Of a stretch of DNA of 64,000 bases, positions 1 to 64,000 are shown piece after piece. The position numbers and the translations under genes are program-made. Each line of letters starts with the position of its first letter. Position 1 is the first letter of the stretch. The DNA is taken from contig NZ_CP020612.1 of NCBI RefSeq assembly GCF_002105555.1, forward strand, positions 2,038,001-2,102,000, in the 5' to 3' direction. A model generated the notes under the pieces. The model ran no database searches. It had not been told where the DNA came from and worked only from the letters and a program-made list of their open reading frames with translations. Origin of the DNA: Paracoccus contaminans. GTDB lineage: Bacteria > Pseudomonadota > Alphaproteobacteria > Rhodobacterales > Rhodobacteraceae.

Positions 1-517
1 CCGCCACGGAACGGGCCCTGCGCTGCGACAGATCGAGGTTGTATTCGGCCCGGCCGGTCGAATCGGTGTATCCGGTCACCTGGACGGTCGAGTCGGGATA
101 TTGCTGCAGGTTCCGCGCCAGCGCGTAAAGGTCGTTCTGGGCCGGGCCGGATACGGTGGCGCTGTCGGTGGCGAACAGGACACCTTCGGGCAGCGTCACG
201 TTCAGCGTCTGTCCGGTGTTGACGACCTGCACGCCGGGCGTGGTCATCTGCGATTGCAATGCCCGCGCCTGCGCATCCAGCGCCGATCCGATCAGCCCGC
301 CGGCTGCGCCCCCCACGATCGCGCCCTTGATCGCATCGCGCCCCTTGGCGCGCCCGTCGCTGTCGCGGGTTGCGCCATACAGCGCGCCGATGGCCGCGCC
401 GCCGATGACGCCCTGCTGCGCACGGCTGAGCTGCACCGGCTCTCCGGTCGGGCTGACGCAGGCGCCGAGCGTGGCGATACCGGCCAGGGCTGCGGCGAGT
501 GAGGCGGATCGTTTCAT
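1..517 (-). CDS. OmpA-family glycine-zipper lipoprotein, 3' end missing
   Basis: Outer-membrane lipoprotein of the YiaD/OmpA type, expected to bind peptidoglycan in the periplasm. The reading frame starts at 517 with MKRSASLAAALAGIATLGAC. The LGAC lipobox places the acylated cysteine at residue 20. A glycine-rich stretch follows (GGAAIGALYGA, then GGAAGGLIGSAL), typical of a glycine zipper. An OmpA C-terminal fold then begins (VLFATDSATV, VTGYTDSTG, and the YNLDLSQRRA segment that contacts peptidoglycan). The gene runs off the left edge, so about 40 C-terminal residues are missing. It is divergent from the endonuclease III gene. The family is clear; the exact role is not. Confidence 0.85.
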   Translation of the reverse strand, partial: MKRSASLAAALAGIATLGACVSPTGEPVQLSRAQQGVIGGAAIGALYGATRDSDGRAKGRDAIKGAIVGGAAGGLIGSALDAQARALQSQMTTPGVQVVNTGQTLNVTLPEGVLFATDSATVSGPAQNDLYALARNLQQYPDSTVQVTGYTDSTGRAEYNLDLSQRRARSVA

Positions 518-711
518 GGAACTGTCCCTTTCCTTTTGTCATGGCGAAATCCAGCGCCGCCCTTGGGGCGGTGCTGCCGCACTGCCTGACCAACGGCAGC
601 GGCACGGGGCGGTTCCCCCGCGTGCCCCTCTCCTCGGGGCACGATTCGTCACAAACGCGGGATCGCCTTGGCGGGCTTGCGACGCGGCCCGATGCGCGGC
701 ATCACCCTGTC

Positions 712-1428
712 ATGCCAGCCCCGCTTGATCCCGCACGGCCGCTGCCCGCCAAGGGCCCCGCAAGGCGCCCCGCCCGGCTGCCGCCCCCATTGCCCTTTGA
801 CGCGCAGCTTGCCGTCTTTTCGCGCCTGCGCGAGGCCAATCCCCATCCCGCGACGGAACTGCAGTATCGCGACGCCTTCACGCTGCTGGTGGCGGTGGCG
901 CTGTCGGCGCAGGCGACCGATGCCAGCGTGAACAAGGCTACCCCGGCGCTGTTCGCGGCGGCGCCCACGCCCGCGGCGATGGTCGCGCTGGGGCTAGAGG
1001 GGATCACCGCCCATATCCGCAGCATCGGCCTTTACCGGCAGAAGGCCAGGAACGTGCTGGCGCTGTCGCAGCGGCTGATCGATGTGTTCGGGGGGGCGGT
1101 GCCATCCTCGCGCGCGGCGCTGATGACCTTGCCGGGGGTGGGGCGCAAGACGGCGAATGTGGTGCTGAACAATGTCTGGCGCATCCCCGCCCAGGCAGTG
1201 GACACCCACATCTTTCGCGTCGGCAACCGGACGCGCATCGCGCCCGGCCGTGACGAGGCCGAGGTCGAGCGCGCCATCGAGGACAATGTCCCCGCCGCTT
1301 TCCAGCAGGAGGCGCATAACTGGCTGATCCTGCATGGCCGCCACATCTGCCAAGCGCGCCGGCCGCGCTGTCCGATCTGCCCGATCCGCGAGCTTTGCCC
1401 CCATGAGCCCAAGACCGTGGACCCGTGA
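712..1428 (+). CDS. nth: Endonuclease III (base-excision repair DNA glycosylase/AP lyase)
   Basis: Removes oxidised pyrimidines from DNA and cleaves at the abasic site. The start at 712 gives 238 residues; it leaves a proline-rich N-terminal tail of about 28 residues before the conserved fold begins (PFDAQLAVFSRLR). The helix-hairpin-helix is at about 139-151 (LPGVGRKTANVVL), with catalytic Lys146 and Asp164 (AVDTHIFRV) spaced 18 apart as in the E. coli enzyme. The C-terminal [4Fe-4S] ligands are Cys213, Cys220, Cys223 and Cys229 (C-x6-C-x2-C-x5-C). The frame stays open further upstream, but that part looks non-coding. The gene is followed after 75 bases by adenosine kinase on the same strand. 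Confidence 0.95.
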   Translation: MPAPLDPARPLPAKGPARRPARLPPPLPFDAQLAVFSRLREANPHPATELQYRDAFTLLVAVALSAQATDASVNKATPALFAAAPTPAAMVALGLEGITAHIRSIGLYRQKARNVLALSQRLIDVFGGAVPSSRAALMTLPGVGRKTANVVLNNVWRIPAQAVDTHIFRVGNRTRIAPGRDEAEVERAIEDNVPAAFQQEAHNWLILHGRHICQARRPRCPICPIRELCPHEPKTVDP

Positions 1429-1503
1429 AGGGCTTGCCCCCCGGCGATCAACCGGAAATTAACCCGCAGGGCGCCATGATGCGCCGCGCGAGAAAGGAAC
1501 AGC

Positions 1504-2502
1504 ATGGCCCATCAGGTGATCGGCATCGGCAATGCGATCATGGACGTGATCGCCAGCGTCACGGATGACGCGCTTGAACGGCTTGGCGTGCGCAAGGGGA
1601 TCATGCAGCTGATCGACCGCGAACGCTCGGATGCGCTGACCGCGGCGGCCGGGGCATCGGGGCAGGGGCCGCGCCTCGTGCCCGGCGGATCGGTGGCCAA
1701 CACGCTGGCCGGGCTGGGGCGGCTGGGCCTGACCACCGCCTTCATCGGCCGGGTGGCCGACGACGATCTGGGCCGCAGCTATGCACAGGGCATGGCGGCG
1801 GACGGGACAGACTTTGTGAACCCGCCGGTGCCGGGGGGCAGCCTGCCGACCTCGCGCTCGATCATCCATGTCACGCCCGATGGCGAACGGTCGATGAACA
1901 CCTATCTGGGCATCTCGGCCGAGCTTGGCCCGGCGGAGGTGGACCCGTCGCTGTTTTCAGGCGGCACCTGGCTGTTCCTCGAAGGATATCTGTTCGACAA
2001 GGATCAGGGCAAGGCCGCCTTTCTCAAGGCGGCGCAGGCCTGTCACGCGGCGGGGGGGCAGGCGGGCATCGCGCTGTCCGATCCCTTCTGCGTCGATCGC
2101 CACCGCGGCGATTTCCGGCGCCTGCTGTCAGGGCCGATGGATTACGTGATCGGCAACGAACATGAATGGCAGTCGCTGTTCCAGACCGAGGACCTGGCAG
2201 AGGCGCTGCAACGCGCCTCTGCCCTGTGCGGGACGGTGATCTGCACCCGGTCGGGCGAGGACGCGATCCTGATCCGGGGGACGGAACGGGCGGTGGTGCC
2301 GGTGCGGCGCATCACCCCGGTCGATGCCACGGGCGCGGGCGATCAGTTCGCCGCCGGGCTGATCCATGGCCTTGTCACCGGGCGGCCGCTGGCGGTGGCG
2401 GGGCGGATGGGCTGCATCGCGGCGGCCGAGGTGATCGGCCATGTCGGCGCCCGGCCAGAGGCGGATGTGATGGCGCTGTTCCGCGCCGAGGGGCTGGACT
2501 GA
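1504..2502 (+). CDS. Adenosine kinase, PfkB (ribokinase) family
   Basis: A 332-residue cytoplasmic sugar/nucleoside kinase. The N-terminus IGIGNAIMDVIASV and the PGGSVANTLAGLGRLG motif are characteristic of PfkB family members annotated as adenosine kinase in alphaproteobacteria. The second PfkB signature is DATGAGDQFAAGL at about residues 274-286, with the GAGD catalytic base near Asp279. A good ribosome-binding site (gaaaggaa) precedes ATG 1504. It probably phosphorylates adenosine to AMP in purine salvage. Substrate choice within PfkB kinases is hard to fix from sequence, so ribokinase-like activity on another nucleoside is the alternative. Confidence 0.85.
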   Translation: MAHQVIGIGNAIMDVIASVTDDALERLGVRKGIMQLIDRERSDALTAAAGASGQGPRLVPGGSVANTLAGLGRLGLTTAFIGRVADDDLGRSYAQGMAADGTDFVNPPVPGGSLPTSRSIIHVTPDGERSMNTYLGISAELGPAEVDPSLFSGGTWLFLEGYLFDKDQGKAAFLKAAQACHAAGGQAGIALSDPFCVDRHRGDFRRLLSGPMDYVIGNEHEWQSLFQTEDLAEALQRASALCGTVICTRSGEDAILIRGTERAVVPVRRITPVDATGAGDQFAAGLIHGLVTGRPLAVAGRMGCIAAAEVIGHVGARPEADVMALFRAEGLD

Positions 2503-2972
2503 GGCGGCCTGCCGCGGCAAGGGGGCAGGATTGCAGGGCGCAGACAGCCTGTCTTATCGCGCCGCCGGGGGCAGGCAGGTGCGTCCGGCGGCGCGCGGGC
2601 CGCGCCCGCGGGCAGGCCGGTGCGCGCAGGGGCCGCATGATGGTCCGTCCCTGTGGCGCGGGCCGGGCCATGCGTTCCTGTCAGGCCGCCGGCCCGTCAG
2701 AACGCAGCCCCAGCCCCCGCCCCGCAGACTTGAGCCAGTGCGCCGGCGGCCCCCCGCCGCCGGTGATGCGGTGACGCCCGTCCTGAGGCGGCACGGCGGC
2801 GCCCAACCCCCGGCAGTGACGCAGAGGCCGGCCCGTCGCCCCCCTCCACGGGTTCCCGCCCCGGACGACGCGGCGGCGCCCGTTCCCCGGCGGCATGGCG
2901 AGGTCCGCCCCCCTGCCGCGCGGCGAAGGCCGGCCCGTCGCCGCCCTCCGCCCTTTCGGATCCGCGCGCTGC
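2503..2972. other. Gene-free GC-rich spacer
   Basis: About 470 bases between the adenosine kinase stop and the fadB stop, which converge here. Several frames are open on both strands but none has family-like protein content or a ribosome-binding site. The stretch is very C/G-rich with many ggcccg and gccgcc runs and holds the imperfect 102-base tandem repeat listed separately. I see no T-tract terminator. Confidence 0.6.
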
Positions 2973-2979
2973 TCAGGCC
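2776..2979. repeat. Imperfect tandem repeat, period 102 bases, two copies
   Basis: Copy 1 spans 2776-2877 and copy 2 spans 2878-2979. Both begin with gcccgt, keep ggcggca near the same offset and share the exact 16-mer aggccggcccgtcgcc (2825-2840 and 2927-2942). The first 70 or so bases match well and the rest is diverged. The second copy runs into the last codons of fadB. The period is a multiple of three, but I see no protein that uses it. Confidence 0.6.
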
Positions 2980-5156
2980 GCCTTCTGCGCGCCGCCGAAG
3001 CGGCCATAGAAGCTGTCCCCCCGATCCGCCATCTGGCGCAGCAGCGCGGGCGGGGCAAAACGCTCGCCATGGCGCGCGGCCAGCCCCTCGGCGATCCGCA
3101 CCGCCTGTTCGGCGCCCAGCATGTCCAGCCAGCCGAAAGGCCCCCCCGTCCAGGGCGCAAAGCCCCAGCCGAGGATCGCGCCGACATCGCCTTCGCGGAT
3201 GTCGGTCAGAACGCCCTGTTCCAGCGCGCGCACCGCCTCGAGCGCCTGCACGAACATCAGCCGGTGCTGAACCTCGGTCAGTTCCGGCTGGTCGTCTGCG
3301 CGCGGCCATTGCTGGCCGATCCCGGACCACAGGGCCCCACGCTTGCCGGCCTCGTCATAGTCGTAAAAGCCCGCCTTGGCCTTGCGCCCCATGCGGCCCT
3401 GATCGGCCAGCCCGAAGATCACCGCGTCAACCGCGGTGTCGGGATAGGCGTCGCCCATCGCGGCGCGCGTCGCCTTGGCGATCTTGACCGCAAGGTCGAT
3501 CGAGGTTTCATCCACCAGCTGCAGCGGGCCAAGCGGCATGCCCATCATCTTGGCCGCATTCTCGATCAGCGTCGGGTTCACCCCTTCGCCGACCATGCGG
3601 ATGCCTTCGTTGATATAGGGGATGATGCAGCGGTTGGCGTAGAAGAAGCGGGCATCGTTGACGACGATGGGCGTCTTGCGGATCTGGCGCACGAAATCCA
3701 GCGCCTTGGCCACCGCCCGCTCGCCCGTCTGCTTGCCGCGGATGATCTCGACCAGGTTCATCCTGTCCACGGGGCTGAAGAAGTGGATGCCGATGAACTG
3801 TCCGGGCCGCGCGCTGGCCCGTGCCAGATCGCTGATCGGCAGGGTCGAGGTGTTGGTGGCAAAGATCGCCTCTGCCGGGATCACCGCCTCGGCCCTGGCC
3901 GTCACCTCGGCCTTGACGCCGGGATCCTCGAACACCGCCTCGACGATCAGGTCGCAGCCCTCCAGCGCGGCATAATCGGTGGTGGCATGGATGCGGGCCA
4001 GAACCTCGGCCTTCTTCTCCTCGGTCAGCTTCCGGCGGGCGATGCCCTTGTCCAGCAGCCCGGCCGAATGCGCCTTGCCCCGATCCGCCGCCTCTTGCGT
4101 CGCATCGATCAGCACCACCTCGATGCCTGCCTGGGCCGACACATGGGCGATGCCCGCGCCCATCATCCCGGCGCCCAGGATGCCCACCTTGCGGACCTTT
4201 TCATCCGGCACGTCCGGGCGGTTGGCGCCCTTCTCCAGCGCCTCCTTGCTGATGAACAGCGACCGGATCATGTTGCCCGAGGACGGATTCATCAGGACAT
4301 TCGTGAACCAGCGCGCCTCGATCCGCAGCGCCGTGTCGAAATCGACCTGCGCGCCTTCATAGACTGCCGACAGCAGGGCACGGGCGGCGGGATAGACACC
4401 CATCGTCCTGCCCATGACCATGGCGCTGGCGCCCACGAAGGTCATGAAGCCCGCCGGGTGATAGGGCGCGCCGCCCGGCATCTTGTAGCCCCTGGCATCC
4501 CATGGCTTCACCAGATCGGCGTCGCTCGCCTGCAGCACCCATTCGCGCGCAGCGGCGAGGGGGTCGGCCACGACCTCGTCGATGACCCCCGCTGCCTTGG
4601 CCTTGGCCGGCTCGTTCAGCTTGCCTTCCAGCAGCAGGGGCGCGGCGGCCATCGCGCCCATCTTGCGCACCAGGCGCGTGGTGCCGCCCGCGCCCGGAAA
4701 GATGCCGACCATGATCTCGGGCAGGCCGATCCTGGCCTTGGGGTTGTCGGCCGCAAAGATGCGGTGGCAGGCCAGCGGCAGCTCCAGCCCGATGCCCAGC
4801 GCCGTGCCGGGCAGGGCGGCGGCGATCGGCTTGCCGCCCTTGAGCGTCCTGGGGTCCATCCCCGCGCGTTCGATCTTGCGCAGCAGGCGGTGCAGCGACA
4901 TCACCCCGTCAAGGACCGCCTGTGCGCCGCCCTCCTTCATCCGGGCCAGCACGTTCAGGTCCATCCCGGCGGCGAAATCCGCCTTGCCGCTGGTGATGAC
5001 GATGGCCTTGACGGCCGGATCGGCCAGCGCGTCGTCCAGCAGCCCGTCTAGTTCGGCCGCGCCGTCCAGCGACAGCACGTTCATCGACTTGCCCGGCACA
5101 TCCCAGGTGATCGTGGCGACGCCCTCGGCGTCCCTCTGCATGGTGAAGTCGGTCAT
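2973..5156 (-). CDS. fadB: Bifunctional enoyl-CoA hydratase / 3-hydroxyacyl-CoA dehydrogenase (FadB/FadJ type)
   Basis: Carries out the second and third steps of fatty-acid beta-oxidation, probably in complex with the thiolase encoded upstream. The 727-residue protein has an N-terminal crotonase domain (LELPLACH and LPEIMVGIFPGAGGT carry the two catalytic glutamates). A Rossmann NAD domain starts at about residue 320 (VGILGAGMMGAGIA). The dehydrogenase signature HFFSPVDRMNLVEII contains the catalytic His/Glu pair. The C-terminal dehydrogenase repeats run to the end. The start ATG overlaps the cupin stop by four bases (ATGA), so translation is probably coupled. It is the last gene of the acyl-CoA oxidation operon. 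Confidence 0.95.
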   Translation of the reverse strand: MTDFTMQRDAEGVATITWDVPGKSMNVLSLDGAAELDGLLDDALADPAVKAIVITSGKADFAAGMDLNVLARMKEGGAQAVLDGVMSLHRLLRKIERAGMDPRTLKGGKPIAAALPGTALGIGLELPLACHRIFAADNPKARIGLPEIMVGIFPGAGGTTRLVRKMGAMAAAPLLLEGKLNEPAKAKAAGVIDEVVADPLAAAREWVLQASDADLVKPWDARGYKMPGGAPYHPAGFMTFVGASAMVMGRTMGVYPAARALLSAVYEGAQVDFDTALRIEARWFTNVLMNPSSGNMIRSLFISKEALEKGANRPDVPDEKVRKVGILGAGMMGAGIAHVSAQAGIEVVLIDATQEAADRGKAHSAGLLDKGIARRKLTEEKKAEVLARIHATTDYAALEGCDLIVEAVFEDPGVKAEVTARAEAVIPAEAIFATNTSTLPISDLARASARPGQFIGIHFFSPVDRMNLVEIIRGKQTGERAVAKALDFVRQIRKTPIVVNDARFFYANRCIIPYINEGIRMVGEGVNPTLIENAAKMMGMPLGPLQLVDETSIDLAVKIAKATRAAMGDAYPDTAVDAVIFGLADQGRMGRKAKAGFYDYDEAGKRGALWSGIGQQWPRADDQPELTEVQHRLMFVQALEAVRALEQGVLTDIREGDVGAILGWGFAPWTGGPFGWLDMLGAEQAVRIAEGLAARHGERFAPPALLRQMADRGDSFYGRFGGAQKAA

Positions 5157-5650
5157 CGGGCTGCTTCCTTCGGGTCAAGATCGCGGGGGCCTGTCCATTC
5201 GCTCCCGTCGCGGTAAGTCAGGCGGCGCTGGCCGTCATCGGTATGAAGAACCATGTCCACGTCGGCATAGGTCGCAACCTCGCGCGCCGCCTTCGTGCCG
5301 ACGATCAGAAAGCGCGCCGGGCGGCCGGAGCGGTTGACGAAACAATGCCCGTTTGGCACGCCCGCCTTCCACGCGGCACAATCGCCGGGGCGCATCGGGG
5401 TTTCGCCCTCGTTCTCGACCAGGACCAGATCGCCTTCGAGCACCATGGCGAACTCGTCCTCGCTCAGATGCCAATGGCGCAGGCTGGCCGGGGCGCCGGG
5501 CTGCAGCGTGACGATGTTGACGCCGAACTGCGTCAGCCCCGCCAGCTCGCCCAGCCGCAGGGACGAGCGCCCGGCCATCTGGCTGGCATAGGGCTCGGGA
5601 TAGATCGAGCCGGTCCTGACCGGCGCGGCGTTCGGATCGAGCTTCGGCAT
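5153..5650 (-). CDS. Small metal-binding cupin protein inside the beta-oxidation operon
   Basis: A 165-residue single-domain cupin. Motif 1 is RHWHLSEDEFAMVLEG (His-x-His and Glu ligands) and motif 2 is PGDCAAWKAGVPNGHCFVN (the P-x-G-x2-H-x3-N pattern), so a metal site looks intact. The start at 5650 shares one base with the fadA stop (TGATG), and the stop overlaps the fadB start by four bases, so it is locked between the two. Proteins of this kind are usually annotated only as cupin domain proteins. The function is unknown: an isomerase or hydrolase acting on an acyl-CoA intermediate, or a sensor, would fit the context. The frame extends further upstream, but only inside fadA. Confidence 0.85.
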   Translation of the reverse strand: MPKLDPNAAPVRTGSIYPEPYASQMAGRSSLRLGELAGLTQFGVNIVTLQPGAPASLRHWHLSEDEFAMVLEGDLVLVENEGETPMRPGDCAAWKAGVPNGHCFVNRSGRPARFLIVGTKAAREVATYADVDMVLHTDDGQRRLTYRDGSEWTGPRDLDPKEAAR

Positions 5651-6861
5651 CACACCCTCTCGATGATCGTCGCCGCGCCCATGCCCGATGCGACGCACAG
5701 CGTGGCAAGGCCGATCTGCTTGTCCTGCCGCTCGAGCTCGTCCAGCAGCGTGCCGATGATGATGGCGCCCGTCGCGCCCAGCGGATGGCCCATGGCGATG
5801 GCGCCGCCATTGACGTTCACGATCTGCGGCGAGACATCGAAGGCCTGCATGAAGCGCAGCACGACGGCCGAGAACGCCTCGTTCACCTCGAACAGGTCGA
5901 TGTCGCCGATCGCGAGGCCGCTTTCGCGCAGGATCTTTTCCGTCACCGGGACCGGGCCGGTCAGCATGATCGTCGGATCGGTGCCGATCTTGGCGGTGGC
6001 GCGGATGCGGGCGCGCGGTTCAAGGCCGCGCGCCTCGCCCCATTCGCGGCTGCCGATCAGCACCGCCCCGGCCCCGTCCACGATCCCCGACGAGTTTCCG
6101 GCGTGGTGGATGTGCTCGATATGGCCAAGATGCGGGTATTTCAGCATCGCCACCTTGTCGAAGCCCGGCATCACCTCGCCCATGTCCTTGAAGGCGGGCT
6201 TGAGCGCGGCAAGGCTTTCGGCGGTGGTGCCGGGGCGCATGTGTTCGTCGCGGTCCAGGATCGTCAGCCCGTTCTGGTCCAGCACCGGGACGATGGATCG
6301 GGCAAAGCGCCCCTCGGCCCAGGCCTCGGCGGCACGGCGCTGCGATTCGGCGGCCAGCGCGTCGGCCTGCTGGCGGGTAAAGCCGTATTCGGTGGCGATG
6401 ATGTCGGCGCTGATGCCCTGCGGGACGAAATGGCTTTTCATGGCCAGGCTGGGATCGGCAGCGATGGCGGCGCCGTCGCTGCCCATGGGAACGCGGCTCA
6501 TCATCTCGACCCCGCCGGCGATATAGGCAGCGCCCGCGCCGGCCCTGACCTGGCTGGCGGCAAGGTTCACCGCCTCCATGCCGCTGGCGCAAAAGCGGTT
6601 GATCGACAGCCCCGGAATCGACTGGTCGAGATCGGATGCCAGCACCGCCGAGCGGGCCAGGCAGCCGCCCTGTTCCATGACCTGCGTGACATTGCCCCAG
6701 ATCACGTCCTCGACCGCATGGTCGTCCAGCCCGTTGCGGTCCTTGAGGGCGTTCAGCAGCCGCGCGGACAGCGCCAGCGCGGTGACCTCGTGCAGGCTGC
6801 CGTCACTGCGCCCCTTGCCGCGCGGCGTGCGGGCGGCGTCATAGATATAGGCCTCGGTCAT
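5650..6861 (-). CDS. fadA: Acetyl-CoA C-acyltransferase (3-ketoacyl-CoA thiolase)
   Basis: Final thiolytic step of beta-oxidation, releasing acetyl-CoA. The start at 6861 is chosen because aaggagg lies just upstream and the protein begins MTEAYIYDAARTPRGKG, typical for thiolases; this gives 403 residues. The acylated cysteine is in INRFCASGMEAV at about residue 90. The C-terminal active-site elements are NGGAIAMGHPLGATG (His) and LCVASGMGAA (second Cys). It is the first gene of a tightly coupled fadA-cupin-fadB unit. The 322-base gap upstream contains two repeat elements and a small palindrome, so a promoter of its own is possible. Confidence 0.95.
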   Translation of the reverse strand: MTEAYIYDAARTPRGKGRSDGSLHEVTALALSARLLNALKDRNGLDDHAVEDVIWGNVTQVMEQGGCLARSAVLASDLDQSIPGLSINRFCASGMEAVNLAASQVRAGAGAAYIAGGVEMMSRVPMGSDGAAIAADPSLAMKSHFVPQGISADIIATEYGFTRQQADALAAESQRRAAEAWAEGRFARSIVPVLDQNGLTILDRDEHMRPGTTAESLAALKPAFKDMGEVMPGFDKVAMLKYPHLGHIEHIHHAGNSSGIVDGAGAVLIGSREWGEARGLEPRARIRATAKIGTDPTIMLTGPVPVTEKILRESGLAIGDIDLFEVNEAFSAVVLRFMQAFDVSPQIVNVNGGAIAMGHPLGATGAIIIGTLLDELERQDKQIGLATLCVASGMGAATIIERV

Positions 6862-6885
6862 GTGTCCTCCTTGGTCCCGCGGCCA

Positions 6886-6936
6886 CCGGGGGCTTCGCGC
6901 CCCCGGACCCCCGCGGGATATTTGCATGCAGAAGAA
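6886..6936 (-). repeat. Dispersed element, full copy A: hairpin plus TTCTTCTGCA...AAATATCC core
   Basis: Read on the minus strand, the element runs from a 21-base core (6936 to 6916; begins TTCTTCTGCA and ends AAATATCC) into a C/G spacer and a hairpin with 8-base arms (CCGGGGGC at 6886-6893 and GCCCCCGG at 6899-6906, loop ttcgc). The same arrangement occurs after the cation-efflux gene near 54.6 kb. It lies between the acyl-CoA dehydrogenase stop and the fadA start and is oriented with transcription. Similar GC hairpins next to an AT-rich core recur in Rhodobacteraceae intergenic DNA as far as I remember. A role in transcript ends is plausible but unproven. Confidence 0.7.
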
Positions 6937-6944
6937 TGGATGCA

Positions 6945-6961
6945 GTTTACGATTCGGTAAC
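6945..6961. promoter_or_regulatory. Possible operator upstream of fadA
   Basis: GTTTACGATTCGGTAAC has TTAC/GTAA arms around a six-base centre and lies about 85 bases upstream of the fadA start. MerR-type acyl-CoA regulators in alphaproteobacteria (LiuR-like) recognise TTTACG-containing palindromes, and a MerR gene lies in the same cluster. The match is partial and only one copy was found. Confidence 0.3.
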
Positions 6962-7096
6962 CGCCCCTTGTCCATGATGACCACGCGGAACAGGCTGGGA
7001 AGCCGATGGCCGCTGCAGGAGAAAGCCCCGGACGGCGCCATTGATGCCGATGGCCGCGCGCCTGTCCGGGGCCGCCCGGCGCACCGCGCCAGGCAT

Positions 7097-7117
7097 TTCT
7101 TCTGCACGAAAATATCC
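7097..7117 (+). repeat. Dispersed element, core-only copy B
   Basis: Begins TTCTTCTGCACGA and ends AAATATCC. It differs from copies A and C by a few bases and is inverted relative to copy A, 160 bases away. The GC hairpin that follows the core in the other copies is not present; instead ccgccggaggcgccgg follows. Together with copy A it forms a long-range inverted repeat between the acyl-CoA dehydrogenase and fadA. Confidence 0.6.
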
Positions 7118-7183
7118 CCGCCGGAGGCGCCGGAGCGGTGACGGCGGCGCCGCGCCGCGGCCCTGTCAGCCGCATGGCTCGCC

Positions 7184-8959
7184 TCAGAACCGGTCCGCGG
7201 CCAGCGCCATCACCGGGTCCGCGCCCGACCGGATGCGGGCCAGATGCGTGCCCGTCATCGGCAACTGCCGCTGCATGTAATAACGCCCCGTCGCCAGCTT
7301 GGTTTCCAGGAAATCGCGCTCGCCCGTGCCGCCGTCCAGCGCCGCCTGCGCTGCCGCCGCCATCCGCGCCCACATGAACCCCAGCGCCGCATGGCCGAAC
7401 AGGTGCATGAAGTCAAAGGAACCCGCCAGCGCGTCGTCGGGGTTCTTCATGGCCCGTTCCATGAAGAACATCGCCGCCGCCTGCAGATCCTTCGACGCAG
7501 CCTTGAGCGGGTCGAGAAAGTCGCCCTTCAGCGCGGCATTGCCTTCGTTTTCCCTGATGAACGACTTGACCATGTCGAAGAAGGCCATGACATGCCGGCC
7601 CCCGTCCTGCGCCAGCTTGCGGCCCACCAGATCAAGCGCCTGCACGCCGTTCGCGCCCTCGTAGATCATCGCGATGCGGGCGTCGCGGACAAACTGCGAC
7701 ATCCCGTATTCCTCGATATAGCCGTGGCCGCCGAACACCTGCTGGGCCTGCACGGTGCCCTCGAAGCCCTTGTCGGTCAGGAAGCCCTTGATGACCGGGG
7801 TCAGCAGCGACACCAGCCCCTCGGCCGCCTCGTCGCCATGGCGGGCGCGGTCGATCAGATGCGCGGCCCAGAAGGCCAGGGCGCGCGCCCCTTCAAGGAA
7901 GGATTTCTGATCCATCAGCGCCCGCCGGATGTCGGGATGCACGATCAGCGGGTCGGCCGGGCCGGCAGGGTTCTGTGCCCCGGTCACGGCGCGGCCCTGC
8001 AGGCGCTCTTTCGCATAGAGGACGGCGTTCTGATAGGCCGCCTCGGCCACCGCATAGCCCTGCAGGCCGACACCCAGCCGCGCCTCGTTCATCATGGTGA
8101 ACATGGCGCGCATGCCCTTGTGCAGATCGCCCAGCAGCCAGCCGCGCGCCCCGTCGAAATTCATCACGCAGGTCGCGTTGCCATGGATGCCCATCTTGTG
8201 TTCCAGCGCGCCCACCGACACGCTGTTGCGCGCGCCAAGGCTGCCATCGGGGTTCACCAGGAACTTGGGGACGATGAACAGGCTGATGCCGCGCGTGCCC
8301 TCGCCCCCGCCCGGCGCCTTGGCAAGGACCAGGTGGATGACGTTGTCCGACAGGTCGTGATCGCCCGCCGAGATGAAGATCTTCTGCCCCGACAGCAGAT
8401 AGCTGCCATCCTCCTGCGGCTCGGCGCGGGTGCGCAGCATGCCTAGGTCGGTGCCGCAATGCGGCTCGGTCAGGTTCATGGTGCCGGTCCATTCGCAGGC
8501 GACCATCTTGGGCAGATAGGTCCGCTTCTGCTCGTCGGTGCCATGGGCGTGGATCGCCGAATAGGCGCCATGGGTCAGGCCCTGATACATGTTGAAGGCC
8601 ATGTTGGCGGCCACGAACATCTCGCCCGTGGCAAGGCCCAGCACATAGGGCATCCCCTGGCCGCCATAATCGGGATCGCAGTCAAGGCCCGTCCAGCCGC
8701 CATCCTTCATCGCCTGAAAGGCGGCCCAGAATCCCGAAGGGGTGCGCACGATGCCGTTTTCCAGCACGCAGCCCTCGCGGTCGCCCACCGCGTTCAGCGG
8801 GGCCAGCACGTCGCGCGCCAGCGCCCCGGCGGCGTCAAGGATGGCCTGTGTGAACGCGCGATCCAGATCGGCATGGCCGGGCAGGTCAGCATCCGAAAGG
8901 CGCAGCACATCGTGCAGCAGGAACTGCATGTCGCGGGTGGGGGCGTGATACTGGGTCAT
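7184..8959 (-). CDS. Acyl-CoA dehydrogenase, long (about 590-residue) C-terminal-domain type
   Basis: FAD-dependent first step of acyl-CoA oxidation. The start at 8959 ([18 protein letters not shown]) gives 591 residues, the usual size for the DmdC/FadE-like subfamily with an extra C-terminal domain. FAD and substrate motifs include [15 protein letters not shown] and [17 protein letters not shown]. The catalytic glutamate is in [17 protein letters not shown] at about residue 435. It is transcribed towards fadA-cupin-fadB and, with the MerR gene, belongs to the same functional block. The substrate chain length is not visible from sequence. A 3-methylmercaptopropionyl-CoA dehydrogenase role is possible for this subfamily, but nothing in the context supports it. 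Confidence 0.9.
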
Positions 8960-9234
8960 GATCGTCCTTGCGGCTGAAGTTTCCGGGCGGCCGGATCGCA
9001 AATGAGGGACCGGCTGTCACCGGCAGGGGCCGCGGCAGCATCGCGTCAGGCCCGGCGCGCAGCATCCGCGCCGCCCTGGCTGCCCGCCTCGCCCCCTGCC
9101 TGCTGCGGTCATCGACGGGGATTATAGGCTGCCGCCCGCGCACGGCACGTGGAACGCTGCGTCATGGGGCAGGGCAAGGCCGCCGCTGCCCTGGTCGGCC
9201 GGCCCGCCCCGGCGCTAGCGGCCGGGGCGATCTG
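8960..9234. other. Spacer between MerR gene and acyl-CoA dehydrogenase
   Basis: The 275 bases between the MerR stop and the acyl-CoA dehydrogenase start must hold the promoter of the dehydrogenase unless it is co-transcribed with the regulator. I see no gene, no clear palindrome and no terminator hairpin followed by T. Confidence 0.4.
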
Positions 9235-9681
9235 TCAGGGCGCCCGGCCGGGCGGGATGTCCGGCCCCGCCGCGGGCTGCGGGGTGGCGGGGGCATCGGT
9301 GCCGGGCATGGCCGCGATCAGCCCCAGCGTTTCGTCGCGCAACGCCCTCAGCTCGTTCATCGCCGCCTCGATCTCGTCGCGCTGGGCGGCCAGTACATCA
9401 AGCTGGCGCGTGGCGTTGTCGACCCAGACCTCATACTGGGCGCGGGTGCCCTGCTGCTGATAGATCAGCAGCCACTGGCGGATATCCTCAAGCGAAAAGC
9501 CAAAGCGCCGCCCGCGCATGATCAGCGTCATGCGGGCAATCTCGCGCGGGCCATACCAGCGCGCCCGCCCCTCGCGCCGCGGGCTGAGCAGCTCGATGTA
9601 TTCGTAATAGCGCAGCGTGCGGGGCGTGACCTGAAAGCGGGCGCACATCGCCTTGAAGCTGATGTAGGAACCCTCCTGCAT
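9235..9681 (-). CDS. MerR-family transcriptional regulator of the fatty-acid oxidation block
   Basis: A 148-residue DNA-binding protein. The winged-helix MerR head is clear (FKAMCARFQVTPRTLRYYEY, then RRFGFSLEDIRQWL), followed by a coiled-coil dimerisation helix (VLAAQRDEIEAAMNEL) and a short Pro/Ala-rich tail. It lacks the cysteine pattern of metal-sensing MerR proteins. Start 9681 is supported by gcaggaggacgag directly upstream. It is upstream of the acyl-CoA dehydrogenase on the same strand and divergent from the thioesterase genes. In alphaproteobacteria, MerR proteins of this kind (LiuR-like) control acyl-CoA degradation, so that is the likely role here. Confidence 0.85.
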   Translation of the reverse strand: MQEGSYISFKAMCARFQVTPRTLRYYEYIELLSPRREGRARWYGPREIARMTLIMRGRRFGFSLEDIRQWLLIYQQQGTRAQYEVWVDNATRQLDVLAAQRDEIEAAMNELRALRDETLGLIAAMPGTDAPATPQPAAGPDIPPGRAP

Positions 9682-9847
9682 CCTCGTCCTCCTGCTTGTG
9701 CCCCGAGGCAAAGCCTAACGAGGGGGGCGGGCGATCTCAACTGCCAGGCGCGGGCGCTTGCGCGGGCGGGCGGGGCGTTGCACTGATCGGGCAGGGCGGC
9801 TGTGCGGCGCCGCCCGCAGGCAGGGCAGACCAGCGATGGAGGACGGC

Positions 9848-10288
9848 ATGGCCGGCGAGCAGGGCGAGGATCGGGCGCTGGTCCGGCACATGCTGGATGC
9901 GCTGCCCCATGCGCGGGCCTTGGGGATGAGGCTGGTCGATGTCGCCGCCGGCGCGGTCGAGATCGAGATGCCCTGGCGGGCCGATCTGGTCGGCGATCCA
10001 CGCAGCGGTGTCCTGCATGGCGGCGTGGTGTCGGCGCTGATGGATACCTGCTGCGGGGCTGCGGTGATCGTCCATCCCAAGGGATCGCGGACCACGGCGA
10101 CGCTCGATCTGCGGATCGACTATCTGCGCTCGGCCGTGCCGGGGCAGGCTGTCCGGGCACGGGCGGAATGTTTTCACGTCACCCGCTCGGTCGCCTTTGT
10201 CAGGGCCGTGGCCCGCGACAGCGCCGAGGAGAGCGGGCCGCCCGTGGCGATCGCCACCGGCGCCTTCACCATCGAGGAGCGGCCATGA
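9848..10288 (+). CDS. PaaI-family hotdog thioesterase, first of two
   Basis: A 146-residue single hotdog-fold acyl-CoA thioesterase. The family motif is GVLHGGVVSALMDTCCG at about residue 55. The start at 9848 is preferred over ATG 9836 because ggagg sits five bases before it. The stop overlaps the next start (ATGA), so this gene, the second thioesterase and the MATE transporter form one translationally coupled unit. The substrate is unknown. Divergence from the MerR regulator of beta-oxidation suggests a link to acyl-CoA or aryl-CoA turnover. Confidence 0.85.
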   Translation: MAGEQGEDRALVRHMLDALPHARALGMRLVDVAAGAVEIEMPWRADLVGDPRSGVLHGGVVSALMDTCCGAAVIVHPKGSRTTATLDLRIDYLRSAVPGQAVRARAECFHVTRSVAFVRAVARDSAEESGPPVAIATGAFTIEERP

Positions 10289-10824
10289 CGCCTGCTGACG
10301 CGCCGGCCCAGGGCATCCAGGCGCGGCGCGATGATGCGCTTGCCGGCCTTGTCGCTGCCATTCCCTATGCCGCCTGGCTGGGGATCGGCCTTGACCGGCG
10401 GGGCGACGAGCTGACGGCGATCATGCGCTATGACCACCGCCTGATCGGCAATCCGGCCTTGCCTGCGCTGCATGGGGGCGCGATCGCCGCCTTTCTTGAA
10501 ACCACCGCGATCATCGAACTGACCTGGGCGGGGCTGTGGGCGCAGATGGAAACCCTGCCTGCATCCGGCGCGGCAGAGACACGGGCCGAGGCGGGGGCCA
10601 AGATGGATGAGGGGGCAGCGGCCTTGCCGCGGCTGCCCAAGACCATCGACTTTTCCGTGGATTTCCTGCGCGCGGGCCTGGCGCGCGACGCCTATGCCCG
10701 TGCCAGTGTGGTGCGCCAGGGGCGGCGCTATGCCAGCGTCCATGTCGAGGCATGGCAGGACAACCGCGCCCGGCCCTTCGCGCAGGCGACGGGCCATTTC
10801 CTGATGCCCGGGCCGGCCCGGTGA
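10285..10824 (+). CDS. PaaI-family hotdog thioesterase, second of two
   Basis: A 179-residue protein with the same hotdog core (ALPALHGGAIAAFLETTAI). It is longer than its neighbour because of an Ala/Glu-rich insertion of about 30 residues (around AETRAEAGAKMDEG) between the central helix and the strand TIDFSVDFLR. A catalytic Glu replaces the Asp of the first copy (AFLETT against ALMDTC). Start and stop both overlap the neighbouring genes by four bases. The pair probably arose by duplication and may work as a heteromer. Confidence 0.8.
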   Translation: MTPADAPAQGIQARRDDALAGLVAAIPYAAWLGIGLDRRGDELTAIMRYDHRLIGNPALPALHGGAIAAFLETTAIIELTWAGLWAQMETLPASGAAETRAEAGAKMDEGAAALPRLPKTIDFSVDFLRAGLARDAYARASVVRQGRRYASVHVEAWQDNRARPFAQATGHFLMPGPAR

Positions 10825-12131
10825 CGGGCAAGGGGCCGGCGCTGTCCAGCAGGCGGGTGCTGGCGATCGCCGGGCCGATCGTGCTGTCGAACGCGACCAT
10901 TCCCCTGCTGGGGGCCGTCGATACCGGGGTGATCGGCCGGATGGGCGCGGCCGCGCCCATCGGGGCGGTCGGTGTCGGCGCCGTGATCCTGAGCGCGCTT
11001 TACTGGATCTTCGGCTTTCTGCGGATGGGCACATCGGGGCTGGTGGCGCAAAGCCGCGGCGCGGGCGAGCAGGCGCAGGCGGGCGCGCATCTTGTCCGCG
11101 CCCTGGCGCTGGGCCTGGGGGCGGGGGCGGTGCTGGTCGCCCTGCAGGGGCCGCTGCTTGCGGCGGCCTTCCGCCTTGCCCCCGCATCGGCCGAGGTCGA
11201 GGCGCTGGCGCGGCAGTATCTGGGCCTGCGCATCTGGGGCGCGCCGCTGACGATCGGAATGTATGCCCTGACCGGATGGATGATCGCGGCCGAGCGCACC
11301 CGCGCCATCCTGGCCGTGCAACTGCTCGTCAATGTCGTGAACATCGCGCTTGACCTGTGGCTGGTGCTGGGCCTGGGGCTGGGCGTGCGGGGCGTTGCGG
11401 CCGCCACCCTTGCGGCCGAAACCTGCGGCTTTGCCCTGGCGCTGTGGCTCGCGCGCGGCGCGCTGCGCGAGGGGGCGGCGGCGGGCGGGCTGTGGGCGCG
11501 GGGCGCGTTGGGGCGGATGGCGGGGGTCAATGCCGACATCATGATCCGGTCGGTCCTGCTGCAGGGCAGCTTTACCACCTTTGTTTTCCTGGGCGCGGGG
11601 CAGGGCGACGTGACGCTGGCCGCCAATCAGGTGCTGATGCAGTTCCTGCAAATCACGGCCTATGCGCTGGACGGCTTTGCCTTTGCCGCCGAATCGCTGG
11701 TCGGGCAGGCGGTGGGCGCGCAGCGGCCAGACGCCGTGCGGCGGGCGGCGGTGCTGACGGGCCTTTGGGGCGCGGCGGGGGCCGTGCTGCTGGCGGGCGT
11801 CTTTGCCGCGGCAGGGGGCGCCATCATCGACCTGCTGACCAGCGCCGAGGCCGTGCGGCAGGCCGCGCGGCTGCACCTGCCCTGGCTGGTCCTTGCGCCG
11901 CTGGTCGGGGTCGCGGCCTGGATGCTCGACGGCATCTTCATCGGCGCCACCCGCACGCGCGAGATGCGCCGGGCCATGGCCCTGTCGGTCGCGCTTTACG
12001 CCGGGGCCTTGGCGGTGCTGCCTCGGCTTTTCGGCAATGACGGGCTATGGGCCGCGCTGATGGTGCTGAACGCGGCGCGGGGGGCGGCGATGGCGGCGCT
12101 TTATCCCCGCGTCGAACGCGCCGCCGCCTGA
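10821..12131 (+). CDS. MATE-family multidrug/organic cation exporter (DinF-like)
   Basis: A 436-residue inner-membrane protein with about twelve predicted hydrophobic segments. GTG 10821 is used because it overlaps the upstream stop (GTGA). The N-terminal MATE motif reads RRVLAIAGPIVLSNATIPLLG, followed by VDTGVIGRMG. It belongs to the DinF branch rather than NorM judging by the compact N-terminus. Coupling to two thioesterases suggests export of a carboxylic acid released from CoA, but this is inference only. Confidence 0.88.
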   Translation: MTGKGPALSSRRVLAIAGPIVLSNATIPLLGAVDTGVIGRMGAAAPIGAVGVGAVILSALYWIFGFLRMGTSGLVAQSRGAGEQAQAGAHLVRALALGLGAGAVLVALQGPLLAAAFRLAPASAEVEALARQYLGLRIWGAPLTIGMYALTGWMIAAERTRAILAVQLLVNVVNIALDLWLVLGLGLGVRGVAAATLAAETCGFALALWLARGALREGAAAGGLWARGALGRMAGVNADIMIRSVLLQGSFTTFVFLGAGQGDVTLAANQVLMQFLQITAYALDGFAFAAESLVGQAVGAQRPDAVRRAAVLTGLWGAAGAVLLAGVFAAAGGAIIDLLTSAEAVRQAARLHLPWLVLAPLVGVAAWMLDGIFIGATRTREMRRAMALSVALYAGALAVLPRLFGNDGLWAALMVLNAARGAAMAALYPRVERAAA

Positions 12132-12227
12132 CGGGCGCCGCCCGGCAGAAGGCCAGCAGGGAAGGGGGGGCAGCCTGCGCAGCAGGGGCCGGTGCGCCCA
12201 GCCCACCCTGCCGGCCGCCGGCCTGCC

Positions 12228-12542
12228 TCAGCCCTCGTCGGCGACCTGCCGGCGGGCCTCGGCGCGCAGCTCGGCCATCTTGGCGCGGATCGTGGCCTCG
12301 TCGGCCTTGCCGGCCAGATCGCCGCTGATCTTGCGGAACACGTCGTCCTCGCCCGGCTCCTCGAAATCCGAGGTCACGACGGTCAGCGCATAGGTGCGCG
12401 CCTCGTCGCCCGTCTTGCCCAGCAGCGCCGCGGCCCATTCGCCCAGCAGGCGGTTGCGCCGCGCCTCGGCCTTGAAGCGCAGATCGGCGTCATGTGCGAA
12501 CTTCGTCTCGTAGGACCGTTCGCGGTCGTCGAAAGTGGTCAT
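12228..12542 (-). CDS. F1-ATPase inhibitor subunit zeta (DUF1476)
   Basis: A 104-residue protein that closely resembles the Paracoccus denitrificans zeta subunit, which blocks ATP hydrolysis by F1Fo-ATP synthase. Characteristic stretches are MTTFDDRERSYETKFAHDAD, FKAEARRNRLLGEWAA and YALTVVTSDFEEPGEDDV. The N-terminal inhibitory segment is present. ATG 12542 gives exactly the length known for the P. denitrificans protein; a GTG three bases upstream is an alternative. It is divergent from purC. Often annotated only as a domain of unknown function. Confidence 0.93.
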   Translation of the reverse strand: MTTFDDRERSYETKFAHDADLRFKAEARRNRLLGEWAAALLGKTGDEARTYALTVVTSDFEEPGEDDVFRKISGDLAGKADEATIRAKMAELRAEARRQVADEG

Positions 12543-12697
12543 CACAGGCTCCGGCTTGGATCGTTGGCGGTGGTATGCCCGCCCCGCACCCGTCCCGCAA
12601 GCCCCGTGTCGGCGCGGGCGCCGTATTGCCCCTCTGGCGGGTTCGGGGATAAAGGGGACGCGATTCCCCTGACCTTGCCCAGACGAAAGGCGCGACC

Positions 12698-13456
12698 ATG
12701 GCCCCCAGGCGCAAGAAGATCTATGAAGGCAAGGCCAAGATCCTGTACGAGGGAACCGAGCCGGGCACCCTGATCCAGTATTTCAAGGATGACGCCACCG
12801 CCTTTAACGCCCAGAAGAAGGCGGTGATCGAGGGCAAGGGCGTGCTGAACAACCGCCTGTCGGAATATTTCATGCAGGGCCTGGGCAATATCGGCGTGCC
12901 CACCCATTTCATCCGCCGCATCAACATGCGCGAGCAGCTGATCCGCCAGGTCGAGATCATCCCGCTCGAGGTGATCGTGCGCAACTTTGCCGCCGGTTCG
13001 CTGTCCAAGCGCCTGGGGATGGAGGAAGGCACCCAGCTGCCCCGGCCGATCGTCGAATACAGCTTCAAGAATGACGAGCTGGGCGATCCGATGGTGTCCG
13101 AGGAATACATCATCGCCTTCGGCTGGGCGTCCCAGCAGGACATGGACGACATCGTCAGCCTGGCGCTGCGCGTCAACGACTTCCTGTCGGGCGTGTTCTA
13201 CGGCGTCGGGATCAAGCTGGTCGATTTCAAGATCGAGATCGGCCGGATCTGGGACGGGGATTTCATGCGCCTGGTGGTCGCCGACGAGATCAGCCCCGAC
13301 AGCTGCCGGCTGTGGGACACCAAGACCGGGCAGAAGCTGGACAAGGACGTGTTCCGCCGCGACCTGGGCAACCTGACCGACGCCTATACCGAGGTGGCGC
13401 GCCGGCTGGGCGTCATGCCTGCGGCCGCGCCCGTCAAGCCGACGCTCATCAACTGA
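12698..13456 (+). CDS. purC: Phosphoribosylaminoimidazole-succinocarboxamide synthase
   Basis: Makes SAICAR from CAIR and aspartate in de novo purine synthesis. The 252-residue protein starts at 12698 ([19 protein letters not shown]) and has the ATP-binding N-terminus, [19 protein letters not shown], and the substrate loop [27 protein letters not shown] (signature [12 protein letters not shown]). It is followed after 11 bases by purS, so the pur genes are co-transcribed. purQ and purL, often next, are not in the window. Confidence 0.97.
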
Positions 13457-13467
13457 AAGGCCGATCC

Positions 13468-13707
13468 ATGAAAGCCCGCGTCACCGTCATGCTGAAGAAC
13501 GGCGTTCTCGACCCCCAGGGCGAGGCGATCCGCCATGCGCTGGGCGGCCTGGGGTTTTCGGGGGTGAACGGGGTGCGGCAGGGCAAGGTGATCGAACTCG
13601 ACCTGGCCGCCGCCGACCGCGCCGCTGCCGAGGCCGAGGTCGGGCGCATGTGCGAGCAGCTTCTGGCCAACACGGTCATCGAAAGCTGGCGGGTCGAGAT
13701 CCTCTGA
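13468..13707 (+). CDS. purS: Phosphoribosylformylglycinamidine synthase subunit PurS
   Basis: A 79-residue small subunit that bridges PurL and PurQ in the three-part FGAM synthetase. The sequence MKARVTVMLKNGVLDPQGEA, followed by GLGFSGVNGVRQGKVIELDL and a C-terminal LLANTVIESWRVEI, is typical in length and motif. Start ATG 13468 has a gaaagg ribosome site. The purine operon appears to stop here: the next gene is a LysR regulator 97 bases on, and purQ/purL are absent from the neighbourhood. Confidence 0.95.
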   Translation: MKARVTVMLKNGVLDPQGEAIRHALGGLGFSGVNGVRQGKVIELDLAAADRAAAEAEVGRMCEQLLANTVIESWRVEIL

Positions 13708-13804
13708 CCGCGCGGGGCCGCCGCCCCGGCCGGGCCGGGCCGCCGCCCCCGCATGCGGCAACGGGCGGGCCTTGCCTGACAGGCGGGCCGGCGGGGCGGG
13801 GGCG

Positions 13805-14671
13805 ATGATCGACCGGCTCAACGCCTTCATGGTCCTGGCGCGAGAGCAGCATTTCGGGCGCGCCGCCGCGGCGCTGGGGATCACGCAGCCGTCGCTGTCC
13901 TCGTCGCTTCGCGCGCTCGAGGATCAGCTGGGCGTCCAGCTTGTCCGGCGCGGCTCGCGCTTTGGCGGGCTGACACCCGAGGGTGAACGGGTGCTTGACT
14001 GGGCGCGGCGGATCGTGGGCGATGCGCGCGCCATGCAGGCCGAGATGCGCGCCTTGCGGCAGGGCGTCACGGGCCGGCTGCGGATCGGGGTGATCCCCAC
14101 CGCGATGCCGCGCATCGCCGAACTGACCGCGCCGTTCCTGGCCCGCCACCCGGCAACCTCGGTCGCGATCCTGTCGCGCTCGTCCGACGAGATCCGCGAC
14201 CAGATCGCGGCGCTGGAACTGGATGCAGGCGTAACCTATCTGGATGCCGAGCCGCTGGGCCGCGTGCAGGCGCTGGCGCTCTACCGCGAAACCTATTGCC
14301 TGGTCGATCGCGGCGCGTCCGGCTCTGGCCCGGTGCCCTGGGCCGAGGCGGGCGCGCGCCCGCTGTGCCTGCTGACCCCCGACATGCAGAACCGCCGCAT
14401 CATCGCGCGCCATCTGGCCGAGGCGGGCCTGGGACATGCCCCGCGGGTGGAATCGACCTCGATGCTGGCGATCCTGTCGCATGTGGCGACGGGCGAATGG
14501 GCCGCGATCCTGCCGCAGGCGCTGGCCCAGGGCGTGCCGCTGCCCGACGGGGTCGGCTGGCGGCCCATCGCGGGCCTGGAAGGGCCGATGGTCGGGCTGG
14601 TCGTCCCCGCGCGCGAGCCGCATCCCCCGCCCATAGCCGCCCTGATCGAGGCGGCGCATCGGCGTTCGTGA
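13805..14671 (+). CDS. LysR-type regulator of the formate dehydrogenase operon (FdsR-like)
   Basis: A 288-residue LysR protein. The N-terminal helix-turn-helix reads MIDRLNAFMVLAREQHFGRA followed by AALGITQPSLSSSLRALEDQ, and a periplasmic-binding-like effector domain follows from about residue 90. It lies directly upstream of fdsG in the same orientation. A LysR-type box overlaps its stop codon, within the promoter region of fdsG. In Cupriavidus, a LysR regulator (FdsR) next to fds genes controls formate dehydrogenase. By position and fold this is a likely counterpart, with formate as candidate effector. Orthology was not tested. Confidence 0.85.
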   Translation: MIDRLNAFMVLAREQHFGRAAAALGITQPSLSSSLRALEDQLGVQLVRRGSRFGGLTPEGERVLDWARRIVGDARAMQAEMRALRQGVTGRLRIGVIPTAMPRIAELTAPFLARHPATSVAILSRSSDEIRDQIAALELDAGVTYLDAEPLGRVQALALYRETYCLVDRGASGSGPVPWAEAGARPLCLLTPDMQNRRIIARHLAEAGLGHAPRVESTSMLAILSHVATGEWAAILPQALAQGVPLPDGVGWRPIAGLEGPMVGLVVPAREPHPPPIAALIEAAHRRS

Positions 14672-14685
14672 TAGACAGGGCCTAT
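14671..14685. promoter_or_regulatory. LysR-type box upstream of fdsG
   Basis: ATAG-N7-CTAT, with an extra G/C pair outside the arms (GATAG...CTATC). This is the classic T-N11-A LysR recognition geometry. It starts on the last base of the regulator stop codon and lies about 85 bases before the chosen fdsG start. A second, weaker CTAT half-site lies at about 14715-14718. Confidence 0.6.
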
Positions 14686-14767
14686 CGACTGACGAGGCTT
14701 TGGGATTGATCGGGCTATTGCGCCCGTGCCAATGCTGAAGGCCAGACAGCCCGGATTTGTCCCAGCC

Positions 14768-15289
14768 ATGAAGCCTGCGCCCCCCGATCCAGTGCCGCTG
14801 CGCCCGAATGCGCCGCCCGTCCCCCCGCTTGATCCGGCCCGTGCCGAGCGGCTGGATGACATCATCGCCCGCCATGCCGGGCAGGAAGGGCCGCTGCTGC
14901 CGATCCTGCATGAGGTGCAGGCCGAATGGGGCATGATCCCCGAGGCGGCCCAGCCGGTGATCGCCCGCGCCCTCGGCCTTGCCCGTGCCGAGGTGCATGG
15001 CGTCGTCAGCTTCTATCACGATTTCCGCGAGGCGCCGGCGGGGCGCCATGTGCTGCGCATCTGCCGGGCAGAGGCATGCCAGGCGATGGGGGCCGATGCG
15101 CTGGCCGCCCGGGTGCAGGCGGCGTTGGGGCTGGATTGGCACGCAACGACGCCGGACGGGCGGCTGACGCTGGAGCCGGTGTTCTGCCTGGGGCTGTGCG
15201 CCTGCGCGCCGGCCGCGCAGATGGGGGATCGGCTGGTCGGCCGCGCCACGCCCGAGCGGCTGGTCACCCTGGCGGGCGAGGCGCGCTGA
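14768..15289 (+). CDS. fdsG: NAD-dependent formate dehydrogenase gamma subunit
   Basis: Small NuoE-like electron-transfer subunit of the soluble molybdenum formate dehydrogenase. It holds one [2Fe-2S] cluster: the ligands are seen in RICRAEACQAMG (C-x4-C) and VFCLGLCACAPA (C-x3-C). The start is uncertain. ATG 14768 gives 173 residues and is preferred on length; GTG 14726 or ATG 14732 would add about 12-14 residues, and none has a strong ribosome site. The stop shares a base with the fdsB start (TGATG). Confidence 0.92.
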   Translation: MKPAPPDPVPLRPNAPPVPPLDPARAERLDDIIARHAGQEGPLLPILHEVQAEWGMIPEAAQPVIARALGLARAEVHGVVSFYHDFREAPAGRHVLRICRAEACQAMGADALAARVQAALGLDWHATTPDGRLTLEPVFCLGLCACAPAAQMGDRLVGRATPERLVTLAGEAR

Positions 15290-16800
15290 TGCGGATCTGG
15301 GTTCCCGCCGACGCCGCCGCCCGCGCCCTGGGCGCCGACGAGGTTGCCGCGGCGGTCAATGCCGCGGGCATCCGCCCGATCCGCAACGGCTCGCGCGGGA
15401 TGATCTGGCTCGAGCCGCTGCTCGAGATCGAGATCGGGGGCAGGCGCCACGGCTTTGGCCCGGTGGCGGCGGCGGATGTGCCCTCGATCCTCGCCGCGCC
15501 GGAGGGCCATCCGCTCGCGCTCGGTCCGGTGGATGATCTGCCCTGGATGCGGGCGCAGACGCGGCTGACCTTTGCCCGCGTGGGCGTGATCGACCCGCTG
15601 TCGCTGGACGATTACCAGGCGCATGGGGGGCTGGCGGGGCTGCGCGCGGCGCTGGCCGATCCGGCGGCCGTGGTGCAGACCGTCACCGATGCGGGGCTGC
15701 GCGGCCGCGGCGGGGCGGGCTTTCCGACCGGTCTCAAATGGGCGACCGTCGCGCGCGCGCCTGCCGATCGCAAATACATCGTCTGCAATGCCGACGAGGG
15801 CGACAGCGGCACCTTTGCCGACCGCATGCTGATGGAGGGCGACCCCTTCGCCCTGATCGAGGGCATGGCCATCGCCGCCATCGCCGTGGGCGCCGCGCAG
15901 GGCTATGTCTATGTGCGCAGCGAATATCCCCACGCGATCCGGGCGATGGAGCGCGCCATCACCGCCGCCCGCGGCGCGGGCGTGCTGGGCGGATCGGTCC
16001 TCGGCAGCGCGCATGCCTTCGACATGGAACTGCGGGTCGGCGCCGGCGCCTATGTCTGCGGCGAGGAAACCAGCCTGCTCAACAGCCTTGAGGGCAAGCG
16101 CGGCATCGTGCGGGCCAAGCCGCCGATCCCGGCGCTCGAAGGGCTGTTCGGCAGGCCCACGGTCGTCAACAACGTGCTGTCGCTGGCCACCGTGCCCTGG
16201 ATCATGGCGAACGGGGCGGCGGCCTATGCCGCGCATGGCATGGGCCGCTCGCGCGGGACGATGCCGCTCCAGATCGCGGGCAATGTCCGGCATGGGGGGC
16301 TGTGCGAGGTGCCCTTCGGCCTGACGCTGGGGCAGATCGTCGACGAGATCGCCGGCGGCACGGCCAGCGGCCGCCCCGTCAAGGCGGTGCAGGTGGGCGG
16401 CCCGCTGGGCGCCTATTTCCCGCGCAGCCTGTTCGACACCCCATTCGGCTATGAGGAGTTCGCCGGCCAGGGCGGCCTTGTCGGCCATGCCGGGATCGTC
16501 CTGTTCGACGACAGCGCCGACATGCTGCCGCTGGCCCGCTTTGCGATGGAGTTCTGCGCCATCGAATCCTGCGGCAAATGCACCCCCTGCCGCATCGGCT
16601 CGACCCGCGGCGTCGAAACCATCGACCGCATCGCGGCGGGCGACAGGGATGCCATCCCGATCCTGGCCGATCTGTGCAACACGATGAAATGGGGCAGCCT
16701 CTGCGCGCTGGGCGGCTTTGCGCCCTATCCGGTCATGTCGGCCCTGACCCATTTCCCCGAGGATTTCACCGGCAAACCCCGGATGGAGGCTGCGGAATGA
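15289..16800 (+). CDS. fdsB: NAD-dependent formate dehydrogenase beta (diaphorase) subunit
   Basis: A 503-residue NuoF-like subunit that passes electrons from the FeS chain to NAD+. An N-terminal thioredoxin-like [2Fe-2S]-type domain without obvious cysteine ligands precedes the FMN/NAD core (GLRGRGGAGFPTGLKW, IVCNADEGDSGTFADR, GAGAYVCGEETSLLNSLEG). The [4Fe-4S] cluster ligands are Cys428, Cys431 and Cys434 (ESCGKCTPCRIG), then Cys472 (GSLCALGGF). Start and stop overlap fdsG and fdsA, so the three subunits are translationally coupled. Confidence 0.96.
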   Translation: MRIWVPADAAARALGADEVAAAVNAAGIRPIRNGSRGMIWLEPLLEIEIGGRRHGFGPVAAADVPSILAAPEGHPLALGPVDDLPWMRAQTRLTFARVGVIDPLSLDDYQAHGGLAGLRAALADPAAVVQTVTDAGLRGRGGAGFPTGLKWATVARAPADRKYIVCNADEGDSGTFADRMLMEGDPFALIEGMAIAAIAVGAAQGYVYVRSEYPHAIRAMERAITAARGAGVLGGSVLGSAHAFDMELRVGAGAYVCGEETSLLNSLEGKRGIVRAKPPIPALEGLFGRPTVVNNVLSLATVPWIMANGAAAYAAHGMGRSRGTMPLQIAGNVRHGGLCEVPFGLTLGQIVDEIAGGTASGRPVKAVQVGGPLGAYFPRSLFDTPFGYEEFAGQGGLVGHAGIVLFDDSADMLPLARFAMEFCAIESCGKCTPCRIGSTRGVETIDRIAAGDRDAIPILADLCNTMKWGSLCALGGFAPYPVMSALTHFPEDFTGKPRMEAAE

Positions 16801-19685
16801 AGGACTTCGTCATCCCCCCGAAGGACTGGACCCGCGACATGGGCACGCCCGCATCCCGTGCGGACGTGGCGGTAACGCTGACGGTGGACGGCATCCCCGT
16901 CACCGTCCCCGCCGGCACCAGCGTCATGCGCGCCGCGGCCGAGGCCGGGATCACTGTTCCCAAGCTGTGCGCGACCGATCATGTCAGCGCCTTCGGCTCG
17001 TGCCGGCTGTGCGTGATGCAGATCGACGGGATGCGCGGCACGCCCGCGTCCTGCACCACGCCCGTGGCCGAAGGGATGATCGTCCACACCCAGACCGAGG
17101 ATGTCGCGCGCATCCGCCGCGGCGTGATGGAGCTGTATATCAGTGACCATCCGCTCGACTGCCTGACCTGCGCGGCCAATGGCGATTGCGAGCTGCAGGA
17201 CATGGCCGGCGCCGTGGGCCTGCGCGAGGTCCGCTATGAGCCGGGCAAGAACCATTTCCTGCGCCGCGAGCATGGCGAGCCGAACCCGGAATGGCGCCCC
17301 AAGGATCAGACCAACCCTTATTTCACCTTTGATCCGGCGAAATGCATCGTCTGCTCGCGCTGCGTGCGGGCCTGCGAGGAGGTGCAGGGCACCTTTGCCC
17401 TGACGATTGAGGGGCGCGGCTTTGACAGCCGCGTCAGCGCCGGGATCGCATCCGACAGCTTCCTGTCATCCGACTGCGTCAGCTGCGGCGCCTGCGTGCA
17501 GGTCTGCCCGACCGCGACACTGCAGGAAAACCGCCAGATCGAGATCGGCACCCCCGAGCGCATCGTGAAAACAACCTGCGCCTATTGCGGGGTGGGCTGT
17601 TCCTTCGACGCGCACATGCGCGGCGAGACGGTCGTCAAGATGGTGCCCAGCAAGGACGGCAAGGCCAATCGCGGCCATTCCTGCGTCAAGGGCCGCTTTG
17701 CCTGGGGCTATGCCACCCATGCCGAACGCATCCTGAACCCGATGATCCGCGAGGATTTCCGCGACCCCTGGCGCGTGGTTAGCTGGGACGAGGCGATCGG
17801 CTTTGCCGCACGCCGCCTGCGCGAGACGCAGGCCAGCCACGGGCGCGAATCGGTCGGCGTCATCACCTCGTCGCGCTGCACGAACGAGGAAACCTATCTG
17901 GTGCAGAAGCTCGCCCGCGCGGTCTTTGGCAACAACAACACCGATACCTGCGCGCGCGTCTGCCATTCGCCCACCGGCTATGGGCTGAAGGCGACCTTCG
18001 GCACCTCGGCGGGCACGCATGATTTCGATTCCGTCGAGGAAACCGACCTGGCCCTGGTGATCGGCGCCAACCCGACCGACGGGCATCCCGTCTTTGGCTC
18101 GCGCCTGCGCCGCCGCCTGCGCGAGGGGGCGGGGCTGATCGTCGTCGATCCCCGCCGCATCGACCTGCTGGACACGGTGCACCTGAACCGCTCGTGGCAC
18201 CTGCCGTTGCTGCCGGGCACCAATGTCGCGGTGCTGACGGCCATGGCGCATGTGATCGTGGCCGAGGGGCTGGAGAATGAGGCCTTCATCCGCGCGCGCT
18301 GCGACTGGGACGAGTTCCTGGCCTATCGCGCCTTTCTGCTGGACCCGCGCCATTCGCCCGAGGAGGTCGAGCGCGTCAGCCATGTTCCGGCCGAGCAGAT
18401 CCGGCAGGCCGCGCGCGCCTATGCCGGCGCCCCCCGCGCCAGCATCTATTACGGCCTGGGCGTGACCGAACATTCCCAAGGGTCAACCACCGTTATGGCG
18501 ATCGCCAACCTGGCGATGCTGACCGGCAATATCGGCAGGCCGGGCACGGGGGTGAACCCGCTGCGCGGGCAGAACAACGTCCAGGGCTCATGCGACATGG
18601 GATCGTTCCCGCACGAGTTTCCGGGCTATCGCCACGTCACCGACACCCAGACGCGCGCGCTTTACGAGCGGGTCTGGGGCGTGCCCCTGTCGGACGAGCC
18701 TGGGCTGCGCATCCCCAACATGTTCGACGCCGCGACGCAGGGCACCTTCAAGGGGCTGTATTGCCAGGGCGAGGATGTCCTGCAATCCGACCCCGACACC
18801 AGCCATGTGCAATCGGCGCTGGCGAGCCTCGACATCCTGATCGTCCATGACCTGTTCCTGAACGAGACGTCGAACTACGCCCATGTCTTCCTGCCCGGCT
18901 CGACCTTCCTGGAAAAGGACGGCACCTTCACCAATGCCGAGCGGCGGATCAACATGGTGCGCCGCGCCATGTCGCCGCTGAACGGCCATGCCGACTGGGA
19001 GATCACGGTGATGCTGGCCAATGCCATGGGCGCGGGCTGGCAATACGGCCATCCCGCGCAGATCATGGACGAGATCGCAATGACCACGCCCAGCTTTGCC
19101 GGCGTCAGCTATGACCTGCTGGACCGCGAGGGATCGGTGCAGTGGCCCTGCAACGCCCAGGCGCCCCTGGGCACGCCGCTGATGCATGTGGACGGCTTCG
19201 TGCGCGGGCGCGGCAGGTTCATCCATACCGAATATGTCGCCTCCGAGGAACGCACCGGCGGGCGCTATCCGCTGCTGCTGACGACGGGGCGGACGCTGAC
19301 GCAATACAATGTCGGCGCGCAGACCCGCCGCACCGACAACACCTTGTGGCACGAGGAAGACCTGCTCGAGATCCATCCCCATGACGCCGAAAACCGGGGT
19401 GTGCGCGAGGGCGACATGGTGCGCGTGGCCAGCCGGGCAGGGGACACGACGCTGCGCGCGCGGATCACCGAGCGGGTGGCGCCGGGCGTGGTCTATACCA
19501 CCTTCCACCACCCCAATACGCAGGCCAACGTGGTCACGACCGACAATTCCGACTGGGCGACCAACTGCCCCGAATTCAAGGTGACCGCCGTGCAGGTCAG
19601 CCCGTCCAACGGCCCCAGCGAATGGCAGGAGCAGTACCGCGCCCATGCCGAGCTGGCGCGCCGCATCCTGCCCGCGGCCGAGTGA
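16797..19685 (+). CDS. fdsA: Formate dehydrogenase catalytic alpha subunit (Mo-bis-MGD)
   Basis: A 962-residue subunit that oxidises formate to CO2. An N-terminal NuoG-like region carries a [2Fe-2S] site (Cys58, Cys69, Cys72, Cys86), a His-Cys3 [4Fe-4S] site (His118, Cys122, Cys125, Cys131) and two ferredoxin clusters (CIVCSRCVRACEEVQ; CVSCGACVQVCPT). The molybdopterin domain begins with a further cluster (CAYCGVGCSF). The Mo ligand is Cys389 in CARVCHSPTGYG, so this is a cysteine and not a selenocysteine enzyme, matching Cys386 of the Rhodobacter capsulatus enzyme. Overlaps fdsB (ATGA) and fdhD (GTGA). Confidence 0.97.
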   Translation: MKDFVIPPKDWTRDMGTPASRADVAVTLTVDGIPVTVPAGTSVMRAAAEAGITVPKLCATDHVSAFGSCRLCVMQIDGMRGTPASCTTPVAEGMIVHTQTEDVARIRRGVMELYISDHPLDCLTCAANGDCELQDMAGAVGLREVRYEPGKNHFLRREHGEPNPEWRPKDQTNPYFTFDPAKCIVCSRCVRACEEVQGTFALTIEGRGFDSRVSAGIASDSFLSSDCVSCGACVQVCPTATLQENRQIEIGTPERIVKTTCAYCGVGCSFDAHMRGETVVKMVPSKDGKANRGHSCVKGRFAWGYATHAERILNPMIREDFRDPWRVVSWDEAIGFAARRLRETQASHGRESVGVITSSRCTNEETYLVQKLARAVFGNNNTDTCARVCHSPTGYGLKATFGTSAGTHDFDSVEETDLALVIGANPTDGHPVFGSRLRRRLREGAGLIVVDPRRIDLLDTVHLNRSWHLPLLPGTNVAVLTAMAHVIVAEGLENEAFIRARCDWDEFLAYRAFLLDPRHSPEEVERVSHVPAEQIRQAARAYAGAPRASIYYGLGVTEHSQGSTTVMAIANLAMLTGNIGRPGTGVNPLRGQNNVQGSCDMGSFPHEFPGYRHVTDTQTRALYERVWGVPLSDEPGLRIPNMFDAATQGTFKGLYCQGEDVLQSDPDTSHVQSALASLDILIVHDLFLNETSNYAHVFLPGSTFLEKDGTFTNAERRINMVRRAMSPLNGHADWEITVMLANAMGAGWQYGHPAQIMDEIAMTTPSFAGVSYDLLDREGSVQWPCNAQAPLGTPLMHVDGFVRGRGRFIHTEYVASEERTGGRYPLLLTTGRTLTQYNVGAQTRRTDNTLWHEEDLLEIHPHDAENRGVREGDMVRVASRAGDTTLRARITERVAPGVVYTTFHHPNTQANVVTTDNSDWATNCPEFKVTAVQVSPSNGPSEWQEQYRAHAELARRILPAAE

Positions 19686-20520
19686 GCGGCCCGTCCCCGC
19701 CCGCCGCGCAGTCCGCCGCAGGCGCGGGCGCGGTCCGCCGCTGGCAGGGCGGCGGCTGGTCCGACGCGCCAGCCGCCCCCCCGGCGGAGGCGGCGGTCGC
19801 CATCGTCATCGACGGCAGCAGCCAGGCCGTCCTGATGGCGACCCCGCATGAGCTGGATGATTTCGCCGTCGGCTTTGCCCTGACCGAAGGGCTGATCGGG
19901 GGGGCGCCGATGTCTCGGCGGTCGAGATCGTCCCGGTCGCGGCCCCGCTGCCCGGCCTTGCCGCGATCGAGGCGCGGCTGTGGCTGCGACCCGGCCTGGC
20001 CGCCCCGCTGGCCGAGCGGCGGCGCAGCATGCTGGGGCCGGTCGGCTGCGGCCTGTGCGGGGTGGACAGCATCGCCGCGGCGCTGCCGCCCGTGGTGCAG
20101 GTGACATCCGGCCTGCGCCTGACGCCCGGCGATGTCGGGGCGGCGATGGCGGCGCTGGCGCAGGGCCAGCTGCGCTGGCGCGAGACGCCGGCCATCCATG
20201 CCGCCGGCCTGTGGACCCCCGCCGGCGCACTGGTGCGCGAGGATGTGGGCCGGCACAACGCGCTGGACAAGCTGGCCGGGGCCGTGGCCCGTTCGGTGCC
20301 TGCCCCCGATCCCGGCATGGCCGCGGTGGTCATGACCTCGCGCCTGTCGGTCGATCTGGTGCAGAAGACGGCCCGGCTGGGTGCGCCGGTGCTGATCGGC
20401 GCGGGCGTGCCGACGGGGCTGGCGATCGCCTGGGCGGATGCGGCCGGGATCACCCTGATCGGCCGCGCACGGGGCGACGGCTTTGACCTTTTCACCCATC
20501 CGCAGCGGATCGAGGGCTGA
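19682..20520 (+). pseudogene. fdhD: Formate dehydrogenase sulfurtransferase FdhD, frameshifted at a G run
   Basis: FdhD passes sulfur to the molybdenum cofactor and is needed for formate dehydrogenase activity. Starting at GTG 19682, the first frame reads correctly to VLMATPHELDDFAVGFALTE and LIGG. At a run of seven G (19898-19904) the family-like sequence moves to another frame (DVSAVEIVPVAAPLPGLAAI, GPVGCGLCGVDS, EDVGRHNALDKLAG, TSRLSVDLVQKTAR) and ends at 20520. Adding one G restores a 279-residue FdhD with the CGxCG cysteine motif. The rest is well conserved, so a sequencing error or very recent mutation is more likely than an old pseudogene. Overlaps fdsA by four bases. Confidence 0.85.
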
Positions 20521-20523
20521 GCC

Positions 20524-20823
20524 ATGTCGGAAATCTCGGAACACACCCCGGACGAAAAGCTGCTGCGCATGGCCGCGCAGATCGCGGCCTTCTTCCGCAG
20601 CCAGCCCGGCGAGCCGCCCGAGGTGGCGCTGGCAGGGCACATCAACGATTTCTGGGGCTATCGGATGCGCATCGACTATCTGGCGCTCGTCCAGGCGGGC
20701 ATAGTCACCGATCCGGTCCTGCGGGCCGCCGCGCCGCTGATCCGCCTGCCGGGCGAGCCGACCGAAGGGGTTGCGCCCAACGATCCCTTTACCCACATGA
20801 ACGAGGCCGAGGCGGAAAGCTGA
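20524..20823 (+). CDS. fdsD: Formate dehydrogenase subunit delta
   Basis: A 99-residue FdsD protein: LLRMAAQIAAFFRSQ, then VALAGHINDFWGYRMR and a C-terminal NDPFTHMNEAEAES. FdsD has no cofactor; in R. capsulatus it is needed for a stable or active complex, with a part in cofactor insertion. It starts three bases after the fdhD stop and closes the fdsGBA-fdhD-fdsD operon, the usual gene order in this family. Confidence 0.92.
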   Translation: MSEISEHTPDEKLLRMAAQIAAFFRSQPGEPPEVALAGHINDFWGYRMRIDYLALVQAGIVTDPVLRAAAPLIRLPGEPTEGVAPNDPFTHMNEAEAES

Positions 20824-20917
20824 CCCCGGCCGCCGCGGCTGCGCACCGCGGGAAGGACGCCGCGCCTGTCGTCCGTTCACTCTGCCGTCCGTGCGCCGGG
20901 CGTGATAGCCTGGGATC

Positions 20918-23191
20918 ATGACACCTTTCCCCACCCGCCAGCAGATCCTCGACTGGATCGCCGAAAACCCCGACGCGACCGCCAAACGCGACATCGCCAA
21001 GGCCTTCAACATCAAGGGCAGCGCCCGGATCGAGCTGAAGCGCCTGCTCAAGGAACTGGAGGCCGAGGGCGCGGTCGAGCGCCGCCGCCGCAGCTATCAG
21101 GGCCCCGAGCGGCTGCCGCCCGTGACCGTGGTCGAGATCCTGCCGCCGGACGCCGATGGCGATCTGTTCGCGCGCCCGCTGGAATGGCAGGGCACCGCGC
21201 CGATGCCGCGCATCCTGTTCGCGCCGCGCAAGGCCGATCCGGCCGTTGCGCCGGGCGAACGGGTGCTGGTTCGCCTCGTCCCGGCCGAGGGCGAGGATCA
21301 CCACTATCAGGCGCGTCTGATGCGGCGGATCGGGATTGCCGTTCACCGTGTCGTCGGCATCTTCCGCAAGGCGGCCGAGGGCGGGCGCATCCTGCCCATC
21401 GACAAGGGCGCCGACCGGCAATGGCAGGTTCGCGCCGACGCCACGCTCGATGCGCAGGACGGCGAGCTGGTCGAGGCCGAGCAGGTCGGCTCGCGCAACC
21501 GGCCGGGTCTTGCGCAGGCCCGCATCATCGAACGGCTGGGCGATCCGTCGGCCCCGCGCGCGGTCAGCCTGATCGCGATCCACCAGCACGGCATCCCCGA
21601 CGATTTCCCCGACGCGGTGATCGCCGAGGCGGACGCCCAGCGCCCCGCCCCCATGGATGGGCGCGAGGATCTGCGCCGCCTGCCGCTGGTCACCATCGAC
21701 CCGGCCGATGCCCGCGATCACGACGACGCCGTGGCGGCGATGCCCGACGACGATCCGCGCAATCCCGGCGGCATGGTCATCTGGGTCGCCATCGCCGATG
21801 TCGCCCATTACGTCCGCCCCCAGTCTGCGCTGGACCGCGAGGCGCGCCATCGGGGCAACTCGACCTATTTCCCCGACCGCGTGGTGCCGATGCTGCCCGA
21901 CGTGCTGTCGGGCGATCTGTGTTCGCTGCACGAGGGCGTGGACCGCCCGGTTATCGCGGTGCGGATGCGGCTGGACGCGCAGGGCAACAAGATCGGCCAT
22001 GATTTCCACCGCGGGATGATGAACAGCCTCGCCTCGCTGTCCTATGAACAGGCGCAGGCTGCGCAGGACGGGGCGCCTGACGAGGTGACCGGGCCGCTGA
22101 TGGACAGCGTGATCGGCCCACTGTTTGCCGCCTATGACCTGCTCAGGGCGGCACGGGCGCGGCGGCAGCCGCTGGAGCTGGACCTGCCCGAGCGGCGCAT
22201 CGAGCTGACCCCCGAGGGGCGGGTGAAATCCGTCGCCTTCCGCGACCGCTTCGACGCGCATCGGCTGATCGAGGAGTTCATGGTCCTGGCCAATGTCGCG
22301 GCCGCCGAGGAACTGATCCGCCTGCGCCGCCCGCTGCTGTTCCGCGTGCATGAGGAGCCAAGCCCCGAAAAGCTGAACGCGCTGCGCGACGTGGCCGAGG
22401 CCTCGGGCTTTGCCCTGGCCAAGGGGCAGGTGCTGCAACCGGCGCAGCTGAACCGCCTGCTGGCGCAGGCGCAGGGCACCGATTTCGACGAGCTTATCAA
22501 CGTCAGCACCCTGCGCTCGATGACGCAGGCCTATTACAATGCGCAGAACTTCGGCCATTTCGGTCTGGCGCTGAAGAACTATGCCCATTTCACCTCGCCC
22601 ATCCGCCGCTATTCCGACCTGATCGTGCACCGGGCGCTGATCGCGGCCCATGGCTGGGGCGGCGGAAAGGCCGGAAAGACCGACGGGCTCTCGGCGCAGG
22701 ACATCGAGATGCTCGATGAAACAGCCCAGAAGATCAGCGACACCGAACGGCGCAGCATGGCGGCCGAACGGGACACCACCGATCGTTATCTTGCTGCCTA
22801 TCTGGCCGACCGGGTCGGGTCCGAATTCACGGGCCGCGTCTCGGGCGTCCAGCGATTTGGCGCCTTTGTCAGGCTGGACGAGACGGGCGCGGACGGGCTG
22901 CTGCCGATCCGCGAGATCGGGCGCGAATATTTCCATTTCGACCGCGATGCCCAGACGCTGGTGGGCGCCGATACGGGGACGACGATTGGCATCGGCCAGC
23001 GGGTGACGGTGCGCCTGGCCGAGGCGATCCCGACCACGGGCGGGCTGGTGCTGGAGCTGGTCGAGCTGGACGGGCGCAGCATGGCGCAGGGCGCGCGCCC
23101 GCGGCGCGGCAAGGCCCCGCGGCGGCGCGACGCCCAGTCGGCCAAGGCCGGCGAAGCACGCGCCCGCAAGCTGCGGCGCATCCGCAAATAA
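20918..23191 (+). CDS. rnr: Ribonuclease R (3'-5' exoribonuclease)
   Basis: A 757-residue RNase II-family enzyme that degrades structured RNA. An N-terminal winged-helix/cold-shock region is followed by the RNB catalytic domain starting near LPLVTIDPADARDHDDAVAA, whose aspartates bind Mg2+, and by LKNYAHFTSPIRRYSDLIVH. An S1 domain runs from about residue 640 (GRVSGVQRFGAFVRLDETGA). The C-terminus is a basic Arg/Lys tail, as usual for RNase R. It starts 94 bases after fdsD on the same strand. The gap has no terminator I can recognise. Confidence 0.95.
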   Translation: MTPFPTRQQILDWIAENPDATAKRDIAKAFNIKGSARIELKRLLKELEAEGAVERRRRSYQGPERLPPVTVVEILPPDADGDLFARPLEWQGTAPMPRILFAPRKADPAVAPGERVLVRLVPAEGEDHHYQARLMRRIGIAVHRVVGIFRKAAEGGRILPIDKGADRQWQVRADATLDAQDGELVEAEQVGSRNRPGLAQARIIERLGDPSAPRAVSLIAIHQHGIPDDFPDAVIAEADAQRPAPMDGREDLRRLPLVTIDPADARDHDDAVAAMPDDDPRNPGGMVIWVAIADVAHYVRPQSALDREARHRGNSTYFPDRVVPMLPDVLSGDLCSLHEGVDRPVIAVRMRLDAQGNKIGHDFHRGMMNSLASLSYEQAQAAQDGAPDEVTGPLMDSVIGPLFAAYDLLRAARARRQPLELDLPERRIELTPEGRVKSVAFRDRFDAHRLIEEFMVLANVAAAEELIRLRRPLLFRVHEEPSPEKLNALRDVAEASGFALAKGQVLQPAQLNRLLAQAQGTDFDELINVSTLRSMTQAYYNAQNFGHFGLALKNYAHFTSPIRRYSDLIVHRALIAAHGWGGGKAGKTDGLSAQDIEMLDETAQKISDTERRSMAAERDTTDRYLAAYLADRVGSEFTGRVSGVQRFGAFVRLDETGADGLLPIREIGREYFHFDRDAQTLVGADTGTTIGIGQRVTVRLAEAIPTTGGLVLELVELDGRSMAQGARPRRGKAPRRRDAQSAKAGEARARKLRRIRK

Positions 23192-23254
23192 GGGGGCGGA
23201 ACCCTTTTTCGATCAAGGGGTTGCTAAGGGGAAAGCAATCGAAAGGATCAGGCA

Positions 23255-23803
23255 ATGGGTTTGTGGGATTTCGTGAAAGAGGCCGGCAAGTCGGTGTTCG
23301 GCGAGGCCGAGGCAGCAGAACCCAAGATGCAGCCGGCGCCGACTGCCGGGGCCGCGCCTGCCCCTGCGCCCCAAGCTGCGCCCCAAGCTGCGCCCCAGGC
23401 CCCTGCGCATGACGCCGACACCCAGCGCAAGCTGGACGCCCTGAATGCCGAGGTGAAGGCCATCGGCCTGGATGCCAGCAAGGTCCGCCTCTATCTGACG
23501 GGCGACATGGTGCGCATCGAGAACAAGGGCGCCGACCGCGAGACGATGGAAAAGCTGATCCTGGCGGTCGGCAACATCAAGGGCATCGCCAAGGTCGAGG
23601 CCGACCTGCCGCCCGCGCCCGCCGGCGCTGCTGCGCAGCCCGTGTTCCATACCGTCCAGAAGGGCGAGACACTGTCGGCCATCGCCAAGCACCATCTGGG
23701 CGATGCAAACCGTTACCGCGAGATCTTCGAGGCGAACCGCCCGATGCTGTCGGACCCCGACAAGATCTATCCCGGCCAATCCCTGCGCATCCCCGTGAAG
23801 TAA
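23255..23803 (+). CDS. BON-LysM protein, Kbp/YgaU-like potassium-binding protein
   Basis: A 182-residue protein. The N-terminus (MGLWDFVKEAGKSVFGEAEA) matches the YgaU/Kbp family, which lacks a signal peptide. It is followed by an Ala/Pro linker containing a repeated PQAA unit encoded by a 12-base repeat. A BON domain follows (about 53-120; LYLTGDMVRIENKGAD, then IKGIAKVEADL). A C-terminal LysM domain begins FHTVQKGETLSAIAKHHLGD. E. coli Kbp binds K+ in the cytoplasm. The same role is likely here, but peptidoglycan binding cannot be excluded. Terminated by the hairpin just downstream. Confidence 0.85.
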   Translation: MGLWDFVKEAGKSVFGEAEAAEPKMQPAPTAGAAPAPAPQAAPQAAPQAPAHDADTQRKLDALNAEVKAIGLDASKVRLYLTGDMVRIENKGADRETMEKLILAVGNIKGIAKVEADLPPAPAGAAAQPVFHTVQKGETLSAIAKHHLGDANRYREIFEANRPMLSDPDKIYPGQSLRIPVK

Positions 23804-23821
23804 GGGAAGGGCCGGAACGAC

Positions 23822-23849
23822 AAAGGCCCGCCGGATGGGCGGGCCTTTT
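23822..23849. terminator. Bidirectional rho-independent terminator between the BON-LysM gene and pckA
   Basis: Perfect 10-base arms AAGGCCCGCC (23823-23832) and GGCGGGCCTT (23838-23847) with a five-base loop, then TTC on the plus strand and AAA before the stem, so it can work in both directions between the two convergent genes. Confidence 0.9.
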
Positions 23850-23866
23850 CTCGTGCAGGGCAGCGG

Positions 23867-25462
23867 TCAGATCGCCGCGTCGCGTACCGCTTGATCCACC
23901 TTGCCTTCGAACTTGCGGAAGTTGTCGCGGAACATGCCCTTGAGCTTTTCGGCCTGCGCGTCATAGGCCGCCCCGTCCGTCCAGGTCTGCCGCGGGTCGA
24001 GCAGCGTGCTGTCCACCCCCGGAACCGAGACCGGCACCTCAAAGCCGAAATTCGGGTCGCGCCTGAACGAGACATCGTTCAGCGATCCGTCCAGCGCCGC
24101 TGTCAGCAGCGCGCGGGTGGCCTTGATGGGCATGCGCTTGCCCGTGCCGAACGGCCCGCCGGTCCAGCCGGTGTTGACCAGCCAGCAGGTCGCGCCCGAT
24201 GCCTCGATCCGTTCGGCCAGCAGCTTGCCGTATTCCTCTGGCCGGCGGGGCATGAAGGGCGCGCCGAAGCAGGTCGAGAAGGTCGGCTGCGGCTCGGTGA
24301 CGCCGACCTCGGTTCCCGGCGTCTTGGAGGTGAAGCCCGACAGGAAGTGATACATCGCCTGTTCCGGCGTCAGGCGGCTGATCGGCGGCATGACGCCATA
24401 GGCGTCCGAGGTCAGCATGATGACGTTGCGCGGCTGTCCGGCCAGCCCGGTGGGCGAGGCGTTCGAGATCGCCTCCAACGGATAGGCGCAGCGCATGTTC
24501 TCGGTGATCGAGCTGTCGGTGAAGTCCAGCTCAAGCGTGTCGGGGTGATAGACCATGTTCTCGATCACCGTGCCGAAGCGGGTGGTGGTCGCGAAGATCT
24601 CGGGCTCTGCCTCGGGCGACAGGTTGATCGTCTTGGCATAGCAGCCGCCTTCGAAGTTGAAGGTGCCCTTGTCCGACCAGCCGTGTTCGTCATCCCCGAT
24701 CAGCGTGCGCGAGGGGTCCTGCGACAGCGTGGTCTTGCCGGTCCCCGACAGGCCGAAGAACACCGCCACGTCATCGGGGTTGCCGATCGCATGGTTGGCC
24801 GAGCAGTGCATCGGCATGACCCCGCGTTCGGGCAGGATATAGTTCAGCAGGGTGAAGACGCCCTTCTTGTTCTCGCCCGAATATTCGGTGTTGGCGATCA
24901 GGATCAGCTTCTTGTCGAAGTGAAAGGCGATCACCGTGTCGGTGCGGCAGCCGTGGCGCTGGGGATCGGCCTTGAAGGAGGGGCAGTTGATGACCGTCCA
25001 CTGGGGGGTAAAGGCCGCCAGCTCGTCCGCCTCGGGGCGGCGCAGCAGGTGGCGGATGAACAGGTTGTGCCAGGCCAGTTCGCTGACCACGCGCACGTCA
25101 AGGCGCTGGTCGGGATCGGCGCCGGCATACAGATCCTGCACGAAATAGTCGCGGCCCTTCATGTGGTCCAGCATGTCGGCATGCAGGCGGTCGAAGGCCT
25201 CCGGCTCCATCGCGGCGTTGTTGTCCCACCAGATCTTCGCATCCACGGACGGGGTGCGCACGATGTGCTTGTCCTTGGGCGAGCGGCCGGTCTTGGCGCC
25301 GGTGGTCACGAGAAAGGCGCCGCCCTTGCCCAGATGCCCTTCGCCGCGCCGGATCGCCGCCTCGATCAGGGCAGGTTCCAGCAGGTTGTAATGGACCTCG
25401 CCCAGCCCCGTGATACCCTGGTTCTCAAGCTTGCAATTAGGGTTGACGCGGGTCTGTGACAT
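23867..25462 (-). CDS. pckA: Phosphoenolpyruvate carboxykinase (ATP)
   Basis: First committed step of gluconeogenesis: oxaloacetate + ATP to PEP. The 531-residue protein has the kinase loop [16 protein letters not shown], the metal/nucleotide motif [20 protein letters not shown], and SKTPGTEVG with ATP-type sequence features. Start 25462 has ggag upstream. It is divergent from hprK, with 135 bases between. The EIIA/HPr kinase module next door regulates carbon metabolism in alphaproteobacteria, where pckA is a common neighbour. The usual chvI-chvG pair between them is not here. Confidence 0.97.
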
Positions 25463-25542
25463 GCCGGAACTCCATCATGGGCGGGTCGTCTTGGGGTGCT
25501 ATACGCATGACGGCGCGATGACGAAAGACGATGAAAAGGACA

Positions 25543-25574
25543 GGTTAGCGCAACCACCGGCCTTTAGCGTTACC
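25543..25574. promoter_or_regulatory. Candidate operator in the pckA-hprK divergent promoter
   Basis: GGTTAGCGCAACC (25543-25555) has GGTT/AACC arms around GCGC, and TTAGCG recurs 19 bases on (25564-25569, in TTAGCGTTACC). Both lie in the 135-base divergent region. The pattern resembles a pair of sites for a dimeric regulator, but I cannot name the protein. Confidence 0.3.
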
Positions 25575-25597
25575 AAACGCCTTTGTGTGCCCCTCAG

Positions 25598-26011
25598 GTG
25601 AGCAGCCTTCACGCCAGCGCGGTCTGTCTTGGGGGGCGCGCCTTGCTGATCCTCGGCCCGCCGGGCGCCGGCAAGTCGGCGCTGGCGCTGCGCATGATGG
25701 CGCTGGGGGCCGGGCTGATTGCCGATGACCGTGTTCTCGTGCGCCGCGCCGGGGGGCATCTGGTCGCCGCCTGTCCCCCGCCGCTGGTAGGGCTGATCGA
25801 GGCGCGGGGCGTCGGCATCCTGCGCGCCGATCCCGCCGGGCCCGCGCCCGTCGCCCTTGCCGTCGATCTGGGCCGGGCAGAGCCTGACCGCCTGCCGCCG
25901 TTTCGCAACACTGTCCTTTATGGCATCCCCGTGCCCCTTGTGCTGGGGCCGCTGCGTCCGCATCTTGGTGAGGCGCTGCGCCAGATGCTGCTGTCGGGCC
26001 GCGCTGCCTGA
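25598..26011 (+). CDS. hprK: Short HPr kinase/phosphorylase
   Basis: A 137-residue alphaproteobacterial HprK that lacks the N-terminal domain of the Gram-positive enzyme. The Walker A loop is GPPGAGKSALAL (residues 20-31). It is followed by LIADDRVLV (acidic residues for Mg2+) and the HprK signature GLIEARGVGILRADP. No ATG lies in a suitable position; GTG 25598 is the best start, and TTG 25583 is the alternative. It probably phosphorylates a serine of the HPr-like protein encoded three genes downstream. It precedes rapZ by 13 bases. Confidence 0.88.
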   Translation: MSSLHASAVCLGGRALLILGPPGAGKSALALRMMALGAGLIADDRVLVRRAGGHLVAACPPPLVGLIEARGVGILRADPAGPAPVALAVDLGRAEPDRLPPFRNTVLYGIPVPLVLGPLRPHLGEALRQMLLSGRAA

Positions 26012-26024
26012 GTGAGGGACCGGG

Positions 26025-26990
26025 GTGAACGCCGACCGTTCTGCCAGCCAAGCGCCAGAACCCTGCCGCGAGCCGGACGCCCAGCGGCTGGTTCTGGTCA
26101 CCGGCCCGTCGGGGGCGGGCCGGTCGACGGCGATTCATGTGCTCGAGGATCTGGGCTTCGAGGCGATCGACAACCTGCCCCTGTCGCTTGTCCCGCGCCT
26201 GCTGGACGGGCCCGCGCGGCCGGCGCCCCTGGCCCTGGGGCTGGACGTGCGCAACCGCGATTTTTCGGCCGCCAATGTGATCGAGCTGATCGATGCGCTG
26301 ACGCGCGATCCGCGCTTTGCGCCCGAGGTGCTGTTTCTCGACTGCGCGTCCGACACGCTGGTGCGCCGCTATGCGGAAACCCGCCGCCGCCATCCGCTGG
26401 CCGAGGACGGATCGCCCAGCGATGCGATCCGGGCCGAGCGTGATCTGCTGGTGCCGATCCGGGCGCGGGCCGAGGTTCTGGTGGACACGACCGATCTCAG
26501 CCCTCATGACCTGCGGGCGGAACTGGCGCGGGTCTTTGACCTGCGGTCAGGCAAGGCGATGTCGGTATCGGTGCAGAGCTTCAGCTACAAGCGCGGGGTG
26601 CCGCGGGGGCTGGACATGATGTTCGACTGCCGCTTTCTGGCCAATCCGCACTGGGTCGCGGGGCTGCGCGCGCTGGACGGGCGCGATGGGGCCGTGCGGG
26701 CGCATGTGACCGCAGACCCCCGCTTTGCCGCCTTCTTCGAGCGGGTGCGCGATCTGATCCTGTTCCTGCTGCCCGCGCAGGTCGATGAGGGCAAGGCCCA
26801 TCTGGCAATCGGGTTCGGCTGCACCGGCGGGCAGCATCGTTCGGTCACGCTGGCGGAAATGATGGCCGACTCGCTTGCGCAAGAGGGCTGGCAGGTGTCA
26901 AAACGGCACAGGGAACTGGAACGTCATCACGCAGGGCCGGGACAGGCCGGGCCGGGCCCGGCCGCGGCGCAGACCGAAAAGGTGGCGTGA
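26025..26990 (+). CDS. rapZ: RNase adapter / nucleotide-binding protein RapZ
   Basis: A 321-residue P-loop protein; the family controls cell-envelope sugar metabolism in E. coli by presenting a small RNA to RNase E. Walker A is GPSGAGRS (residues 27-34). The C-terminal half has [27 protein letters not shown] and [15 protein letters not shown], all family hallmarks. The start is GTG 26025; the first 20 or so residues are poorly conserved. It lies in the HPr kinase operon, the usual alphaproteobacterial context. A Pro/Ala-rich C-terminal tail follows the conserved part. Confidence 0.93.
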
Positions 26991-27014
26991 CGTGCCCCTC
27001 ATGATGGAGCTGAG

Positions 27015-27530
27015 TTGATCGGTATCGTTATCGTCGGACATGGCGGGCTCGCACGCGAATACCTCGCTGCGGTTGAACACGTCGTGGGTCCGCAGCAGGG
27101 CATTCTCGCCGTCACCATCGAGGAAGATCACGACCGCGCCGCCAAAAGCGAGGAGATCTGCCGCGCCGTCAGCGAGGTGGACACGGGCGACGGCGTGGTG
27201 ATCGTGACCGACATCTTCGGCGGATCGCCCTCGAACCTGTCGATGCCCGCCTGCCTGCGGCAGGAACGCCGCATCCTCTATGGCGCCAACCTGCCCATGC
27301 TGGTCAAGCTGGCCAAGCTGCGTCACCTGGATGTCGGCACCGCCGCCGAACTGGCGGCCGAGGCGGGGCGCAAGTATATCGACTGTTATGCCCCGGCCGG
27401 GACCGCGCCCCAGGACGCTGCATCCCGCGACGCCCCGGCCCGCGACACGCCGCCGCGGGACGCAGCCATGCGCGAGGCATCCTCGCGGGAAGCCGCGCCC
27501 AAGGGTGCCCTGCGCAGGGCCGCTTCGTGA
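27015..27530 (+). CDS. PTS EIIA component (mannose-type fold) with a pentapeptide-repeat tail
   Basis: Residues 1-125 form a ManX-type EIIA domain with the phosphorylated histidine at His9 (IGIVIVGHGGLAREYL) and GVVIVTDIFGGSPSNLSM. There is no EIIB or EIIC in the window, so it acts in a regulatory phosphorelay with HPr. From codon 134 the protein ends in seven imperfect five-residue units (DAASR, DAPAR, DTPPR and so on), encoded at 27414-27518, then AAS. That charged tail is not part of the family. The start is TTG 27015 with ggag six bases before it. Overlaps the HPr gene by four bases (GTGA). Confidence 0.9.
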   Translation: MIGIVIVGHGGLAREYLAAVEHVVGPQQGILAVTIEEDHDRAAKSEEICRAVSEVDTGDGVVIVTDIFGGSPSNLSMPACLRQERRILYGANLPMLVKLAKLRHLDVGTAAELAAEAGRKYIDCYAPAGTAPQDAASRDAPARDTPPRDAAMREASSREAAPKGALRRAAS

Positions 27531-27805
27531 CGGACAGATGCACCCGCACGCTGCGGATCATCAATGAAAAGGGGCTGCATGCCCGCGCCTCTGCGCGGTT
27601 CGTTGAAACCGTGGAACGGTTCGATGCCCAGGCGCTGGTCGAAAAGGACGGCGAGACGGTGGCGGGCAATTCCATCATGGGTCTGCTGATGCTGGTCGCG
27701 CCGCGCGGCAGCACGATCACCGTGACCACCTCCGGCCCGCAGGCCGGGCAGTTGATGGATGCGCTCGACGCGCTGCTGGCCGATTATTTCGGCGAGGGCA
27801 GCTAG
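27527..27805 (+). CDS. HPr-family phosphocarrier protein
   Basis: A 92-residue HPr. The histidine phosphorylated by EI is His18 (IINEKGLHARASARF), and a serine for HprK is expected in GNSIMGLLMLVAP at about residue 45-50. The start is GTG 27527, overlapping the EIIA stop. The closing gene of the hprK-rapZ-EIIA-HPr unit. The EI enzyme (ptsP) is not in the window. Converges with gshA, only 10 bases away. Confidence 0.92.
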   Translation: MTDRCTRTLRIINEKGLHARASARFVETVERFDAQALVEKDGETVAGNSIMGLLMLVAPRGSTITVTTSGPQAGQLMDALDALLADYFGEGS

Positions 27806-27815
27806 CCGCGCCGGG

Positions 27816-29186
27816 TCAATAGGCGCAGTCCGCATAGATGCGGCCCAGATTGCCCTGCCATTCGCCCCCGAACTTGGCCAGCAGCTCGTCGGCCAGCGTT
27901 TCGCCGCGTTCGACCCGTTCGCGCAGGACGGCCAGATAGGCCGTCTCGTCGCCCGCGCCCTGCCCGGGGGCATGATGGCCGCGCGCCGCCAGCCCGGCCT
28001 CGGCCAGGGTCAGCGTCTCGCGCGCAAGGTCGATCAGCCGCAGCCCGTCATGTTCCCCGGCCAGCCCGTCGCGGGCGGCGGCACGGCGCAGCCCCTCGCG
28101 CGTCTCATGCGTCCAGCCGCGGGTCAGCTCGCTTGCGGCGTCCAGCGCGCCCTGGTCATAGCACAGCCCCACCCACAGCGCCGGCAGCGCCGTCAGATGG
28201 GACAGGGGGCCGCAATCGGCGCCGCGCATCTCGATGTATTTCTTGACCCGCGCCTCGGGGAACACGGTGGTCATGTGGTCGGCCCAGTCCGACAGGGTCG
28301 GCAGTTCCCCCGGCAGCGCGGGCAGGCGACCATTCATGAAATCGCGGAAGGATTGCCCCAGCGCGTCGATGTACCGTCCGTCCCGATAGACAAAATACAT
28401 CGGGACATCAATAACATAGTCAACCCATGCCTCGTATCCGAAGCCGTCCTCGAACACGAAGGGCAGCATGCCCGTGCGCGCCGCATCAAGATTTTGCCAG
28501 ATATGGGCGCGCCAGGATTTCATCCCGTTGGGCCGCCCGTCCAGGAAGGGCGAGGAGGCCATCAGCGCCGTCGCCACCGGCTGCAGCGACAGCGCCACGC
28601 GCAGCTTCTGCACCATGTCCGCCTCGGACCCATAGTCGAGGTTCACCTGCACGGTGCAGGTGCGATACATCATCTGCGTGCCCAGCGTGCCGACCTTTTC
28701 CATATAGGGGGTCATCAGCGCATAGCGGCCCTTGGGCATCATGGGCATCTGGTCCTGCCGCCAGACCGGCGCGGCGCCCAGCCCCATGAAGCCCGCGCCC
28801 ATCGGGCCGGCGATCTCGGCCACCTCGGCCAGGTGCTGCACCGTTTCGGCATGCGTCTGGTGCAGCGTTTCCAGCGGCGCGCCCGACAGTTCGAGCTGTC
28901 CGCCCGGTTCGAGGCTGACATTGGCGCCGTCCCGCGACAGGCCGATCAGCCGGCCCCCCTCGCGCAGCTCGGTCCAGCCGAAACGGTCGCGCAGCCCCTC
29001 CAGCATCGCGCGGATCGAACAGGGGCCGTCATAGGGCAGGGGCTCCAGCCTTGCCCAGTCAAAGCCGAACTTCTCATGCTCGGTCCCGATGCGCCAGCCG
29101 GCGCGGGGCTTTTCGCCCGAGGCGATGTATTCGGCCAGCTGTTCGCGCCGTTCGATCGGGCCGCCGCCCTGCTGGGGAATGGACAT
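27816..29186 (-). CDS. gshA: Glutamate-cysteine ligase, plant/alphaproteobacterial (GCS2) type
   Basis: First step of glutathione synthesis. The start at 29186 (MSIPQQGGGPIERREQLAEY) has gaaagg upstream and gives 456 residues, the family's normal length. Conserved stretches are WRIGTEHEKFGF, VSLEPGGQLELSG, MYRTCTVQVNLDYGSEADM and RGADCGPLSHLTALPALWVG. The frame is open for a further 49 codons upstream but runs into poorly coding sequence. gshB is not in the window. Confidence 0.95.
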   Translation of the reverse strand: MSIPQQGGGPIERREQLAEYIASGEKPRAGWRIGTEHEKFGFDWARLEPLPYDGPCSIRAMLEGLRDRFGWTELREGGRLIGLSRDGANVSLEPGGQLELSGAPLETLHQTHAETVQHLAEVAEIAGPMGAGFMGLGAAPVWRQDQMPMMPKGRYALMTPYMEKVGTLGTQMMYRTCTVQVNLDYGSEADMVQKLRVALSLQPVATALMASSPFLDGRPNGMKSWRAHIWQNLDAARTGMLPFVFEDGFGYEAWVDYVIDVPMYFVYRDGRYIDALGQSFRDFMNGRLPALPGELPTLSDWADHMTTVFPEARVKKYIEMRGADCGPLSHLTALPALWVGLCYDQGALDAASELTRGWTHETREGLRRAAARDGLAGEHDGLRLIDLARETLTLAEAGLAARGHHAPGQGAGDETAYLAVLRERVERGETLADELLAKFGGEWQGNLGRIYADCAY

Positions 29187-29331
29187 CTGGTGCCTTTCGA
29201 TCACGTGTGCGCGACAGGTGAAGCGGCGCCGGGCCATAGTCAAGCACCACCGAAGGCGGAGGGCCTGCTTGCCCGGACGCGCGCGAAGTGCGACAGGCTG
29301 GCCCCGACCGGACAACCCAGCGGAGCATCCC

Positions 29332-30600
29332 ATGCACGATCAGCCTGCCCCGGATGATGTCCCGGACGGCCATGCCCCTGCGGCAGCGGCCGCAGAGGGC
29401 GCGGATGGCCGCGCCCTGCCGGTCGTGCGGCTGCGGCCCAAGGCGAATGCGCGGGCGATCCGCCACGGCTTTCCCTGGATCTATGCCGACGAGCTGGTGA
29501 GCGATCGCCGCACCAAGGCGATGCAGGCCGGGGCGCTGGCTGTCCTTGAAGATGCCGAACGGGCCGCGCTGGGCGTCGTTACCGTCAACCCCGCCTCTCG
29601 CATCGTCGCGCGGATGCTGGACGCCGATCCCGCCGCCGTCATCGGCCGCGGCTGGCTGGCGGCGCGTCTGGCGCGGGCGCTGGCGCTGCGCCAGACGCTG
29701 TTCGATGCGCCCTTCTACCGGCTGGTCCATGCCGAGGCGGACGGCCTGCCCGGCGTGGTCATCGACCGCTTTGGCGATGCCGCCGTCATCCAGCCCAATG
29801 CGGCCTGGGCCGACCGCCTGCTGCCCGATCTGGCCGCGGCGCTGGCCGATGTGACGGGCGTCACGCGCATCGTGATGAACGGATCGGGCCGCGCCCGCGG
29901 GCTGGAGGGGCTGGACGAGCGCACCGAAGTCATCGCGGGCGAGATCGCCGCCCCTGTCGAGGTGCCGATGAACGGGGCGATCTATCTGGCCGACCTGACC
30001 GGCGGGCAGAAAACGGGCCTCTTTTATGACCAGCGCCCGAACCACGCCTTTGCCCAGCGGCTGGCGCGCGGGGGCCGGGTTCTGGACGTGTTTTCCCATG
30101 TCGGCGGCTTTGCGCTGGCCGCGCTGGCAGCCGGGGCGGCGGGGGCGAGCTGCGTAGACGGATCGGCACCGGCGCTGGCGCTGGCGGCGGGCGGGGCGCG
30201 CGCAATGGGCATGGCGGACCGGCTGGAAACGCGGCAGGGCGACGCCTTTGCAGCGATGGAGCAGCTTGCCGCAGAGGGCCGGCGCTTTGACATGGTGATC
30301 TGCGATCCGCCCGCCTTCGCGCCCTCCAAGCAGGCGCTCGATGCGGGGCTGCGCGCCTATGAGCGGGTGGCCCGGCTGGCCGCGCCGCTGGTCGGGCCGG
30401 GCGGGTTCCTGGGGCTGTGTTCCTGTTCCCATGCCGCCACGCTGGATCTGTTCCGCAACGCAAGCGCCCACGGCATCGGGCGCGGCGGGCGGCGGATGCA
30501 GCTGATCCATACCGGCTTTGCCGGGCCTGACCATCCGACGCTGCCGCAACTGGCGGAAAGCGGCTATCTCAAGGCGCTGTTCTTCCGGCTGGACGGATGA
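29332..30600 (+). CDS. Class I SAM-dependent rRNA methyltransferase, RlmI-like with PUA domain
   Basis: A 422-residue protein. The PUA-like RNA-binding domain is N-terminal (LRPKANARAIRHGFPWIYAD). A central region (LVHAEADGLPGVVIDRFGD) and a Rossmann methyltransferase domain follow: DLTGGQKTGLFYDQRPNH, then the SAM motif VLDVFSHVGGFALAA and motif IV DMVICDPPAFAPSK. By similarity it makes m5C in 23S rRNA (RlmI type). About 25 Ala/Pro/Asp-rich residues precede the PUA domain. The stop overlaps the PIN gene start (ATGA). Confidence 0.88.
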   Translation: MHDQPAPDDVPDGHAPAAAAAEGADGRALPVVRLRPKANARAIRHGFPWIYADELVSDRRTKAMQAGALAVLEDAERAALGVVTVNPASRIVARMLDADPAAVIGRGWLAARLARALALRQTLFDAPFYRLVHAEADGLPGVVIDRFGDAAVIQPNAAWADRLLPDLAAALADVTGVTRIVMNGSGRARGLEGLDERTEVIAGEIAAPVEVPMNGAIYLADLTGGQKTGLFYDQRPNHAFAQRLARGGRVLDVFSHVGGFALAALAAGAAGASCVDGSAPALALAAGGARAMGMADRLETRQGDAFAAMEQLAAEGRRFDMVICDPPAFAPSKQALDAGLRAYERVARLAAPLVGPGGFLGLCSCSHAATLDLFRNASAHGIGRGGRRMQLIHTGFAGPDHPTLPQLAESGYLKALFFRLDG

Positions 30601-31184
30601 AGGCGGTCCTCGACGCCTGCGTGCTCTATCCCACGGTGCTGCGCGAGATCGTGATCGGCACGGCGGGCGCGGGGCTGTTCCAGCCTGTCTGGTCGGCGCG
30701 CATCCTGGCCGAATGGCGCCGCGCCGCCGCCCGGCTCGGCCCCGCGCAGGCCGATGTGGCGGGGGCGGAAATCGCGCTGCTTTCCGCTGCCTGGCCGCAG
30801 GCCGAGGCTTCGGGCGAGGGCAGCCGCGCCGCGGGCCATGACTGGCCCGATCCGGCCGACCGCCACGTGGCCGAGGCGGCGCTGGCGGGGGACGCGGCCC
30901 TGATCGTCACCGCCAATCTTGCCGATTTCCCCCGCCGCGTCCTGGCCGATCTGGGCCTTGCCGCCGTCCATCCCGATGCGTTCCTGCTCTCGCTTTACCG
31001 CAGCGATCCGGCGCCCGTGGCCGCGGCGGTGGGGGCAGCGCATGAGCGCGCCGAAAGGCTGGGCGGCCCGGTGCCGCTCAGGGCGCTGCTGGCGCGGGCG
31101 CGCCTGCCGCGCCTGTCCAAGGCGCTGGGCGCGCGCCCCGATGGGGGCGGCGCGGGGCTTGCCGATGGGCTTGGCACGCACTAG
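30597..31184 (+). CDS. PIN-domain protein, RSP_2648-type
   Basis: A 195-residue predicted Mg-dependent ribonuclease. PIN acidic residues are visible: Asp6 (MKAVLDACVLYP), Glu39 (ARILAEW), aspartates in DWPDPADRHV, and one in TANLADFP. No antitoxin-like gene is next to it. Instead its start overlaps the rRNA methyltransferase stop, so it is translated together with an RNA-modifying enzyme. This suggests a housekeeping RNA-processing or quality-control role, but a toxin cannot be ruled out. The last 60 residues after the PIN fold are unassigned. zwf follows after 29 bases. Confidence 0.8.
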   Translation: MKAVLDACVLYPTVLREIVIGTAGAGLFQPVWSARILAEWRRAAARLGPAQADVAGAEIALLSAAWPQAEASGEGSRAAGHDWPDPADRHVAEAALAGDAALIVTANLADFPRRVLADLGLAAVHPDAFLLSLYRSDPAPVAAAVGAAHERAERLGGPVPLRALLARARLPRLSKALGARPDGGGAGLADGLGTH

Positions 31185-31213
31185 CCACAGGACGAACGCA
31201 CAAGGGGCACACC

Positions 31214-32665
31214 ATGGTATCGCGGCTCATCGAGGTCGGGGATTTCGACCTGGTCATCTTTGGCGCGACCGGCGATCTGGCGCGCCGCAAGATCCTGCCG
31301 GGACTGTTCCGCCGCCATGCGGCCGGACAGTTCCCCGCCGCCTCGCGCATCATCGGCGCGGCGCGCAGCGACATGGATACCGAGGGCTATCGCCGCGAAG
31401 CCCGCGACGCCATCGCCGAATTCGGCCCCAGGGACGCCGATGAGGCGCAGATCGCCTCGTTCCTCGACTGCCTGGCCTATGTCGCCATCGACGTGACGGG
31501 CGAGCGCGGCTGGTCCGAGCTTGGCGCGCTGATGCGCCCGGACGTGGTGCAGGCCTTCTATTTCTCGGTCGCGCCCGCGCTGTTCGGGGACATCGCCGAA
31601 CGGCTGGCACGGCACGCCATCGCCGGCCCCGATGCGCGCATCGTCGTCGAAAAGCCATTCGGGCGCGATCTCGCCTCGGCCAGGGCGCTGAACGCGACGC
31701 TGGCCCGCCATTTCGAGGAACGCCAGATCTATCGCATCGACCATTATCTGGGCAAGGAAACGGTCCAGAACCTGATGGCAGTGCGGTTCGCCAACATGCT
31801 GTTCGAGCCGTTGTGGAACGTCCACTATATCGACCATGTCCAGATCACGGTTGCCGAGACGGTGGGCGTGGCCGGGCGGGGGGCCTATTACGACCAGTCG
31901 GGCGCGATGCGCGACATGGTGCAGAACCACCTGATGCAGCTGGTCTGCCTGATCGCGATGGAACCGCCGTGGCATTTCGACCCCGATGCAGTGCGCGATG
32001 AAAAGCTCAAGGTCATCCGGGCGCTGGAACCCGTTCCCCCCGGCGACATCGTGCGCGGCCAGTATGCCGCCGAGGACGGCGATCCGGGCTATCGCGATGA
32101 TGTGGAAAACCCCGACAGCCGCACGGAAAGCTTTGTCGCGCTCAAGCTCAGGATCGCCAACTGGCGCTGGCAGGGGGTGCCCTTCTACCTGCGCACCGGC
32201 AAGCGGCTGCGCGACCGCACGTCCGAGATCGCGGTCGTCTTCCGCGAGCCGCCGCACCTGATCTTTGACGATCATGCCGAACAGCAGGCCAACCAGCTGG
32301 TCATCCGCCTGCAACCCAATGAGGGCATGAACCTCAGGGTCAACATCAAGGAACCCGGACCGGGGGGCATGCGCCTGGTGCAGGTGCCCCTGGACATGAG
32401 CTTTGCCGAGGCGCTGGGCAAGGAAGGGCGCGACATGCCCGACGCCTATGAGCGGCTGATCACCGACGTGATCCGCGGCAACCAGACGCTGTTCATGCGC
32501 GGGGACGAGGTCGAGGCGGCCTGGGCCTGGGCCGATCCGATCATCGCCGCCTGGGAAAATGCCAGCGCCGCGCCCGAATCCTATGATCCGGGCACCAGCG
32601 GGCCCGATCAGGCGTTGGGGCTGATGCACCGGGACGGGCGGCGCTGGCGCGAGATCAAGGCATGA
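31214..32665 (+). CDS. zwf: Glucose-6-phosphate 1-dehydrogenase
   Basis: Makes 6-phosphogluconolactone and NADPH. The 483-residue protein starts at 31214. It shows the nucleotide-binding FGATGDLARRKILPGLF near the N-terminus and the active-site RIDHYLGKETVQNLMAVRF. It is the first gene of zwf-pgl-pgi, a compact set feeding the Entner-Doudoroff / oxidative pentose phosphate route. edd and eda do not follow pgi here. A short gap of four bases separates it from pgl. Confidence 0.97.
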   Translation: MVSRLIEVGDFDLVIFGATGDLARRKILPGLFRRHAAGQFPAASRIIGAARSDMDTEGYRREARDAIAEFGPRDADEAQIASFLDCLAYVAIDVTGERGWSELGALMRPDVVQAFYFSVAPALFGDIAERLARHAIAGPDARIVVEKPFGRDLASARALNATLARHFEERQIYRIDHYLGKETVQNLMAVRFANMLFEPLWNVHYIDHVQITVAETVGVAGRGAYYDQSGAMRDMVQNHLMQLVCLIAMEPPWHFDPDAVRDEKLKVIRALEPVPPGDIVRGQYAAEDGDPGYRDDVENPDSRTESFVALKLRIANWRWQGVPFYLRTGKRLRDRTSEIAVVFREPPHLIFDDHAEQQANQLVIRLQPNEGMNLRVNIKEPGPGGMRLVQVPLDMSFAEALGKEGRDMPDAYERLITDVIRGNQTLFMRGDEVEAAWAWADPIIAAWENASAAPESYDPGTSGPDQALGLMHRDGRRWREIKA

Positions 32666-32669
32666 CACG

Positions 32670-33338
32670 ATGAAGCTGATCGAACATCCCGACCGCGAGG
32701 CGCTGACCCTGGCGCTGGCGCAGGACATCGCCGATGCGCTGGGCATGGCGCTGAACACCCGTGACCGGGCCGTGCTGTGCCTGCCGGGCGGCTCGACCCC
32801 GGTGCCGGCCTTCAAGGCGCTGGCGGCGGCCCGGCTGGATTGGGCGCGGGTCAGCGTGGTGCCGGGGGACGAACGCTGGGTTCCGGCGGACCATCCCCGC
32901 TCCAATGCCCGGCTGATCCGGCGCAACCTGATCGACGAGGGCGCATCCGCGGCCGAGCTGGTCGGGCTGCATCACGACATGCTCGACCCCGTGGAGGGGG
33001 CGGCCGCCGCGGCGGCCCGTGTGGGCGCGCTGCTGCCGCTGTCGGTGCTGCTGCTGGGGATGGGCGAGGACATGCATACCGCCAGCCTGTTCCCCGGCGC
33101 GGCCGGGCTTGCGGCGGCGATGGATTCCGCCGCCCCGGCCGTGGTGCCGATCACCGCCCCCGACGGCGAGCCGCGCGTCACGCTCAGCGCCGCGGCGTTG
33201 CTGACCGCGCCCGAGGCGTTCCTGATGATCACCGGCCCGGACAAGCGCGCCGCGCTCGACCGCGCCGCAACGCTCACGCCCGAGGAGGCGCCGATCCGCG
33301 CCTTCTGGAAGGGGCTGATCGTCCATTATGCCGACTGA
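32670..33338 (+). CDS. pgl: 6-phosphogluconolactonase
   Basis: A 222-residue lactonase of the DevB/SOL type: [16 protein letters not shown] near residue 36, [20 protein letters not shown], and [17 protein letters not shown] contain the conserved residues. It hydrolyses the zwf product. It sits between zwf (4-base gap) and pgi (29-base gap) and is surely co-transcribed. Confidence 0.95.
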
Positions 33339-33367
33339 CGGCATGCAACCCGCGAAAGGTGTTCGCC

Positions 33368-34987
33368 ATGACCGACCGATGGAACGCCCTTGACGCCCAC
33401 CGCGCCCGCACCGCCGGGCGCCGCATCGCCGACCTGTTCGATGAGGATGCGGACAGGGCGCGCGATTTTTCCGTCACGGCAGACGGGCTGACGCTGGATT
33501 ATTCCAAGACGGCCATCGACGCCGAGGCCCGCCGTCTGCTGCTTGATCTGGCCGCAGAGGTGCCGGCCCGGCGCGACGCGATGTTCGAGGGCCAGCGCAT
33601 CAACCGGACCGAGGATCGCGCCGTCCTGCACACCGCCCTGCGCGCCGCCGCCGGGCCGGTCCTCGTTGACGGGCGCGACGTGATGCCCGATGTCCTGGAA
33701 ACCCTGGACCGGATGCGCCGCTTTGCCGAGCAGGTGCGATCGGGGCGCATCCGGGGGCAGGGCGGGCCTTACACGGATGTCGTGAACATCGGCATCGGCG
33801 GATCGGACCTGGGTCCGGTGATGGCCGCGCATGCGCTGGCGCCCTGGATGGACGGGCCGCGGCTGCATTTCATTTCCAACGTGGACGGGGCCGACGCCGC
33901 CGATACGCTGAAGGGGCTGGACCCCGAAACGACGCTGGTGGTGGTGGCTTCCAAGACCTTCACCACCATCGAGACGATGACCAATGCCGAAACCGTGCGC
34001 CGCTGGATGGGCGCGCGCGTGCGCCACCCGGCCGACCAGTTCGCGGCCGTGTCCACCGCCATGGGCCGGACGGCGCAGTTCGGCATCGACGCTGACCGCG
34101 TGTTCGGCTTTGCCGACTGGGTGGGGGGACGCTATTCAGTCTGGGGGCCGATCGGGCTGTCGCTGATGCTGGGCATCGGCCCGGCCCGCTTTGACGAGTT
34201 TCTGGCCGGCGGCCGGGCGATGGACGATCATTTCCGCACCGCCCCGCCGGATGCCAGCCTGCCGGTGATGCTGGCGCTGGTGGGGATATGGCACCATCAG
34301 GTCTGCGGCTATCCGACGCGGGCCGTGCTGCCCTATGCCAACCGGCTGATCCGCCTGCCTGCCTATCTGCAGCAGCTCGAAATGGAATCGAACGGCAAAT
34401 GCGTGACGATGGACGGCGCCCCGGTCGAACGCCCCGCCGGTCCCGTGGTCTGGGGCGAGCCGGGGACCAACGGCCAGCACGCCTTCTACCAGCTGATCCA
34501 TCAGGGCGCGCAGGTCGTCCCGTGCGAATTCATCGCCATCGCCCGCGGCGAGGAGCCGGAGCTGGATCACCACCAGCGCCTGCTGATCGCCAACTGTCTG
34601 GCGCAGAGCAAGGCGCTGATGCTGGGCCGTTCGCTGGACGAGGCGCGGGCGCTGATGGCGGGCAGGGGGCTGGCGGGCGATGATCTGGAACGGCAGGCCC
34701 GCCACCGGGTCTTTCCGGGCAACCGCCCCTCGACCACGCTGGTCGCAGGGCGCCTGACGCCCTTCACGCTGGGCCAGATCGTCGCGCTGTATGAACACCG
34801 GGTGTTCGTCGAGGGCGTCATCATGGGCATCAACAGCTTTGACCAGTGGGGGGTCGAGCTGGGCAAGGAACTGGCGCTGCAGCTGGGACCGCTGCTGGAA
34901 GGCGCTGATCTGGACGGGCAGGACGGATCGACCGTGGCGCTGGTCGAGACGATCCGCGCCCTGCGCGGTCAAGGGCCGGCGCGCTAG
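33368..34987 (+). CDS. pgi: Glucose-6-phosphate isomerase
   Basis: A 539-residue isomerase. ATG 33368 has gaaagg upstream; the open frame continues far upstream inside pgl but is not coding there. Conserved elements are [43 protein letters not shown] (signature 1), the active-site Glu in [12 protein letters not shown] with [15 protein letters not shown], and [17 protein letters not shown] (signature 2). Closes the zwf-pgl-pgi operon; a GC hairpin follows 38 bases after the stop. Confidence 0.97.
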
Positions 34988-35475
34988 GCGCTTTCGCCAG
35001 CGGGCACCGGCACCCGCCGGGGCAGGGCGGGCGCAGCGTCGCTGCCCGCCCGCCCGGCACAATGGCGGTGCTGCTTCGCGGGTGCGGGGTGCCCCCTCTG
35101 GTGCCATGCCCCGCCGCCGCAAGGGGGCGAAAGCGCCTCTGCATCATTCCCGGTGGCTGGCATGGGCTGATGACGGATCGGCAACCCGGACCAGCCCGCA
35201 TGCCGTTGCCTTTGCCGCTCCCTGGCGCCGCCCTGATGCGGGAAGGGGCGCGACCAGTTGGCGCGGCAAGGGCGCTGGTTCAGCTGTGATCGCTCATCCA
35301 ATGGGGGGCGGGCCGCCTGTCCCGCAGGCTGGCGCAACCGGACCTATTGGCGGCATCTGACCGCTCGCAGGCAGGGCCTGCCCTTTGGCTGGCAAGGGCG
35401 CGGCAGGGGCGGCGCCGCCGCAGCGGGATGCCCTGCCGATGGCGGCAACCGCCGGCCGCGTCGGCGGGGCAGGGC
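34988..35475. other. Gene-free spacer after pgi
   Basis: About 490 bases between two convergent genes. Apart from the hairpin at 35025-35051 I see no RNA gene, element or credible reading frame. The region has scattered ggcaagggcgc-like repeats and looks like degraded GC-rich filler. Confidence 0.5.
35025..35051 (+). terminator. GC hairpin downstream of pgi, probable transcript end
   Basis: Arms GGGCGGGC (35025-35032) and GCCCGCCC (35044-35051) with an 11-base loop that can itself pair partly. There is no T-tract, so this may only stabilise the 3' end or need Rho. Confidence 0.45.
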
Positions 35476-36510
35476 TCAGCGGGCGGATATCCGGCCCGCC
35501 TGCCGCATCAGCGCCAATGCCGCATCCAGAAAATTGTCGGGGACGGGCGGGCTTTCGAACATCAGCTCGTGCCGCGCGCCGGGCAGCTCCACAAGGCGCG
35601 CCCCTGGCCAGCGGGCGGCCCGGCTGCGGATCGCGGCAGGCGAGACGACCCGCTCCAGCGCGCCTAGGCCGATCAGCGCCGGCACGGCGGGCGAGGGCAG
35701 CGCCGCAAGGCGCCGGCATTCCGCCATCGCCGCCCCGATCCAGGCATAGCTGGCCCCGCCCAGCGTCAGGTGCGGCCAGGCTCCCGCCTCGGCCACCAGC
35801 CGCGCCCATTGGGCGGCATCGCCGGTCAGGGCATTGCCGCGGAACGGGGCATTCAGCACGAAGGTGCCGCCGCCCCCGGTGCCGACGGCCGGGCGCGGGC
35901 CCTGCCCGGCGCGGCGGGCGGCGCCGGCCAGCCCCACCACCACGTGACGGGGCAGGGGAGGGTGATGGATGCCCCACATCGGGGCGGAAAAGACCGCGCT
36001 TCGGACCGGCAGGCCGAGGTTCAGCGCCGCAAGGCCGATACAGCCGCCCATCGAATGGGCCAGCAGGTGCCAGGGCCGCGGCAGGTCCAGCGCCGCCGCC
36101 GCGTCCCTCATCGCCCCCACATCGGCCTGATAGCCCGCGAAATCGGCGATATGGCCTGTGCGGGGATCGGAAAGCAGCCGATCCGACATGCCCTGGCCGC
36201 GCCAGTCGACCGCCAGCACCGCATGGCCCTCGGCGCTCAGGCGGGCGGCGATGGGGGCGTATTTCTCGACATATTCCGTTCGCCCCGGAAACAGCAGCAC
36301 TGTTGACGATGCCGCACTGCCGGCCCACAGGGCCAGCCGCAGGCGCACCCCGTCCTGCGCCGTCACGAAAAAGGCGCGCGCCGGCGGTCGGGGATCGCCG
36401 GGCAGCTGATAAAAGGCTGCGCCATCGCCCGCCTCCGCAGGGGCGGGCGCGTCGGCGCGGGCCGGACAAGGGGGCGCCGGGCCGGGCGCCCCCGGAGCGT
36501 CATCCTTCAC
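35476..36510 (-). CDS. Alpha/beta hydrolase (lysophospholipase / monoacylglycerol lipase-like)
   Basis: A 344-residue serine hydrolase. The oxyanion and nucleophile segments are VLLFPGRTEYVEKY and HLLAHSMGGCIGLAAL (nucleophile Ser in HSMGG). The catalytic His is in LPGARHELMFESP near the C-terminus. No ATG is available: GTG 36510 after a ggggggcg stretch is the best start, leaving an Ala/Pro-rich leader of about 35 residues. It lies 23 bases after the SCP2 gene on the same strand, so the two are co-transcribed; a role in lipid turnover fits, but the substrate is unknown. Confidence 0.82.
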   Translation of the reverse strand: MKDDAPGAPGPAPPCPARADAPAPAEAGDGAAFYQLPGDPRPPARAFFVTAQDGVRLRLALWAGSAASSTVLLFPGRTEYVEKYAPIAARLSAEGHAVLAVDWRGQGMSDRLLSDPRTGHIADFAGYQADVGAMRDAAAALDLPRPWHLLAHSMGGCIGLAALNLGLPVRSAVFSAPMWGIHHPPLPRHVVVGLAGAARRAGQGPRPAVGTGGGGTFVLNAPFRGNALTGDAAQWARLVAEAGAWPHLTLGGASYAWIGAAMAECRRLAALPSPAVPALIGLGALERVVSPAAIRSRAARWPGARLVELPGARHELMFESPPVPDNFLDAALALMRQAGRISAR

Positions 36511-36533
36511 CGGAACGCCCCCCTGGCGCTGGG

Positions 36534-36821
36534 TCAGCTCAGCGCCGCGCCCAGCTTCATCGCGGTCGGCAGCGAGCCATCGACCTTGAGCTTGCCGGTC
36601 ATGTAGGCCATCGTCGGGTTGGTCCCGCCATTCAGGATGCCCTCGAAGGTGTCGCGGCTGGCGGTCAGGGTGACCTCGGCCGCTTCGTCGCCGGCGCGCA
36701 CGCCCGATTCGTCGATCATGATGGCGCCCTCGCCCTCGACCACGAATTTGGCTGAGCCGTCGAAGGATGAAATCCTGCCGCTCAGTGCCTTCACGGCGCC
36801 TTCGATCACTGCACTCATCAT
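36534..36821 (-). CDS. SCP2 sterol-carrier-like lipid-binding protein
   Basis: A 95-residue SCP2 domain: FDGSAKFVVEGEGAIMIDES, then a VTLTASRDTFEGILNG helix and PTMAYMTGKLKVDGSLPTAM, the typical hydrophobic-cavity motifs. Two adjacent ATG codons (36821 and 36818) are possible starts; the first is used. It probably binds lipids or acyl-CoA in the cytoplasm. It is divergent from the TPR gene and precedes the alpha/beta hydrolase. Confidence 0.88.
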   Translation of the reverse strand: MMSAVIEGAVKALSGRISSFDGSAKFVVEGEGAIMIDESGVRAGDEAAEVTLTASRDTFEGILNGGTNPTMAYMTGKLKVDGSLPTAMKLGAALS

Positions 36822-36871
36822 CTTGTTCCCTAATCTGGCGCCGCGGCGCGGGATTGACTACATGACAAGAT

Positions 36872-37447
36872 ATGCGCCCGGCCGCCCCCCGTTTCCAGCC
36901 TGCCGCAGCGGCATTCGCCGCCGCAATGCTGATGATTGTCCCGATCGCGCAGACGGCTGCGGCGCAGTCGCCGGCGGAGATGGACGAACTGTTCGCCGAA
37001 CTGGCCCAGCCCGAGGGCGAGGCATGGATGGGGGCCGAGGCTGACATCACGCGCGCATGGTCGCAAAGCGGCTCGGCCGCGATGGACTATCTGCTGATGC
37101 GAGGCGAGGCGGCACTGGACGCGGGCGATGCGCAGGCGGCCATCGGGCACCTGACCGCGCTGGTCGAGAACGCGCCCGATTTCGCCGGCGGCTGGGCGGC
37201 GCGGGGCGCGGCCTTCTATTACGCCGGCCAGTCCGGCCCGGCAGCCGCCGATCTGGCGCAGGCGCTGCGGCTCGAACCGCGGCACTGGCCGTCGCTGACG
37301 CTGCTGGCCACGATGCTCGAGGAGATGGGCCGCGATGCGGCCGCCCTGGCGGCCTATCGCGCCAGCCTGGCGATCAACCCCCATCAGCAGGAGGCGAGGG
37401 ACGGCATGGCAAGGCTGGCGGCGCAGGACCAGGGGCAGGACGCCTGA
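36872..37447 (+). CDS. Exported tetratricopeptide-repeat protein
   Basis: A 191-residue protein with a Sec-type signal (hydrophobic stretch AAAAFAAAMLMIVPIA, probable cleavage after AQTAAA). It is followed by about three TPR units, such as YLLMRGEAALDAGDAQAAI and WAARGAAFYYAGQSGPAAA. It is presumably a periplasmic protein-protein interaction module. The helicase starts one base after its stop. The neighbours give no clear partner. Confidence 0.82.
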   Translation: MRPAAPRFQPAAAAFAAAMLMIVPIAQTAAAQSPAEMDELFAELAQPEGEAWMGAEADITRAWSQSGSAAMDYLLMRGEAALDAGDAQAAIGHLTALVENAPDFAGGWAARGAAFYYAGQSGPAAADLAQALRLEPRHWPSLTLLATMLEEMGRDAAALAAYRASLAINPHQQEARDGMARLAAQDQGQDA

Positions 37448-37448
37448 G

Positions 37449-40400
37449 GTGGCGGGACGCATCACGGCCGTGCTGGGGCCGACCAACACCGGCAAGACCC
37501 ACTATGCCATCGAACGGATGCTGGCCCACCGCACCGGCGTCATCGGCCTGCCGCTGCGCCTGCTGGCGCGAGAGGTCTATGATCGCATCGTCAAGGCGCG
37601 GGGGCCGTCCGTCGTCGCCCTGATCACCGGCGAGGAACGCATCGTCCCCGAACGCGCCGCCTACTGGGTCGCCACGACCGAGGCGATGCCCGAGGTGCTG
37701 GCCGATTTCGTCGCCATCGACGAGATCCAGCTTTGCGCCGATCCCGAACGCGGGCATGTCTTCACCGACCGCCTGCTGAACATGCGCGGGCTGCACGAGA
37801 CGCTGTTCCTGGGGTCCGGCACCATGCGCCCGGCCATCGCCGCTCTGGTCCCCGAGGCGCAGTTCATGCGGCGAGAGCGCTTCTCGACCCTGTCCTGGGC
37901 AGGCTCGAAAAAGCTGTCCCGGATGCCGGCGCGGTCGGCCATCGTCGGCTTCAGCGTCGATGATGTCTATGCCACCGCCGAGCTGCTGCGCCGGCAGAAG
38001 GGCGGCTGCGCGGTCGTGATGGGGGCGCTGTCCCCGCGCACGCGCAATGCCCAGGTGGCGATGTATCAGGCCGGCGAGGTCGATTATCTGGTGGCGACCG
38101 ATGCCATCGGCATGGGGCTGAACCTCGACATCCGCCACGTCGCCTTTGAATCCACGCACAAGTTCGACGGCCGCCGCATGCGCCCGCTGTTCCCGCACGA
38201 GCTGGGCCAGATCGCCGGCCGCGCGGGACGGCATACCGAACCGGGCACCTTCGGCGTGACCGGCGAGGCGCAGCCTTTGGACGAGGGGCTGATCGAGGCC
38301 ATCGAGAATCACCGCTTTCAGCCGATCAGCCGGCTGGTGTGGCGCAATGCGGCGCTGGAATTCGGGACCGTGGACCGGCTGATCGGGTCGCTCGAACAGC
38401 CCTCGGGCAGCGAATGGCTGGGCCGCGGGCGCGAGGCGGACGACCTTGCCGCGCTCAAGGTGCTGTGGGCGCTGCCCGAGATCCGCGACAGGGTGACGCA
38501 TCCGCGCGATGTGCGGCTGCTGTGGGATGTCTGCCGCATCCCCGATTTCCGCGGCATCGCGCCGGCCGAGCACACCACGCTGCTGACGCGGATCTATGGC
38601 TTTCTGCAATCGGGCGGCATCCCCGATGACTGGCTGGCCCGCGCCGTGGCGCGCATCGACCGGACGGCCGGCGACATCGACGCGCTGTCCAAGCGGCTCG
38701 CCTATATCCGCACCTGGACCTATGTGGCGCAACGCACCGGCTGGGTCAGGGACGAAGCCCATTGGCGGGGCGAGACTCGCGCGGTAGAAGACCGGCTGTC
38801 GGACGCGCTGCACGCGGCACTGACGCAGCGATTCGTTGACCGGCGCACCTCGGTGCTGCTGCGCCGGCTCAAGCAGAAGGAGAGCCTGGTGGCCGAGGTG
38901 AACGACAAGGGCGAGGTGACGGTCGAGGGCGAATTCGCCGGCCGTCTGGACGGGTTCCGTTTCCGCGCGGATCCAAGTGCCCAGGGGGATGAGGCGCGGA
39001 TGCTGGCCCGTGCCGCCTATGAGGCGCTGCGCCCCGAGTTCCACCTGCGGGCGGACCGCTTCTACAACGCGCCCGATACCGAGCTGGACTTCACCGAGCA
39101 GGGCGGGCTGATGTGGGGCGCCTCGGCGGTGGGCAAGCTCGTCAAGGGCGCGGACCCGCTCCGGCCCGGGATCGAGGTCTTCGTGGATGAGGAGGCCGGC
39201 GGCGATGTGGCCGAAAAGGTCCGCCGCCGCCTGCAGCACTTCATCGACCGCAAGATCGCCGCCGGGTTCGAGCCGCTGCTGGCCATGCAGGCCGACGAGG
39301 CGCTGACGGGCCTTGCCCGCGGCGTGGCCTTCCGCCTGGTCGAGGCGATGGGCGTTCTGCCGCGCGAGGGCGTCGCCGCCGAGATCAAGGAACTGGATCA
39401 GGAGGCGCGCGGCGCGTTGCGCAAGCACGGCGTCCGCTTCGGCCAGTATACCATCTTCCTGCCGGCCGTGCTCAAGCCTGCGCCCACGCGGCTGCGGCTG
39501 CTGCTGTCGGCGCTGTGGCAGGGTCTGGACGAGTTTCCCGAAAGCCCCCCGCCCGGCCTGGTGACCATCCCCAACCTGCCGCAGGTGCCGCGCACCCATT
39601 ACACGCTGGCCGGCTATCACCCGGCAGGCGAGCGGGCGATCCGCATCGACATGCTGGAACGTCTGGCCGACATGCTGCGCGCGCAGGACAGCCGCGGCGG
39701 CTTTGAGGCGACGGCCGACATGCTGTCGATCACCGGCATGACGCTCGACCAGTTCGCCGGCCTGATGGAAGGGCTGGGCTATCGCGGCGAAAAGGCCGAG
39801 CGGCCCAAGAGCCGCGCTGCCGCTGCGCCGCTGCCCGCCCCTGCGCCCGACCAGCAGCCGGGCGAGCCCGCCGCCCCCATGACCGAGGAGGAAAGCATCC
39901 TGGCCGCGCAGATCCGCGCCCGCTGGGATGCCGAGCAGGCCGAAAAGGCGCGGCTGGAGGACATGGCTGCCGCCGCCGCGGCGGCGCCGGGCGCGGATGG
40001 CACGCCTGCCGCAGACGCGGATGTCGCCGGCCCTGATGCGGGTGACGGCGTGGCCGCCAGCCCTGTCGAAGGGATTGGCGATGCCGCTGGCGGTGATGCC
40101 GGCCGCGACGGCGCAGGGGCGAGCGCGGGCGGCGGCGATGGCATCGAGCAGCCCGCCGACATGCCTGGCCCCGAAATGGAAAGCTATTACCGCTTTACCT
40201 GGGCGCCGCGTTCCCGTGGGCCCCGTGCGCGCCCCGAGGGCGAGGCGCGCGGCCCCCGCCGCCCCCGCCAGGGTGCCCCCGCCGCGACCGCGCGGGCAGA
40301 CGAGCGCAGCCCCGACCAGCGCCAGCGCGCGCAGGGTGACCATGCGCCCGGCCATCAGCCCGCGCAGGGCGAAGGCTCCGGCCAGGGCGATCGGAACCGG

Positions 40401-40670
40401 GACCGGCGCATGGGCGGGCGGCCGGATCGGGATGCATCCGGCAATGGCCCAAGGGGCGAGGGCAAGCCCCCCCGCCACGGCAAGGGCGGCGATCGCCATG
40501 AACGCGGCGGGGAACGCGGTGGCGACCGGCCCGAGCGGACCGGCAAGCCGCCGCGCGGCGGCAAGCCCGAGGGCGGGCGCAGCTATGAGGCGCGCCCCCC
40601 GCGCGCCGAAAAGCCGATCGACCCCGACAGCCCCTTTGCCGTGCTCGCGGCGCTCAAGAACAGGTCATGA
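37449..40670 (+). CDS. Suv3-like DExH RNA helicase with a long disordered RGG-type tail
   Basis: A 1073-residue homologue of the mitochondrial helicase Suv3, known from alphaproteobacteria. Motif I is GPTNTGKTHYAIERML, motif II is AIDEIQ, motif VI is GQIAGRAGRHTEPGTFG. A Suv3-type helical C-terminal region runs to about residue 790. Residues about 800-1050 are low-complexity: first Ala/Gly/Asp-rich, then Arg/Gly-rich (HERGGERGGDRPERTGKPPR), ending in DSPFAVLAALKNRS. The start is GTG 37449. Probable role: RNA unwinding for degradation, perhaps with polynucleotide phosphorylase or RNase R. Confidence 0.9.
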   Translation: MAGRITAVLGPTNTGKTHYAIERMLAHRTGVIGLPLRLLAREVYDRIVKARGPSVVALITGEERIVPERAAYWVATTEAMPEVLADFVAIDEIQLCADPERGHVFTDRLLNMRGLHETLFLGSGTMRPAIAALVPEAQFMRRERFSTLSWAGSKKLSRMPARSAIVGFSVDDVYATAELLRRQKGGCAVVMGALSPRTRNAQVAMYQAGEVDYLVATDAIGMGLNLDIRHVAFESTHKFDGRRMRPLFPHELGQIAGRAGRHTEPGTFGVTGEAQPLDEGLIEAIENHRFQPISRLVWRNAALEFGTVDRLIGSLEQPSGSEWLGRGREADDLAALKVLWALPEIRDRVTHPRDVRLLWDVCRIPDFRGIAPAEHTTLLTRIYGFLQSGGIPDDWLARAVARIDRTAGDIDALSKRLAYIRTWTYVAQRTGWVRDEAHWRGETRAVEDRLSDALHAALTQRFVDRRTSVLLRRLKQKESLVAEVNDKGEVTVEGEFAGRLDGFRFRADPSAQGDEARMLARAAYEALRPEFHLRADRFYNAPDTELDFTEQGGLMWGASAVGKLVKGADPLRPGIEVFVDEEAGGDVAEKVRRRLQHFIDRKIAAGFEPLLAMQADEALTGLARGVAFRLVEAMGVLPREGVAAEIKELDQEARGALRKHGVRFGQYTIFLPAVLKPAPTRLRLLLSALWQGLDEFPESPPPGLVTIPNLPQVPRTHYTLAGYHPAGERAIRIDMLERLADMLRAQDSRGGFEATADMLSITGMTLDQFAGLMEGLGYRGEKAERPKSRAAAAPLPAPAPDQQPGEPAAPMTEEESILAAQIRARWDAEQAEKARLEDMAAAAAAAPGADGTPAADADVAGPDAGDGVAASPVEGIGDAAGGDAGRDGAGASAGGGDGIEQPADMPGPEMESYYRFTWAPRSRGPRARPEGEARGPRRPRQGAPAATARADERSPDQRQRAQGDHAPGHQPAQGEGSGQGDRNRDRRMGGRPDRDASGNGPRGEGKPPRHGKGGDRHERGGERGGDRPERTGKPPRGGKPEGGRSYEARPPRAEKPIDPDSPFAVLAALKNRS

Positions 40671-40688
40671 CCGGGGGCGCCTGATCCG

Positions 40689-41036
40689 ATGGCGCGTGGC
40701 CCGGCAAAGGGCGAGGGCCGGGGCGGGGACGGCCCTGTCCGGCCCGACGCGCAGACGATCCGGCTGGACCGCTGGCTCTGCCATGCGCGCCTGTTCAAGA
40801 CGCGGACGCTGGCGGCGGATCGGATCGCCAGCGGCGGCGTGCGCGTGAACGGCGTTCCCTGCCGCAAGCCGGCGCATGCGCTGCGCGTGGGCGACGTGGT
40901 GACGGCCGCCGTTCCGGGGGGCGTGCGCAGCCTGCGGATGCTGTCGCCCGGCGAACGCCGCGGCTCTCCGGCCGAGGCGCGCCTGCTCTTTGACGATCTG
41001 GACCCGGCGGGGCCTTCGTCAGCCCCGCAGGGCTGA
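40689..41036 (+). CDS. S4-domain RNA-binding protein (heat-shock protein 15-like)
   Basis: A 115-residue protein with a single S4 fold: IRLDRWLCHARLFKTRTLAA, then GGVRVNGVPCRKPAHALRVG, matching the Hsp15/HslR family, which binds stalled 50S subunits with nascent chain. It starts 18 bases after the helicase stop, an arrangement common in Rhodobacteraceae. Two genes often found next in relatives (ferredoxin fdxA, carD) are absent here. Confidence 0.87.
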   Translation: MARGPAKGEGRGGDGPVRPDAQTIRLDRWLCHARLFKTRTLAADRIASGGVRVNGVPCRKPAHALRVGDVVTAAVPGGVRSLRMLSPGERRGSPAEARLLFDDLDPAGPSSAPQG

Positions 41037-41111
41037 GCTGCCCGGCATCCATCCGCGCCCTGGCGCAGCGCCGCTTGCAGCCACATGCGTTCCCGCCGCG
41101 CATCCGCTTTG

Positions 41112-41135
41112 CTGCCTTGCTGCCTTGCTGCCTTG
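41112..41135. repeat. Three perfect copies of an 8-base repeat
   Basis: ctgccttg repeated three times in direct tandem, followed by ccgtctggccgccttg-type variants to about 41160. Lies in a gene-free gap of 242 bases. Likely slippage-derived. Confidence 0.7.
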
Positions 41136-41278
41136 CCGTCTGGCCGCCTTGCCGTCTGGCCGGCGCCCGGCGCAAAGCGCGATTCGCGCGCCCGCAGCGC
41201 CTGTCCCCCACCTGTGCCCCGCGCAGCCCGGGGGCGCGCCCGACCGCGCCGCCTGCGATCCCCCCCGCCGGGCGGCCG

Positions 41279-42109
41279 TCACCAGACGGCCGATGCCTCC
41301 ATCGCTATGGGTCCGTCAGGATAGGCTGTCCACAGGCGCATCGATCCATCAGGCGCATCGGCCGCGTTCAGCATGAAATCACGGTCATCGAACAGGGGCG
41401 AGAGCGAGCGGAAGCTGAAGCGCGCAGGCCGCGCCCCGCGCAGCCCCTCGGCCATGCGCACCAGCAGCGAGGCTTGCAGCGGCCCGTGGACGATCAGGCC
41501 GGGATAGCCTTCGACCTGGCGGGCATAGGGCGCATCATAGTGGATGCGGTGCCCGTTGAAGGTCAGCGCCGAATAACGGAACAGCAGCGCCGCCGAAGGG
41601 TGCATCGCCATCCGATGCGTGCCCTGCGGGGCGGGGCCGGCGGTGGGGGCAGGGGGCGCGCCCGCGTCGCGATAGACGATGTCCTGCCGTTCCTCGACCG
41701 CCAGGCGGCCGGCGCTGTCGATCCGGTGATCGACGGTGACAAAGCACAGCATCCCGGTGCGCCCCTGCCTCAGCCGCACGTCGCGGATGGTCGAATGGCG
41801 GGTGACGCGCTCTCCGACGCGGATCTCGCCGTGAAAGACGAAGCTGCCGCCCGCCCACATCCGCCGCGCCAGCGGGACGGGCGGCAGAAAGCCGCCCCGT
41901 TCGGGATGCCCGTCCGGCCCCAGCGCGGCAGTGGGCGCCGCCGGCGGGGCAAGGCACAGGTGGATCATGGTCGGGGCGGCCTCGCCGTCCCGCGCGGCGG
42001 CCGGCGCATCGAAGGTGGCCGCGAACCGCTGAACGATCGCATCGGTGACGGTCTCGGACTGCTGCTCGGTCCGCCCGATCCATGTGCGCAGATGCTCGAT
42101 GTCGATCAT
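41279..42109 (-). CDS. MaoC-like hotdog dehydratase (mesaconyl-CoA hydratase / HTD2 type)
   Basis: A 276-residue two-hotdog protein. The N-terminal FAS1-like dehydratase half (RRMWAGGSFVFHGEIRVGE) and the C-terminal MaoC half carry the hydratase-2 motif YSALTFNGHRIHYDAPYA, with His and Asp in the catalytic positions. Start 42109 has ggaggg upstream. Proteins of this size hydrate enoyl-CoA-type substrates; mesaconyl-C4-CoA or beta-methylmalyl-CoA chemistry is one option. It stands alone here, divergent from the amine oxidase operon. Confidence 0.8.
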   Translation of the reverse strand: MIDIEHLRTWIGRTEQQSETVTDAIVQRFAATFDAPAAARDGEAAPTMIHLCLAPPAAPTAALGPDGHPERGGFLPPVPLARRMWAGGSFVFHGEIRVGERVTRHSTIRDVRLRQGRTGMLCFVTVDHRIDSAGRLAVEERQDIVYRDAGAPPAPTAGPAPQGTHRMAMHPSAALLFRYSALTFNGHRIHYDAPYARQVEGYPGLIVHGPLQASLLVRMAEGLRGARPARFSFRSLSPLFDDRDFMLNAADAPDGSMRLWTAYPDGPIAMEASAVW

Positions 42110-42424
42110 GGCATCCCTCCGCCGGCCGTTCCGGTCCCCGATACAGCGGCCCTGCGGCTTTTGCGAGCGGTTGCGCGCGACCGCCACGGGCTGCGGGCTG
42201 CGGCGATCCCGGACAGCCCTGTTTCCGGCACTGGCGCAGAAATCGCCAGGCTGCCCTGAAAACGTCTGGAACAGCTCAGGCCGCTGACACGTTCAACGGC
42301 ACGGCAACTTGGTTTCCGACGTTCCGGTTGCCCGCCCAGGGCGCAGGGGCGCAATTGAACGGGCGCAACGGCCTGCGGGCCGGTTCGTTCCCGTGACGCG
42401 GCTGATTGCAAAAAAGGACCACCG
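42110..42424. other. Divergent promoter region between MaoC gene and amine oxidase operon
   Basis: A gene-free region of 315 bases. Noticeably more A/T than the neighbouring genes near its right end (gattgcaaaaaagg, which also supplies the ribosome-binding site of the oxidase gene). I found no clear palindrome or sigma-54 site. Confidence 0.5.
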
Positions 42425-44005
42425 ATGAATCCCGCTTATCCAACCAGACGCGCGATCCTGTCGATGATCGGCGCGACGGCAGGCGCGAGTGCCATGTATG
42501 CCGCGATGACCTCGCTGGGTCACGCTGCGGAAAGTTACTATGAGGGTCCCATCAGGCTTGAGGGGGACCCCAAGGGGGCCAGGGTGCTGATCCTGGGCGC
42601 CGGCCTGGCCGGCATGACCGCGGCGCTCGAGCTGCGCAAGGCCGGATACCAGGTCGAGATCCTCGAATACCGGGAAAAGGCCGGCGGGCGCTGCTGGACC
42701 CTGCATGCCGGCGACAGCTTCACCGAACTGGGCGGCGCGACGCAGAAGGTCGATTTCGCCGAAGGCAACTACATCAACCCCGGCCCGTGGCGCATCCCCT
42801 ACAACCACCGGGCCGTGCTGGATTACTGCAAGACCCTGGGGGTCGAGCTGGAGCCGTTCAACCAGGTCAACCACAACGCCCTGCTGCACGCCTCGGATGC
42901 CTTCGGCGGCAAGCCGCAGCGGTTCCGCGAGGTGGACACCGACTATCGCGGCAACATCTCGGAACTGCTGGCCAAGGCGGCGCAGTCCGGCGCGCTGGAC
43001 CAGCAGCTGTCGGCGGCCGACAAGGAGGCGCTGATGGCCTCGCTCAAGTCCTATGGCGCGCTGGATGACGAGTTCAATTACGAAAAGTCGCTGCACACCT
43101 CGGAATACCGCGGCTATGCCAAATGGCCCGCGGGCGGCGTCACCGCGCGGCCCGAGCCGTCCGATCTGCTGGATTTCGGCCAGATCCTGCAGTCGAAGCT
43201 GTGGAACAACCTGAACACCGGCAATCTGACCGAGTTCCAGACGACCATGTTCCAGCCCAAGGGCGGCATGGACCGCATCGCGGCGGCCTTCCAGCGCGAG
43301 GTGGGCGACCTGATCACCTTCAACGCCAAGGTCACGCAGATCAAGCAGGACGATTCCGGCGTCACCGTGACCTATATCCCCTCGACCGGCGAGGGGCAGC
43401 CGCAGACGCGGCAGGCCGACTGGTGCATCTGCACCATCCCCTTCTCGGTTCTCAGCCAGATCGAGACGGACCTGTCGCCCGAGATGCAGAGCGTTGTCGA
43501 TTCGATGCCCTATGCCGGGGCCGTCAAGTTCGGGCTGGAGTTCAAGCGCCGCTTCTGGGAGGAGGACGAGGCGATCTATGGCGGGATCAGCTATACCGAC
43601 CTGCCGATCACGCTGATCTCCTACCCCTCGACGGGTTATCACAAGCCCGGCCCGGCCGTGCTGCTGGGGGGCTATTCCTGGGGTGCCACGGCGCAGGAAT
43701 TCACCGCCATGTCGCCCGAGGACCGGGTGAAATGGGCGCTGGAATACGGCGCGCGCATCCATCCGCAGTATCGCGACGAGTTCAAGACCGGGGTTTCGGT
43801 CGTCTGGCACCGCGTTCCTTGGGTGCTGGGATGCTATGGGCTGTGGCGCGAGAAGGACAAGAACTATGACACCGCGACCAAGATCGACGGTCGCATCATG
43901 ATGGCGGGCGAACATGTGTCCTATGTCCCTGCCTGGCAGGAAGGGGCAATCACCTCGGCGCTGGATGCGATCAGCCGCCTGCATGACCGCGTCATCAACG
44001 GCTGA
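42425..44005 (+). CDS. Tat-exported flavin monoamine oxidase / amine dehydrogenase
   Basis: A 526-residue FAD flavoprotein of the amine oxidase family. The leader NPAYPTRRAILSMIG has a twin-arginine pair at residues 8-9, a hydrophobic stretch and a likely cleavage after GHA (34), so folding and FAD loading happen before export. The FAD site is VLILGAGLAGMTAALE (GxGxxG at 58-63), with GGRCWT, and the C-terminal flavin motif GRIMMAGEHVSYVPAWQEGA at 489-508. It is co-transcribed with a cytochrome c and a RidA protein, both with leaders. This suggests a dehydrogenase passing electrons to the cytochrome, like NicA2 of nicotine degraders. The amine substrate is not evident. Confidence 0.88.
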   Translation: MNPAYPTRRAILSMIGATAGASAMYAAMTSLGHAAESYYEGPIRLEGDPKGARVLILGAGLAGMTAALELRKAGYQVEILEYREKAGGRCWTLHAGDSFTELGGATQKVDFAEGNYINPGPWRIPYNHRAVLDYCKTLGVELEPFNQVNHNALLHASDAFGGKPQRFREVDTDYRGNISELLAKAAQSGALDQQLSAADKEALMASLKSYGALDDEFNYEKSLHTSEYRGYAKWPAGGVTARPEPSDLLDFGQILQSKLWNNLNTGNLTEFQTTMFQPKGGMDRIAAAFQREVGDLITFNAKVTQIKQDDSGVTVTYIPSTGEGQPQTRQADWCICTIPFSVLSQIETDLSPEMQSVVDSMPYAGAVKFGLEFKRRFWEEDEAIYGGISYTDLPITLISYPSTGYHKPGPAVLLGGYSWGATAQEFTAMSPEDRVKWALEYGARIHPQYRDEFKTGVSVVWHRVPWVLGCYGLWREKDKNYDTATKIDGRIMMAGEHVSYVPAWQEGAITSALDAISRLHDRVING

Positions 44006-44022
44006 ACAAAGGAATGACACCG

Positions 44023-44517
44023 ATGAAACGTCATATCGCGCTTGTCCTTGCCCTGCTGCCATCGCTGTCGCTGGCGGAAACCAATTCCGAGCTGTCGGCC
44101 GTGACCACGAACAAGACCCGCGAGCCGCAGCCCGAAGCCTTTGTCACGTTCAAGCCCGACGCTTTCGAGCAGCGGCTGTTCCTCAACCCCGACAAGATCA
44201 GCCAGACCGATGGCGAGGGCGTCTACAAGGCGCTGTGCGCCGGCTGCCACATGCCTGCCCGCGAAGGCGCCGTCGGCGCCGGCAGGTATCCGGCGCTGGC
44301 GGGGAACGAGAACGTCATGAACGGCGATTATCCCGTCACTGTCATCGTTCACGGGCAAAAGGCCATGCCGCCCTTTGGCGATATCCTGGACGATGACCAG
44401 ATCGTCGCGGTGGTATCCTATCTGCAGAAGGATTTCCCCAAGGACCAGGTGTTCCCGGCCACCCGGGAAAGCGTGCAGGCCGCGCGCGAATCCGCGCCGC
44501 CCGCACCGCAGGAATGA
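44023..44517 (+). CDS. Periplasmic mono-haem cytochrome c, probable electron acceptor of the amine oxidase
   Basis: A 164-residue class I cytochrome c. The signal peptide KRHIALVLALLPSLSLA is followed by mature sequence from Glu19. Haem attachment is Cys72-x2-Cys75-His76 (ALCAGCHMPA) and the distal ligand is probably Met115 (GQKAMPPFGD). About 50 residues precede the cytochrome domain. The start at 44023 leaves a nine-base gap after aaagga; ATG 44014 in frame is the alternative. It lies 17 bases after the oxidase gene. Its stop overlaps the earliest possible RidA start. Confidence 0.9.
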   Translation: MKRHIALVLALLPSLSLAETNSELSAVTTNKTREPQPEAFVTFKPDAFEQRLFLNPDKISQTDGEGVYKALCAGCHMPAREGAVGAGRYPALAGNENVMNGDYPVTVIVHGQKAMPPFGDILDDDQIVAVVSYLQKDFPKDQVFPATRESVQAARESAPPAPQE

Positions 44518-44546
44518 TCCGCAAGAATGCTGAAAAGGAGAATGTC

Positions 44547-45038
44547 TTGAAACGCTTCATGCTCTGCGCCGCGCTGCTGGCGGCCTCTGCCGGAACGGCG
44601 ATGGCGCAAGATGTGGTTCGCCACCCGATCCCGAATTCGGACTTTCCGATCGCCCAGGCCATCGAGATCCCGGCCGGGATGACGCGGGTTCTGGTCAGCG
44701 GCACCGTGCCCTCGGTCATGGACCAGAACGCCGACCCCAAGACCGCGGCCGCCTATGGCGCTGATACCGAGGCGCAGACCGTGAACGTGATGAAGGGGAT
44801 CGAAGCCAAACTGAAGGACATGGGCCTTGGCCTTGGCGACGTGGTCAAGCTGCAGGTCTATCTGGTGGCGCCCGAAGGGGCGCAGGCGATGGACTTTGCC
44901 GGCTTCATGAAGGGCTACACGCAGTTCTTCGGCCCGGGAAAGCAGACCAACCTGCCGACCCGGTCCGTCTTCGAGGTGGCCGGGCTGGCCAACCCCGCCT
45001 TTCTGGTCGAGATCGAGGCCGAAGCGGTGCGCAAATAG
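44547..45038 (+). CDS. RidA-family imine deaminase with a signal peptide
   Basis: A 163-residue YjgF/RidA/UK114 protein. RidA proteins hydrolyse reactive imines and enamines. The family signature LPTRSVFEVAGL plus VEIEAEA contains the catalytic arginine (Arg139), so it looks active. Unlike ordinary RidA it has a Sec signal (MKRFMLCAALLAASAGTAMA, cleavage before QD). TTG 44547 is chosen for the aaaaggag site seven bases upstream. ATG 44514, overlapping the cytochrome stop, would add 11 residues but keep the signal. It would act in the periplasm on the imine made by the oxidase. Confidence 0.9.
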   Translation: MKRFMLCAALLAASAGTAMAQDVVRHPIPNSDFPIAQAIEIPAGMTRVLVSGTVPSVMDQNADPKTAAAYGADTEAQTVNVMKGIEAKLKDMGLGLGDVVKLQVYLVAPEGAQAMDFAGFMKGYTQFFGPGKQTNLPTRSVFEVAGLANPAFLVEIEAEAVRK

Positions 45039-45061
45039 CGCCCTGACAGGCGCTGGCTGAG

Positions 45062-45097
45062 GGCGGGGGCGGGGCCGGCATCGGCTCCGCCCCCGCC
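45062..45097. terminator. Strong 16-base-pair hairpin after the amine oxidase operon
   Basis: Arms 45062-45077 and 45082-45097 pair over 16 positions with one G-T pair, closed by a GCAT tetraloop. The outer 11 bases (GGCGGGGGCGG / CCGCCCCCGCC) are a perfect match. No T-tract follows. Likely the transcript end of the operon. Confidence 0.6.
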
Positions 45098-45154
45098 ATG
45101 ATCGGGAGCCTGCCAGCCCCTATGCGCCGGCTATGGCCTGCGCTAGGCTGCGGC

Positions 45155-45337
45155 ATGGCCGAGATCACCAACCTCAACCGTTTCCGCAAGGACAAGGCCC
45201 GCGCCGAGCGTCGCCGCCAGGGCGATGCGAACGCCGCCCGCTTCGGCCGCAGCCGCGCGCAGAAAGAGGCCGAGGACGCCGAACGCGCCCGTGCCGAGCG
45301 AACGCTGGAGCAGCATCGCAAGGCCGATGAAGACTGA
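45155..45337 (+). CDS. Small highly charged DUF4169 protein
   Basis: A 60-residue protein (MAEITNLNRFRKDKARAERR) that is almost entirely charged helix (Arg/Lys/Glu/Ala). DUF4169 proteins are found in Rhodobacteraceae and relatives, usually upstream of a ribbon-helix-helix gene, as here. The ATG at 45155 is the start that keeps only the conserved part. No function is known. Confidence 0.8.
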   Translation: MAEITNLNRFRKDKARAERRRQGDANAARFGRSRAQKEAEDAERARAERTLEQHRKADED

Positions 45338-45385
45338 TCCGCCGTCCTCGCCCCCCCGGCGGCCGAGCCGCTGCGCCTGCCGCCG

Positions 45386-45646
45386 ATGAGCGCGCCGGCC
45401 AAGCGTTCGGTATCGATCCGGGGGCATCTGACCAGCGTGACGCTTGAAGATGCCTTCTGGCAGGGGCTGGGGGCCCAGGCCGAGGCGCTGGGGCTGACGC
45501 GGGCGGCGCTGATCGCGCGCATCGACGCGGGGCGCCCGCCGGGGGTGGGGCTGGCGACGGCGATCCGCCTGTTCGTTCTGGATCGCCTCGCCCCGCCCCG
45601 GCCTGCCTGTGCGCCCCGGCTTGAAGGCGGGCCGGCGGACAGCTAG
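45386..45646 (+). CDS. Ribbon-helix-helix protein
   Basis: An 86-residue protein with a ribbon-helix-helix (Arc/MetJ-like, RHH_4-type) core: [20 protein letters not shown] as the strand and first helix, then [18 protein letters not shown]. It may bind DNA as a dimer. It is paired with the DUF4169 gene 48 bases upstream and precedes yebC by 44 bases. Its target is unknown. Confidence 0.8.
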
Positions 45647-45690
45647 AACGCGCTCCATCCTTTCGCCCTGACCATCAAGGACATGAACCC

Positions 45691-46437
45691 ATGGCAGGCC
45701 ATTCCAAATGGGCCAACATCCAGCACCGCAAGGGCAAGCAGGACAAGCTGCGCTCGAAGCTCTTTTCCAAGCTGGCCAAGGAAATCACCGTCGCCGCCAA
45801 GATGGGCGACCCCGATCCCGACAAGAACCCGCGCCTGCGCCTTGCCGTCAAGGAAGCGCGCGCCAATTCCATGCCTAAGGACGTGATCGACCGCGCGATC
45901 AAGAAATCGCAGGGCGGGGATGCGGATACCTATGAGGAAATCCGCTACGAAGGCTATGGCCCGAACGGCATCGCCATCATCGTCGAGGCGATGACCGACA
46001 ACCGCAACCGCACGGCGTCGAATGTGCGGTCCTATTTCACCAAGCACGGGGGTGATCTGGGGCAGACCGGATCGGTCGGGTTCATGTTCGACCGGGTGGG
46101 GGAAATCATGTATCCTGCGGCCGCGGGCGATGCAGACACGGTGATGATGGCCGCCCTTGAGGCCGGGGCGACGGATGTCGAATCGGACGACGAGGGCCAC
46201 TGGATCTATACCGCCGATACCGACCTGGCCGAAGTCTCCACCGCGCTCGAGGCGAGCCTGGGCGAATCGGAAACCGCCAAGCTGATCTGGAAGCCGCAGG
46301 CCCCGACCGAGGTCGCCGACCTTGATCACGCGCAAAAGCTGATGAAGCTGATCGACACGCTGGAGGAGGATGACGACGTGCAGACCGTCACCGCCAATTT
46401 CGACCTGTCCGAGGATGTGGCGGCCCAGCTGGGCTGA
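45691..46437 (+). CDS. YebC/PmpR-family regulator / translation factor
   Basis: A 248-residue protein with the family N-terminus [18 protein letters not shown] and signature [19 protein letters not shown] with [16 protein letters not shown]. Members were first described as transcription regulators. More recent work on the family assigns a role in relieving ribosome stalling at proline stretches. It ends 22 bases before a good terminator. Confidence 0.95.
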
Positions 46438-46459
46438 CGCAGGGCCAAAGGCCGGCGGC

Positions 46460-46485
46460 AGGGCGCCCCACAGGGGCGCCCTTTT
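46460..46485 (+). terminator. Rho-independent terminator after yebC
   Basis: Perfect 10-base arms AGGGCGCCCC (46460-46469) and GGGGCGCCCT (46473-46482), loop ACA, then TTT. Confidence 0.92.
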
Positions 46486-46558
46486 GCATGGCCGCCTGCG
46501 GGATGGACAGCCCGCCCCTTGCGTGAGAGATCGCCCCAAAGGCGCGGGGGGGAAATGA

Positions 46559-47179
46559 ATGATCGCTCAGGGCCTTGATGGCGCCTCCTATGCCGGGGGC
46601 CTCGGCACCGGCCTGTCGCTGATCGTGGCGATCGGGGCGCAGAACGCCTTTGTTCTGAAACAGGGCCTGCTGCGCCGGCATGTCTTTTGGGTCTGCCTTG
46701 TCTGCGCCTTGTCGGATGCGGCGCTGATCGCGGCGGGCGTGGCCGGGGCAGGGGCGTTGGCGCAGGGCGCGCCCTGGTTTCTGGCGGCGATGCGCTGGGG
46801 CGGGGCGGCGTTCCTGCTGTGGTATGGCCTGCGTTCGGCCCGCGCGGCGCTGCGCGGCGGGGAAAGCCTGCAGGCGGCGGGCGCGGCTGCGCCATCGCTG
46901 GGGGCGACGCTGGCGACCATCACGGCGCTGACCTGGCTCAACCCGCATGTATGGCTTGATACCGTGGTTCTGCTGGGCGCGGTCAGTGCCGGCTATCCCC
47001 ACCCGCTGTCCTTTGCCCTTGGCGCGATGACCGGCTCGTTCCTGTTCTTCTTTGCGCTGGGATACGGCGCGCGGCTGCTGGCGCCGGTCTTTGCAAGGCC
47101 GCTGGCCTGGCGGGTGCTGGACGGGCTGGTGGCCCTGGTCATGTGGTCGATCGCAGGCAGCCTGATCCTGCGGGGCTGA
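46559..47179 (+). CDS. LysE/ArgO-family amino-acid exporter
   Basis: A 206-residue inner-membrane protein with six hydrophobic segments. The N-terminal motif GLSLIVAIGAQNAFVLKQG and the middle TALTWLNPHVWLDTVVLLG are specific for the LysE/ArgO branch, so arginine or lysine is the likely substrate. ATG 46559 has a ggggggaa site; an overlapping ATG at 46555 is out of frame. Converges with choV, six bases apart. Confidence 0.88.
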   Translation: MIAQGLDGASYAGGLGTGLSLIVAIGAQNAFVLKQGLLRRHVFWVCLVCALSDAALIAAGVAGAGALAQGAPWFLAAMRWGGAAFLLWYGLRSARAALRGGESLQAAGAAAPSLGATLATITALTWLNPHVWLDTVVLLGAVSAGYPHPLSFALGAMTGSFLFFFALGYGARLLAPVFARPLAWRVLDGLVALVMWSIAGSLILRG

Positions 47180-47185
47180 TCGCCT

Positions 47186-48244
47186 TCAGCCCCCCGCACC
47201 CGACAGGCGCGCCAGAACGCCCGCGCGGGTGACGCGCCCGCCCCCTTCGACGGGCAGCGCCTCGGCACGGGTCAGCGCGGCCATCACCGCGCGCACCGGC
47301 ATCCCCGCAGGCAGCGGCTCGCCCGGCGCGCTGCCCGGCTCGGCCAGATCGGCGGCGGTCAGCACCACCAGCGGGTCCATGTGGGCGACGAAATCGGCGA
47401 CATAGGCGCTGGCGGGGGCGCGGATGATCTCGCGCGCGGCGCCGGTCTGGACGATGCGCCCGCCTTCCATCAGGGCGATGCGGTTGCCCAGCTTGAACGC
47501 CTCGTCCAGATCGTGGCTGACGAACAGGATCGTGCGGCGCGCCCGCGCCTGCAGCTCCAGCAGATCGTCCTGCAACCGGCTGCGGATCAGGGGGTCGAGG
47601 GCGCTGAACGGCTCGTCCATCAGCAGGATCGGGGCGTCAGTGGCAAAGGCGCGGGCAAGGCCCACGCGCTGCTGCATTCCCCCCGACAGATCGCCCACCC
47701 GCCGGTCGGCCCAGTCCGACAGGCCGACGGTTTCCAGTTCGGCATCCACCTTGGCCCGGCGCTGGCTGCGCGTCTGGCCGGCCAGTTCCAGCCCAAGCCC
47801 GACATTTTCCCGCACCGTCCGCCAGGGCAGCAGGCCGAACTGCTGGAACACCATCGCCACATGGCGCAGGCGCAGCTGGCGCAGCGTCTGGGGATCGGCA
47901 TGGGTGACGCTGACCATCTCCTCGCCCATGCGCACGCGCGCCTCGCCCCGCGCCACCGGGTTCAGCCCGTTGACCGCCCGCAGCAGGGTCGATTTGCCCG
48001 ACCCCGACAGGCCCATCAGCACCAGGATCTCGCCCTCGGCCACGGTCAGCGAGCAGTTGTGAACGCCCATCGTCTGGCCCGTCGCCTCGCGGATCGGGCC
48101 GCGGTCCAGCCCCTGATCGGCCAGCGCGAGCGCGCGGGCAGGGCGGTCGCCGAAGACGATCGAGACATTGTCGAAGGCGACCGCCGTGCGGGCGCCCGCC
48201 TCGGGCGCCAGGGGGGCGCTGGGCCGCCGGGGATCGCCGCTCAT
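47186..48244 (-). CDS. choV: Choline ABC transporter ATP-binding protein
   Basis: A 352-residue ATPase of the glycine-betaine/choline type. Walker A is LMGLSGSGKSTLLRAVNGLN, the Q-loop is in MVFQQFGLLPWRTV, the signature is DLSGGMQQRVGLARAFATD, Walker B is ILLMDEPFSALDP, with SHDLDEAFKLGNRI after it. The C-terminal CBS-like region seen in ProV is short, as in ChoV. The start overlaps the choW stop by four bases. Last gene of choXWV. Confidence 0.93.
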   Translation of the reverse strand: MSGDPRRPSAPLAPEAGARTAVAFDNVSIVFGDRPARALALADQGLDRGPIREATGQTMGVHNCSLTVAEGEILVLMGLSGSGKSTLLRAVNGLNPVARGEARVRMGEEMVSVTHADPQTLRQLRLRHVAMVFQQFGLLPWRTVRENVGLGLELAGQTRSQRRAKVDAELETVGLSDWADRRVGDLSGGMQQRVGLARAFATDAPILLMDEPFSALDPLIRSRLQDDLLELQARARRTILFVSHDLDEAFKLGNRIALMEGGRIVQTGAAREIIRAPASAYVADFVAHMDPLVVLTAADLAEPGSAPGEPLPAGMPVRAVMAALTRAEALPVEGGGRVTRAGVLARLSGAGG

Positions 48245-49092
48245 GAACGTTTCCTGCGCATGGCGAACATCCGGTCCAGGATGATGGCGACGACCACGAT
48301 GACAAAGCCCGATTCAAACCCAAGCGCCGTGTTGACGCTGTTGAGCGCGCGCACCACCGGCACGCCCAGCCCCGCAGCCCCGACCAGCGCCGCGATCACG
48401 ACCATCGACAGCGACAGCATGATCGTCTGGTTCAGCCCCGCCATGATCTGCGGCAGGGCGCTGGGCAGCTCCACCTTCCACAGAAGCTGCCGGGGGGTCG
48501 CGCCAAAGGCGCGGGCCGCTTCGGTCAGGGGCGCGGGGGTCGAGGATATGCCCAGCCATGTCAGCCGGATCGGCGCGGGCAGCACGAAGATCACCGTGGC
48601 GATCAGGCCCGGCACCGTTCCGATCCCGAAAAAGACGATCGCCGGGATCAGATAGACGAAGGTGGGCAGCGTCTGCATCAGGTCCAGCAGCGGCTGGACA
48701 TAGCGGTAAAGCCGCGGCCGGTGGGCCAGCGCGATGCCTGCCGGCACCCCCAGCGCCATGCACATGATGCAGGCCGAGAGCACAAGGGTCAGCGACTGCA
48801 TCGTCTCGTCCCAATAGCCCTGGTTGAGGATGAACAGGAACCCGACCGCAACCCACAGGCAGGTGCGCCAGCTGCGCCGCAGAACCCAGGCCAGCCCGAC
48901 CGCCAGCGCGGTGAACAGCAGCGGATGGGGAAGCTCAAGCGCCGTCTGGATGGCCGCGATCAGCCTGTCCAGCATGGCCGCGGCCGCGTCGAACAGCGGG
49001 CCTGCATGCGCCTTGAGCCAGTCAAAGCCAAGCCGCGCCGTCTGCCCGACAGGCAGCTTGTGATCGGTCAGCAGGGCGGTCAGCCGGTCCAT
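48241..49092 (-). CDS. choW: Choline ABC transporter permease
   Basis: A 283-residue inner-membrane permease with about six to seven hydrophobic segments. The binding-protein-dependent transport motif is EAARAFGATPRQLLWKVELP, the loop that contacts the ATPase. It is typical in size for ChoW, and its start is two bases after choX. It takes choline from the periplasmic binding protein. Confidence 0.93.
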   Translation of the reverse strand: MDRLTALLTDHKLPVGQTARLGFDWLKAHAGPLFDAAAAMLDRLIAAIQTALELPHPLLFTALAVGLAWVLRRSWRTCLWVAVGFLFILNQGYWDETMQSLTLVLSACIMCMALGVPAGIALAHRPRLYRYVQPLLDLMQTLPTFVYLIPAIVFFGIGTVPGLIATVIFVLPAPIRLTWLGISSTPAPLTEAARAFGATPRQLLWKVELPSALPQIMAGLNQTIMLSLSMVVIAALVGAAGLGVPVVRALNSVNTALGFESGFVIVVVAIILDRMFAMRRKRS

Positions 49093-49094
49093 CC

Positions 49095-50033
49095 TCAGTC
49101 GCCCAGCGCGCCCGCCAGCGCGGCCCCGGCATCCTGGCCGTCAAAGGTGGTCACGCCCGCCAGCCACGGGGCCGCAGCCTCGGGATGGGCCTTCAGCCAT
49201 GCCTGCGCCGCCTTGGCCGGGTCCTGCCCGTCGTTCAGGATCGCGCCCATCACCTCGTTTTCCATCGGCAGGGTGAAGACGAGATTGGACAGCAGCCTGC
49301 CCATGTTGGGGCATTCGGCCGAATAGCCCGCGCGCGTGACGGTATGGACCTCGGCCCCGCCCAGATTGGGGCCGAACACCTCATCCCCGCCGGGCAGGTA
49401 GGTCATCTGAAAGCGGCTGTTCATCGGGTGCGGCTCCCACCCCAGGAAGACCACGGGCTTGCCGGCCGCGTCGGCGCGCGCGACCTGCGCCAGCATGCCC
49501 TGTTCCGAGGATTCGACGATCTCGAAGGTGCCCAGCCCGAACTTGTCACGGGCCACCATGTCCAGCAGCAGGCGGTTGCCGTCATTGCCCGGTTCGATCC
49601 CATAGATCTTGCCGTCCAGTTCCTTCTTGTGCGCGGCGATGCCGGCGAAATCCCGGATGCCCAGATCGGCGCCGGCCTTGTTGGTGGCCAGGGTGTATTT
49701 CGCCCCCGTCAGGTTAGCCCCCAGCACCGCAACGGCCCCGCTGTCGGCATAGGGCTTGATGTCGGCGGTCATGGTCGGCATCCACAGGCCCAGGAACACG
49801 TCCAGATCATCCGTGGACAGGGCCGAGAACGTCACCGGCAGCGACAGCACCGTGATGTTCGGCTGATAGCCCAGTGCCTTGAGCACCGTCGCGGTCAGCG
49901 CCGTGGTGGCGGTGATGTCGGTCCAGCCGACATCGGACAGGCGCACCGTCCGGCAGGCCGCAGGCTCGGCCGCGATGGCGGCGGCGGGCGCGCCCAGGGC
50001 CGCCAGCGCGATAAGGATGCTGCGAAGGATCAT
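49095..50033 (-). CDS. choX: Choline ABC transporter periplasmic binding protein
   Basis: A 312-residue protein with a Sec signal (ILRSILIALAALGAPAAAIA, cleavage before AEPAACRTVR). Aromatic residues typical of quaternary-amine cages are visible: Trp in VRLSDVGWTD, Trp in VFLGLWMPTM and Trp in VFLGWEPHPM. This agrees with ChoX of Sinorhizobium. The start at 50033 follows aaagga by eight bases. It is divergent from betI, with a BetI-like palindrome in the gap, so induction by choline is likely. Confidence 0.93.
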   Translation of the reverse strand: MILRSILIALAALGAPAAAIAAEPAACRTVRLSDVGWTDITATTALTATVLKALGYQPNITVLSLPVTFSALSTDDLDVFLGLWMPTMTADIKPYADSGAVAVLGANLTGAKYTLATNKAGADLGIRDFAGIAAHKKELDGKIYGIEPGNDGNRLLLDMVARDKFGLGTFEIVESSEQGMLAQVARADAAGKPVVFLGWEPHPMNSRFQMTYLPGGDEVFGPNLGGAEVHTVTRAGYSAECPNMGRLLSNLVFTLPMENEVMGAILNDGQDPAKAAQAWLKAHPEAAAPWLAGVTTFDGQDAGAALAGALGD

Positions 50034-50070
50034 GGCCGTCGTCCTTTCCAGATGGGCCTGCCCGGTGATG

Positions 50071-50090
50071 TTGATTGACGGATCAATCAA
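50071..50090. promoter_or_regulatory. BetI-type operator between choXWV and betI
   Basis: A perfect 8-base palindrome TTGATTGA / TCAATCAA separated by CGGA. It lies 38 bases from the choX start and 49 bases from the betI start. The sequence resembles known BetI sites, so BetI probably represses both directions when choline is absent. Confidence 0.8.
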
Positions 50091-50138
50091 GGCAGGCTAT
50101 TTGGCGTGGCGCAGAGTGATTCTGCCGAGGGGCCAGTT

Positions 50139-50708
50139 ATGCCCAAAACCGGGGCCGAGGCCAGCCGAAAGGCGGCGCTTGTTGATGCAGCCATTGCGGC
50201 GGTGGGCCGCGCCGGCACGCAGGATGTCACCGTCGCCAAGATTGCGCGCGCCGCCGGGATGTCGCCGGCGCTGGCCCATCACTATTTCGGGTCAAAGTCG
50301 CAGATGCTGACGGCGGCCATGCGGCATATCCTGTCGGGCTATGGGGCAGGGGTCAGGGCCGCGCTGGCCGAGGCGCCGCCCGATGCCCGCGCCCGCGCCA
50401 TTGTCACGGCCAGCCTGGACGGGGCGCATTTCGATGCGGCCACGATGGCGGCCTGGGTCAATTTCTATGCGCTGGCGCTGACCGATGCGGATGCCGCGCG
50501 GCTGCTGTCGATCTATCACCGGCGCCTGCGTTCCAATCTCGTGCACGCCTTGCGGCCGCTGGCCCAGGACCGCGCCCCGGCCCTGGCCGCAACGCTGGGC
50601 GCGCTGATCGACGGGGTTTACCTGCGCGCGGTCCTCGATCGGCGCGGCCCCACGCCCGAGGATGCCCATGCCATGGTGCAGGCCTGGCTGGCCGAGGCGC
50701 TGGCCTGA
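50139..50708 (+). CDS. betI: TetR-family choline-responsive repressor BetI
   Basis: A 189-residue TetR protein. The helix-turn-helix is AALVDAAIAAVGRAGTQDVT through IARAAGMSPALAHHYFGSKS, and the C-terminal part (FHFDAATMAAWVNFYALAL-like, here GAHFDAATMAAWVNFYALAL) is typical of BetI. It is divergent from choXWV with a good operator between. betB/betA, the usual BetI neighbours that make betaine, are not in the window. A polA gene follows after 70 bases. Confidence 0.88.
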   Translation: MPKTGAEASRKAALVDAAIAAVGRAGTQDVTVAKIARAAGMSPALAHHYFGSKSQMLTAAMRHILSGYGAGVRAALAEAPPDARARAIVTASLDGAHFDAATMAAWVNFYALALTDADAARLLSIYHRRLRSNLVHALRPLAQDRAPALAATLGALIDGVYLRAVLDRRGPTPEDAHAMVQAWLAEALA

Positions 50709-50778
50709 ACGGCCGCGGATTTGCGCCCGGCTGCGCTGCGTGGCAGAACGCCCCGCGAACCGGCAAGGAATCCCCACC

Positions 50779-53583
50779 ATGAACGACGAAGGCTTCGGCA
50801 AGGGCAGTCACCTGCATCTGATCGACGGATCGGCCTTCATCTTCCGCGCCTTCCACGCGCTGCCGCCGCTGACGCGCAAGTCGGACGGCGTGCCGATCGG
50901 CGCGGTCGCGGGGTTTTCCAACATGCTGTGGCGCTATATCGAAGAAGCGCGCGGCCATGATGCCCCGACCCATGCGGCAGTGATCTTTGACCATTCATCC
51001 AAGACGTTCCGCAACGAGATCTACAGCGATTACAAGGCCAATCGCCCCGAGCCGCCCGAAGAGCTGAAGCCGCAATTCCCCCTGACGCGCGAGGCGACGC
51101 GCGCCTTCAACGTCGCCTGCATCGAGATCAGGGATTTCGAGGCCGACGACATCATCGCCACGCTCGCCTGCCAGGCGCGCGAACTGGGCGGGCGCGTGAC
51201 GATCATCAGCTCCGACAAGGATCTGATGCAGCTGGTCGGCGACGGGGTCGAGATGCTGGACCCGATCAAGAACCAGCGCATCGGCCGCGACGAGGTCTTC
51301 GCCAAGTTCGGCGTCTGGCCCGAACGGGTGGTGGACGTGCAGGCGCTGGCGGGCGATTCCATCGACAACGTGCCCGGCGCGCCCGGCATCGGCATCAAGA
51401 CCGCCGCCCAGCTGATCGGCGAATATGGCGATCTGGAAACCCTGCTGGACCGCGCGCAAGAGATCAAGCAGCCCAAGCGGCGCGAGACGCTGATCAATTA
51501 CGCCGACCAGATCCGGGTGTCCAAGCGGCTGGTGCAGCTTGATTGCAAGACGCCGATCGACTTTGCGATGGCCACGCTAGAGGTGCGCGACCCCGACCCC
51601 TCGGTGCTGATGGAATTCCTCAACCGGATGGAGTTCCGCAGCCTGACGAACCGCGTCGCCGAACGCTTCAAGGCCGCGCCCCCCCAGCCCGCCCCGCCGC
51701 CGCCCGAAACGGCGGCCCCCGCCGCGCCCGTGTTTCCGCCGGTCAATTGCGCCGATTACGTCACCATCCGCGACGAGGCGACGCTGGCGCAGTGGATCGC
51801 CGCGATCACGGAAAAAGGGGCGGTCGCCGTCGACACCGAAACCACCAGCCTTGACGAGATGCGCGCCGAACTGGTGGGCCTTTCCCTGTGCCCGGATGCG
51901 GGCCTGGCCGCCTATATCCCCCTTGGCCATGCCGAGGGCGCATCGGACCTGTTCGGCGGCGGCAGCCTTGCCCCTGGCCAGATCCCGATGGACCGGGCGC
52001 TGGCGATGCTCAAGCCGATGCTCGAGGATCCGGCGATCCTCAAGATCCTGCACAATGCCAAGTATGACTGGAAGATACTGGCCCGGCACGGCATCCGCAT
52101 GGCCCCGGTCGATGACACCATGCTGATGAGCTATGCGCTGAACGCCGCGCTGCACAATCACGGCATGGACGAACTGGCCGACCGATACATCGGCCACCGC
52201 TGCCAGCCGATCAAGGAGCTGATCGGCTCGGGAAAGAACCAGATCACCTTTGCGCAGGTGCCCATCGACGCCGCCACCCGCTATGCCGCCGAGGATGCCG
52301 AGATCACCTGGCGCCTGTGGCAGCATTTCCGCCCGCAACTGCCCGCCGCGCAGGTCACGACCGTCTATGAAACGCTGGAACGCCCGATGATCGAGGTGCT
52401 GGCCGGCATGGAGATGGCGGGCGTGCAGATCGACGCCGACCACCTGCGCCGCATGTCGGGCGCCTTCGCGCAGAAGATGGCGGGGCTTGAGGATGAGGCC
52501 TATCGGCTGGCAGGGGGCAAGTTCAATCTCGGCTCGCCCAAGCAGCTGGGCGAGATCCTGTTCGGCCAGATGGGCCTTGCGGGGACCAAGGCGGGCAAGT
52601 CGGGTGCGCTGTCCACCAGCGCCGACGTGCTCGAGGACATGGCCGCCGAAGGGCATGAGCTGCCCGCCCGCATCTTGGACTGGCGGGCGATTTCCAAGCT
52701 GAAATCGACTTATACCGACGCGCTGCCGACCTATGTGAACCCCGACACGGGGCGGGTCCACACCAGCTATTCCATCGCTGGCGCCTCGACCGGGCGGCTG
52801 GCCTCGACCGATCCGAACCTGCAGAACATCCCCGTGCGGACCGAGGAAGGCCGCCGCATCCGCGAGGCCTTCGTCGCCCCGCCGGGCAAGCGGCTCGTCT
52901 CGCTCGACTACAGCCAGATCGAGCTGCGCATCCTCGCCCATGTCGCCGATATCCCGGCGCTGAAACAGGCCTTTGCCGAGGGCATCGACATCCACGCCAT
53001 GACCGCCAGCCAGATGTTCGGCGTTCCTGTCGAGGGGATGGACCCGATGATCCGCCGCCAGGCCAAGGCGATCAATTTCGGCGTGATCTACGGCATCTCT
53101 GGCTTCGGCCTTGCCCGCAACCTGCGCATCCCCCGCGCCGAGGCGCAGGCCTTCATCGACACCTACTTCGAACGCTTCCCGGAAATCCGCGCCTATATGG
53201 ACCGCACCGTGCAAGAGGCGAGGGCGCAGGGCTTTGTGCGCACCCTGTTCGGCCGGCGCATCCATACGCCCGGCATAGCCTCCTCCGGCCCGGCCGCGGG
53301 GGGCGCGCGGCGCGCGGCGATCAACGCGCCGATCCAGGGGACGGCGGCCGACATCATCCGCCGGGCGATGATCCGCATGGACGCGGCCATCGCCCATCTG
53401 CCGACCCGGATGCTGCTGCAGGTCCATGACGAGCTGGTGTTCGAGGTGGAGGAGGACGCGGTGGATGGGCTGATTGCGGCCGCCCGCGCCGTGATGGAAC
53501 ATGCCGCCGCGCCCGCCGTTCACCTCTCCGTGCCGCTGGTCGTGGATGCGGGTGCCGGCGCCACCTGGGCCGAGGCCCATTGA
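50779..53583 (+). CDS. polA: DNA polymerase I
   Basis: A 934-residue repair and Okazaki-fragment polymerase. The 5'-3' exonuclease domain is N-terminal (LHLIDGSAFIFRAFHALPPL; IISSDKDLMQLVG). The proofreading 3'-5' exonuclease is intact: AVDTETTSLDEM, HNAKYDWKIL, YAAEDAEITW. The family A polymerase domain has LVSLDYSQIELRILAHV, RQAKAINFGVIYGISGFGLA and LLQVHDELVFEVEEDA. ATG 50779 is the first that starts the conserved sequence. It is followed, 10 bases after its stop, by the cation efflux gene. Confidence 0.97.
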   Translation: MNDEGFGKGSHLHLIDGSAFIFRAFHALPPLTRKSDGVPIGAVAGFSNMLWRYIEEARGHDAPTHAAVIFDHSSKTFRNEIYSDYKANRPEPPEELKPQFPLTREATRAFNVACIEIRDFEADDIIATLACQARELGGRVTIISSDKDLMQLVGDGVEMLDPIKNQRIGRDEVFAKFGVWPERVVDVQALAGDSIDNVPGAPGIGIKTAAQLIGEYGDLETLLDRAQEIKQPKRRETLINYADQIRVSKRLVQLDCKTPIDFAMATLEVRDPDPSVLMEFLNRMEFRSLTNRVAERFKAAPPQPAPPPPETAAPAAPVFPPVNCADYVTIRDEATLAQWIAAITEKGAVAVDTETTSLDEMRAELVGLSLCPDAGLAAYIPLGHAEGASDLFGGGSLAPGQIPMDRALAMLKPMLEDPAILKILHNAKYDWKILARHGIRMAPVDDTMLMSYALNAALHNHGMDELADRYIGHRCQPIKELIGSGKNQITFAQVPIDAATRYAAEDAEITWRLWQHFRPQLPAAQVTTVYETLERPMIEVLAGMEMAGVQIDADHLRRMSGAFAQKMAGLEDEAYRLAGGKFNLGSPKQLGEILFGQMGLAGTKAGKSGALSTSADVLEDMAAEGHELPARILDWRAISKLKSTYTDALPTYVNPDTGRVHTSYSIAGASTGRLASTDPNLQNIPVRTEEGRRIREAFVAPPGKRLVSLDYSQIELRILAHVADIPALKQAFAEGIDIHAMTASQMFGVPVEGMDPMIRRQAKAINFGVIYGISGFGLARNLRIPRAEAQAFIDTYFERFPEIRAYMDRTVQEARAQGFVRTLFGRRIHTPGIASSGPAAGGARRAAINAPIQGTAADIIRRAMIRMDAAIAHLPTRMLLQVHDELVFEVEEDAVDGLIAAARAVMEHAAAPAVHLSVPLVVDAGAGATWAEAH

Positions 53584-53593
53584 GGAGGCCCTG

Positions 53594-54601
53594 ATGCCCC
53601 ATGATCATGGCCCCGCCGCCCATGCGCATGGCCGCGGCCATGCGCATGGGCATGACCAAGGGGCAGGGCTGGGCGATCGTTCGCTGCTGTGGGCGGTCCT
53701 GGTCAACCTGGCGCTGACGGCTGCGCAGATCGTCGGCGGGCTGGCGGCAGGCTCGGTCGCGCTGGTCGCGGACGGGGTGCATAACCTGTCGGATGCGCTG
53801 GCGCTGGTGCTGGCCTATGTCGCGCGGCGCATGGCGCGGCGGCCTGCGGACGAACGCATGACCTTCGGCTGGGGCCGGGCCGAGATCATCGCCGCCTTCC
53901 TGAACTACCTGGCGCTGATCGGCATTTCCCTGTGGCTGGCGGTCGAGGCGGTGCTGCGCCTGATCGACCCGCCCCCGGTCGCGGGGCGCACCGTTGTGGC
54001 GCTGGCGGCGCTGGCGATCGTCGTCAACGGCGTCACCACGCTGCTGACCTGGCGCATGGCGCAAGGCAGCGCCAATGTCCGCGCGGCCTTCCTGCATGCC
54101 GCGACCGATGCGCTGGTGTCGGTGGCTGTGGTCATCGGCGGGCTGCTGATCCTGTGGCTGGGCTGGCGCTGGATCGACCCTGCGCTGACGCTGCTGATCT
54201 CGGCGGTGATCGTCTGGCACGTGATCCGCGACATCGGCCCTGTCTGGCGCACGATGATGCTGGGCGCGCCGCCCGGCTTTGACATACCGGGCCTGCGCGC
54301 CGCCCTGGCCGGCGCCAGCGGCGTCGCCGGCATTCACCACCTGCATCTGTGGCAGATCGACGAGCGCCGCATTTCTGCCGAAATGCATGTCGTCCTGGCA
54401 GATGGCGCAAGCCCCCGCGCCGTCCGCCTCGCGGTGCGCGCGGTGCTGGCCCGGCACGGCATCACCCATTCCACCATCGAGACGGAAACCATGGCCGAGG
54501 GCTGCGCCGACCCCCGCGGCAGCCATGACGGCGAGGATCATGGCCATGACGAGCACGATCACGACCACGACCACGCCGGGCACAGCCGTCACGCGGGCTG
54601 A
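53594..54601 (+). CDS. Cation diffusion facilitator (Zn/Co/Cd efflux, CzcD/ZitB-like)
   Basis: A 335-residue inner-membrane transporter with about six hydrophobic segments. Both ends are His-rich (start HDHGPAAHAHGRGHAHGHD; end DHGHDEHDHDHDHAGHSRH), a common metal-sensing feature. Transport-site residues are in ALVADGVHNLSDALAL and FLHAATDALVSVAV (His and Asp pairs of helices 2 and 5). The ribosome site gaggagg overlaps the polA stop. A dispersed hairpin element begins three bases after its stop. Confidence 0.93.
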   Translation: MPHDHGPAAHAHGRGHAHGHDQGAGLGDRSLLWAVLVNLALTAAQIVGGLAAGSVALVADGVHNLSDALALVLAYVARRMARRPADERMTFGWGRAEIIAAFLNYLALIGISLWLAVEAVLRLIDPPPVAGRTVVALAALAIVVNGVTTLLTWRMAQGSANVRAAFLHAATDALVSVAVVIGGLLILWLGWRWIDPALTLLISAVIVWHVIRDIGPVWRTMMLGAPPGFDIPGLRAALAGASGVAGIHHLHLWQIDERRISAEMHVVLADGASPRAVRLAVRAVLARHGITHSTIETETMAEGCADPRGSHDGEDHGHDEHDHDHDHAGHSRHAG

Positions 54602-54603
54602 TC

Positions 54604-54654
54604 TTCTTCTGCACGCAAATATCCTCCGGGGGTCCGGGGGTGGAAAACCCCCGG
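54604..54654 (+). repeat. Dispersed element, full copy C: core plus hairpin
   Basis: The core begins TTCTTCTGCACGC and ends AAATATCC (54604-54624). Then ccgggggt occurs twice in a row (54626-54641). The second copy pairs with aacccccgg (54647-54654), loop ggaaa. The layout and sequence match copy A in the fad block. It follows the cation efflux gene directly, so it may mark the transcript end. Confidence 0.7.
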
Positions 54655-54729
54655 TCCGGCAGGGCAGCCGGGCGCGCCCACGCCCTCCGGGCGCTTGACC
54701 TTGCCGACTGCGCGCGGCATCCGCCCGGC

Positions 54730-55425
54730 ATGAGCGATTTCGACCCCACCCCCGCGCACCGCAACTTCTACGGCCGCCGCCATGGCAAGACCCTGCGTCA
54801 AAGCCAGAAGGGTTATCTGGCCGAGGATCTGGGCACCCTGCGCCCGCGCGGCATCACCGTTCAGGACAATCCCGGCCGCAGCCCGATCGACCCGGCCGCG
54901 ATCTTTGGCGACGACCGGCCCTTGTGGCTGGAAATCGGTTTCGGCGGGGGCGAGCACATGGTGGCGATGGCCGCCCGTTATCCCCAGGCCGGCATCATCG
55001 GTTGCGAGCCGTTCATCAACGGCGTCGCCATGCTGCTGGGAAAGATCAGGGCGGCGGGTGTCACCAATGTCAGCGTCCATCCGGGCGATGCGCGCGACCT
55101 GATGGACGTGCTGCCGGACGGCGCGATCGCGCGGGCCTTCCTGAACTATCCCGATCCCTGGCCCAAGGCGCGCCACCATCGCCGCCGCTTTGTCACGCCC
55201 GAACACCTGCTACCGCTGCACCGCGTCATGGCGCCGGGGGCCGAGTTCCGCGTTGCCACCGACATCCCCGATTACATGCGCCAAACGCTCGAGGAGGTGC
55301 CGCGCGCCGGCTTTGCCCTGCTGGCCGAGGGGCCGGAGCCTTGGGACGACTGGCATTCCACCCGCTATGAACAAAAGGCGCTGCGGGCGGGCAGGGTGCC
55401 CCATTACGCGACCTTTCGCCGATAG
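54730..55425 (+). CDS. trmB: tRNA (guanine-N7-)-methyltransferase
   Basis: A 231-residue SAM-dependent enzyme that makes m7G46 in tRNA. SAM site: [20 protein letters not shown]. Further family motifs are [32 protein letters not shown] (catalytic region) and the C-terminal [16 protein letters not shown] 54730 starts the conserved protein; the frame is open upstream across the repeat element but is not coding there. Confidence 0.94.
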
Positions 55426-55570
55426 CGCCCCTGCCCGCAGGCGCCTGAGCGGGGGCGGGGCCTTGCCGGCGCGCCCCCGTGCCCTGGGCAAGGGCGCCGG
55501 GATGCCCAAGATGGGGCGTGGCCTTGCGCCCCCGCCCGCGCTAAGCCTTGCCGCAAACAGGAGCCTGCCG

Positions 55571-56899
55571 ATGTCCCACCCCGCCGATCCCAGCCCGCTG
55601 ACCGCCCGCCGCTGCGGCCCCCTGACCGGCGAGGCGCAGGTGCCGGGCGACAAGTCTGTCAGCCACCGCGCGCTGATCCTTGGCGCGCTGGCGGTGGGCG
55701 AGACTCGGATCACGGGCCTTCTGGAAGGCCAGGATGTGCTGGACACGGCCAAGGCCATGCAGGCCTTCGGGGCCGAGGTCCGGCGCCTGGGCGCGGGGGA
55801 ATGGGCCGTGCATGGCGTGGGCGTCGGCGGCTTTGCCGAACCCCAGGGGGTGATCGACTGCGGCAATTCGGGCACCGGCGTGCGGCTCATCATGGGGGCG
55901 ATGGCCACGACGCCGATCACCGCCACCTTCACCGGGGATGCCAGCCTCTCGCGCCGCCCCATGGGCCGGGTGACGGACCCGCTGGCGGAATTCGGCGCGC
56001 GGATCACCAGCCGGGCGGGCGGGCTGCTGCCCGTCACCATCGAAGGGGCCGAGGATGCGGTCCCGCTGCACTATCGCACGCCTGTCGCCAGTGCCCAGGT
56101 CAAGTCCGCCGTGCTCCTGGCCGGGCTGAACGCGCCGGGCGAAACCGTGGTGATCGAGCCGCGGCCCACCCGCGATCACACCGAACGGATGCTGGCCGGG
56201 TTCGGGGCCGAGATCACGACCGCCGACACCCCCGAGGGCAGCGTCATCACCCTCAAGGGCCGTCCCGAGCTGCGGGCGCAGGCCGTCGCGGTGCCGCGCG
56301 ATCCGTCCTCGGCGGCCTTTCCGGTGGTCGCGGCCCTGATCGTTCCCGGATCGCAGATCACCGTGCCGGGCGTCAGCCGCAACCCGACGCGGGACGGGCT
56401 GTATGTCACCCTGGCCGAGATGGGCGCCGATCTGGCCTGGAGCAATGCGCGCATCGAGGGCGGCGAGCCGGTTGCCGACCTGACCGTGCGCCATTCCACC
56501 TTGCGGGGCGTCAGCGTGCCGGCCGAACGCGCCGCCAGCATGATCGACGAGTTCCCGATCCTGTCGGTCGCCGCTGCCCTGGCGCAGGGCGAGACGGTGA
56601 TGAACGGCATCGCCGAACTGCGCGTCAAGGAAAGCGACCGGATCGCCGCGATGGTGGCGGGGCTGCGCGCCAACGGTGTCGAGGTCAGCGATACCCCCGA
56701 CAGCATGACCGTGTGCGGCGGGCCCGTGCCGGGCGGCGCGCGGGTGCAAACGCATCTCGACCACCGCATCGCGATGAGCTTTCTGGTGCTGGGTCTGGTA
56801 GCAGAGGCGCCGATCAGCGTCGATGACGCGGGGCCGATCGCGACCTCGTTTCCCGATTTCCTGCCGCTGATGCGCGGGCTGGGGGCGGCGATCAGCTAG
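55571..56899 (+). CDS. aroA: 3-phosphoshikimate 1-carboxyvinyltransferase, CP4-like class
   Basis: A 442-residue EPSP synthase in aromatic amino-acid synthesis. It contains the motifs of the CP4-type class: [67 protein letters not shown] and [14 protein letters not shown]. In the PEP-site loop the sequence is GNSGTGVR, so residue 101 is Gly where CP4 has Ala100. ATG 55571 is used. It is 145 bases after trmB. Confidence 0.95.
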
Positions 56900-56940
56900 C
56901 GCACCGGCAGGCCGCGGCCGCGCCCGCAAGGGTCAGCGAC

Positions 56941-56959
56941 AGGGAAGGGGGGCTTCCCT
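56941..56959 (+). terminator. Small hairpin downstream of aroA
   Basis: AGGGAAG and CTTCCCT arms with a GGGGG loop, followed by TGCCTTCC. A weak terminator candidate, 42 bases after the aroA stop. Confidence 0.45.
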
Positions 56960-57242
56960 TGCCTTCCAGCCGCGCGCAAGCCGATGGCTTCAAGCCGGGT
57001 GCAAGCCGAAGTCAGGCGCCACAGCGCCCGCGCCTGACCGGAACGCGCAGCCGACCGACCGCCCGATCACCTTGCCCGAACCGGCGGCGGGATGGTGCCG
57101 GCTCGGGTGAAACAGCTTGAGACGGGTGCGCTGGACCGGGTGCGCTGGACAAGTGCGCCTTGGACATCGGCGCGCCGGATGGGCACCGCGACAGTGGCGC
57201 CGGGCAGGGGCGCGGCGGCACCGGACAGGGGGCACAAGACAC

Positions 57243-57287
57243 GGGACACGGGGGCACCGGACGCGGGGGCACGGGACGCGGGGGCAC
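57243..57287. repeat. 15-base minisatellite, three units
   Basis: Units gggacacgggggcac, cggacgcgggggcac and gggacgcgggggcac (57243, 57258, 57273). A related 14-base unit cggacagggggcac lies at 57222-57235. Too short and without unique spacers, so not a CRISPR array. Confidence 0.7.
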
Positions 57288-57460
57288 GTCAGCCTGAGGC
57301 GGCAGAGGCCATGCCACTTTCCGAGGTCTGACGGGCGCAGGCTGCAACCCGTCAGGCCCAAGGGCACATTGCTGCGCGGGGCATGGTGCGGCGCATGGTG
57401 CAATGCAGGATGCTGGTTGCAGACAGGGGACAAAGTGCAAACCGCAGGGCCCAGGGCAGG

Positions 57461-57493
57461 GGCGCATGCTGCGCGCTGGGCACAGCATGCGCC
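57461..57493 (-). terminator. Perfect 11-base inverted repeat beyond the prpE stop
   Basis: Arms GGCGCATGCTG (57461-57471) and CAGCATGCGCC (57483-57493) with an 11-base loop, 34 bases downstream of the prpE stop. No T-tract follows in the direction of prpE transcription. Confidence 0.5.
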
Positions 57494-57526
57494 GTGGATC
57501 GACGGGCAGGGCGGCCTTGCCCCCCC

Positions 57527-59419
57527 TCAGGGTTGCGGATGGCCCACGGCCTGCAGCGCCTGGCGGATCTCGTCAAGGACGGCCGGATCCTCGATGGTGG
57601 CCGGCATCTTGAAATCCTCGCCCCCCGCGATCCTGACCATCGTCGCGCGCAGGATCTTGCCCGAGCGCGTCTTGGGCAGGCGGTCCACCACGATGGCCTC
57701 CTTGAAGGCAGCGACCGGGCCGATCCGCTCGCGCACCAGGCGCACCACGTCCTTGCGGACCTGCCCGGCCTGATCCTCCATCCCCTTCTTGAGAACCAGC
57801 AGCCCCAGCGGCGTCTGGCCCTTGAGGCTGTCGGCAACGCCGATCACCGCGCATTCAGCCACCGCCGGATGGGCGGACAGAACCTCCTCCATCGCGCCGG
57901 TGGACAGGCGGTGGCCCGCGACATTGATCACGTCATCGGTGCGCGCCATGATGTAGAGATAGCCGTCCTCGTCCAGCATCCCCGCATCGCCCGTTTCGTA
58001 ATAGCCGGGGAAGGTGGTCAGATAGGCCCTGCGGAACCGCTCATCCGCATTCCACAGCGTCGGCAGCGTGCCGGGCGGCAGGGGCAGGCGGATCGCAACC
58101 GCGCCCAGCGTGCCGCGGGGCAGGGGGTGGCCGGCCTCGTCCAGCACCTGCACGTCATAGCCCGGCATCGGCACCGAGGGGCTGCCGTGCTTGACCGGCA
58201 GCGTCTCGATCCCGAAGGGGTTGGCGGCTATGGGCCAGCCGGTTTCCGTCTGCCACCAGTGGTCGATCACCGGCACCTTCAGGTGCCCTTCGACCCATTG
58301 CACCGTGTCTGGATCGGCCCGCTCGCCCGCCAGGAACACGGCCTTGAGCGATTTGAGGCTGTAATCCCTGATGTATTCGCAGTCCGGGTCCTCGCGCTTG
58401 ACGGCGCGGATGGCGGTGGGGGCGGTAAAGAAGGTCTTGACCCTGTGGTTCTGGATGATGCGGCCGAAGATGCCGGGGTCGGGGGTGCCCACGGGCTTGC
58501 CCTCGAACACGATCGTCGTCGCGCCGCGCAGCAGCGGGCCATAGCAGATGTAGCTGTGCCCCACGACCCAGCCCACGTCGGATGCGGCCCAGAACACCTC
58601 GCCCGCGTCGATGCCGTAGATGTTCTTCATCGACCAGTTCAGCGCCACCAGATGGCCGCCGGTGTGGCGCACCACGCCCTTGGGCTGGCCGGTCGTGCCG
58701 GATGTGTAAAGGACGTAATGGGGGTGGTTGCCCTCGACCGGGACGCATTCGGCCGGCTCGACCCCATACTGGAAGGTGTGCCAGGCAAAGTCGCGCCCCT
58801 CGATCAGCTTGGCGACCTCCTGCTCGCGCTGGAAGATCACGCAGAAATCGGGCTTGTGGGCGGCGGCGTCGATCGCCGCGTCCAGCAGCGGCTTGTAATG
58901 CACCACGCGCCCGGGTTCGAGCCCGCAGGAGGCGGCGATGATCGCCCTGGGCGCGCAGTCGTCGATGCGCACGGCAAGCTCGGGCGCGGCAAAGCCGCCG
59001 AACACGACCGAGTGGATGGCACCCAGCCGCGAACAGGCCAGCATCGCCTCAAGCGCCTCGGGCACCATCGGCATGTAGATGATGACGCGGTCGCCCTTTT
59101 CGACGCCCCTCGCCCGCAGCGCCCCCGCCAGCGAGGCTACCCGTGCCTGCAACTCGCGATAGGTGATGCCGCGATAGGAATGGGTGATGGGGCTGTCATG
59201 GATGATCGCCAGCTGCTCGCCCCGGCCGGCCTCGACATGGCGATCGACCGCGTTCCAGCAGGCATTCACCAGCCCGTCGGAAAACCATTCGTAAAAGGGC
59301 GCCCTGTCGTCGAACAGCGCCTTGGTGGGCGCGCGAAACCAGTCGATCTCGCCTGCGGCCTGCATCCAGAAAGCCTCGGGATCGCTTTTCCACGCGGCAT
59401 AGATATCCTGATAGGTCAT
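57527..59419 (-). CDS. prpE: Propionyl-CoA synthetase
   Basis: A 630-residue acyl-CoA synthetase of the AMP-forming type. The AMP-binding signature is YVLYTSGTTGQPKGVVRHTGG. DHWWQTETGWP, then GYYETGDAGMLDEDGYLYIM and the C-terminal lysine loop TRSGKILRATM (acetylation target in the family) are present. N-terminal features (YQDIYAAWKSDPEAFWMQAA, SYRGITYRELQARVASLAGA) match PrpE rather than acetyl-CoA synthetase. Start 59419 has ggaggggcc upstream. It activates propionate, complementing the acyl-CoA genes elsewhere in the window. Confidence 0.9.
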   Translation of the reverse strand: MTYQDIYAAWKSDPEAFWMQAAGEIDWFRAPTKALFDDRAPFYEWFSDGLVNACWNAVDRHVEAGRGEQLAIIHDSPITHSYRGITYRELQARVASLAGALRARGVEKGDRVIIYMPMVPEALEAMLACSRLGAIHSVVFGGFAAPELAVRIDDCAPRAIIAASCGLEPGRVVHYKPLLDAAIDAAAHKPDFCVIFQREQEVAKLIEGRDFAWHTFQYGVEPAECVPVEGNHPHYVLYTSGTTGQPKGVVRHTGGHLVALNWSMKNIYGIDAGEVFWAASDVGWVVGHSYICYGPLLRGATTIVFEGKPVGTPDPGIFGRIIQNHRVKTFFTAPTAIRAVKREDPDCEYIRDYSLKSLKAVFLAGERADPDTVQWVEGHLKVPVIDHWWQTETGWPIAANPFGIETLPVKHGSPSVPMPGYDVQVLDEAGHPLPRGTLGAVAIRLPLPPGTLPTLWNADERFRRAYLTTFPGYYETGDAGMLDEDGYLYIMARTDDVINVAGHRLSTGAMEEVLSAHPAVAECAVIGVADSLKGQTPLGLLVLKKGMEDQAGQVRKDVVRLVRERIGPVAAFKEAIVVDRLPKTRSGKILRATMVRIAGGEDFKMPATIEDPAVLDEIRQALQAVGHPQP

Positions 59420-59591
59420 TGGCCCCTCCCAAGGCTTTCCGATGGCGAATCGTAGGCCGCAGGGATGGGGCAATCAAGAAAATCGGTGCCGGCCCGTGCA
59501 AGGCAAGGCAGAGCGGAAGGGCCGGGCAGAACGGCAAGGGCGGGGAGGCGCCCAGCCGCGTCAGGCCGGCTTCCTGCGGCCCCCGCCTCCT

Positions 59592-61889
59592 TCAGCCATA
59601 TTGCGCGACCGGCGTTCCCGCCAGCGCGCTGATGTTCAGCAGCCCCCGCGCGGTGATCGAGGGCGTGACGATATGGGCCTTGTTGCCCATCCCCATCAGG
59701 ATCGGCCCGACCTCGAGCGCGCCCCCGCGTGTCTTGAGCACGTTCCGCACCGCCGATGCCGCGTCGGTATTGGCAAAGACCAGCACGTTCGCCGGCTCGT
59801 CCCCCAGCCGCGACGATGGCAGCAGCCGCGCCCGCACGTCGGGGTCGAGCGCCGCGTCGACATGCATCTCGCCGTCGAAGATGAAATCCACTTCGCGTTC
59901 GGTCAGAAGGTCCATCGCCTCGCGCATCTTGCGGCCCGACGGCGTGTCGAGATTGCCGAACTGCGAATGGCTGCACAGGGCGATGCGCGGGGCAAGGCCG
60001 AAACGGCGCACATGGCGCGCGCAGCCCACCACGGTTTCGTAAAGCTGTTCGGGGCTGGGGTCATGGTGGACCTGGGTATCGGCCACGAACAGCGCGCCCT
60101 CGTCCTGGATCATCATCGACAGCGCCCCGACCGGATGCAGCCCGCCCCGGCCCAGGATCTCGCGCACATAGTTCAGGTGCCAGGAATACTGCCCGAAGGT
60201 GCCGCAGATCAGGCTGTCGGCCTCGTCGCGGTGAACCATGATGCCGCCGATGGCGGTGGTGTTGGTGCGCATGATGGCGCGGGCGATGTCGGGGGTCACG
60301 CCCCGGCGCGCCATCAGCCCGTGATAGGTTTCCCAGTAATCGCGATAGCGTTCGTCGCGCTGCGGGTTGACGATCTCGAAATCGACCTCGGGCCGGATGG
60401 GCAGGCCGGCGCGTTCGGCCCGGCGGGCGATCACGTCGGGGCGGCCGATGAGGATCGGCACATCCGTCGTTTCCTCGAGTATGGCATTGGCCGCGCGCAG
60501 CACCCGCTCGTCCTCGCCCTCGGCAAAGACGATGCGGCGGCTGACGGTGGCGGCCGCCTCGAAGACCGGCCGCATGATGAGCGCCGAGCGGAACACCGAC
60601 CCGTCCAGATGGGCCTTGTAGGCGTTGATATCCTCGAGCGGCCGCGTCGCGACCCCCGATTCCGTCGCGGCGCGGGCGACGGCGCTGGCCACAACGCCGA
60701 TCAGGCGCGGATCGAAGGGCTTGGGGATCAGATAGTCCGGGCCGAAGGTCAGCCGCTCGCCCTGATAGGCCGCCGCCGCCTCGGCCGAGGTGGTGGCGCG
60801 GGCCAGCGCCGCGATCCCCTCGATGCAGGCGATCTGCATGGCGTCGTTGATCTCCGTCGCGCCCACGTCCAGCGCGCCGCGAAAGATGAAGGGAAAGCAC
60901 AGGACGTTGTTGACCTGGTTGGGGTAATCGCTGCGGCCCGTGGCGATGATGGCATCGGGCGCGACGGTGCGCACCTCCTCGGGCAGGATCTCGGGCGTCG
61001 GGTTGGCCAGCGCGAACACGATCGGGCGCGGCGCCATGCGGGCCACCATCGCCGCCTTCAGCACGCCCGGTCCCGACAGGCCCAAAAACAGGTCGGCGCC
61101 GTCGATCACGTCATCCAGAGTGCGCAGATCGCTCGCCTGCGCATAGGCGGCCTTCTGCGGGGTCATGTCCTCGGTCCGGCCTTGATAGACAAGGCCGTGG
61201 ATATCGCACAGCCAGACATTCTCGCGCCGCACGCCCAGTTTCAGCAGCATGTTGAGACAGGCGATCCCCGCCGCGCCCCCGCCGGTCGAGACGACCCGGA
61301 TATCCTCGAAGCGCCGGCCGGTGACGCGCAGGGCGTTGGTCGCGGCCGCCCCCACGACGATCGCGGTGCCGTGCTGATCGTCGTGAAAGACGGGGATGTT
61401 CATGCGCTCGCGGCACAGCTTTTCCACGACGAAGCAGTCGGGCGCCTTGATGTCTTCAAGGTTGATGGCGCCGAAGGTCGGCTCGAGCGCGCAGACGATG
61501 TCGGCCAGGCGCTCGGGATCGGGTTCGTTCACCTCGATGTCGAAGCAGTCGATATTGGCGAATTTCTTGAACAGGACCGCCTTGCCTTCCATCACCGGCT
61601 TGGATGCGGCGGCGCCGATATTGCCCAGGCCCAGCACCGCGGTGCCGTTGGAGACGACCGCGACAAGATTGCCGCGGGCGGTATAGCGCGCGGCATTGAC
61701 CGGATCGGCCTTGATTTCCAGGCAGGCCTCGGCAACGCCGGGCGAATAGGCAAGGCTCAGGTCGCGGCCATTGGCCAGGGGCTTGGTGGCGCGGATCTCC
61801 AGCTTACCGGGGCGCGGAAATTCGTGATAGTTCAGGGCAGGATGCCGGGTCGCGTCCTGCCGTGTCGTGTCCTGCCGCCGCTCTTCCAT
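59592..61889 (-). CDS. maeB: NADP-type malic enzyme with phosphotransacetylase-like C-terminal domain
   Basis: A 765-residue MaeB. The malic-enzyme half has [30 protein letters not shown] and the nucleotide motif [18 protein letters not shown]. The second half, from about residue 430, is a phosphotransacetylase-like domain ([31 protein letters not shown]), regulatory in this family. The first 18 residues ([10 protein letters not shown]) come from a short internal DNA repeat. Converts malate to pyruvate and CO2. The gene lies 172 bases upstream of prpE on the same strand and is divergent from cdd. Confidence 0.95.
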
Positions 61890-62049
61890 GCTGCTCTCCC
61901 CCTCGCTTTCTCCTGTCCTATCCGGCGTTCCGCAGTGTCACAAGCATGCGGGGCGGGGTTATCGCCTGATGAAAGCCGCCCCCGCCGCGCGCATGGCTTG
62001 CACATGGCCCGCCGCAGGGGAATGATCCCTCATGATGAAGGAGCCTGCC

Positions 62050-62487
62050 ATGCCCCCCGCACCATCCGAACCATCCTCCGCCTCTCCGGACGCATTGTCC
62101 CTGATCGATGCCGCGCGCGCCGTGCGGCAGAACGCCCATGCGCCTTATTCGGGCTTCAAGGTCGGGGCGGCGCTGCGCGGGCGTTCGGGGCGCATCTATG
62201 CCGGCTGCAATGTCGAGAATGTCGCCTACCCCGAAGGCACCTGCGCCGAGGCAGGCGCCATCGCCGCGATGATCGCGGGGGGCGATACCGAAATCACCGA
62301 GGTCTGCGTGATCGCCGGCGACGGCGCGCCGACCCCGCCCTGCGGCGGCTGCCGGCAGAAACTGGCCGAGTTCGCCGCGCCCGAAACGCCCGTCCTGCTG
62401 GCCTCAGTGGGGGGCGCGCGGCTGCAGACGACGGTGGGCGCGCTGCTGCCCGGCCGCTTTGCCGCCGCCCATATGGGCGGGGCGTGA
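62050..62487 (+). CDS. cdd: Cytidine deaminase
   Basis: A 145-residue zinc enzyme of pyrimidine salvage. Zinc and catalytic motifs are intact: CAEAGAI (Cys ligand and catalytic Glu) and PCGGCRQ (two Cys ligands). Substrate segment: HAPYSGFKVGAALR. ATG 62050 is chosen because aaggag lies upstream; ATG 62032 is the alternative. Its stop codon is followed in the same frame by the adenosine-deaminase-like sequence with no further stop, so a readthrough product would be a fusion. First gene of the nucleoside salvage group with upp. Confidence 0.94.
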   Translation: MPPAPSEPSSASPDALSLIDAARAVRQNAHAPYSGFKVGAALRGRSGRIYAGCNVENVAYPEGTCAEAGAIAAMIAGGDTEITEVCVIAGDGAPTPPCGGCRQKLAEFAAPETPVLLASVGGARLQTTVGALLPGRFAAAHMGGA

Positions 62488-62515
62488 TCGGCCCGCGCGG
62501 CCCAGGCCCGCGGCC

Positions 62516-63534
62516 ATGACCCCGCCCCCCGGATCGAGCTGCGCCTGAGCCTCGAAGGCGCGGCCCCGCCAGCCTTCCTGCGCGATCTTGCCGCGCGCCG
62601 GCGCGCGGATGGCGCGGCCATTTTTGACAAGACGGGGCATTACCGCCGCCCCGGCGCCGGCGGCCTTCCGGCCCTGCATGATGCTGTCGCCGCGATCATG
62701 GGCGGCCCCGAGGATCATGCCCGGCTGCTGCGGATCGTGCTGGAAACCTGCGCCGAGCAGGGGGTGCTGTATGCCGAGCTGTCGGTCAGCCCCGAATTGT
62801 GCGGGGCCGGCGATCTGGCCGCATGGCGCGAACATGTCGCCGCCTGGACCGAAACCGCCGCCGCGATGAGGGCGCAGGGCATCGACAGCCGCGGCATCGT
62901 CACCGCCCTTGCCCATCACGGGCAGGCCCGCGCCCGCGCCGCCGCGCGCTGCGCCGCCGAAACCGCGGGTGCCGGAGGCGCGGGCTGGATCGCGGGCTTC
63001 GGCCTTGCCGGGGTAGGGGGCGGGGCAGGGCGCGGGATCACAAGCGGGGCGCGCGATTTCGCCTGGGCCTTTGACTGCGCCTGCGAGGCGGGGCTGGGCC
63101 TGACATGCCGCGCCGCCGAGGAAAGCGGGGCGCAAGCCGTCCGCGATGCGCTCGCGCTTGGCATCCGCCGCATCGGCCCCGGCCTTCGCGCCACAGAGGA
63201 CGGCGCGCTGGTGCGCGCGCTGGCCGAGGCGGGGGTGACGCTTGAGCTGTGTCCGGGAGCGGACATCGCCCAGGGGCTTTGTCCCGGCTGGGCCGCGCAT
63301 CCCATCGCGCGGCTGGCGGATGGGGGATGCCGCGTGACCGTTTCGGCCGAGGCGCCCGCCTTTCTGGGCACCGCGCCGGACGGGGAATATGACCGCCTCG
63401 CCGATGCCTTCGGCTGGGGCGAGGCGGAATTCGCGCGCATGAGCCACTGGGCGCTGGATGGCGCTTTCTGCGACCGCGCCAGCGCCGCGCGCCTGCGCGC
63501 CGGCTTGCCGCCGTTGTCGGGCCGGGCGGACTGA
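62516..63534 (+). pseudogene. Adenosine deaminase-like protein lacking all metal-binding and catalytic residues, with a 5' frameshift
   Basis: The translated sequence aligns along its length with bacterial adenosine deaminase, but each key site is changed: His-x-His is Arg-Leu-Ser (IELRLSLEGAAPP; 62542-62550), HAGE is RAAE (63109-63120), the His of GHG is Pro (63178-63180) and the Asp pair is Glu-Ala (63349-63354). ATG 62516 is out of frame with the body by one base at a run of six C (62525-62530); adding one C gives 339 residues. Otherwise the first in-frame ATG is 62698 (278 residues). Either a decaying add gene or a non-catalytic derivative. Position between cdd and upp is that of a salvage gene. 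Confidence 0.75.
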
Positions 63535-63570
63535 CGCTAAACCGGCGTGACCCCGCAGCTTGAGGACCCC

Positions 63571-64000
63571 ATGACCCCCGCCCCATCCAGCCCGCCCCAA
63601 CAGACGGCCCCGTTCACGCCGCCGCACCTGACCATCGTCGATCACCCCCTGGTCCAGCACAAGCTGACCCTGATGCGCGAGCGCGACACCTCGACGGCCG
63701 TGTTCCGCCAGCTGCTGCGCGAGATCAGCGTTCTTCTGGCCTATGAGGTCACGCGCGAGCTCGAGCTGACGCGCATTACCATCCAGACCCCGATCTGCGA
63801 AATGCAGGCCCCGGTGCTCGAGGGCAAGAAGCTGGCGCTGATCTCGATCCTGCGGGCGGGGAATGGCCTGCTTGACGGGATACTGGAGCTGATCCCGGCG
63901 GCGCGGGTCGGCTTTCTGGGCCTTTACCGCGATCCCGAAACGCTTCAGCCGGTGCAGTATTACGCCAAGGTGCCCAGCGAGCTGGATGCCCGCATGGTGA
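63571..64000 (+). CDS. upp: Uracil phosphoribosyltransferase, 3' end missing
   Basis: Converts uracil and PRPP to UMP. The visible 143 codons include [60 protein letters not shown] and [20 protein letters not shown], all typical of Upp. ATG 63571 has gagg five bases upstream; GTG 63547 in the same frame is possible. An N-terminal tail of about 18 Pro/Ser/Thr-rich residues precedes the family start. The PRPP-binding loop lies beyond the window edge. Confidence 0.95.

Follow-up and report, generated by a model that had tools for sequence, protein, structure and literature searches.

Closest described systems

The lao-cccA-ridA cluster (GDI2456-GDI2455-GDI2454) of Gluconacetobacter diazotrophicus PAL5 was reported with mutant phenotypes in 2016 (Rodrigues 2016, PMC5053998). 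According to the portion of that paper available to us, the role of the cluster is the production of IAA from tryptophan: lao-insertion mutants no longer make IAA and do not consume tryptophan, while auxin in cytochrome c maturation (ccm) mutants stands at 5% of the wild-type level. Given that the lao insertions also reduced the cccA and ridA transcripts, and that they were presented without complementation, the phenotype cannot be assigned to lao alone. The L-amino-acid oxidase (LAAO) is a protein of 533 aa with a Tat signal and 34% identity to the LAAO of R. opacus; the authors call it an oxidase, suggest the cytochrome as a possible participant in electron transfer and, in the text available, argue a periplasmic location for LAAO only.

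Akram 2025 (PMC12224317) found that a Tat-exported FAO with an adjacent Sec-exported cytochrome c predicts a cytochrome-using dehydrogenase. In the accessible part of this kinetic survey, which began from NicA2 relatives rather than from the LAAO lineage considered here, clade 1 pairs react only modestly with their own cytochromes, both O2 and the partner cytochrome react with the B. anthina enzyme, and RidA goes unmentioned in the main text. Pairing of a periplasmic LAAO with RidA has been described in Chlamydomonas, where LAO1 together with LAO2/RIDA converts periplasmic tryptophan to IAA; this system is eukaryotic, forms H2O2 and, in the text available, is described with no cytochrome partner (PMC10805672).

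The Paracoccus contaminans operon

The window, a 64,000-nucleotide stretch of the Paracoccus contaminans genome, carries genes for a flavoprotein, a cytochrome c and a Rid protein (Table 1), which we assign to the lao-cccA-ridA type, established by the genetics of G. diazotrophicus: the same three gene types stand on one strand in the identical order (PMC5053998, seen in part). The original prediction held that the genes are adjacent on one strand with gaps of 17 and 29 bases, and the ORFs, with the starts we chose, lie exactly so. An alternative cytochrome start at 44014 is possible, but directly abuts an AAAGGA box, while the TTG start of the Rid gene is preceded by AAGGAG and a longer ORF from the ATG at 44514 would overlap the cytochrome stop. 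Pfam assigns the flavoprotein to Amino_oxidase (199 bits), the cytochrome to Cytochrome_CBB3 (55 bits) and Cytochrom_C, and the Rid protein to Ribonuc_L-PSP (57 bits; as PF01042, 56.9 bits against a cut-off of 27.3). Chance neighbourhood was considered and rejected, given that three PF01042 genes in a genome of 3.03 Mb give, by our estimate, a chance of about 1% that one falls within 4 kb.

Table 1. Features of the operon, in window coordinates
Feature	Position	Strand	Remarks
Flavoprotein gene, predicted LAAO-type L-amino-acid dehydrogenase (lao homologue)	42425..44005	+	526 aa, ATG
Tat-type signal peptide of flavoprotein (predicted)	42425..42529	+	RR at 42446-42451; motif conserved in relatives
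Arg123	42791..42793	+	89/89 cassette sequences; invariant in alignments A1 (35) and A3 (26)
Lys368, near flavin N5	43526..43528	+	89/89 cassette sequences
Tyr417	43673..43675	+	89/89 cassette sequences
Trp504	43934..43936	+	89/89 cassette sequences
Monohaem class I cytochrome c gene, predicted exported (cccA homologue)	44023..44517	+	164 aa, ATG
Haem-binding motif CAGCH	44236..44250	+	sequence reading
Rid gene, predicted exported Rid3-like imine deaminase (ridA homologue)	44547..45038	+	163 aa, TTG
Sec signal peptide of Rid (predicted)	44547..44606	+	AMA cleavage site inferred; conserved in relatives
Catalytic-type Arg139 of Rid	44961..44963	+	aligned with Arg of HI0719 and TdcF; invariant in 22/22

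Scanning positions 42150-45200 returned no sigma-70 promoter-like site and one terminator-like site, which lies on the opposite strand and does not exceed shuffled sequence. Among the neighbours of the operon in the window there is no evidently linked substrate transporter or catabolic gene.

Export signals

All three products are predicted to be exported, the flavoprotein by Tat and the cytochrome and Rid protein by Sec, in agreement with the original prediction and as judged by motif, hydrophobicity and conservation with automatically chosen starts. The flavoprotein begins with the Tat-like motif PTRRAILSM and is probably cleaved after GHAA, while the Sec-type sequences are MKRHIALVLALLPSLSLA for the cytochrome and MKRFMLCAALLAASAGTAMA for the Rid protein. 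A regular expression for the Tat-like motif (RR-x-[LFIM]-[LIFM]) matches 86 of 95 flavoproteins (loci L001-L015 and L031-L110). Seven of the nine misses are Bradyrhizobium proteins with a mis-chosen downstream start, for which the upstream start gives VIRRRDLLALIG; of the other two, L107 is cut at a contig end and L015 reads TRRDVLY. Strongly hydrophobic N-termini (11-residue mean of at least 1.6) occur in 78/78 Rid proteins, 89/92 cytochromes and 53/95 flavoproteins; Tat signals are less hydrophobic than Sec signals. An AxA site is present in 74/78 Rid relatives. A cytoplasmic Rid protein with a mis-called start was rejected on the strength of the hydrophobic N-terminus in every scored relative. 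By eye, the other two PF01042 proteins of the genome have no signal peptide. In one case, L157, a Rid protein without a signal peptide accompanies a flavoprotein whose Tat region is eroded, while its sister L158 keeps both.

Active site of the flavoprotein

The fold of R. opacus LAAO (2jae) spans the whole flavoprotein chain at 35% identity, and the aligned substrate-site residues are common to both. Arg123 and Tyr417 align with Arg84 and Tyr371 of that enzyme, which we take to bind the substrate carboxylate, and Trp504 aligns with Trp467, presumably another residue of its substrate site. Lys368 would be the equivalent of Lys340 of NicA2, discussed in PMC12224317 (seen in part). A lysine near flavin N5 is almost universal in the superfamily and is uninformative on whether a protein is an oxidase or a dehydrogenase.

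The original prediction had proposed polyamines, tyramine-like or pyrrolidine-type amines as substrates, and an exported dehydrogenase for polyamines, aromatic or cyclic amines does have points in its favour: the Pfam name is Amino_oxidase, NicA2, Pnao and MAO belong to the same superfamily, and the published pairs of NicA2 and Pnao with CycN, in the text available to us, are alike in combining a Tat-exported FAD enzyme with an adjacent Sec cytochrome c (PMC12224317). Those enzymes, however, appear to differ from the window flavoprotein in lineage and substrate class. Neither the best 60 of the 98 matches by sequence nor the 50 folds listed include NicA2, a result with which some relation is still compatible. 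Because the sequence, the fold and the aligned active-site residues of the flavoprotein all resemble those of LAAO, we rejected amine substrates and regard an amine dehydrogenase as very unlikely.

Distribution of the gene trio

The three genes also occur together beyond their own genome. Counting as a partner any cytochrome encoded on the strand of the flavoprotein gene and no more than 4 kb away, 128 flavoprotein genes at 127 loci (own included) have a cytochrome in 116 cases, Rid in 98, both in 91 and neither in 5. These 128 genes represent 130 ORFs, L012 and L109 each being split in two, and the count omits twelve short-flank duplicates, L031 (contig end), L016-L030 and L121-L139; L016, a contig-end fragment outside the count, has both partners. 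The cytochrome is downstream in 112/118 positions, with CxxCH 50-450 bp past the flavoprotein stop in 110/118, counts that include two genes (L012, L109) twice. Every flavoprotein scoring at least 650 bits against the family model (112/112) has a cytochrome. Among the 80 loci from named records, which are the best 80 of 209 and so lean to close relatives, the cytochrome is found in 79 and Rid in 67; the sole locus lacking a cytochrome, L031, has sequence that stops about 180 bases past the flavoprotein. In an unselected set of 299 Pseudomonadota genomes, 18 (own included) carry the flavoprotein, and the 20 non-own matches have a cytochrome in 14 cases, Rid in 15, both in 10 and neither in 1.

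On a quick tree of 46 tips the cytochrome changes state twice and Rid ten times; 126 of the 130 ORFs were long enough for this tree, 46 were kept below 74% identity, support is SH-aLRT only, and the placement of the long branches L176, L118, L155, L160 and L175 is unsure. Cytochrome partnership is nearly clade-defining. Of the 116 genes with a cytochrome, 25 have no Rid beside them (for two of these, L049 and L110, the downstream sequence stops within 1.5 kb), and we therefore consider Rid helpful, not obligatory. Within the genus of the window, 13 of 37 genomes, own included, hold a strong flavoprotein match, which makes the trait patchy, and two of these carriers (L164, L165) are without Rid. 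Across the survey as a whole, some genomes may belong to the same species as named records; no identical protein ends were found.

Primer-coded peptides from G. diazotrophicus were compared in place of its full sequences. Both lao peptides fall on the window flavoprotein at offset +4, with the forward peptide by itself reaching a score of 29, below the best of 1000 shuffles (32); the cccA and ridA peptides were uninformative. The forward lao primer found 0 of 397 genomes of one family, that of genome G214, a set perhaps not covering Acetobacteraceae, and a degenerate pattern made from it matched 0 of 179 loci. The full trio is present in Plastoroseomonas (L035), which belongs to Acetobacteraceae, the family of G. 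diazotrophicus.

The flavoprotein and cytochrome genes adjoin genes for cytochrome c oxidase subunit I at plasmid loci of Dinoroseobacter and Roseinatronobacter, and a Metabacillus plasmid carries the flavoprotein and Rid followed by tatA and tatC. With each neighbour cluster named from one scanned member, M20 peptidases or peptide-type binding proteins adjoin the genes in some lineages.

A proposed periplasmic respiratory unit for L-amino-acid deamination

Our conclusion is that the most probable function of the three gene products is L-amino-acid oxidation outside the inner membrane, and that the operon would form a periplasmic respiratory deamination unit of dehydrogenase, cytochrome c and imine hydrolase (probability about 0.78). 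The sequence itself shows the genes and their order, the export signals, the LAAO fold with its conserved substrate-site residues, the haem site and the catalytic Arg of Rid; the reactions, electron route and substrate spectrum we infer as follows. The Tat-exported FAD enzyme, of R. opacus LAAO type, would convert an L-amino acid to a 2-imino acid; its electrons would pass singly to the cytochrome c encoded alongside, and from there to the respiratory chain instead of producing H2O2; and within that same compartment the exported Rid3-like protein would hydrolyse the imino acid, yielding ammonium and a 2-oxo acid.

Transfer to the cytochrome, as originally predicted, is what the published pattern of Tat flavoprotein with adjacent Sec cytochrome most favours (PMC12224317, seen in part). 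Imine hydrolysis by the Rid partner is likewise consistent with its relatives: among solved structures its best matches are PSPTO3006 (104 bits) and PFL1385 (84 bits), with the next at 35 bits, so that it stands nearer to Rid3 members than to RidA, Rid1 or Rid2. Both share the catalytic Arg, and in the text available both are assigned to Rid3, whose members hydrolyse LAAO-made imines and iminoarginine (PMC5619798). PFL_1385 has, by eye, a signal-like N-terminus, as does the window protein, which differs from this pair in bearing a Sec signal and in being co-encoded with a cytochrome c.

It is unlikely that the flavoprotein is instead a periplasmic oxidase making H2O2 from O2, with the cytochrome as side acceptor or peroxide-linked partner. 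In favour of it, R. opacus LAAO, the closest relative with a solved structure, is an oxidase with no known cytochrome partner, Lys368 is kept, and cytochrome-less Tat relatives with Rid exist (L116, L117, L153, L155, L156, L158). Most Tat FAOs without a cytochrome are also fast with O2, in the part of PMC12224317 available. Such an oxidase would, however, accord poorly with the constancy of the cytochrome beside the high-scoring flavoproteins, with the cytochrome c oxidase genes added at two loci and with the low auxin of the G. diazotrophicus ccm mutants. In the open-access literature, as far as it was available to us, we found no assay of an enzyme of this LAAO lineage with its cytochrome.

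Some weight, although a minor share, goes to the same machinery having as its main purpose tryptophan-to-auxin signalling through indole-3-pyruvate rather than amino-acid catabolism. This alternative differs in purpose, not mechanism, and its probability overlaps that of the respiratory unit. The IAA phenotype of the lao mutants, the Chlamydomonas pathway and the 23 Bradyrhizobium and 13 Xanthomonas loci among the best 80 of 209, both being plant-living genera, speak for it. Carriers of the flavoprotein and cytochrome nevertheless include Deinococcus, Dinoroseobacter and Ketogulonicigenium, the adjoining M20 peptidases and peptide-type binding proteins suggest broader amino-acid use, and no auxin gene was recognised among eight scanned neighbouring genes in the window.

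The original prediction is supported as to three exported partners, cytochrome transfer and imine hydrolysis, lacks support as to substrate class and is wrong as to lack of precedent: it knew of no described system with all three parts exported, yet in 2016 this type of trio had already been connected with auxin in a different bacterium (PMC5053998, seen in part). Export of all three partners was not found in print in the open-access literature available to us.

Beyond this locus, we think it moderately probable that such flavoproteins make up a widespread class of respiratory dehydrogenases for L-amino acids, distinct from the NicA2-type lineages. The class would operate wholly outside the inner membrane, equipped with a dedicated cytochrome and imine hydrolase and, in some bacteria, also with a dedicated terminal oxidase or Tat translocase; it would convert amino acids from the surroundings to oxo acids and ammonium and feed the respiratory chain. 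One testable model would then join lao-cccA-ridA auxin synthesis, cytochrome-using flavin amine dehydrogenases and Rid imine deaminases. If it is true, the hitherto unexplained auxin loss of the G. diazotrophicus cytochrome c maturation mutants would gain a direct cause, and many genes annotated as 'flavin monoamine oxidase' would be periplasmic L-amino-acid dehydrogenases that work without producing H2O2.

The operon and its surroundings

The original prediction had placed three adjacent genes on one strand, and this is confirmed: genes for an FAD protein, a monohaem cytochrome c and a Rid protein follow one another with intergenic gaps of 17 and 29 bases, each preceded, on reading the sequence, by a Shine-Dalgarno-like box. 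The scanned flanking genes of this trio give no substrate hint, and the operon seems to be an isolated unit. The OpuAC-type ABC transporter encoded farther downstream has, as far as seen, no relation to it.

Genes of the trio, genes around it in the window, and flanking genes of related loci (L numbers denote homologous loci in other genomes or plasmids)
Feature	Position	Strand	Remark
FAD protein	42425-44005	+	526 aa
Monohaem cytochrome c	44023-44517	+	164 aa
Rid protein	44547-45038	+	163 aa, TTG start
FAS1-like dehydratase	upstream of trio	opposite	scanned flanking gene
YebC and LysE-type exporter	downstream of trio		scanned flanking genes
ABC transporter genes	47186-50090	-	farther downstream; OpuAC-type (glycine betaine type) binding protein
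TonB-dependent receptor, Tat-signal aminotransferase, azurin	L084 7562-8764; L066 2511-4904; L109 6917-7450		flanks in Xanthomonas and kin

The solved structures closest to the Rid protein are PSPTO3006 and PFL1385, which PMC5619798 assigns to Rid3 and reports as active on iminoarginine and on imines made by L-amino-acid oxidase (LAAO). Residues Arg139, Glu155 and Glu157 are invariant across 22 aligned proteins; by eye, 21 of the 22 carry a signal peptide, a few with a lipoprotein-like cysteine.

In PMC12224317, a Tat flavoprotein from this superfamily whose gene lies next to one for a Sec cytochrome c is considered a good candidate for a cytochrome-using dehydrogenase, the adjacent cytochrome being the stronger of the two predictors; the exceptions given are the B. 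anthina enzyme, which also reacts with O2, and clade 1 pairs, which react only modestly. The operon in the window has both features. Cytochrome c oxidase genes lie near the flavoprotein and cytochrome genes, on the same strand, in Dinoroseobacter and Roseinatronobacter, a supporting context that would favour the proposed electron transfer to the cytochrome. The mechanism of the trio is a well-supported proposal.

A described counterpart

According to PMC5053998, lao, cccA and ridA form one cluster in Gluconacetobacter diazotrophicus, and two insertions in lao abolish indole-3-acetic acid (IAA) and leave tryptophan unconsumed. The three transcripts dropped jointly in the mutant examined, so the phenotype is that of the cluster rather than of lao alone. 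That cytochrome c maturation mutants make only 5% of wild-type auxin was already known. The same paper notes the Tat signal of the LAAO, suggests the cytochrome and RidA as its helpers, and points out the same arrangement in Caulobacter and Xanthomonas; PMC10805672 likens Chlamydomonas LAO1, with LAO2/RIDA, to the bacterial system. Compared through primer-coded peptides only, the window flavoprotein and GDI2456, the G. diazotrophicus lao, are no more than possible orthologues.

The original prediction knew of no described system with all three parts exported. That statement fails because of these two descriptions; we found no mention of export of the bacterial Rid partner in the available sections of PMC5053998. 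The observation stands and its interpretation is supported in part: the trio is another member of an already known type of system.

Co-occurrence of the three genes

The genes occur together more than by chance. Among the best 80 of 209 named relatives, most of them Hyphomicrobiales and Xanthomonadaceae but also Rubellimicrobium, Inquilinus, Plastoroseomonas and Cupriavidus, the cytochrome gene is present in 79 and the Rid gene in 67; at the sole locus lacking a cytochrome, the sequence stops about 180 bases beyond the flavoprotein. In a joint count of 128 flavoprotein genes, own included (130 ORFs corrected for two split genes), in which a cytochrome gene had to share the strand and lie no more than 4 kb away, 116 have the cytochrome, 98 Rid, 91 both and 5 neither. 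All 112 flavoproteins scoring at least 650 bits have the cytochrome. Since these loci are biased towards close kin, an even sample of 299 Pseudomonadota genomes is the fairer test: the flavoprotein was found in 18, own included, and the 20 non-own matches have the cytochrome in 14 cases, Rid in 15, both in 10 and neither in 1.

The distribution is patchy. Within Paracoccus, a strong flavoprotein match occurs in 13 of 37 genomes (own included), two of which (L164, L165) are without Rid. Plasmid records carry complete trios in Sulfitobacter, Comamonas and Ketogulonicigenium, and the flavoprotein and cytochrome without Rid, as checked by profile search, in Dinoroseobacter, two Deinococcus, Thiodictyon, R. 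tropici and Roseinatronobacter.

Some loci are unusual in themselves. L148 (genome G214) holds two divergent cassette copies on opposite strands (3904-5929 and 6912-9478), with Rid in one only. The flavoprotein is two adjacent ORFs in L012 (1477-3062) and L109 (3102-4706), by assembly error or a broken gene. The trio of L056, titled Mycobacterium sp. KBS0706, resembles by its N-termini that of Inquilinus limosus (L071, L079), and the record may be mislabelled.

History of the partners

On a quick tree of 46 tips rooted on the R. opacus LAAO, the cytochrome requires 2 changes whereas Rid requires 10; the cytochrome is thus near clade-defining, while Rid has been gained or lost repeatedly. Rid also stands beside deeper, cytochrome-free flavoproteins (L116, L117, L153, L155-L158). 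At L157 Rid is without a signal peptide and resembles PSPTO3006 by eye, and charged residues interrupt the Tat region of the flavoprotein; its sister L158 retains both signals. In this one case the two proteins appear to have shifted compartment jointly. L116, on a Metabacillus dongyingensis plasmid (4755-8018), has in a row an LAAO-type flavoprotein, a predicted exported Rid, tatA and tatC, with no cytochrome within 4 kb of the flavoprotein; it seems to be a Gram-positive version with its own Tat translocase.

Neighbouring genes in other lineages

Neighbour families were named from one scanned member each. Twenty loci, 16 from Bradyrhizobium, have beside the system an M20 peptidase whose N-terminus is signal-like. 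In Aminobacter, Mesorhizobium and kin, an M20 deacylase-like protein lacking such an N-terminus occurs in 12 loci and a peptide-type SBP_bac_5 binding protein in 14. A second enamine-deaminase type adjoins the Bradyrhizobium system: in 16 loci a CnbZ-type gene precedes the flavoprotein gene at a distance of 103-308 bases, the scanned member (L060 3902-4666) scoring 389 bits against the CnbZ model (2-amino-5-chloromuconate deaminase; cut-off 220). Xanthomonas and kin have genes for TonB-dependent receptors (13), PtaA-related Tat-type aminotransferases (12; NF006580, with pyoverdine transaminase PtaA as the second-best match) and azurins (12). Such neighbours are compatible with amino acids released or taken up outside the cytoplasm, and because they vary by lineage, the substrate may vary as well.
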